This document shows positions 1-35,625 of a stretch of 35,625 nucleotides of DNA, piece after piece. Where the stretch lies: positions 1 through 35,625 of the forward strand of contig JALWTH010000394.1 of NCBI GenBank assembly GCA_027082975.1. The letters are read 5' to 3'. A program made the translations under genes and the position numbers. Position 1 is the stretch's first letter. Each line of letters begins with the position of its first letter. The notes under the pieces are model-generated. The model saw only the letters and a list, made by a program, of their open reading frames with translations, was not told the DNA's origin and searched no databases. Source of the DNA: Paracoccaceae bacterium (GTDB lineage: Bacteria; Pseudomonadota; Alphaproteobacteria; Rhodobacterales; Rhodobacteraceae).

Positions 1-245
1 AGGTGAGGCAGCGCCAGCGCGGTGAGGGCGGCGAGCGGGGTGGCGTCGCGGATCTGCGTGCCGATGAGGGAAAGCTGCTTCAGCGCGGTGAGCGTGGCGA
101 TTTCCTCGGGCAGGGCTTCGAGCGCGTTGAAGACCTCTTCGCCGCCATATTTCGACCCGCGCAGGCGAAGCGCCGTCGCGCCCTCCTCCTTCGCCCTCAC
201 TATCCTGCGGCGGGCTTCCTCATAGGCTTTGTCGGCTGCATTCAT
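1..245 (-). CDS. Leucine-rich-repeat domain protein (partial; N-terminus only, runs off left edge)
   Basis: Reverse-strand reading from ATG at 245: MNAADKAYEEARRRIVRAKEEGATALRLRGSKYGGEEVFNALEALPEEIATLTALKQLSLIGTQIRDATPLAALTAL; regular Leu-rich repeats. Confidence 0.7.
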   Translation of the reverse strand, partial: MNAADKAYEEARRRIVRAKEEGATALRLRGSKYGGEEVFNALEALPEEIATLTALKQLSLIGTQIRDATPLAALTALALPH

Positions 246-290
246 CTTCCCTCCCCCGCCAGACTGGCATGGGGCCGGGCGTGGCGCAAG

Positions 291-1235
291 TCAGGCCGTT
301 ACCCAGAAGATATGCACCAGGTGGAAGAACACCGGCGCGGCGAACAGCACGCCGTCGAGCCGGTCGATGAAGCCGCCCTGGCCGGCCACCAGTTGGCCCC
401 AGTCGCGCACGCCCTTGTCGCGCTTGATGGCGCTCATCACCAGCGCGCCGAACAGGCCGGTGGCGGTGATGACGGCGCCCATGAGCGCGGCGGCGGCGGG
501 TGCGAAAGGCGTGAGCCACCACAGTCCCGCGCCCAGGGCCGCGCCCGAGGCCACCGCCCCGACAAAGCCCTCCCAGGTCTTGGAGGCCGAGAGCGCCGGG
601 GCCACCGGGTGGCGCCCCCAGAACTGGCTCCAGGCATATTGCAGCGTGTCGGTGAGCTGCACGATGATCACCAGAAAGGCGATCAGCAGCAGCCCCTTGC
701 TTTCGAATCCTTCGATATGCAGCGACAGGAGCGCCGGCACATGGCTGGCCGCATAGACGCAGATCATCAGGCCCCACTGGTTTTCGCCCACCCGGGCGAG
801 GAAGCGCTCCGGCGCGCCGCGGATAACGCTCAGCACCGGCAGGTAGAGGAAGGCATAGACCGGGATGAACACGCTGTAGATCCGGTACCAGTCCATGTAG
901 ACCAGCAGATATTGCACCGGCAGGATCACGAAAAACGCCGCGATCAGCGCCCAGTGATCGGCCCGGCTCTTCTGGGTGAGGGTGAGGAATTCGCGCAGCG
1001 CGGCGAAGGATATGACGGCAAACAGCACCACCACGCCCCCGCGCCCGCCCAGCATCGCCAGCGCCAGCAGCGTGGCAATCGCCCACCAGGCGCCGATTCG
1101 CGCGGCGAGATTCTCGACCAGCACGTTCTGGCCTTCGGGGCTGAGCCAGGCCCGGAGCAGGGCCGCGCCCGCCCAGGCCAGGGTGAGCAGCAGGAAGACG
1201 CCGTTGAGCAGCCAGGAGAATTCAGCGCCGTTCAT
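291..1235 (-). CDS. Phosphatidate cytidylyltransferase (CdsA family)
   Basis: ORF 291..1277 trimmed to MNGAEFSWLL; multiple TM segments and CdsA-like C-terminal signature (SASKTWEGFVGA ... DWGQLVAGQGGFIDRLDGVLFAAP). Confidence 0.85.
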   Translation of the reverse strand: MNGAEFSWLLNGVFLLLTLAWAGAALLRAWLSPEGQNVLVENLAARIGAWWAIATLLALAMLGGRGGVVVLFAVISFAALREFLTLTQKSRADHWALIAAFFVILPVQYLLVYMDWYRIYSVFIPVYAFLYLPVLSVIRGAPERFLARVGENQWGLMICVYAASHVPALLSLHIEGFESKGLLLIAFLVIIVQLTDTLQYAWSQFWGRHPVAPALSASKTWEGFVGAVASGAALGAGLWWLTPFAPAAAALMGAVITATGLFGALVMSAIKRDKGVRDWGQLVAGQGGFIDRLDGVLFAAPVFFHLVHIFWVTA

Positions 1236-1914
1236 CGGGGGCCTCCACCTGATCTGCGAGCGCCAGCAGCGCCGCATGGGCGCGGGCGAGAAAGGCGGCC
1301 TTGTCCTCGCCCGGCGCCAGGTGCAGGGGCGCGCCGAAGCTCACCGAGCAGATCAGCGGCACCGGCACCACCTCGCCCTTGGGCATGACGTGGTTGAGGT
1401 TCTGAAGCCAGGTCGGCACCAGGTCGATCTCGGGCCGCGCGCGGGCGAAATGGTAGAGCCCGGTCTTGAACGCCAGCAGCCGCTCGGGCCCCATGTTGCG
1501 CTTGCCCTCGGGAAACAGGATCAGGCTCGCCCCCTCGTCCACCGCCTTGCACATGAGCGCCACCGGGTCCTCGGTGCGGGTCTCCGGGTTGCGGTCGATC
1601 AGCACGGCGCGAAACACGTCGCGCCCGGCGAAGGCGCGCAGGCGCGATTTCAGCCAGTAATCGGCCGCCGCCACCGGGCGGGTGCGTGCGCGCAGGGCCG
1701 CCGGGAGCGCGGTCCAGAGCAGCACGAAATCGGCGTTCGAGGTGTGGTTGGCGAAATAGAGGCGCTGGCGGGGGATCGGCTCGGTGCCGATCCAGTTGAC
1801 CCGCGCGGCGGTGAGAAACCGGGTGAAGAGGGCAATGGCATTGCCGACCAGGCGCGCCAGTGCCCCGGTCAGTGCCCCGGTCAGTGCCGCGCGCATTCTG
1901 CCGATGATTGCCAT
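1222..1914 (-). CDS. Lysophospholipid acyltransferase family protein (PlsC-like)
   Basis: 230 aa; FANHTSNADF (NHxxxxD box) and FPEGKRN (EGxR-type) acyltransferase motifs; overlaps the downstream CdsA start by 14 bp. Confidence 0.85.
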   Translation of the reverse strand: MAIIGRMRAALTGALTGALARLVGNAIALFTRFLTAARVNWIGTEPIPRQRLYFANHTSNADFVLLWTALPAALRARTRPVAAADYWLKSRLRAFAGRDVFRAVLIDRNPETRTEDPVALMCKAVDEGASLILFPEGKRNMGPERLLAFKTGLYHFARARPEIDLVPTWLQNLNHVMPKGEVVPVPLICSVSFGAPLHLAPGEDKAAFLARAHAALLALADQVEAPDERR

Positions 1915-1977
1915 TGCCTACCTCCGCGCCCTTGGTAGCGCAGCCGGGCCACCTGTCACAAGCCCGCGGCCGGGCGG

Positions 1978-1998
1978 CGATTTTTCTGCGAAAAATCG
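1978..1998. repeat. 21-bp palindromic repeat CGATTTTTC-TGC-GAAAAATCG, copy 1
   Basis: Read directly; identical (or reverse-complement) to 14958-14978 and 16551-16571. Confidence 0.9.
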
Positions 1999-2093
1999 TT
2001 TGCCGCGTGCCTGCCGCTCTTTCGACAAGGCGGGCGGATTGTCAGTCCCGCCCGGCGCCGTTATCACTCGGCTGACCGCGAAGGAGAAATACC

Positions 2094-3257
2094 ATGCCCG
2101 TCATCACCGAGATCGAAGATCTGCGCCGCATCTACGAGCGCCGCGTGCCGCGGATGTTTTACGATTATGTGGAGACCGGATCGTGGAGCGAGCAGACCTT
2201 TCGCGAAAACAGTTCGGACTTCGACCGGATCTATTTCAAACAGCGCGTCGCCATCGACATGACCGGGCGCAGCACCGCGAGCCGGATGATCGGCCAGGAG
2301 GTGGCGATGCCGGTGGCGCTGGCGCCGGTGGGGCTGACGGGGATGCAGGACGCGGACGGCGAGATCAAGGCGGCGCGCGCGGCGGAGAAGTTCGGCGTGC
2401 CGTTTACCCTCTCCACCATGTCGATCTGCTCGATCGAGGACGTGGCCGCGCATACCCAAAAGCCGTTCTGGTTTCAGGTCTATACGCTGAAGGACGACGA
2501 ATTCAACAGGAACCTCTTTGCCCGGGCCAGGGCCGCCAATTGCTCGGCCATTGTCATCACCGTGGACCTGCAACTGCTCGGCCAGCGCCACAAGGATCTC
2601 AAGAACGGCCTCTCCGCCCCGCCCAGGCTGACCCCGCGCACGATTGCCAACATGGCCACCAAGCTCGGCTGGGGGCTCGGGATGCTGGGCACCAAGCGGC
2701 GCTTCTTCGGCAATATCGTCGGCCACGCCAGGGGGGTGACGGATCCTTCCTCGCTGGCGGACTGGACCGCGAGCGCGTTCGACCAGAGCCTTGACTGGGA
2801 GCGGATCAGGGAGTTTCGCCGGATGTGGGACGGGCCGCTGATCCTCAAGGGGATCATCGAGCCGGAAGACGCGGTGGCGGCGCTCGGCGGGGGCGCCGAT
2901 GCGATCATCGTGTCAAACCACGGCGGGCGCCAGCTTGACGGGGCGCTCACCTCGATCCGGGCGCTGCCGCGGGTGCTCGATGCGGTGGGCGACAGGATCG
3001 AGGTGCATCTGGACAGCGGCATTCGCTCGGGCCAGGACGCGCTCAAGGCCCTGGCGATGGGCGCCAAGGGCACCTATATCGGCCGCGCCTATATCTACGG
3101 GCTCGGCGCCATGGGCGAGGCCGGCGTGACCAAGGCGCTCGAGGTGATCCACAGGGAAATGGACATGACCATGGCGCTGTGCGGGCGCACCGACATCAAC
3201 GACGTGGACCGCTCGATCCTGCACATCCCGCGCGGCTTTTCCGGCGATTGGGAATAG
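2094..3257 (+). CDS. lldD: FMN-dependent alpha-hydroxy-acid dehydrogenase, likely L-lactate dehydrogenase
   Basis: 387 aa; FMN-dependent hydroxyacid dehydrogenase signature SNHGGRQLDGA; RBS-like AAGGAGA upstream. Confidence 0.8.
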   Translation: MPVITEIEDLRRIYERRVPRMFYDYVETGSWSEQTFRENSSDFDRIYFKQRVAIDMTGRSTASRMIGQEVAMPVALAPVGLTGMQDADGEIKAARAAEKFGVPFTLSTMSICSIEDVAAHTQKPFWFQVYTLKDDEFNRNLFARARAANCSAIVITVDLQLLGQRHKDLKNGLSAPPRLTPRTIANMATKLGWGLGMLGTKRRFFGNIVGHARGVTDPSSLADWTASAFDQSLDWERIREFRRMWDGPLILKGIIEPEDAVAALGGGADAIIVSNHGGRQLDGALTSIRALPRVLDAVGDRIEVHLDSGIRSGQDALKALAMGAKGTYIGRAYIYGLGAMGEAGVTKALEVIHREMDMTMALCGRTDINDVDRSILHIPRGFSGDWE

Positions 3258-3455
3258 GGCCGGGCGTGGGGTGTTGCCCGTTGCGCCAGAGGCGCATCGA
3301 GGGCGCCCCATGAATGCGGCGGCTCCCCTGAGTATTTGATGAAAGGTGAAAGGGGCGCGTGGGGGCTTCCCTTTGTCGCGAATCCCCTCTATAGGAGCGG
3401 CTTCACGCGCCGGCACACCCTTGGAGGGCCGCGCTCAGCAGAAATGGAGATTACC

Positions 3456-4106
3456 ATGGCAGGAAAGATCCCTGATCTGATTGCCTCGGAACGGACGGGG
3501 ACAGGCAAGGGGGCCGCCCGTCAGGCACGCCGCGAAGGGCTGGTTCCGGGCATCGTTTACGGCGGCGGGCAGGACCCGCTGCCGATCAACATTCCGTTCA
3601 ACGTGCTGATGAAGCACCTCAAGCGGGGGCGGTTCCTTTCGACCCTGTTCAATCTCAAGGTCGAGGGGCACGAGGACGTGCGGGTGATCTGCCGTGGCGT
3701 GCAGCGCGATGTGGTCAAGGACCTGCCGACCCATGTGGACCTGATGCGCCTGCGCCGGACTTCGAAGGTGCGGCTCTATATCCATGTGAATTTCGAGGGC
3801 GAAGAGGCCTGCCCCGGCCTGAAGAAGGGCGGCGTGCTCACCGTGGTGCGCCCCGAGGTGGAGCTGGAAGTGACCGCCGGCGACATCCCGGATCACCTGA
3901 CCGTCAGCCTCGAGGGTCTGGAAGTGGGCGACGTGATCCACGCTTCCGATATCGCCCTGCCGGAAGGGGCGCGCCTGACCATCGAGCGCGATTTCGTGGT
4001 GGCCAATATCTCGGCCCCGTCGGCCCTGCGCTCCTCGGACGAAGAGGATGGCGAAGCCGGTGAAGAAGGCGCCGAAGGCGGTGACGCCGAGGGCGGCGAA
4101 GAGTGA
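3456..4106 (+). CDS. rplY: 50S ribosomal protein L25 / general stress protein Ctc
   Basis: ORF 3336..4106 trimmed to [37 protein letters not shown]; acidic C-terminal tail typical of the long (Ctc) form. Confidence 0.93.
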
Positions 4107-4135
4107 GCCCTTTCTACGCCAAGCGATGAAAAGGC

Positions 4136-4162
4136 GGGGCCCTCTGCGGGCCCCGTTCTTTT
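4136..4162 (+). terminator. Rho-independent-type terminator downstream of rplY
   Basis: GGGGCCC-tctgc-GGGCCCC followed by gttctttt, 30 bp after the rplY stop. Confidence 0.8.
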
Positions 4163-4205
4163 GGGGCAGTGCGATTGGCGTTGCGGGGCAGCGGGGGATG
4201 TGCCG

Positions 4206-4826
4206 CTATTGGCCGGGGACCACGGTCAGGCCGAGTATCCGCCAGTCCTGCATGCCGCCGCGGTAATAGCTGATCCTGTCGGCCGGGTAGCCCGCGGCGA
4301 TCATGGCGCGGATCGCGGTCGGGGACTGGCCGCACCACATGCCGTTGCAGAACAGCGCCACTCTGCGCGCGTTGGTGCAGTCCCAGCCGTCGAAATCGGG
4401 CTCGCAGCCCAGTTCGTCGAGCCGGTCGGCGATCTCGCTCCAGGGGATCGACACCGCGCCGGGGATGGTGCCGCCGGCGTGCCATTTCAGGGTGCGGCTG
4501 TCGACCAGCACCGCCTCCGGGTCCTGCAGGATTTCGAGCACTTCGAGTTCGCCGATGGTGCGCACCCCCTCGGCCGGGCTGATCGGCTGGATGCAAAACG
4601 GCGGGCAGGGGCGGCTGATGCGCGCCCAGTCGCCTTCGAGCTTCGCAGAAGTGTCCGGGTTGCGGGCGATCGTCACCGGGCCTTGCGGTGTCTGGACCGT
4701 GACCGAAGGCAGGTCGGGGCGGATATTGACGCTTTCCTGTGCCATGGCCGGCAGGAGCGGCAGGGCGGAAAGGGCAATCACGGCAATCAGGGCGAGAAGG
4801 GTTTTCGGGATATTTGGCATGTGCAT
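4206..4826 (-). CDS. Exported rhodanese-like domain protein (multi-cysteine)
   Basis: Start at MHMPNIPKTLLALIAVIALSALPLLPAMAQ (signal peptide; gaggagca RBS); rhodanese-like loop ALFCNGMWCGQSPTA and C-terminal YYRGGMQDW. Confidence 0.8.
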   Translation of the reverse strand: MHMPNIPKTLLALIAVIALSALPLLPAMAQESVNIRPDLPSVTVQTPQGPVTIARNPDTSAKLEGDWARISRPCPPFCIQPISPAEGVRTIGELEVLEILQDPEAVLVDSRTLKWHAGGTIPGAVSIPWSEIADRLDELGCEPDFDGWDCTNARRVALFCNGMWCGQSPTAIRAMIAAGYPADRISYYRGGMQDWRILGLTVVPGQ

Positions 4827-5050
4827 GTCTGCTCCTCTTTCGGAGCGCGAGACATAGCATATCCGGGTGCGCCGAGAAAGCGTCCCCCGCATCCGCCATT
4901 GTGGTCCGGACTCATCCAGGGTCATCCGGGGCGGGCAGGCGGCATCGTCCCGGGTCATTGATATTGGTAACGGGTTGTGGAATCCTGCCCGGCGGGGGGC
5001 CTCCTCCGATTTCGACAGTCATTCATTGATCACATGCAGAGGATATACGG

Positions 5051-5428
5051 ATGCTTCAACGCATTGCGCCACTCGCCGTTCTTGCCCTTCTGGCCGCCTG
5101 CGCCACGCCGCAGGAGGCCTGCATCTACCAGGCTCGGGAAGAATTGCGCAGCCTGCAGGGGCGTATTGCCACCGCGCAGGGCAATCTCGACCGGGGCTAT
5201 GCGATCCACCGCCAGGTCGTGCCTTATACCTACGTTGTCATATGTCATGACGATGCCGGTAAGGCCTACCAGTGCGAGCAGAATGCCACCCGGATCGAGG
5301 AAACGCCGGTGGCCATCGACATCCGGGAAGAGCGGGCGAAGCTCGCGCGCCTGCGCGCGGCCCTGCCGGGGGCGCAGCGGGCGGCAGAGGCACGCATCGC
5401 CCAGTGCCGGGCGACCTATCCCGAGTGA
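5051..5428 (+). CDS. Small putative lipoprotein, unknown function
   Basis: 125 aa; MLQRIAPLAVLALLAACATP signal with lipobox-like LAAC. Confidence 0.65.
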   Translation: MLQRIAPLAVLALLAACATPQEACIYQAREELRSLQGRIATAQGNLDRGYAIHRQVVPYTYVVICHDDAGKAYQCEQNATRIEETPVAIDIREERAKLARLRAALPGAQRAAEARIAQCRATYPE

Positions 5429-5461
5429 GCCGGGCGCGGGCCGGGGGCGCTGCCGCCGGCC

Positions 5462-5785
5462 TCAGCCCTCCGAGACCATCACCACGTCATACATGACCGG
5501 CTGGTAATCCTTGGCCAGGGCGAGGAATTTCTGCAGATAGGCCTGCATCTCCTCGCTGCGCTGCAGGGCCTGGAAATGCTCGCGGCTCTCCCACTGCATG
5601 TAATTGGCGATGCGGGTGCGCGCGTCGTTGACATGCACGGCGGCGGCGACGAAGCCCGGCTGCTTCGAGGCGAAGTCGTTGCAGGCCTCGGTGAGCAGGT
5701 CGATCAGCGCCTGACAATCGGCCGGCGCCACCTCGAAGGTGCTGATGATGGTCTGGTGGCCGGCATCCTTGCTGATATGCGGCAT
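5462..5785 (-). CDS. Antibiotic biosynthesis monooxygenase (ABM) family protein
   Basis: 107 aa; FEVAPADCQALIDLLTEACNDFASKQPGFVAAAVHVNDARTRIANYMQWESREHFQA, ABM-type dimeric alpha-beta barrel pattern. Confidence 0.8.
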   Translation of the reverse strand: MPHISKDAGHQTIISTFEVAPADCQALIDLLTEACNDFASKQPGFVAAAVHVNDARTRIANYMQWESREHFQALQRSEEMQAYLQKFLALAKDYQPVMYDVVMVSEG

Positions 5786-5859
5786 GTATTCCTCCCTTTT
5801 ACGCCAGCTTACGGCGGAAAAGGAAGCCGGGGCAAGCGATTACCCGCTGTCAACAGGCC

Positions 5860-6267
5860 CTAGCGGCAGACATGCACCGCGCAGGGCGCATGGCGCACCA
5901 CCCGGGCGGCGGTCGAACCCAGGAACCAGTCCTGCATCCCCGGCCGATGCGAGGCGATGACGATGCAATCCACCCCGTTTTCGCGCGCATATTCGATGAT
6001 CGAATGCCCCGGATGGCCGCTGATCACCACCGGCTCTGCCGCTTCTGCGCCGTCCAGCGCTTCGGCCAGGCGCTTGTGCAGCTCGGCGCGGTTCGCCTCG
6101 ATCTGCCCTTCCGGCAGGTACTGGGCCACATAGGCGGGCACTTCCTCCATTACATGCAGGGCGGTGATCTTTGCGCCCTCGTCGGCGAGGATCCGGGCCA
6201 CTTTCAGCGCTTCGCCCGGGTCGCGGTCATGGTCGAAGGCCACCGGAACCAGAATGTGCTTGTACAT
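5860..6267 (-). CDS. Universal stress protein (UspA family)
   Basis: 135 aa; MYKHILVPVAFD ... VIASHRPGMQDWFLGSTAARVVRHAPCAVHVCR. Confidence 0.92.
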   Translation of the reverse strand: MYKHILVPVAFDHDRDPGEALKVARILADEGAKITALHVMEEVPAYVAQYLPEGQIEANRAELHKRLAEALDGAEAAEPVVISGHPGHSIIEYARENGVDCIVIASHRPGMQDWFLGSTAARVVRHAPCAVHVCR

Positions 6268-6345
6268 GGCGCTTCTCCTTTTGCGAATGTTTCCCGAAAC
6301 CGGGGCGATGATATCCGCTGCGGGGCGGCGGCGCCATGAGGCAGG

Positions 6346-7611
6346 TCAAACCGGGCGCAGGAGGATCGCGCGAAAGTCGTTGACATTGGTGCCGGTGGGG
6401 CCGGGGGCGAAGAGGTCGCCCAGCGCGTCAAAGGCGCTCCAGCTGTCGTTGCCCGCGAGCAGGGCGGCGGGGTCGTGGCCCAGCGCGATGAGGCGGGCGG
6501 CGCTCTCGCCGTCGGCAAAGGCACCGGCATTGTCCTCGCTGCCGTCGATCCCGTCGGTATCGGCGGCCAGCGCCGCCCAGCCGGGCTGCCCCGCGCAGGT
6601 GAGCGCCAGCGAGAGCAGGAATTCGCCGTTGCGCCCGCCGCGCCCCCGCCCGCGCAGGGTGACGGTGGTCTCTCCGCCCGAGAGCAGCACCACCGGGGGG
6701 CGGAAGGGGCGGGCGCGCGCCAGCACCTCGAGCGCAATCGCCCCGTGCATCTTCGCCACTTCGCGCGCCTCGCCCTCGATCCGGTCCGACAGGATCACCG
6801 CCGGGATGCCCGCCGCCTCTGCCGCGCGCGCGGCTGCCTCGAGCGACAGGCGGGCCGAGGCGATGATGCGCGCCGAGTGGCCCTGAAAGAGCGCATCGTC
6901 CGGGCGGGGCGCGCGCGCGGTGCGGATGTGCTCGAGCACCGGCGCGGGCAGGTCGATCCGGTAGGCCCTGATCGCCGCCAGCGCCTCTTCGGCCCCGGTT
7001 TCATCGGCAAGGGTCGGCCCGGAGGCGACCTCGTGCGGGGTATCTCCCGGCACGTCGGAGACGATCAGGCTGACCACCCGTGCGGGTGCCGCCAGCGCCG
7101 CCAGCCGCCCGCCCTTGATCCCGGAAAACTGCTTGCGGATCGCGTTCATGGCGCTGATCGGCGCGCCGGAGGCGAGCAGGGCGGCGTTCAGCGCCTGCTC
7201 GTCGGCCAGCGAAAAGCCAGCGGGAGGCGCGGGCAGCAGCGCCGAGCCGCCGCCGGTGATCAGCGCCACCACCAGATCGTCGGGCCCCAGCCCGCTGACC
7301 GCTTCGCCGAGCGCCGCGCTTGCCGCAAGCCCGGCCGCGTCGGGCACCGGATGCGCGGCTTCCAGCACCCGGATGCGCCGGCAGGGGGTGGCGTAGCCGT
7401 AGCGGGTCACCACCACGCCCGAGAGCGGGCCGTCCCAGGCCGCTTCGAAGGCCGCCGCAAGCTGCGCCGCGCCCTTGCCCGCGCCCACCACCACGGTGCG
7501 CCCCCTGGGCCGCTCGGGCAGGTTGCCCTGCAGGATCCGCGCCGGGTCGGCCGCGGCGATGGCGGCTTCGAACAGGCCGGTGAGGAATGTCTTGTCCGCC
7601 GCGCGCACCAT
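6346..7611 (-). CDS. Glycerate 2-kinase / MOFRL (TtuD/hydroxypyruvate reductase-annotated) family protein
   Basis: 421 aa; [67 protein letters not shown]. Confidence 0.9.
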
Positions 7612-7615
7612 GGCG

Positions 7616-8944
7616 CTATCCGCCTGCCAGCGCGGTGTCGATGGCGCCGGCGAGCTTGTCTACCAGTTCCTCGATATGCGCGCTCTGCATGATAAAGGGC
7701 GGGGCCAGCAGCACATGGTCGCCATGCCTGCCGTCGCGGGTGCCGCCCATCGGATAACAGATCAGCCCGGCCTCGAAGGCCGCGCGCTTGATCCGCCCGG
7801 CAAGCCCGCGCGCGGGGTCGAAGGGCCGCTTGCTCTCGCGGTCCTCGACCAGTTCGATCCCGCGAAACAGGCCGCGCCCGCGCAAATCGCCCACATGCGG
7901 ATGATCGCCCAGCGCCGCCTGCAAGGCCGCTTCCAGTTCGCTGCCCATCGCGCGCACCCGCTCCACCAGCCCGCGTTCGAGGATCGCCCTGACCACCGCC
8001 AGCCCCGCAGCCGCCGCCACCGGGTGGCCCAGATAGGTATGGCCGTGCTGAAAGAAGCCGGTGCCCTCGGCGATGGTGTCGTGGATCTCCCCCGAGCACA
8101 GCATGGCGCCGATCGGCTGGTAGCCCGCCCCCAGCCCCTTGGCGATGGTCAGGATGTCGGGCCGCACGCCCTCGCCCTCGCAGGCGAACAGATGCCCGGT
8201 GCGCCCCATGCCGCACATCACCTCGTCGAGGATCAGCAGCACCCCGTGGCGGTCGCAGATCTCGCGGATGCGGGCAAAATAGCCCGGCACGGCGGGCACC
8301 GCGCCCAGCGTCGCCCCCACCACCGGCTCGGCGACAAAGGCCATCACGCTGCCCGCGCCCAGCCGCTCTATCTCGGCCTCGAGCTCACCCGCTACGCGCG
8401 CCCCATAGGCCTCGAGGCTCTCGTGCGCGCCGCGCTCGCCGTATTCGTAGCAGGGCGCGATATGGCTGACCGGCGCCAGCAGCGGCTCGAACTGCGCGCG
8501 CCGCCAGGCATTGCCGCCGGTCGCCAGCGCGCCGAGCGTATTGCCGTGGTAGCTCTGACGCCGGGCGATGACATGGCGGCGCTCCGGCTGGCCCTTTTCC
8601 ACGAAATACTGCCGCGCGAGCTTCAGCGCCGCTTCCACCGCCTCGGAGCCGCCGGAGACGAGATAGACCCGCTCCAGCCCCTCGGGCGCGTGCGCGGCCA
8701 GCAGGTCAGCGAGCGCCTCGGCGGGCTCGGAGGTGAAAAAGCCGGTATGGGCAAAGGCCACCCGGTCAAGCTGCGCCTTGACGGCCGCCGTCACCTCCTG
8801 ATCGCCATGGCCCAGGCAGGAGACGGCCGCGCCCCCCGAGCCGTCGAGATAGCGCTTGCCGGTGCTGTCGATCAGGTAGCAGCCCTCGCCGCCCACGGCG
8901 ACGGGGAGTGACATCCTGCTGTGGCGGGGAAATATGTGACTCAT
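7616..8944 (-). CDS. Class-III PLP-dependent aminotransferase
   Basis: 442 aa; [14 protein letters not shown] ... [22 protein letters not shown] (PLP Lys motif). Confidence 0.92.
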
Positions 8945-9750
8945 GGCGCGATGCCTTCCAGAGTTTCGGGGACAAAACCTTCTGCCGCCGCCCGGGCCAC
9001 GAAAGCGGCGACCGAAGCGGCGTTGTCCGGATAGGGGGTGCCATCCGGCTGACGATAGCTGTTTTCAAAGCCGATCCGCACATGGCCGCTGCCCTCGGCG
9101 AGTGCTGCGAGCAGGCAATCATGCTCGCGCGCGCCAAAGGCGCAGAGGCTCCAGGCGAGAGCGTGCGCGCGCGCAAGCGCGGCGAGGGGGGCGACCTCCT
9201 CGGGCCGGGCCGCGCGCGGCGGATCATAGCTGCCGAGCACGAACAGCACTTCCAGGGGGTCGCCCTGGAGCCAGCCCCGCGCGCGCCAGTCGAGCAGCAG
9301 GGCGAGGTCATCGCGGTCATAAAGGATATGCTGAAGCCGGGTGCCCTGCGCGGCCGCCTGCCGGTAGAAGCGGTGGGCAAGCGCCGGATCGCGCCCCATC
9401 TCGCGGGCGGCAACGCTGGCCCAGCCGGGCTTCAGTTCGGTGAGCAGCGCCAGCTGCGCGGCGACATCGTAGCGCCCGGCGGCCTCGGTGGTGACCTGAA
9501 CGCGAAGCCCCGGCACCGCGCGCGCCACCGCCTCCATCGCCGCCCGGTAGCGCCCGGCATCGAGCGAATGGCCCCCTTCCGCGTCGCGCACATGCAGGTG
9601 CAGCGCCCCCACGCCCAGCGCCGCACAGGCGCGCGCCGTGGATGCGATCTCGCCGGGGCTCAGCGGCACCTGCGGGTGCGCCGCCTTGCCCAGCCGCGCC
9701 CCGTTCGGGGCCAGCATCAGGCGAAAGGGGGCTGTGCGGGAAACGGACAT
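8941..9750 (-). CDS. BKACE family (beta-keto acid cleavage enzyme; DUF849)
   Basis: 269 aa; LGVGALHLHVRDAEGGHSLD (metal-binding HxH), N-terminal LAPNGA; overlaps the aminotransferase start by 4 bp. Confidence 0.88.
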   Translation of the reverse strand: MSVSRTAPFRLMLAPNGARLGKAAHPQVPLSPGEIASTARACAALGVGALHLHVRDAEGGHSLDAGRYRAAMEAVARAVPGLRVQVTTEAAGRYDVAAQLALLTELKPGWASVAAREMGRDPALAHRFYRQAAAQGTRLQHILYDRDDLALLLDWRARGWLQGDPLEVLFVLGSYDPPRAARPEEVAPLAALARAHALAWSLCAFGAREHDCLLAALAEGSGHVRIGFENSYRQPDGTPYPDNAASVAAFVARAAAEGFVPETLEGIAP

Positions 9751-9779
9751 CGCTGACTCGCGCGGGCATTCGGCGCCAC

Positions 9780-9806
9780 GTTGACAGATAGTTGCCAGCT
9801 GTCAAC
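9780..9806. promoter_or_regulatory. Operator-like cluster of three GTTGnCAG half-sites upstream of the BKACE operon
   Basis: GTTGACAG-atagttgccag-CTGTCAAC (8-bp arms) with an inner GTTGcCAG.CTGtCAAC palindrome. Confidence 0.5.
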
Positions 9807-10008
9807 AACAAGTTTGCGCCCGAGATGGCCACCGCCCCGGGCGCCGCGCAGAGGCCAGTCAAGCACGCCAAACCCGGCCGGGGCAGGCCCGTGTTCCGAT
9901 AAAAGGAACGATCCGTGGTCACCAAAATACGCATTTCCTTGATTGCAAGGGCGATTCACAGAAACATCTGGACAGGTCCCATGGAATCCGGCACTAACGG
10001 AGACAGTT

Positions 10009-10029
10009 TTGGTAAGGAAAAATTACCAA
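10009..10029. promoter_or_regulatory. Operator-like palindrome TTGGTAA-N7-TTACCAA upstream of dctP
   Basis: Perfect 7-bp arms, 7-bp spacer, about 70 bp upstream of the dctP ATG; same architecture as the site at 15767-15787. Confidence 0.6.
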
Positions 10030-10100
10030 TCCGGGCCTGCAGGCACCACATCCAGGCGGCCTGGCAACAAATGTTCCAATGGGAGCAAGGGAGGAAAAGG

Positions 10101-11144
10101 ATGAAATTCAAACTGATCGCTGCTGCTGTGTCCGTCGCGCTGGCCGGTGGGGCCGCCGATGCGCAGACCACCATCGAGATGACCGCCGCCTTTGGCAAGA
10201 ACCTGCCGATTCTCGGCACGGCCGGGGTGGAATTCGTCGAGCGCATCAATGCCATCTCCGACGAGGTGGAATTCGAGCATTACGACCCGGGCAAGCTGGT
10301 ACCGACCTTCGAGGCGCTGGACGCGGTGTCCAACGGCTCGGTCGATGCCGCCTTTGCCGCCTCGGGCTACTGGCAGGGCAAGATCACCGCGGCCAGCCTG
10401 TTCTCCGCCGTGCCCTTCGGCCCGGAAGCGGGCGAATTCATGGGCTGGATCCTCTATGACGACGGCGCCAGGTACTGGCAGCAGATGTATGACATGAACG
10501 GCTACAACGTGCGCGCGCTCCCCTGCGGCGTGATCGCGCCGGAGACTTCGGGCTGGTTCAAGAACGAGATCAACTCGGTCGAGGACCTTCAGGGGCTCAA
10601 CATGCGCTTCTTCGGTCTCGGCGCCAAGGCGATGGAGAAGCTCGGCGTCTCCACCTCGCTGCTGGCCGGCGGCGACATCTTCCCGGCGCTGGAGCGCGGG
10701 GCGATCGACGCCACCGAATTCTCGATGCCGCGCATCGACGAGCGGCTCGGTTTCTACAAGCTGGTCAAGTACAACTACTTCCCCGGCTGGCACCAGCCCG
10801 CGACCCTGTTTGAACTGCTGATCAACAAGGACGTCTGGGAAGATATCGGCGAAACCGCCCAGAAGCAGATCGAGACCGCCTGCCTTGCCACCTTCGCCAC
10901 CACCTTTGCCGAAGGCGAGGCCACCAACTATGCCGCAATGGTGCGCAATGTCGAAGAGCACGGCGTGATCATCAAGCAGTGGACGCCGGAGATGCTGGAC
11001 GCTTTCGAAAACGCCTGGAACGAGGTGGTCGAAGAACTGCGCGCCCAGGATCCCTTCTTCAAGGAAGTCTGGGACGACCTGGCCGAATATCGCGCCGGCT
11101 ACAAGGTGTGGTCGACCAACATCTACCTGCCGCGCAACCGCTGA
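10101..11144 (+). CDS. TRAP transporter substrate-binding protein (DctP family)
   Basis: ORF trimmed to MKFKLIAAAVSVALAGGAADAQTTIEM (signal peptide, aggaaaagg RBS); DctP-type body, followed by Q and M subunits. Confidence 0.92.
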   Translation: MKFKLIAAAVSVALAGGAADAQTTIEMTAAFGKNLPILGTAGVEFVERINAISDEVEFEHYDPGKLVPTFEALDAVSNGSVDAAFAASGYWQGKITAASLFSAVPFGPEAGEFMGWILYDDGARYWQQMYDMNGYNVRALPCGVIAPETSGWFKNEINSVEDLQGLNMRFFGLGAKAMEKLGVSTSLLAGGDIFPALERGAIDATEFSMPRIDERLGFYKLVKYNYFPGWHQPATLFELLINKDVWEDIGETAQKQIETACLATFATTFAEGEATNYAAMVRNVEEHGVIIKQWTPEMLDAFENAWNEVVEELRAQDPFFKEVWDDLAEYRAGYKVWSTNIYLPRNR

Positions 11145-11215
11145 GGCGGTCCGACCGGCACGGCGGCCGCAGACACGCGGCCGCCGTGTGACATCACGGG
11201 GAGGGGAGGGCAGAC

Positions 11216-12067
11216 ATGCCGAGCGATGAGCCGGGCCATGTGCCCAGCGTCGAAGAGGTGATCGCGGTCACCGATCCCGGCGAGATGAACCGCGACGAGC
11301 ACACGATTGTCGACCGTTTCGTCGTCATGGTCGGGAATGTCTTTGCCTGGCTGTTTCCGCTGCTGATGGTCGCCATCGTCACCCAGGTGGTGATCCGCAA
11401 GATGGGGCACAATCAGGCCTGGCTCGACGATCTGCAATGGTGGCTCTACGGGGTGGCCATGATGGTCGGGTTTTCCTATGCGATCGTCACCAACAGCCAT
11501 GTGCGGGTGGATATCTTTCACGCCCGGTTCAGCCGCGAAAAGCAGGCGAAAACAGAGCTGTTCGGCCTCGGCTGGCTGGCCCTGCCCTATCTGGTGCTGA
11601 TGGGGGATCTGTTCTTCAACTATGCCTATTCGTCCTGGCGCGTCGGCGAGGTCTCGGATTCGCCTACGGGGATGCATGGCATCTACCTGCTGAAAATGGG
11701 GCTGGAACTGCTCTGGTTTCTGGCCATTGCCGCGACCCTCAGCGCCATGTGGCGCTATCTCCGCCGGCTGGGCCGGCCCAGCCTGGCGGCAATGCTGGTG
11801 GCGGGCCTGCCGGCCTTTGTCTTTGCCGGCCAGCGGTTGAGCCACTATCTGCTCTACTGGTTTGTCCGTGTCACCCGGCCCGAGATCAATCCGCGCCGGA
11901 TCGGCCGCGAGGCGATCATGGACAACACCCTCTGGATGGGCTTTGCCCTGGTGGCGCTGCTGATGATTGCCAGCATGGCTGTCAGCGGCAGGGGCAGGAG
12001 GAGGAGGGAAACCGGCAGGGGAAGCGGCAGGGGATCGGGGCGGCGCCACGGCGGGGAGGAGGGCTGA
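11216..12067 (+). CDS. TRAP transporter small permease (DctQ family) with Arg/Gly-rich C-terminal tail
   Basis: 283 aa, several TM segments, VSFSYAIVTNSHVRVDIF-like DctQ motif; tail SGRGRRRRETGRGSGRGSGRRHGGEEG. Confidence 0.88.
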   Translation: MPSDEPGHVPSVEEVIAVTDPGEMNRDEHTIVDRFVVMVGNVFAWLFPLLMVAIVTQVVIRKMGHNQAWLDDLQWWLYGVAMMVGFSYAIVTNSHVRVDIFHARFSREKQAKTELFGLGWLALPYLVLMGDLFFNYAYSSWRVGEVSDSPTGMHGIYLLKMGLELLWFLAIAATLSAMWRYLRRLGRPSLAAMLVAGLPAFVFAGQRLSHYLLYWFVRVTRPEINPRRIGREAIMDNTLWMGFALVALLMIASMAVSGRGRRRRETGRGSGRGSGRRHGGEEG

Positions 12068-12070
12068 GCA

Positions 12071-13519
12071 ATGCAGATCCTCGCGCTCATGGGCCAGCTG
12101 ATGGACCTCAACCAGTGGCTGGTCCTGTTCATGTTTCTCACCTTCATCGCCATGCTGTTCCGCGGTATCCCGGTGGTCTATTCGCTGGTCGGCGTCAGCC
12201 TGGTTTTCACGGTCCTGGCGATCTTTGTACTGGACCCGAACAAGAAGCTGATCAACGAATATATCGACTTCCACCGCACCGGGCTTTCCTATCGGAAAAT
12301 GCTGACCATGCCGGGGCGGTTCTTTGCCGGTACCATCGAAAACCCGGTGCTGGTCGCCCTGCCGATGTTCATCTACATGGGCCTGATGCTGGACCAGTCG
12401 GGCGTGGCACAGAGAATGATGCGCTCGATGCAGAAGCTGTTTGGCGGGCTCAAGGGCGGGCTGGCGCTCACGGTGATGATCATCGGCATCATCCTGGCCG
12501 CCTCCACCGGGGTCATCGGCGCTTCGGTGGTGCTGCTTGGCGTCATGGGTATCCCGACGATGATGGCGCAGGGCTATGCGCGGCCCATCGCTACCGGCAC
12601 TATCGCCGCCTCGGGCACGCTCGGCATCCTGATCCCGCCCTCTATCATGCTGGTGATCATGTCCGACCAGTTGGCGATCAGCCTCGGCGACCTGTTCATG
12701 GGGGCGCTGTTTCCGGGCCTGCTGCTGGGCGCGCTCTATATCGTCTACATCATCGGTTACGGCCTGCTGCGGCCCGATGCCATGCCGCTCCCCGACGACC
12801 GCGAGCCGATCAGCTGGGGCGCGGTGTGGGCGGTGCTGAAATCGGTGGTGCCGCCCTTCGGGCTCGTGCTGCTGGTGCTGGGGTCGATCTTCTTCGGCAT
12901 CGCCACCCCCACCGAGGCCTCGGGGCTGGGGGCGCTGGGGGCGAGCCTGCTGGCGCTGTCTTCGGGCAATCTCAATTTCACCGTGTTCAAGGACGTGATG
13001 CGTCAGACGCTCAACACCGGCGGCTATATTGTCGGCATCTTCATCGCGGCCAATTTCTTCAGCTACATCCTGCGGCGCTTCGGCGGCGATCAGATCATCG
13101 AGGGCCTGGTGCTGGGTACCTTCGACAATCCCTACATGGTGATCGGCTTCATCCTGCTGATCATCTTCCTGCTGGGTTTCCTGCTCGACTGGATCGAGAT
13201 CACCCTGATCATCATGCCGCTGATGCTGCCGGTGATCGAAGGGCTGAACATCCCGGTCAACGGCTTTGGCGTGGTCGATGAGCCTTCGGTGGTGTGGTTC
13301 GCCATCCTGGTGGCGGTAACCCTGCAGACTTCGTTCCTGACGCCGCCGGTGGGCTTTGCCCTGTTCTACCTCAAGGGGGTCTGCCCGCCGGACATCAACC
13401 TTGGCCATATCTACCGGGGCATCGTTCCCTTCGTGCTCCTGCAGATCGTCGGGCTGCTGATCGTGTTCTACTGGCCCGAACTGGTCACATGGCTGCCGGC
13501 GGTGGCCTATGCGAGGTAA
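12071..13519 (+). CDS. TRAP transporter large permease (DctM family)
   Basis: 482 aa, multi-TM; ASGTLGILIPPSIMLVIM and GIATPTEASGLGALGA signatures. Confidence 0.94.
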   Translation: MQILALMGQLMDLNQWLVLFMFLTFIAMLFRGIPVVYSLVGVSLVFTVLAIFVLDPNKKLINEYIDFHRTGLSYRKMLTMPGRFFAGTIENPVLVALPMFIYMGLMLDQSGVAQRMMRSMQKLFGGLKGGLALTVMIIGIILAASTGVIGASVVLLGVMGIPTMMAQGYARPIATGTIAASGTLGILIPPSIMLVIMSDQLAISLGDLFMGALFPGLLLGALYIVYIIGYGLLRPDAMPLPDDREPISWGAVWAVLKSVVPPFGLVLLVLGSIFFGIATPTEASGLGALGASLLALSSGNLNFTVFKDVMRQTLNTGGYIVGIFIAANFFSYILRRFGGDQIIEGLVLGTFDNPYMVIGFILLIIFLLGFLLDWIEITLIIMPLMLPVIEGLNIPVNGFGVVDEPSVVWFAILVAVTLQTSFLTPPVGFALFYLKGVCPPDINLGHIYRGIVPFVLLQIVGLLIVFYWPELVTWLPAVAYAR

Positions 13520-13591
13520 GGCAGGGGCAATATTGTCTGCGCCCTGCCCTGCGGCTAAGAAGAACCAAACACCGCAAAGGAACAACACATC

Positions 13592-14464
13592 ATGGCCAAA
13601 TGCGCATTTCTCGGCCTCGGCGTCATGGGCTACCCCATGGCCGGGCACCTCGCCGCCAGCGGGCACGAGGTCACCGTCTACAACCGTACCGCCGCCAAGG
13701 CGGAAAAGTGGGTGGCCGAGCATGGCGGGGCCGCCGCCCCGACCCCGCGCGAGGCCGCCGCGGGGGCCGAATTCGTGCTCGCCTGCGTGGGCAATGACGA
13801 CGACCTGCGCGCGGTCTGCCTTGGCCCGGAGGGAGCCTTTGCCGGGATGGCGGCGGGCACCACCTTTGTAGATCACACCACCGTTTCGGCCAGGGTCACC
13901 CGCGAGCTGCACGCAGCCGCCGCCGAGGCCGGCATCGCCTTTGTCGATGCGCCGATTTCCGGCGGGCAGGCGGGGGCCGAGAACGGCGTGCTCTCGATCA
14001 TGTGCGGCGGCGAGGAAGCGGCTTTCGAGCGGGCGCTGCCGGTGATGCAGGCCTATGGCCGCTCGATCCGCCGGCTCGGCGAAAGCGGCGCCGGACAGCT
14101 GACCAAGATGGTCAACCAGATCTGCATTGCCGGCCTCCTGCAGGGGCTGGCCGAGGGCCTGCATTTCGCCGAAAAGGCGGGGCTCGACGGGCGCGCGGTG
14201 ATCGAGGCCATCTCCGGCGGCGCGGCCGGCTCCTGGCAGATGACAAACCGCTACGAGACCATGCTCGACGACTATTACGAGCACGGTTTCGCGGTGGACT
14301 GGATGCGCAAGGATCTCGGCATCTGCCTCGCTACGGCGGATGAGAACGGCGCGAGCCTGCCGGTCACCGCCCTGGTCGATCAGTTCTACAAGGACGTGCA
14401 GAAGATGGGCGGCGCGCGGTGGGACACTTCGTCCCTTCTCAAGCGGCTCAAGGCCATGGGATAA
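13592..14464 (+). CDS. NAD(P)-dependent beta-hydroxyacid dehydrogenase (3-hydroxyisobutyrate / tartronate-semialdehyde reductase family)
   Basis: 290 aa; FLGLGVMGYPMAGHLAASGHEVTVYNR, VDAPISGGQAGAENGVLSIMCGG, catalytic-Lys motif GAGQLTKMVNQ. Confidence 0.92.
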   Translation: MAKCAFLGLGVMGYPMAGHLAASGHEVTVYNRTAAKAEKWVAEHGGAAAPTPREAAAGAEFVLACVGNDDDLRAVCLGPEGAFAGMAAGTTFVDHTTVSARVTRELHAAAAEAGIAFVDAPISGGQAGAENGVLSIMCGGEEAAFERALPVMQAYGRSIRRLGESGAGQLTKMVNQICIAGLLQGLAEGLHFAEKAGLDGRAVIEAISGGAAGSWQMTNRYETMLDDYYEHGFAVDWMRKDLGICLATADENGASLPVTALVDQFYKDVQKMGGARWDTSSLLKRLKAMG

Positions 14465-14486
14465 TCCGCCCGAAAGGAGGGTGCCC

Positions 14487-14948
14487 ATGCTGAAATCCTT
14501 GCCGAGCCTCGCAATCCTGCTCCTGCTGCTGGCCGGCCCGGCCATGGCCCAGACCGTCCCGGTGCATGGCAATTGGTGCGGGATCGGCCATTCGGGCGGC
14601 AATGGGCCCTATCCGGCCCCGCCCACCGATCCGCTCGACGCCGCCTGCATGCGCCACGACATCTGCACCGCCTATCGCGGCCGGTTCGATTGCGGCTGCG
14701 ATCTCGGCTTCATGCAGGAGCTGCGCACCACCCGCTGGCCCAATCCGGGCCTCGCCGAAAAGGCCCGCGCCATCCATGAGGCGATCGGCGTGATCCCCTG
14801 CACCAGCCCCGAAGGCTATGCGCGCAAGATGAGCCTTGTTTCCAGCGACTGGCTGAACGACATCGGCACCGGCCGCGAAGCCCCGTGGCAGATCATGGAG
14901 CGGCTGTCGCGCCTCTCCGCCGACGGGATGCGATGGGCGCGCTGGTAG
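14487..14948 (+). CDS. Secreted phospholipase-A2-like protein
   Basis: ORF trimmed to MLKSLPSLAILLLLLAGPAMAQ (signal peptide; aggagg RBS); WCGIGHSGG Ca-loop-like CGxGxxG, DAACMRHDIC (DxxCxxHDxC), CGCDLGF. Confidence 0.7.
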   Translation: MLKSLPSLAILLLLLAGPAMAQTVPVHGNWCGIGHSGGNGPYPAPPTDPLDAACMRHDICTAYRGRFDCGCDLGFMQELRTTRWPNPGLAEKARAIHEAIGVIPCTSPEGYARKMSLVSSDWLNDIGTGREAPWQIMERLSRLSADGMRWARW

Positions 14949-14957
14949 GCCCGGCGC

Positions 14958-14978
14958 CGATTTTTCGCAGAAAAATCG
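14958..14978. repeat. 21-bp palindromic repeat, copy 2 (reverse orientation)
   Basis: CGATTTTTC-GCA-GAAAAATCG; reverse complement of copies 1 and 3; lies between two convergent genes. Confidence 0.9.
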
Positions 14979-14985
14979 CCCCCGC

Positions 14986-15753
14986 CTATCCGCGCCGCTC
15001 TTCCAGAGCCAGCCGCTGGCGCGCCACCTCTTCATTGTGCCGCGCCCGGGCCTGCTCGCGCAGGGCGTCTTCCACATAGTCCAGATGCGCCTCCACCGCC
15101 GCCCGTGCCGCCTCGGGCGCGCGGCTCAGGATCGCGTCCCGGATCGCCCGGTGCTGGTCCAGCAATTCGCGGCGGGTCGTGTGGCGGGAAAACATCACCT
15201 GGCGGTTGTAGAACACCCCCTCGCGCAGCAGGTCATACATCGAACGCATCATGTGCAGCATCACCACGTTATGCCCCGCCTCGATGATCGCCATGTGAAA
15301 CTCGGCATCCAGGCGCGCGCCTTCGCCGCTGCCGGCTTCGCTTGCCGCTTCCATCCGGCGAAAGATCGTGTCGATCACCCGGAGGTCGCTGTCCGAGCCC
15401 AGCCGGGCCGCGCGCTGGGCGGCCAGCCCCTCCATGTCGCGGCGAAAGGCCAGCGAGTCGAATACCGCCTCGTCATGGCTGGCAAACAGCCGCACCAGCG
15501 CCGGCGAAAAGGCCGAGCCCAGCACGTCTGCCACATAGACCCCTGCGCCGGGGTGCGCCTCCAGCAGGCCCCGCTCGCGCAACGCCCCGAGCGCCTCGCG
15601 CAAAGAAGGGCGCGACACGCCCAGCCTGCCGGCCAGTTCCCGCTCCGCCGGCAGCCGGTCGCCCGGGCGCAATATCCCGCGCAGGATCAGAAGCTCGATC
15701 TGGCGCACCACGGCCTGCGACAGCTTTTCGGCCTGGACCTTTTCGAATGGCAA
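14986..15753 (-). CDS. FadR-subfamily GntR transcriptional regulator
   Basis: 255 aa; GNTR wHTH RPGDRLPAERELAGRLGVSRPSLREALGALRERGLLEAHPGAGVYVA plus helical FCD-type C-terminal domain (DAEFHMAIIEAGHN). Confidence 0.93.
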   Translation of the reverse strand: MPFEKVQAEKLSQAVVRQIELLILRGILRPGDRLPAERELAGRLGVSRPSLREALGALRERGLLEAHPGAGVYVADVLGSAFSPALVRLFASHDEAVFDSLAFRRDMEGLAAQRAARLGSDSDLRVIDTIFRRMEAASEAGSGEGARLDAEFHMAIIEAGHNVVMLHMMRSMYDLLREGVFYNRQVMFSRHTTRRELLDQHRAIRDAILSRAPEAARAAVEAHLDYVEDALREQARARHNEEVARQRLALEERRG

Positions 15754-15766
15754 GGGCTCCTCCCGT

Positions 15767-15787
15767 CTGGTCAGATTTTATGACCAG
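15767..15787. promoter_or_regulatory. Operator-like palindrome CTGGTCA-N7-TGACCAG upstream of the GntR gene
   Basis: Perfect 7-bp arms and 7-bp AT-rich spacer, 13 bp upstream of the GntR ATG. Confidence 0.65.
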
Positions 15788-15811
15788 GCACCCGCCCGTT
15801 CAAGCAAAGGC

Positions 15812-16444
15812 TCAGCCATTCGGGCGAATGACGATCTCGACCCGGCGATTCTGCCGCCGCCCCTCCGCTGTCAGGTTGGAGGCCACGGGCTGATCCTCGC
15901 CCATGCCGATGGTGGTGATCCTGGTCGAGGGCACCCCGTTGCTGATCAGGATCGCCGCCACCGCCGCGGCACGGCGGCGCGACAGCGACAGGTTGTAGCC
16001 CGCATCGCCCACATTGTCGGTATGGCCGATGACCTGGATGGTCGAATCGGGATAATCCAGCAGGTTCTGCGCCAGCGCGGCGATGTCGCGGCGCAGGGCC
16101 GGGCCGACCGTGGCGCTGTCGGTGGCGAACAGGATGTCGTTGGGCATGGTCACCACCAGTTCGGAGCCGGTATTGACCACTTTCACGTCGCTGCCCATGG
16201 ACTGGCGCAACTCGCCCGCCTGCCGGTCGAGCTCCTGGCCGATGGCGCCGCCGATGATGCCGCCCAGGGCCGCGCCGACCGCGGTCGTGCCGACATTGGC
16301 GTTGGGCCGGGTCGCGCCGATCAGCCCGCCGATGGCGGCACCGATGGCGGCGCCGTTGTTCTGGCGCGGTCCGGTATCGGTGCAGGCGCCCAGGGCAAAG
16401 GCGCTGACGGTCAGGGCAACAAGCGGTTTCTTCAGGTAAATCAT
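15812..16444 (-). CDS. OmpA family lipoprotein with glycine-zipper domain
   Basis: 210 aa; lipobox LGAC, glycine-zipper GAAIGAAIGGLIGA...GAALGGIIGGAIG, OmpA-like IQVIGHTDNVGDAGYNLSLSRRRA...NRRVEIVI. Confidence 0.93.
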   Translation of the reverse strand: MIYLKKPLVALTVSAFALGACTDTGPRQNNGAAIGAAIGGLIGATRPNANVGTTAVGAALGGIIGGAIGQELDRQAGELRQSMGSDVKVVNTGSELVVTMPNDILFATDSATVGPALRRDIAALAQNLLDYPDSTIQVIGHTDNVGDAGYNLSLSRRRAAAVAAILISNGVPSTRITTIGMGEDQPVASNLTAEGRRQNRRVEIVIRPNG

Positions 16445-16550
16445 CTTGGCTCTCTCGCTGGGGTTACAGTCGCGTCATGCTTACCGCATCCGCGCCCGTT
16501 ATCGAATATCAATCCCGGCCATGGGCGGCAAACCGCCGGGGCACCGCGCC

Positions 16551-16571
16551 CGATTTTTCTGCGAAAAATCG
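16551..16571. repeat. 21-bp palindromic repeat, copy 3
   Basis: CGATTTTTCTGCGAAAAATCG, identical to 1978-1998. Confidence 0.9.
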
Positions 16572-16625
16572 CCCCGGCCGCCAGGGCAGAGGCCTGCGGC
16601 GGCGCGGGGCCGGCGGTCGGGCGCT

Positions 16626-17042
16626 TCAGGCCTTGCGGATCTTCACCTTCGAAGCCTGCGGCGCCCGGGCTTTCACCTCCGGGATGACGAGGGTGAGCAC
16701 CCCGTCTTTCATCTCTGCCTCGATCCTGTCGGTATCCGCATCCGGCGGCAGCCGGAAGGAGCGGCTGAAGGCGCCGTATTGGCGCTCGCAGAAATACCAG
16801 TTGTCATCGGATTCCTCGCGCAGCAGGCGCTTTTCGCCTTTGACCGTGATCACCTCGTCGCGGACGGTGATTTCCACGTCGTCCTCGGACACGCCGGGCA
16901 GTTCGATGGCGATGCGGTAGGCATCTTCGCCCTGGGAGGCTTCCGATGCGGGGCTGAAGAAATTGCGGATCCTGGCGCCCAGATTGCGGAACGGATCGTA
17001 CAGGGCCGGCCAGAAGCCCGTATCGTGTGACGTTTCCACCAT
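16626..17042 (-). CDS. Hsp20/alpha-crystallin small heat shock protein
   Basis: 138 aa; [31 protein letters not shown] ... [31 protein letters not shown]. Confidence 0.94.
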
Positions 17043-17276
17043 TTCGTCCTCCTTCGCGTCTGGGGCACGCGCGTGGGACCATGGAGCGGGTCCGGCGCGA
17101 GCGCCCGTAACCCATTGATATGCCGGCTGCCGCGAAGCTCCCCGACTCCTGGCGGTGCATCGGTGCGCGCCGGCATCCCTTGCACTTCAGATGGGTTTTG
17201 GCGATGCTGGTTTCAAGGCAACCGGCCGGCGAAAGCGGGCCGCCGAGGCGCGGCGTGGAGGGTTCCGGGAGGCAGT

Positions 17277-17714
17277 ATGCGTGCGGTGATACAGCGGGTG
17301 AGCGAGGCCAGCGTTTGCGTCGCCGGAGAAGAGGTGGCGCGTATCGGGGCGGGCCTGCTGGTCCTGGTCTGCGCCATGCAGGGCGACAGCGAGGAAAACG
17401 CCCGCCTGCTGGCCGAAAAGATCCGCAGGCTGCGCATCTTCGCCGACGACCGGGGCCGGATGAACCGTTCGCTCGCCGATACCGGCGGCGCGGCGCTGGT
17501 GGTGAGCCAGTTCACCCTCGCCGCCGATACTTCGCGCGGCAACCGCCCCGGCTTCTCCACCGCCGCGCCCCCGGACCGGGGCCGCGCCCTCTACGAGGCC
17601 TTCGCGGCCCACCTCCAGAGCCTCGGCACCGATGCGCAGACCGGCATCTTCGGCGCCGACATGGCCGTCAGGCTGACCAATGACGGCCCCGTCACCATCT
17701 GGATCGAGCGCTGA
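17277..17714 (+). CDS. dtd: D-aminoacyl-tRNA deacylase
   Basis: [18 protein letters not shown]...[26 protein letters not shown]...[16 protein letters not shown], canonical Dtd motifs. Confidence 0.96.
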
Positions 17715-17784
17715 GCCGGGGCTGGCGGAGGCGGGTCAAACGCGCTATCGCGGGTGGAAACCGCAGGAGTCAGCAGGAGACAGC

Positions 17785-18693
17785 ATGAGCACACGCGCCG
17801 GATTCGTCGCCCTGATCGGCGAGCCCAATGCGGGCAAGTCGACGCTCACCAACCGGATGGTGGGGGCGAAGGTCTCGATCGTCACCCACAAGGTGCAGAC
17901 CACGCGGGCGCGCATCCGCGGCGTGGCGATCGAGGGCGCGGCGCAGATCGTGTTCGTGGACACGCCGGGCCTGTTTCGCCCGCGCCGGCATCTGGACCGG
18001 GCCATGGTGGCCGCGGCCTGGGGAGGGGCGGCGGATGCGGATATCGTCGTGCTGCTGATCGAGGCCCAGCGCGGGCTGACCGAGGGGGTCGAGGCGATCC
18101 TTGCGCGGCTGGGCGAGATCAGCGCCGGGCGCAAGGTGGCGCTGGCGGTGAACAAGATCGACCGGGTGCAGCCGGAGGATTTGCTCGGGCTTGTGGCGGA
18201 CATGAACGAACGGTTCGATTTCGCCGAGACCTTCCTGATCTCGGCCAAGAGGGGTCACGGGGTCGCGGACCTGCGCAAGTGGCTGGCGCGCGAGCTTCCC
18301 GAGGGGCCGTGGCTCTACCCGGAGGATCAGATCGCCGACCTGCCGCTGAAGATGCTCGCCGCCGAGATGACCCGCGAGAAGCTGACCCTGCGCCTGCATC
18401 AGGAGCTTCCCTATCAGCTGACGGTCGAGACCGAGAACTGGCAGGAGCGCAGGGATGGCTCGGTGAAGGTGGATCAGGTGATCTACGTGATGCGCGACGG
18501 GCACAGGGGGATCGTGCTGGGCAAGCGCGGCGAGACCATCAAGGCGGTGAGCCAGGCGGCGCGGGCGGAGCTTGCGGCGTTTCTCGGCCGCAGGGTGCAT
18601 CTTTTCCTGCAGGTCAAGGTCCGGCCCGGCTGGATGGAGGATGCCGAGCGCTACGCGGAGATGGGCCTCGACTTTCGCGACGGGCGCGAGTGA
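17785..18693 (+). CDS. era: GTPase Era
   Basis: GEPNAGKSTLTNRMVGAKVSIVTHKVQTTR; C-terminal KH domain (IVLGKRGETIKAVSQAAR). Confidence 0.97.
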   Translation: MSTRAGFVALIGEPNAGKSTLTNRMVGAKVSIVTHKVQTTRARIRGVAIEGAAQIVFVDTPGLFRPRRHLDRAMVAAAWGGAADADIVVLLIEAQRGLTEGVEAILARLGEISAGRKVALAVNKIDRVQPEDLLGLVADMNERFDFAETFLISAKRGHGVADLRKWLARELPEGPWLYPEDQIADLPLKMLAAEMTREKLTLRLHQELPYQLTVETENWQERRDGSVKVDQVIYVMRDGHRGIVLGKRGETIKAVSQAARAELAAFLGRRVHLFLQVKVRPGWMEDAERYAEMGLDFRDGRE

Positions 18694-19025
18694 TGGCGCG
18701 GCTCACCGCGGATATGTGGGTGTCGGCCTATCTGCGGCGGCTGGATCTGGCGGGGATCGCCGCCTATGTGACCCAGCGGGGCGATGCCACGGCCGGCGCG
18801 GTGCTGGTGAAGCTGGCGACTCTGGACGGGCGCGCGGTGGCCTTTCAGCGCTCTTGGGATCCGCTCAGCGGGGCGCGGGCCTGGATGGTGCTGGCCGAGG
18901 GCGATGAGCGCGAGGTGGATGCGGCGATTGCGCGGCAGAAGGGGCGGGACCCCGACCTGTGGGTGATCGAGCTGGAGGACAGGGCCGGGCGGCATTTGCT
19001 GGAGGAGGAAGGGCTGGCCGGGTAG
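18693..19025 (+). CDS. DUF1491 family protein
   Basis: 110 aa; MARLTADMWVSAYLRRLDLAGIAAYVTQRGDATAGAVLVKLATLDG; start shares one base with the era stop; era-DUF1491-recO order. Confidence 0.8.
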   Translation: MARLTADMWVSAYLRRLDLAGIAAYVTQRGDATAGAVLVKLATLDGRAVAFQRSWDPLSGARAWMVLAEGDEREVDAAIARQKGRDPDLWVIELEDRAGRHLLEEEGLAG

Positions 19026-19029
19026 ATTT

Positions 19030-19105
19030 CGCCGGGCTGGCGCCCGGCGACCCATGTGGGGGCGCTGCCCCCACGCCCCCGGGATATTTCCGAACAGAAG
19101 AAGGG
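19030..19105. repeat. Intergenic repeat-like block with two adjacent hairpins (REP-like) upstream of recO
   Basis: CGCCGGG-ctggcg-CCCGGCG then GTGGGGGC-gct-GCCCCCAC, followed by cgcccccgggatatttccgaacagaagaag. Confidence 0.5.
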
Positions 19106-19112
19106 CAAGGGC

Positions 19113-19841
19113 ATGGAATGGCGTGAAGAGGGGGTGTTGCTGGCGGTGCGAAAGCATGGTGAGACCTCTCTGATCATGGATGTTCTGACCGAGGCGCATG
19201 GGCGCCATGCGGGCGTGGTGCGGGGGGGCGTGTCGCGCAAGGTGGCGCCCGTGCTGCAGCCCGGCGCGCAGCTTGATCTGACTTGGCGTGCGCGCTTGAC
19301 CGAGCATCTGGGGACGTTTCGGGTGGAGCCGGTGAGAAGCCGGGCCGGGGCGGTGATGGGCGATGCGCTGGCCCTGGCGGGGCTGAACGCGATCTGCGCG
19401 CTGCTGGTCTTTGCGCTCCCTGAGCGCGAGGCGCATCCGCGGCTGTATCGGCGCACGGTGGCAATGCTCGATCTGCTGGGCACGAGCCCCGTCTGGCCGG
19501 TGGCCTATCTGAAATGGGAGCTGGCCCTGCTCGAGGAGTTGGGTTTCGGGCTTGACCTCAGTGCCTGCGCGGTGACCGGCACGCGCGACGATCTCGCCTA
19601 TGTGAGCCCGAAGAGCGGGCGGGCGGTCAGTGCCGAGGCGGCGGGCGAATGGGCCGATCGGCTGCTGCCGCTGCCGCCGGAATTGCTGGGGGCGGGGACG
19701 GGCGCGCCGGGCAACGTGGCGGCCGGGCTCAGCACCACCGGCTATTTCCTGACCCATCGGCTGGCGGCGAGCCACGGCAACCGTCCGCTGCCAGAGGCGC
19801 GGGCGCGGCTGGTGGACCGGCTGGCCGGCTGGGGTGGGTAA
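19113..19841 (+). CDS. recO: DNA repair protein RecO
   Basis: [43 protein letters not shown]; 242 aa, downstream of era. Confidence 0.94.
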
Positions 19842-21491
19842 TCAGGCCAGCAGGCGGCGGGCGATCACCTGGGCCTGGATCTCGGCGGCACCTTCGAAGA
19901 TGTTCAGAATCCGCGCATCGCACAGGATGCGGCTGATCTGGTATTCGAGCGCGAATCCGTTGCCGCCATGGATCTGCAGGGCGTTGTCGGCCGCGGCCCA
20001 GGCGACGCGGGCGCCGAGCAGCTTGGCCATGCCCGCTTCGAGGTCGCAGCGCCGGTCGTGGTCCTTCTCCCAGGCGGCGAAATAGGTGAGCTGGCGGGCG
20101 ACCATGATTTCCACCGCCATCATGGCGAGCTTGTCGGCCACGCGGGGGAATTCGATCAGCGCCTTGCCGAACTGCCTGCGCTCGAGCGCGTATTGCATGC
20201 CGACCTCCAGCGCGTTCTGCGCCACGCCAATGGCGCGCGCGGCGGTCTGGATGCGGGCGGCCTCGAAGGTCTGCATCAGCTGCTTGAAGCCCTGCCCGGT
20301 CGTGCCGCCCAGCAGGTTTTCGCCGGCGACGCGGAAGCCGTCAAACGACAGTTCGTATTCCTTCATGCCGCGATAGCCCAGCACGCCGATCTCGGTGCCG
20401 GTCATGCCGGGGCTGGGGAAGGGGTCGGCCTCGTCGCCCGGCTGCTTTTCGGCGAGAAACATCGAAAGGCCGCGCCAGTCGGTGCTTTCGGGGTCGGTGC
20501 GCGCAAGCAGCGTCATCACATGGGCGCGGGCGGCGTGGGTGATCCAGGTCTTGTTGCCGGTGATCAGCCAGTCGTCGCCGTCGCGGCTGGCGCGGGTGCG
20601 GAGCGCGCCGAGGTCGGAGCCGGTATTGGGCTCGGTAAAGACGGCGGTGGGCAGGATCTCTCCGCTGGCGATCCTGGGCAGCCAATGGGCCTTTTGCGCA
20701 TCCGTCCCGCCGGCGAGGATCAGCTCGGCGGCGATCTCGGAGCGGGTGCCGAGGCTGCCCACCCCGATATAGCCGCGGCTCAGTTCCTCGCTGACCACCA
20801 CCATCGCCGCCTTGCTGAGGCCGAAGCCGCCATATTGCTCGGGGATGGTCAGGCCGAACACGCCCATTTCCGCAAGCTCGTCGATCACCTCCATCGGGAT
20901 CAGCGCGTCCTCCAGGTGCCACTCATGGGCATGGGGGGCGACGCGCTCGTCGGCATAGCGGCGGAACTGGTCGCGGATCATCTCCAGCTCGTCGTCGAGC
21001 CCGGTGGCGCCGAAGGTGGCGTGGCCGGCATTGTCCTGCATCAGCGCGGTGAGGCGGGCGCGGGCGGCGGCGCTGTTGCCGCGCGCCATCAGCGCCTGCA
21101 CCTCGGGGGCCTGAAAGCCCGAGAGCGCGTCCCAGCCCAGGCCGAGATCGGCGAGGCGCACGAACTCGCCCTGATTCATCGGGATGCCGCCGGCAAGGTG
21201 GTGGAGATATTCGCCAAAGGCGATCTGCAGGATCAGGCTTTCCATCTCGCCCAGCTTGCGGGCCTCTTGCAGACGCTCCGCCCAGGCCTGCATCTGCTCG
21301 AGCGCCTGCACATAGGTCGCCATCCAGGCCAACCCGTGCACGGCGTGCTGGTGGCGCTCGAGCAGGCTTGCGTCGATGCGCTCGCCGGCGCTGGTGGTGG
21401 CGCGCACCGCTTCGCGCGCCTTTTGCAAGAGCGCCTGCGCGGCGGGCAGAGCGGCCTTGGTCTGGTCGGTCAGCTTGTCTAGAAGGGGCAT
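19842..21491 (-). CDS. mcd: Acyl-CoA dehydrogenase with extended N-terminus; probable (2S)-methylsuccinyl-CoA dehydrogenase
   Basis: 549 aa; ACAD motifs (AVFTEPNTGSDLGALRTRA, QIHGGNGFALEYQISRILCDARILNIFEGAAEIQ) plus about 150 aa N-terminal helical extension as in ethylmalonyl-CoA-pathway Mcd. Confidence 0.7.
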   Translation of the reverse strand: MPLLDKLTDQTKAALPAAQALLQKAREAVRATTSAGERIDASLLERHQHAVHGLAWMATYVQALEQMQAWAERLQEARKLGEMESLILQIAFGEYLHHLAGGIPMNQGEFVRLADLGLGWDALSGFQAPEVQALMARGNSAAARARLTALMQDNAGHATFGATGLDDELEMIRDQFRRYADERVAPHAHEWHLEDALIPMEVIDELAEMGVFGLTIPEQYGGFGLSKAAMVVVSEELSRGYIGVGSLGTRSEIAAELILAGGTDAQKAHWLPRIASGEILPTAVFTEPNTGSDLGALRTRASRDGDDWLITGNKTWITHAARAHVMTLLARTDPESTDWRGLSMFLAEKQPGDEADPFPSPGMTGTEIGVLGYRGMKEYELSFDGFRVAGENLLGGTTGQGFKQLMQTFEAARIQTAARAIGVAQNALEVGMQYALERRQFGKALIEFPRVADKLAMMAVEIMVARQLTYFAAWEKDHDRRCDLEAGMAKLLGARVAWAAADNALQIHGGNGFALEYQISRILCDARILNIFEGAAEIQAQVIARRLLA

Positions 21492-21603
21492 GGCGGGCCT
21501 CGTTTTCGATGTCCGCCCCGGTTTACGCGATTACGCAGTTGCAGCGCAATAAAAATTCGCGCGGCGGGTTCGTTTTGCATGAAAATGACGCGGGGGAGAG
21601 CGC

Positions 21604-22371
21604 GTGCAGGAGCTATGGCAGACAGGCGCGCCGGTGCTGGCGCTGACCTTTGCGGTGACGCTGGCGGCGGGCTTCGTCAAGGGCGCGGTGGGCTTCGGCC
21701 TGCCGATGATCATGGTGGCGGGGCTCGCGGCCTTTCTGCCGCCGGAGAAGGTGCTGGCCGCGGTGATCCTGCCGACCCTGGTCACCAATCTGTGGCTGGC
21801 CCTGCAGCGCGGCCTGGGCGAGACCATGCGCATTGCCTGGGGGTTTCGATTCTATATCGCGGTGATGCTCGCCTTTCTGGTACTGAGCGCCGGGCTGGTG
21901 CGGGCGATACGGCCCGAAATCGTGCAGCTGATCGTCGGCGTGCCGATCATCTTTTTCGCGTCAATTCAATTGCTTGGGGTGCGATTCAGCCTCAGCGAAC
22001 GGGCCCGCCTGCCTCTCGAGGCAACCGTTGCGGCGCTGGCCGGGTTCGTCGGCGGGATGTCTGGCATATGGGGGCCGCCGCTGGTGGCTTACCTGACCGC
22101 GCGCGATACCCCGAAACGCGAGCAGATGCGCCTGCAGGGGGTGGTCTATGCGCTGGGCTCGGTGGCGCTGTTTCTGGCGCATCTGCGCTCGGGCGTGCTG
22201 AGTCGGGCGACCCTGCCGCTCTCGGTGCTGGCGCTGGTGCCGGCAATGGCGGGGATGTGGCTGGGCGCGCGCTGGCATGACCGCCTGCCGCAGGCGAGTT
22301 TTCGCCGCCTGACGCTGGTGATCCTGCTGCTTGCGGGCATGAACCTGGTGCGCCGGGCGCTGACCGGCTGA
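21604..22371 (+). CDS. Sulfite exporter TauE/SafE family membrane protein
   Basis: 255 aa (GTG start), multi-TM, GFVKGAVGFGLPMIMVAGLAAFLPPEKVLAAVILPTLVTNLW. Confidence 0.88.
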   Translation: MQELWQTGAPVLALTFAVTLAAGFVKGAVGFGLPMIMVAGLAAFLPPEKVLAAVILPTLVTNLWLALQRGLGETMRIAWGFRFYIAVMLAFLVLSAGLVRAIRPEIVQLIVGVPIIFFASIQLLGVRFSLSERARLPLEATVAALAGFVGGMSGIWGPPLVAYLTARDTPKREQMRLQGVVYALGSVALFLAHLRSGVLSRATLPLSVLALVPAMAGMWLGARWHDRLPQASFRRLTLVILLLAGMNLVRRALTG

Positions 22372-22384
22372 TTGCTGCGATGCA

Positions 22385-22407
22385 GCGGGGGCTGTGCGCG
22401 CCCCCGC
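22385..22407. terminator. Hairpin between convergent TauE-family and pckA genes (possible terminator)
   Basis: GCGGGGGC-tgtgcgc-GCCCCCGC perfect 8-bp stem; no clear U-tract. Confidence 0.4.
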
Positions 22408-22426
22408 CCGCTCCCGCTCTTGCGCG

Positions 22427-24025
<1,599 letters not shown>

Positions 24026-24069
24026 GCTTCTTTCCTCGGGCTGGATGCAATTGTATGCCTTGCAGCCCC

Positions 24070-24097
24070 GCTATAGCACTTCGCCGCCGCTTGTTAA
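24070..24097 (-). promoter_or_regulatory. Candidate sigma-70-type promoter for pckA
   Basis: Minus strand reads TTAACA-N16-TATAGC, about 45 bp upstream of the pckA ATG. Confidence 0.5.
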
Positions 24098-24345
24098 GGG
24101 GTGTGTTCGGACGTTAGCGATACCACGCCCATGTTTGCGCAATCAGACCGGCTGACCGGGCGCGCGGGCGGGGCCAGCCCGGAAAAATCCGCCCGATGTG
24201 AGACATATTAGCCATTATTTACCCTTTTTGTTCTTGGATGGGGGCAGATGCGGGGGGTGATTCGTACAAAAATGTTGATTTTTCGCGACGGAGACGGAAC
24301 AATGCTGGAAAACAACGAAAAAACGAGCAGTAAAAGGAACCTCAC

Positions 24346-25050
24346 ATGTCGAGGATAGCGTTGGTGGACGACGACAGGAATATCCTGACGTCGGTGTCGA
24401 TGACTCTGGAGGCCGAGGGCTTCGAGGTCGAAACCTACAATGACGGGCAGACGGCGCTGGCCGCCTTTTCCAACCGGATGCCGGACATGGCGGTGCTGGA
24501 CATCAAGATGCCGCGCATGGACGGGATGGATCTGCTGCAGCGCCTGCGCCAGAAGACCGCGAACTTGCCGGTGATCTTCCTCACCTCCAAGGATGACGAG
24601 ATCGACGAGGTGCTGGGCCTGCGCATGGGGGCGGACGATTATGTGAAGAAGCCGTTTTCCCAGCGCCTGCTGGTCGAGCGCATCCGCGCGCTCCTGCGCC
24701 GGCAGGAGGCGATTGCCTCCGACAGTACCGACACGCCGGAGGAAAAGGCGGTGATGGAGCGCGGGCACCTGACCATGGACCCCCTGCGCCATGCGGTCAC
24801 CTGGAAGGGGCAGGACGTGTCGCTGACGGTGACCGAATTCCTGCTGCTGCAGGCGCTCGCGCAGCGGCCCGGCTTCGTCAAGAGCCGCGACCAGCTGATG
24901 GACGTGGCCTATGACGATCAGGTCTATGTGGATGACCGGACCATCGACAGCCACATCAAGCGGCTGCGCAAGAAGATGCGCGCGGTGGACCCGGACTTCT
25001 CGGCGATCGAGACATTGTATGGCATCGGCTACCGCTACAACGAGGAATAG
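24346..25050 (+). CDS. chvI: Response regulator ChvI (OmpR family)
   Basis: 234 aa; [38 protein letters not shown], OmpR-type DNA-binding C-terminus; next to chvG/hprK. Confidence 0.93.
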
Positions 25051-25093
25051 CGGGCCGAAGGCGGCAGGCAGGCATCTCGCCAAGGGGGCTGAC

Positions 25094-26794
25094 GTGCGGG
25101 ATACGAGGCAGACGAAAGACAGCGGCGCGGAGGTGGTCCTGGGCGAGGACTGGGTTTCGGGACCATCCGCGGATGACGGCGAACTGCAGGCGCGCCGGTC
25201 GCGGCGCGGCTTCATCTCGATCAACCGCTCGCCGCTGGCACGCAAGATCATCACCTTCAACCTGCTCGGCCTCATCGTGCTGGTGGCCGGGGTCCTGTAT
25301 CTCAACCCTTTCCGCGATTCGCTGGTGTTCCAGCACGAGCGCGGGCTGGTGGCCGAGGCCGAGTTGGTCGCCGATGTGATGGAGCTGATCAGCGGCGAAG
25401 GCGCCCTTGCCGATGCGTCGCAGGTGCAAGAGGCGCTTGCAACGCTGGATCTGCGCGATGGCAGCGAGATTTTTGTCTTTGACGCGGATGGGCGCTTTGT
25501 CGCCAGCACGCAGGGGCTGACACGCCCGCCCCTGCCGCCGGTTGAGGGGATGCAGCTTCAGAAACAGACCAACCTGATCACCGGCTGGCTGAACCGGGTA
25601 TGGGAAAAGGCCGCGGGCCTGCTGCAATCGAGGAACGAGCCGGCGCAGGCTGCCTTCAGCCTTCGGGACAGGGCGCAATCGCTGGTGGCCGGCGCGGTGG
25701 CGGGCGGCACCCGGATCGACAACGGCCAGCGCCCGGACGGGAGCACGCTGTTCACCGTGGCGACGCCCGTAGTGACGGTCGGCGCGCCGGTCGGCGCGGT
25801 GGTGGTAGCCTCGGCCGACGGGGCGCTTGACGACCTGGTGCGCAGCGAGCGCGAACAGGTGCTGCAGATGTTCGTGATCGCGATCCTGGTGTCGATAGGT
25901 CTCAGCCTGCTGCTGGCCTCGACCATCGCCAACCCGCTCTCGGATCTCGCCGCAGCGGCGGAGATCGGCCGCGACCGCAATGCCGGCAAGGTCAATCCGG
26001 GCCGGGTGCGCATCCCCGACCTGGCCGGCCGCCCGGACGAGATCGGCCGCCTCTCCACCGCCCTGCGCGGCATGGTCAATGCGCTTTACGACCGGATCGA
26101 CGCCAACGAGCAATTCGCCGCCGACGTGGCCCACGAGATCAAGAACCCGCTCGCCTCCCTGCGCTCGGCGGTGGGCACGCTCAGGCTGGCCAAACGTGAT
26201 GACCAGCGCGAGAAGCTGCTCGACGTGATCGAGCATGACGTGCGCCGGCTCGACCGGCTGGTGAGCGACATTTCCAATGCCTCCCGGCTCGACAGCGAAC
26301 TGGTCAAGGAGGACGAGGAGCCCTTTGATCTGCTCAAGATGCTGCGCAACCTCACCGATTACCTCAGCGAGGAAGCGCACCGGAAGGAGGTGGACTTCAT
26401 CACCGACCTGCCGGGCGAACCGATCATCATCAACGGGCTGGAGGCGCGCCTGGCGCAGGTATTCGTCAACCTGATCACCAATGCGCTCTCCTTCTGCGAG
26501 GAGGGCGATGCGATCCGTGTCTGGGCGCGCCAGCGCGACAACCGGGTGCTGGTGGTGGTCGAGGATACCGGGCCGGGCATCCCCGAGGGCGCGCTGACCA
26601 AGATCTTCAAGCGCTTCTACAGCGAGCGGCCGGAAAACCAGTTTGGCAACAATTCCGGGCTGGGGCTGGCGATCTCGAAGCAGATCGTCGAGGCCCATGG
26701 CGGCGTGATCTGGGCCGAGAACATCCGCCCGACCGATGCCGATATCACCTCCGAGCCGCTGGGCGCGCGCTTCGTCGTGGGCCTGCCCGTGTGA
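25094..26794 (+). CDS. chvG: Sensor histidine kinase ChvG
   Basis: GTG start (VRDTRQTKDSG) after aaggggg; ARKIITFNLLGLIVLVAGVLYLNPFRDSLV, HAMP, H-box AADVAHEIKNPLASLRSA, G-box GLGLAISKQIVEAHGG. Confidence 0.92.
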   Translation: MRDTRQTKDSGAEVVLGEDWVSGPSADDGELQARRSRRGFISINRSPLARKIITFNLLGLIVLVAGVLYLNPFRDSLVFQHERGLVAEAELVADVMELISGEGALADASQVQEALATLDLRDGSEIFVFDADGRFVASTQGLTRPPLPPVEGMQLQKQTNLITGWLNRVWEKAAGLLQSRNEPAQAAFSLRDRAQSLVAGAVAGGTRIDNGQRPDGSTLFTVATPVVTVGAPVGAVVVASADGALDDLVRSEREQVLQMFVIAILVSIGLSLLLASTIANPLSDLAAAAEIGRDRNAGKVNPGRVRIPDLAGRPDEIGRLSTALRGMVNALYDRIDANEQFAADVAHEIKNPLASLRSAVGTLRLAKRDDQREKLLDVIEHDVRRLDRLVSDISNASRLDSELVKEDEEPFDLLKMLRNLTDYLSEEAHRKEVDFITDLPGEPIIINGLEARLAQVFVNLITNALSFCEEGDAIRVWARQRDNRVLVVVEDTGPGIPEGALTKIFKRFYSERPENQFGNNSGLGLAISKQIVEAHGGVIWAENIRPTDADITSEPLGARFVVGLPV

Positions 26795-27264
26795 GCGCAT
26801 ATGTGAGCGCCCGCGCCGCAGGAGTGTCGCCCGAAAGAGACAGCTGGCACGCAAGCTGCGTGGCCTTTGAGGGACGCGCGGTGATGATCCGCGGGCCGTC
26901 GGGCAGCGGCAAGTCGGCCCTGGCGCTGCAGCTGATCGCGCTCGGCGCCGAGCTGGTGGCCGATGACCTGACCCGCCTGGAGCGCGCCGGCGGCAGACTT
27001 TTCGCCCTGGCGCCGCCGCGCCTCAGGGGGGTGATCGAGGCCCGCGGGGTGGGGCTCCTGCGCGCCCCTCTTTGCCCCCGCGCCGAGCTTGTCCTGCTGG
27101 TCGAGCTGGACCGCACGGAGCCCGACCGCCTGCCACAGGATCGCGCGACCCGGCTTCTTGGCCTGGAGGTCGAGACCATATACAGGGTGGAGGGGGCGCA
27201 TTTTCCCGCCGCCATCCGGCAATTGGTGCTGTTCGGGCGATACGCAGGCGACAGGCATGAGTGA
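26791..27264 (+). CDS. hprK: HPr kinase/phosphorylase, short alphaproteobacterial form
   Basis: 157 aa; Walker A GPSGSGKSALALQ; GTG start overlaps chvG stop. Confidence 0.92.
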   Translation: MSAYVSARAAGVSPERDSWHASCVAFEGRAVMIRGPSGSGKSALALQLIALGAELVADDLTRLERAGGRLFALAPPRLRGVIEARGVGLLRAPLCPRAELVLLVELDRTEPDRLPQDRATRLLGLEVETIYRVEGAHFPAAIRQLVLFGRYAGDRHE

Positions 27265-28156
27265 AGGCAGCGCGCAAAAGGTCATCATCGTCACCGGCCC
27301 CTCGGGCGCCGGCCGCTCCACCGCGATCGCCGCGCTGGAGGACATGGGCCACGAGGTGATCGACAACATGCCGCTGAGCCTGATCCCGCGCTTGCTGGCC
27401 GGCAGCCCGCCCGAGCGGCCCCTGGCGCTGGGGGTGGACGCGCGCAACCGCGATTTCTCTCCCGCCCAAGTGCTCAGCCTGGTCGAGGGGCTCGGCGCGC
27501 GGGCGGATATCTCGCCCGAACTGCTCTATCTCGATTGCCAGCCGGACATTCTGCTGCGCCGCTATTCCGAGACCCGGCGCCGCCACCCGCTGGCGCCCAC
27601 CGGCAGCCCGGCGGAGGGCATTGCCGAAGAGATGGCGCTGGTGGCGCCGCTGCGCGCGCGTGCCGACATCCTGGTGGACACCAGCACCCTGAGTCCGCAT
27701 GAACTGCGCGAGGAGCTGCGTGCCAGGCTGATGCGCGATGGCGGCACCGGGCTGGCGGTAACGGTGCAGTCGTTTTCGTTCAAGCGCGGGGCGCCGCGCG
27801 GCCTCGACATGGTGTTTGACGTGCGCTTCCTGCGCAACCCCCACTGGGACCCGGCCCTGCGCCCGCTGACCGGACTGGCGCCCGCCGTCGCCGCCCATAT
27901 CGAGGCCGATCCGATGCTGGCGACCTTCTGGACGCATCTGCTCGCCATGATGCAGGACCTGCTGCCGGCCTTCGAAAAGGAAGGCAAATCGCACCTCTCG
28001 GTCGGCATCGGCTGCACCGGCGGCCAGCACCGCAGTGTTTTCGTGGCGGAAAAACTGGGCAAGGCCCTTGCGGAGCAGGGCTGGCAGGTGTCAACTAGGC
28101 ACCGGGAACTCTCGCGGCGCGCCGGATCCGGGGCGGGCCACAGCAATCGGGACTGA
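27257..28156 (+). CDS. rapZ: RNase adapter protein RapZ / YvcJ-family nucleotide-binding protein
   Basis: ORF trimmed to MSEGSAQKVIIVTGPSGAGRSTAIAALEDMGHEVIDNMP; C-terminal SVGIGCTGGQHRSVFVAEKL. Confidence 0.95.
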   Translation: MSEGSAQKVIIVTGPSGAGRSTAIAALEDMGHEVIDNMPLSLIPRLLAGSPPERPLALGVDARNRDFSPAQVLSLVEGLGARADISPELLYLDCQPDILLRRYSETRRRHPLAPTGSPAEGIAEEMALVAPLRARADILVDTSTLSPHELREELRARLMRDGGTGLAVTVQSFSFKRGAPRGLDMVFDVRFLRNPHWDPALRPLTGLAPAVAAHIEADPMLATFWTHLLAMMQDLLPAFEKEGKSHLSVGIGCTGGQHRSVFVAEKLGKALAEQGWQVSTRHRELSRRAGSGAGHSNRD

Positions 28157-28161
28157 AGCGC

Positions 28162-28563
28162 GTGATTGGCATCGTCATCGTCGCCCATGGGGGGCTGGCC
28201 AACGAATACCTGCTGGCGGTGGAGCATGTGGTGGGCAAGCAGCACGGTATCCGGGCGATTGCCATTGCCGCCGATTGCGACCGCGCCGCCAAGCGCGCCG
28301 AGATCGCCGCCGCGGCCAATGACGTGGACCAGGGCGACGGGGTGGTGGTGGTCACCGACATGTTCGGCGGCAGCCCGTCCAACCTCTCCCTGCCCGCCTG
28401 CTGCAAGCAGAACCGCCGGATTCTCTACGGCGCGAACCTGCCGATGCTGGTCAAGCTGGCAAAATCGCGCCACAAGAGCGTGGATGCCGCGACCCGCGCG
28501 GCGATGGATGCCGGGCGCAAATACATCAATTGCATCGAAGGATGCCAGGAGAGCGGGAATTGA
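28162..28563 (+). CDS. PTS mannose-family IIA protein (regulatory EIIA-Man)
   Basis: 133 aa; MIGIVIVAHGGLANEYLLAVEHVVG (phosphoacceptor His) ... VVVVTDMFGGSPSNLS. Confidence 0.94.
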   Translation: MIGIVIVAHGGLANEYLLAVEHVVGKQHGIRAIAIAADCDRAAKRAEIAAAANDVDQGDGVVVVTDMFGGSPSNLSLPACCKQNRRILYGANLPMLVKLAKSRHKSVDAATRAAMDAGRKYINCIEGCQESGN

Positions 28564-28838
28564 GCGAGAATCTGGTAAAAGCCATTGAAATCATTAACGA
28601 AAAGGGCCTGCACGCTCGTGCCTCGGCAAAGTTCGTCGAGGTGGTCGAGGCCCATGATGCCGATGCCCTGGTGCGCAAGGACGGGCTCGAGGCGGATGGC
28701 GACAGCATCATGGCCCTGCTGATGCTGGCCGCCTCCAGGGGCACCACGATCGAGGTCGAGACAAGCGGCCCCGAGGCCGCTAAACTGATGGCGGCGCTGG
28801 AACATCTGGTCGCCGACAGGTTCGGAGAAGAGGCATAG
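28560..28838 (+). CDS. Phosphocarrier protein HPr (likely TTG start)
   Basis: KGLHARASAKF (His site) and DGDSIMALLML (regulatory Ser site); TTG at 28560 overlaps EIIA stop with AGGAG upstream; alternative ATG at 28530. Confidence 0.93.
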   Translation: MSENLVKAIEIINEKGLHARASAKFVEVVEAHDADALVRKDGLEADGDSIMALLMLAASRGTTIEVETSGPEAAKLMAALEHLVADRFGEEA

Positions 28839-28846
28839 GCAGTCGG

Positions 28847-29749
28847 GTGGAAAACGATCGGACAACCGGGGCGACACCATATCCCGGCCGTCAGGAACCG
28901 CCCGCTGACGAAGGCGGCGGCGGGCGCTATGACCGCCGTTCGCTGACCTATGCCAGCTCCTTCGACAACCCGTTTCAGGCCACCTTCATCCGAGCGGTGG
29001 AATGGCTGACCGGCAAGGTCACCCTGCTGCGCATGATTCGCGAATTCGAAAGGCGCCCGGAGCCGCAGGGCTCGGCCTTCTGGGGCGCCTGTCTCGACAT
29101 CATGGAAATCGACGTGCAAACCCCGCCGGAGCAGGTGGCGCGCATCCCCCGCGAAGGGCCGCTGGTGGTGGTGGCCAATCACCCGCACGGGCTGGTCGAT
29201 GGCATGGTCATGGCCGAGCTGATCAGCCGCCGGCGCGAGGATTACAAGGTGCTGGTGCGTGCCCTGCTCACCGGGCTCGACGCGGTGGCCTCGCAATACC
29301 TGATCCCGGTGCCGTTCCCCCATGACGCGGATGCGCAGAAGAAGCTGGTGCAGATGCGCGCCGAAGCCATGGCCCAGCTCAGGGCCGGGGGCGTGGTGGC
29401 GCTGTTTCCCTCTGGGGTGGTGGCCTCTTCGAAGACCATGTTCGGCCCGGTCGAGGAGGCCGAGTGGAATGTCTTCACCGCCCAGCTTATCCGCCGCTCC
29501 GGGGCGCGGGTGCTGCCGATCCATTTCCCGGGCGCCAACAGCCGCGCCTACCAGATCGCCAACCGCCTGTCCTCGACCCTGCGCCAGGCGCTGCTGCTGC
29601 ACGAGATCGTGCGCTCCTGCCACCGCCCGCAAAGTCCGGTCGTGGGCGAAGTGCTGACCGACGCCCAGATGGAGCGCCTGCACAGCGACCCGCGCGGCTT
29701 CATGGCCTGGCTGCGCGCGCACACGCTGGCGCTGGGAAATGGCGCATAG
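28847..29749 (+). CDS. Lysophospholipid acyltransferase family protein
   Basis: 300 aa (GTG start); VVVANHPHGLVDGMV (NHxxxxxD-like) and ALFPSGVVASS. Confidence 0.82.
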   Translation: MENDRTTGATPYPGRQEPPADEGGGGRYDRRSLTYASSFDNPFQATFIRAVEWLTGKVTLLRMIREFERRPEPQGSAFWGACLDIMEIDVQTPPEQVARIPREGPLVVVANHPHGLVDGMVMAELISRRREDYKVLVRALLTGLDAVASQYLIPVPFPHDADAQKKLVQMRAEAMAQLRAGGVVALFPSGVVASSKTMFGPVEEAEWNVFTAQLIRRSGARVLPIHFPGANSRAYQIANRLSSTLRQALLLHEIVRSCHRPQSPVVGEVLTDAQMERLHSDPRGFMAWLRAHTLALGNGA

Positions 29750-29758
29750 GGCGCGGTT

Positions 29759-30634
29759 TCACCGCGTCGGCACCGGCTCCTCGCCGCGATAATCGTAAAA
29801 GCCGCGCCCGGTCTTGCGCCCGAGCCAGCCGGCCTCGACATATTTGGTCAGCAGCGGGCAGGGGCGGTACTTGGTATCGGCGAGCCCGTCATGGAGCACG
29901 TTCATGATCGCAAGGCAGGTATCGAGGCCGATGAAATCGGCCAGCTCCAAGGGCCCCATCGGGTGATTGGCGCCCAGTTTCAGCGAGGTGTCGATGGAGC
30001 GCACCGAGCCCACCCCCTCATAGAGCGTATAGACCGCCTCGTTGATCATCGGCATGAGAATCCGGTTAACGATGAAGGCCGGAAAATCCTCCGCCGGCGC
30101 CGCCTGCTTGCCCAGCCGTTCGACCACGCCGAGGCAGGCCTGATAGGTGGCGTCATCGGTGGCGATGCCGCGGATCAGCTCTACCAGCTTCATCACCGGC
30201 ACCGGGTTCATGAAGTGAAAGCCCATGAACTTCTCCGGCCGGTCGGTGCGGCTGGCAAGCCGGGTGATCGAGATCGACGAGGTGTTGGAGGTGAGGATCG
30301 TATGCGGCTGAAGATGCGGCTGGAGGTCCTCGAAAATCGCGTTTTTCACGGTTTCGCGCTCGGTTGCGGCCTCGATGATCAGGTCCGAAGGCCCCAGATC
30401 TGCCAGGCGCAGGGTCGGCGTGATACGCGCCAGCGCCGCGTCGCGCGCCTCGGCGGTGATCTTTTCGCGCGCCACCTGCCGGTCCATGTTGCGCCGGATC
30501 GTGGCCATGGCCCGGTCGAGGCTCTCCTGGCTGATGTCGTTCATCAGCACGTCATATCCGGCCTGCGCCAGCACATGGGCGATGCCGTTGCCCATCTGTC
30601 CGGCGCCCACGACTCCCACCGTCCTGATATCCAT
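29759..30634 (-). CDS. 3-hydroxybutyryl-CoA dehydrogenase
   Basis: 291 aa; [61 protein letters not shown]. Confidence 0.95.
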
Positions 30635-30763
30635 CTGAGTCCCTTTCCGGCCGCTTCCCGGTCCACATTCGCGGTTAACGCAACAAGGAGTATTTTATCT
30701 TTAGCGATTTGGAAACATCTCTCTGCGAATCTTTCCCCCGGGTGAAATTTTGGAGTGGGTGGA

Positions 30764-31591
30764 ATGACCTTCGAAAATCTGGGCGCAGGCGCCCTTGACT
30801 ATTATCCGTGCCGCTACGGCAAGTCGAAGCTGCTGTTTCGCGGTCCCAAGCGCAAGCTCGACCGGCCCTATCTGGCGGTGCTGGGCGGCACCGAGACCTA
30901 TGGCAGGTTCAACGCAAGCCCCTATCCGGCGCTGCTGGAGGAGCGGCTGGGCTTTCCGGCGGTCAATCTGGGCTGCGTGAATGCCGGGCTCGACGTGTTC
31001 TGCGGCGAGCAGACCGTCATCGACATCTGCACCGAGGCGCATCTGACCGTGGTCGAGATGACCGGGGCGCAGAATCTGTCAAACCGCTTCTACGCCGTGC
31101 ATCCGCGGCGCAACGACCGCTTCCTGCGCGCCTCGAACCTGCTCAAGACCATCTACCGCGAGGTGGATTTCACCGAGATCAACTTCACCCGCCACCTGCT
31201 CAAGGTGCTGTGGGAGGCAAGCGCGGACAAGTTCGCCATGGTCGAGGCCGAGTTGAAGGAGGCCTGGCTGGGGCGGATGAAGCGGATGATCGCCCGCCTC
31301 GAAGGCAAGGTGGTGCTGCTGTGGATGGCCGATCACGCGCCGGGCGCGCCCTCGGCCTATGCGCCGCAGGACCCGGACCCGCTGTTCATCGACCGCGAGA
31401 TGGTCGAGGCGCTGCGTCCCTTCGTGCGCGGCATCGCCGAGGTGGTGGTGGAGCAGGCCGAGATCGTCCAGGGGCGCGCGGGGCTGATCCACAGCGAAGT
31501 AGAAGCGCCGGTCGCCGCCGAGATGCTGGGCATCCTGGCCCATGAAAAGGCAGCCGCCGCGCTCGAAGAGGTGATCGCGCCGCTGCTGTAA
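30764..31591 (+). CDS. DUF6473 family protein
   Basis: [49 protein letters not shown]; family name recalled, not searched. Confidence 0.7.
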
Positions 31592-31595
31592 GACG

Positions 31596-31622
31596 AAAGG
31601 CCCGCCGCGCTGGCGGGCCTTT
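31596..31622. terminator. Bidirectional terminator between convergent DUF6473 gene and etfA
   Basis: AAAGGCCCGCC-gcgct-GGCGGGCCTTT, 11-bp perfect stem with A/T flanks on both sides. Confidence 0.88.
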
Positions 31623-31641
31623 GTCTTGCATCCTCTGATGC

Positions 31642-32568
31642 TCAGAGCTTTTCGGTCAGTTCCGGCACCGCCTCGAACAGGTCGGCGACCAGCCCGAAAT
31701 CGGCCACCTGGAAGATCGGCGCTTCCTCGTCCTTGTTGATGGCGACGATGATCTTGCTGTCCTTCATCCCCGCAAGGTGCTGGATCGCGCCGGAGATGCC
31801 GACCGCGACGTAAAGCTCGGGGGCGACGACCTTGCCGGTCTGGCCCACCTGCCAGTCATTGGGGGCAAAGCCGCTGTCCACGGCGGCGCGCGAGGCGCCC
31901 ACGGCAGCGCCGAGCTTGTCGGCCAGCGCCTCGATCAGGGCGAAGTTCTCCTCCGAGCCCACGCCGCGCCCGCCGGAGACCACGGCCTTGGCCGAAGTCA
32001 GTTCCGGCCGGTCGCTCTCGGCCACCTTGTCCTCGACCCATTCGGAAAGGCCGGGGTTTTCGGCAGCGGCGATGGTCTCGACCGGGGCCGGATCCTGCGT
32101 GCCGGCGGCATCGAAGGTCGAGGTGCGCACGGTGATGACCTTGATCGGATCGTGGCTTTTCACCGTCTGCACCGCATTGCCCGCATAAATCGGCCGCTCG
32201 AAGGTGTCGGCATCGACCACGCCGGAAATGTCGGAGATAATCATCACGTCCAGAAGCGCGGCGACGCGCGGCAGGATGTTTTTCGCATCGGTCGTGGCCG
32301 GGGCGACGATATGCGTGTAATCGCCGGCGAGCGAGACGATCAGCGCCGCGATGGGCTCGGCCAGGCGGTGGCCCAGCGAGGCATCCTCGGCGACCAGCAC
32401 TTTCGACACCCCGTCGATCCTGGCCGCCGCTTCACCGGCAGCGGCGGCCCTGGCGCCGGCGGCGAGCACCGTCACCTCGCCCAGCGCGCGCGCGGCGGTT
32501 ACGGCCTTGGCGGTGGCGTCCAGCGCCAGTTCGCCCTCGTTGATTTCGGCAAGGAGAAGAACAGCCAT
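31642..32568 (-). CDS. etfA: Electron transfer flavoprotein alpha subunit
   Basis: [26 protein letters not shown] ... [73 protein letters not shown]. Confidence 0.96.
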
Positions 32569-33326
32569 CACACAACCCCCGCTTCCTTGAGTTTCTCCAC
32601 CAGCTCATCTACCGAGCTTACGATGATGCCCGCCTTGCGCCCTTCGGGCTCGGCGGTCTTCAGCACTTCGAGCCGCGGGGTCACGTCCACGCCGTAATCG
32701 GCCGCGGTCTTTTCCTCGAGCGGCTTCTTCTTGGCCTTCATGATATTGGGCAGGCTCGCATAGCGCGGCTCGTTCAGGCGCAGGTCGGCGGTGACGATAG
32801 CGGGCAGCCTGACCCTGATCGTCTGCAGGCCGCCATCCACCTCGCGGGTGACCAGCGCGCTGTCGCCTTCGACTTCGAGCGCGGAAGCGAAGGTGGCCTG
32901 CGGCCAGCCCAGCAGGGCGGCGAGCATCTGGCCGGTTGCGTTCATGTCGTTGTCGATCGCCTGCTTGCCGGCGATGATCAGGCCCGGCGCTTCCTCCTCG
33001 GCCACCTTGGCGAGGATCTTGGCCACGGCCAGCGGCTCGATGTCCTCGTGCACGTCCTCGGCCGCGACCACCAGAATGGCCCGGTCCGCGCCCATGGCCA
33101 GCGCGTTGCGCAGGGTCTCCTGCGCCTGCCTGACGCCGATCGACACCACCACGATCTCGTCGGCCTTGCCCGCTTCGCGCAGGCGGATCGCCTCTTCCAC
33201 CGCGATTTCGTCGAACGGGTTCATCGACATTTTCACATTGGCCAGATCGACCCCGCTTCCGTCCGCCTTGACGCGGACTTTCACGTTGTAGTCGATCACG
33301 CGCTTCACGGGCACCAGCACCTTCAT
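32568..33326 (-). CDS. etfB: Electron transfer flavoprotein beta subunit
   Basis: [51 protein letters not shown]; stop overlaps etfA start. Confidence 0.96.
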
Positions 33327-33443
33327 GGGCGTTCACTCCTGATCAGGTTCCTCTTGGCCCCCATGTAGCGATTCTGCGCCTGCGAAAACAGGGGGAATCC
33401 GACATTTCGCGGCAGGTGACGCCGCGTTTCGGGGCGGGCGGGG

Positions 33444-34016
33444 CTAGCGATTGGCTCCGGGCACCCAGAGCACATCGTCGCGCCCGCCATCATTGGCCAC
33501 GCGCGCGGCGACGAAGCACCAGTCCGAAAGGCGGTTGAGGTAGCGGATCGCGGCCGGGTTGACCGGCTCCTGCGCGGCGAGCTCCACCGCGAGGCGCTCG
33601 GCGCGGCGCGTCACGGTGCGGGTGAGGTGCAGATGGGCGGCAAGCGCAGAGCCGCCGGGCAGCACGAAGCTTTTCAGCACCGGCAGGTCGGCATTCATGT
33701 CGTCGATCTCGGCTTCGAGCCGCTCCACCTGGCGCTGGGCGATGCGCAGGGGCGGGGTCTCGGCGCTGGCATCCTCCGGGCTCTCCGGGCGGCACAGATC
33801 GGCGCCCAGATCGAAGAGGTCGTTCTGGATCAGCGCCAGGTGCAGGTCCATCGCCGGGCTGGCGTGGAGCCGGGCAAGGCCAAGCGTGGCGTTGGCTTCA
33901 TCGACCGTGCCATAGGCGGCAACGCGCAGGTCGTGCTTGGGCCGGCGCTCGCCATTGCCCAGCGCGGTTTCGCCGCCATCGCCGGTGCGGGTGTAGATTT
34001 TCGAAAGCGTGACCAT
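33444..34016 (-). CDS. Cob(I)yrinic acid a,c-diamide adenosyltransferase (PduO type)
   Basis: ORF trimmed to MVTLSKIYTRTGDGGETALGNGERRPKHDLRVAAYGTVDEANATLG; RAERLAVELAAQEPVNPAAIRYLNRLSDWCFVAAR. Confidence 0.94.
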   Translation of the reverse strand: MVTLSKIYTRTGDGGETALGNGERRPKHDLRVAAYGTVDEANATLGLARLHASPAMDLHLALIQNDLFDLGADLCRPESPEDASAETPPLRIAQRQVERLEAEIDDMNADLPVLKSFVLPGGSALAAHLHLTRTVTRRAERLAVELAAQEPVNPAAIRYLNRLSDWCFVAARVANDGGRDDVLWVPGANR

Positions 34017-34027
34017 GACCCTTCCCC

Positions 34028-34231
34028 TCAGCCGCCGCGCCGGACCCAGACGAACAGCAGGATCAGCACGATCGCCACCGCCTGCGCGGCGAGGCGGTAG
34101 CGCATGATGCGGTTGGAATGCTTGCGGTTGAAATCGCCGCCGAGGCCGAAGCCGATCACCCCGACCATCAGGATCACGAAGACCAGCGCGACCGCGAGTG
34201 CGACGGCGATGAAATAAGGGTCGTGCAGCAT
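34028..34231 (-). CDS. HIG1-domain twin-transmembrane protein
   Basis: 67 aa, two TM segments, VGVIGFGLGGDFNRKHSNRIMRYRLAAQAVAIVLILLFVW. Confidence 0.82.
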   Translation of the reverse strand: MLHDPYFIAVALAVALVFVILMVGVIGFGLGGDFNRKHSNRIMRYRLAAQAVAIVLILLFVWVRRGG

Positions 34232-34298
34232 GGGCGCTCCTTTCCGTTCGGCCCCGAGATAGGCGCTGGCGGGCGCCGGCGCAATGCGGCGCTATGAC

Positions 34299-34572
34299 TT
34301 CCTGGGGCGTAGACCCACAAACCACGCGCCGCCAGTTTGGCAGATTTTCGTTCTGACCAGGCGCAAGGGCGCCGGAATAGTGGTGCTATTTCAAGCCCTT
34401 GCAACGCAGTCAGGGCGAAAATCCGCCAAACCCGAAGGGCGCGATCCTCGCTTCATCTCAATGGCTCGGGTCGCTTGCAAAGGGCACCACCCTGTGCGGC
34501 GCGCCCCAACCCATTGATATTTCGCGAGGATCGCGCTGGCGACGCGTGGTTTGTGGGCCTACGCCCCAAGAA
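34299..34572. repeat. Structured palindromic element: 37-bp terminal inverted repeats enclosing two long hairpins
   Basis: 34299-34335 matches the reverse complement of 34536-34572 at 34/37; inner hairpins 34335-34431 and 34439-34536. Confidence 0.88.
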
Positions 34573-35389
34573 TCCGGTCCTGCATCCGGGTCGAGAGCAG
34601 GCGGCGGGCGATGCCGGCGATGTAAGTGGGGGTGGTGACGTAGTAGCGCGGGCGCGGGCGGCGTGCCTCGAGCGCGCGGATCAGCTTTTTGGTCACCGCC
34701 GAGGGGGGGCGCTCGAAGGCATCGCGTGGCGGGTTTTCGGCGTAAAGGCGCTTGAGCAGCGAGGCTTCGTAGCGGGCGCGGTGGGGCGAGGCGCGCCAGT
34801 CCACCCAGCGCTCGAAATGGGGGATGGATTTGATGCGAATATCGGTGGTGATCGGGCCGGGCTCGATCAGCACCACCTGGATATTGGCATCCGCAAGCTC
34901 GAGGCGCAGGGTATCGCTGTAGCCCTCGAGCGCGAACTTGCAGGCCACATAGGCCGCGCGCCAGCGCATGGTCACCAGCCCCAGCACCGAGGAATTCTGC
35001 ACGATCCGCCCATGCCCCTGCGCGCGCATGACCGGGATCACGGCGCGGGTCAGTTCGTGCCAGCCGAAGAAGTTGGTCTCGAAGATTTCGCGCAGCGCGT
35101 CGGTGGGCAGGTCTTCGGCGGCGCCGGGCAGGCCGAAGGCGCCGTTGTTGAACAGCGCGTCAAGCCTGCCGCCGGAGGCCTCCAGCGCGCGCGCGAGCGC
35201 GGCCTGGATCGAAGCCGGGTCGGTGAGATCGAGGCGAAAGCTCGTGAGCCCCTCGGCGGCGAGGCGCGCGCAATCCTCCTCCTTGCGGCAGGTGGCAAAG
35301 ACCTGCCAGCCGCGCCGGTGCAGGGTATGGGCGGCGTCATGGCCGATGCCGGAGGAACAGCCGGTGATCAGGATCGAGCGCGCGTTCAT
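34559..35389 (-). CDS. Short-chain dehydrogenase/reductase family protein
   Basis: MNARSILITGCSSGIGHDAAHTLHRRGWQVFATCR (TGxxxGIG); NSSVLGLVTMRWRAAYVACKFALEG (S-YxxxK). Confidence 0.93.
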   Translation of the reverse strand: MNARSILITGCSSGIGHDAAHTLHRRGWQVFATCRKEEDCARLAAEGLTSFRLDLTDPASIQAALARALEASGGRLDALFNNGAFGLPGAAEDLPTDALREIFETNFFGWHELTRAVIPVMRAQGHGRIVQNSSVLGLVTMRWRAAYVACKFALEGYSDTLRLELADANIQVVLIEPGPITTDIRIKSIPHFERWVDWRASPHRARYEASLLKRLYAENPPRDAFERPPSAVTKKLIRALEARRPRPRYYVTTPTYIAGIARRLLSTRMQDRILGA

Positions 35390-35429
35390 GCCTCTTGATA
35401 GGGCGGGGCCGCGCGGGGCGCAAGGCCGC

Positions 35430-35625
35430 TCAGGGGCGGTCGGGCGACAGGAATTGCGAGGCCATGAAGCCGCGCGCCCCGGTCTCGACCACGCGGATCT
35501 CGGTCCAGCCATCCACCGGCGCGCCGAGATACTCGACCTCGGTGCCGCGGGGAAGCTTGGCAAGGATCGCCTCGCGCGTCGAGGTGCCCGCGCGCATGTT
35601 GACCCGCGAGCCGGTGACGTAGAGG
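35430..35625 (-). CDS. SH3b-domain protein, C-terminal part (runs off right edge)
   Basis: Reverse-strand reading LYVTGSRVNMRAGTSTREAILAKLPRGTEVEYLGAPVDGWTEIRVVETGARGFMASQFLSPDRP then TGA. Confidence 0.75.
   Translation of the reverse strand, partial: LYVTGSRVNMRAGTSTREAILAKLPRGTEVEYLGAPVDGWTEIRVVETGARGFMASQFLSPDRP

Follow-up and report, generated by a model that had tools for sequence, protein, structure and literature searches.

A hairpin module conserved behind differing ends in a probable IS5-type MITE from a Paracoccaceae bacterium

The window, by which we mean the whole 35,625-nt stretch of DNA that was analysed, carries a long palindrome between a HIG1 gene and an SDR gene. The initial annotation described it as a cloverleaf-like element, and a check of the sequence bears this out, with both the coordinates (34299-34572) and the pairings as given there. 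Folding of a 291-nt stretch as RNA gave -180.9 kcal/mol on the plus strand (shuffled sequences, -108.2 +/- 4.7; z -15.5) and -198.7 kcal/mol on the minus strand (z -17.0), and no shuffle of either strand was as stable as the native fold. The palindrome indeed spans 274 bp, but the element proper is the 262 bp from 34305 to 34566, because alignments with close copies from the same genome do not extend beyond this span; the outer 6 bp on each side are host target.

The element is bounded by terminal inverted repeats (TIRs) of 31 bp with 2 mismatches, evident from the sequence, the left one (GGGCGTAGACCCACAAACCACGCGCCGCCAG, 34305-34335, plus strand) pairing with the right one (34536-34566, minus strand). 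Hairpin B follows at 34336-34430, its functional strand being probably the plus strand as judged from the fold and from a bias of G.U over A.C mismatches. Within it lies a conserved 49-nt core (34358-34406, plus strand) that reads CAGGC-GCAAGGGC-GCC-GGAATAG-TGGTG-CTATTTC-AA-GCCCTTGC-AACG and scores 73.7 bits (E 3.2e-17, own genome) with our covariance model R1, to whose training set this copy belonged. Hairpin C (34439-34536, minus strand) is related to B and inverted, with the minus-strand apex CACAGGGTGGTGCCCTTTGCAAGCG; it was assigned from the fold and from the loop and reversed bias of related elements. Between B and C a mini-hairpin, CCCGAAGGG (34431-34439, plus strand), is evident in the sequence and paired in both minimum free energy structures. 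Hairpins B and C are real as first described, but with the mini-hairpin the fold becomes a four-way junction, not a three-way one. As noted at the outset, there is no protein-like open reading frame, nor does the element contain a transposase gene.

Two congeners retain the site without the element. In G003 (contig C59) and G004 (contig C204), the same gene neighbourhood is uninterrupted and the site reads GACCTGCTCAGGATCC, a short palindrome. The flanks TTCCTG (34299-34304) and CAAGAA (34567-34572) are therefore the left and right halves of the target palindrome and lie outside the element. At the empty sites the SDR protein ends in ...QDRILSRS*, whereas the window encodes ...QDRILGA*. From the sequence and the list of open reading frames, the last codons and the TAG stop (34559-34561) lie in the right TIR and are supplied by the element's GGGCGTAG, unlike in the G003 and G004 orthologues. 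The position between the HIG1 and SDR genes is correct, but since the right arm contributes the last SDR residues and the stop, the element is not purely intergenic. The empty sites also bear on the proposal that the palindrome is a structured RNA with a regulatory role at the HIG1-adenosyltransferase-etf locus. A very stable fold does lie upstream of HIG1, but the orthologous locus of both congeners lacks it, which already contradicts the proposal, and the same kind of element occurs at dozens of unrelated loci. Rfam 15 likewise gave no match to the window stretch at E<=1, nor to the hairpins of 20 further loci at E<=0.5. A role specific to this locus is extremely improbable.

Copies of the element are numerous. 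In the window's own genome (G000; 2.99 Mb in 418 contigs) there are 59 places that match it, and two element families with like interiors and different ends can be distinguished. Family A, with ends GGGCGTAGACCCATAAACC..., consists of the window copy and L002-L007, seven close copies in all; the other six match the window copy fully or partly, and beyond the element their sequences differ. The sister family B has ends GGCTCAGGACCCATYAATC..., and its TIR is matched 72 times in this genome (36 forward, 36 reverse). Elements are near 159, 212, 263 and 307 bp in size, classes explained by one hairpin being lost or by extra sequence in hairpin B. TA is present on both sides in 30 of the 43 distinct family-B elements from this genome and its relatives, and the family-A copy L002 shows a TA|TA target duplication, but none is visible at the window copy. 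TA together with the first base of the element, G, makes TAG in 78 of 89 family-B flanks. At 34 of these 78, the rebuilt TAG is exactly where an open frame of 318 nt or more terminates, compared with 11 for each of the other two frames.

Some copies depart from the common form. The 307-bp copies L118, L122, L124, L126 and L127 (G000) have in common a partly palindromic insert of 40-50 nt (TCGTTCGCCGGGAAAACCGTCCACTGGAAGG...) within the hairpin B apex, and in G007 the tip of hairpin B in L034, L036, L042 and L044 is TTAACTCGCTGATAATCAACCAGATTACGGCACTCGTTAA, which differs from the usual apex. In G207, L107 contains a perfect 40-bp palindrome at about 1481-1521, TAGGCTCAGGACCCATTAAGATTAATGGGTCCTGAGCCTA, that amounts to two fused family-B ends with the interior absent, and L106 (about 1460-1521) comes close to this minimum but has a tiny hairpin. 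Solo family-B ends with no partner end close by are found in L094 (G000, contig C98), L117 and L119, and one of these adjoins another long palindrome, CATTTTGCCGGAGAAATTCGGTG....

The ends of the sister family also occur on insertion sequences (ISs). In L098 an IS of 846 bp is bounded by near-matching family-B ends, TAGGCTCAGAACTCATTGATC...GATTAATGGGTCCTGAGCCTA, and an IS5-family IS in L100 is bounded likewise; the proteins of both match NCBIfam transpos_IS5_3, Pfam DUF4096 and DDE_Tnp_1. L297 is also counted among the autonomous elements with sister-family ends. On an Actibacterium plasmid, an annotated IS5 transposase begins some 75 bp beyond the first base of an exact 22-mer of the family-B TIR, and in Novosphingobium an IS5 transposase ends in a TIR resembling that of its own MITE version. 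The searches found no autonomous IS with the family-A TIR and none for the elements of Microbulbifer, whose TIR was also without a match on plasmids. The own genome, a draft of 418 contigs, yielded no intact IS with these ends; it does have a decayed IS remnant with a sister-family end (contig C158) and two IS5 copies (C13 and C149) whose ends, GGTC(A/G)CATACCCATA, are related yet distinct. On the same two contigs (L087 in C13; L088 in C149, 550-1490), IS5 and MITEs abut with single TA dinucleotides in common, in the order MITE-A, IS5, MITE-B-like end, an arrangement of serial insertion beside pre-existing ends.

The TA target duplications and the presence of the same ends on IS5-family ISs elsewhere point to a non-autonomous element probably mobilised in trans. 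With high confidence we regard it as a non-autonomous MITE of IS5 type, probably moved in trans by an IS5-type transposase. The initial annotation had listed a MITE-like element among its candidates, and the multiple copies, the TIRs, the duplications in the sister family, the empty sites and the ISs with sister-family ends all agree with that choice. Like other MITEs derived from the IS5 family, it is multicopy, lacks an open reading frame and has TIRs resembling those of IS5-family elements (transpos_IS5_3), with TA duplications seen in the sister family and in L002. At 262 bp it is also below the size of about 500 bp that marks a MITE. It differs in that its interior is no remnant of a deleted IS and is common to MITEs with unrelated ends. 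An origin of the interior in the partner IS was considered and rejected, as the IS loci L098, L100, L297 and L349 do not contain the R1 hairpin.

Another candidate was a large REP/BIME-type repeat moved by a Y1 (RAYT) transposase. The pair of inverted hairpins, mostly extragenic, does resemble a BIME, and many of the gammaproteobacterial carriers have Y1 genes. Y1_Tnp (PF01797) is nevertheless absent from G000, G003, G004, G007, G207 and ten further genomes among the 35 with the hairpin, and the element has DDE-type TIRs, with TA duplications in the sister family, needs no RAYT and has other conserved hairpin loops. For the copies within the window's own bacterial family, such an origin is contradicted by the lack of a Y1 gene in the closest carriers, and we consider it very improbable overall.

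What sets this IS5-type MITE apart is its interior, where hairpin B is built on a rigid core, AAGG-N-[8 bp]-GCA-[7 bp]-TGGTT-[7 bp]-AA-[8 bp]-AACG. A scan of genome contigs for the exact apex GSAATAGTGGTKCTATTTCAA returned at least 119 stretches, and the carriers among the matches listed are Rhodobacterales, Sphingomonadales, Microbulbifer, Paraglaciecola and Clostridia metagenome-assembled genomes (MAGs), the Clostridia copies coming from this exact-motif scan only. The geometry around the apex is nearly constant (AAGG-N-8 nt-GCA-apex-8 nt-AACG). In 66 distinct flanking stems from the scan, for which pairing was not a selection criterion, 7.06 of 8 positions are paired on average, compared with 4.68 when partners are shuffled (the maximum of 1000 shuffles being 5.12). 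An alignment of 37 sequences, restricted to those with 6 or more of the 8 stem-2 pairs, is 94.2% paired vs 77.5% when shuffled, with a covariation score of 0.476 vs 0.152. For a set of 70 sequences, aligned by the covariance model itself and hence biased towards it, the corresponding values are 94.7% vs 68.5% and 0.681 vs 0.185. The compensatory substitutions that would be expected of a selected structure were found in this set at all 15 pairs, in counts that ignore kinship. The R1 model of the core has matches in 33 of 399 Pseudomonadota genomes, and a decoy model built from the same sequences in reverse has matches in none of the 399. In the Clostridia MAG RGIG3058 (L139 and others), about 18 loci have near-identical hairpins, often close to contig ends, which suggests an element in very many copies at which the assembly breaks. 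The open-access papers searched held no account of the hairpin.

Such stems could also arise in a plain DNA palindrome in which repair between the arms, or template switching, keeps the two matched, the fold having no further function. The TIR stems would suit this, being nearly perfect and without strand bias, and even the short flanks of target DNA at the window copy match one another. In hairpin B, however, the loops AAGG/AACG and GCA/AA and the helix lengths are conserved while the stems change, which counts against a plain palindrome because repair would erase the loops. G.U also greatly exceeds A.C on one strand of hairpin B, with the reverse in hairpin C. We therefore hold the repair reading to be improbable, and the interior is, from these comparisons, very likely a selected module.

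The strand bias deserves closer description, its events being not fully independent. On the apex-bearing strand, stem 2 of the 66 stems unselected for pairing contains 44 G.U and 8 A.C mismatches. After de-replication at 90% and with symmetric scoring, the counts are 32 vs 10 for stem 2 and 116 vs 54 for stem 1. TIR stems from 45 elements across lineages have no such bias (19 G.U vs 27 A.C), as expected of double-stranded inheritance. TIR pairs within genomes do give 64 vs 32, which we ascribe to shared ancestry because the cross-lineage set shows no excess. When hairpin C is read on the B strand, the bias is reversed (57 G.U vs 80 A.C), and its loop in related elements is mostly ACCA on that strand, which is TGGT on the other. 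The reversed bias and the TGGT loop together imply that the element has two related hairpins, one per strand. The same inverted twin arrangement is found in the gammaproteobacterial elements L272, L278, L284, L291 and L292, and a Clostridia MAG (L165) has the twin hairpins in opposite order. An excess of G.U over A.C on one strand only, with unbiased TIRs, points to constraint on one folded single strand; the excess fits RNA, or single-stranded DNA with G.T as the better mismatch. The early suggestion of a structured RNA is thus not upheld as one specific to the HIG1-etf locus, but the conservation, compensatory changes and one-strand bias of hairpin B across phyla support its structural part.

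Behind this interior the ends vary widely. Among 29 R1 matches tested in other genomes, 21 lie within TIR-bounded elements, defined by inverted repeats scoring at least 14, compared with 2 of 285 mismatched flank pairs that served as the control. The ends fall into at least a dozen unrelated kinds, for example TATACCCAAG..., GGAACCTCTGCACGAATC, CTAGTGTCCTACCC..., AGAGCACCATATAG... and CTAACACCAACAC.... The spans, by contrast, gather at 262-270 bp, and a further group lies at about 160-190 bp. Where examined, the long spans are the twin-hairpin form and the short ones the single-hairpin form. As these comparisons show, in both Alpha- and Gammaproteobacteria the two-hairpin module recurs in elements that are classed as MITEs and whose TIRs are unrelated, and the core hairpin is found also in Clostridia. 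That it recurs behind differing ends in distant bacteria suggests a function for the hairpin itself.

One possible function lies in the mRNA. Cis-acting mRNA hairpins have been proposed for other bacterial MITEs, and after insertion at a stop codon a hairpin in the 3' UTR could protect the transcript, direct its processing (RNase III/E) or terminate it; the inverted pair would make the effect independent of orientation. Stop codons are in fact often hit with TAG rebuilt, and an excess of G.U on one strand is compatible with RNA. At the window copy, hairpin C on the minus strand is the first that the SDR transcript reaches. Copies in Microbulbifer, of which two genomes have about 33 and about 50 TIR pairs in a single-hairpin version of 164 bp, bear on both sides of the matter. 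Several genes end in the terminal CTAG, and divergent (promoter) contexts are rare (2 of 43 Microbulbifer copies), but single-hairpin copies between co-directional genes show no preference for either orientation (15 sense vs 14 antisense), so that the direction of host transcription does not explain the strand constraint and a cis effect gains no support. Moreover, no U-tract follows the hairpins, and the scarcity of TA in GC-rich coding DNA can account for the landing sites. A cis-acting role is therefore unlikely.

Known small elements offer partial parallels. ERIC of enterobacteria is also a small palindromic intergenic element, but a relationship was rejected, an E. coli ERIC copy being without the R1 hairpin (best score 5.7 bits, outside the element). 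NEMIS/Correia and YPAL are short inverted-repeat elements with transcripts that fold; they form a single long stem as opposed to the four-way junction found here, and are set apart by description. NEMIS RNA is cut by RNase III, according to a reference cited in PMC10969869. The nearest published hint, compared by description only, is QMITE2 of Coxiella burnetii, a MITE with a stable stem found at the 3' ends of genes, one copy of which gives rise to a small RNA and for which the authors noted alphaproteobacterial relatives (PMC5896051). By the same description, QMITE2 differs in having direct repeats of 7-11 nt and a GTAG REP core targeted by IS1111 (PMC5896051).

Overall, the evidence is likely best explained by an IS5-type MITE that carries a conserved two-hairpin module, kept as the ends change. 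An IS5-family transposase would bind the TIRs and insert the element at TA or TA-like sites, and stop codons would be tolerated targets because TA and the first base G rebuild TAG. At somewhat under even chances, as far as the sequences can tell, selection acts on the hairpins in the form of a folded single strand, RNA or DNA, that is read by a putative widespread host factor, which would help the element to spread or persist. Two inverted hairpins would let either strand offer one correctly folded copy. The terminal repeats would change to suit whichever transposase is available, with the inner module kept. Tentatively, this could extend to a phylum-crossing module that outlives its ends, recruits unrelated cut-and-paste transposases and is read as a single strand by a putative conserved host factor, its chassis being either inverted twin hairpins (about 265 bp) or one hairpin (about 164 bp).

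Bacterial MITEs are generally regarded as shrunken insertion sequences in which the ends alone are important. Here the reverse is seen, with ends that vary and an inside that is conserved in several bacterial classes. MITEs as such are already known, and what appears to be new is the conserved interior. The covariance model provides a means to find and classify small elements that annotation has missed, and a selected internal nucleic-acid function of MITEs, together with its putative host factor, would become directly testable.
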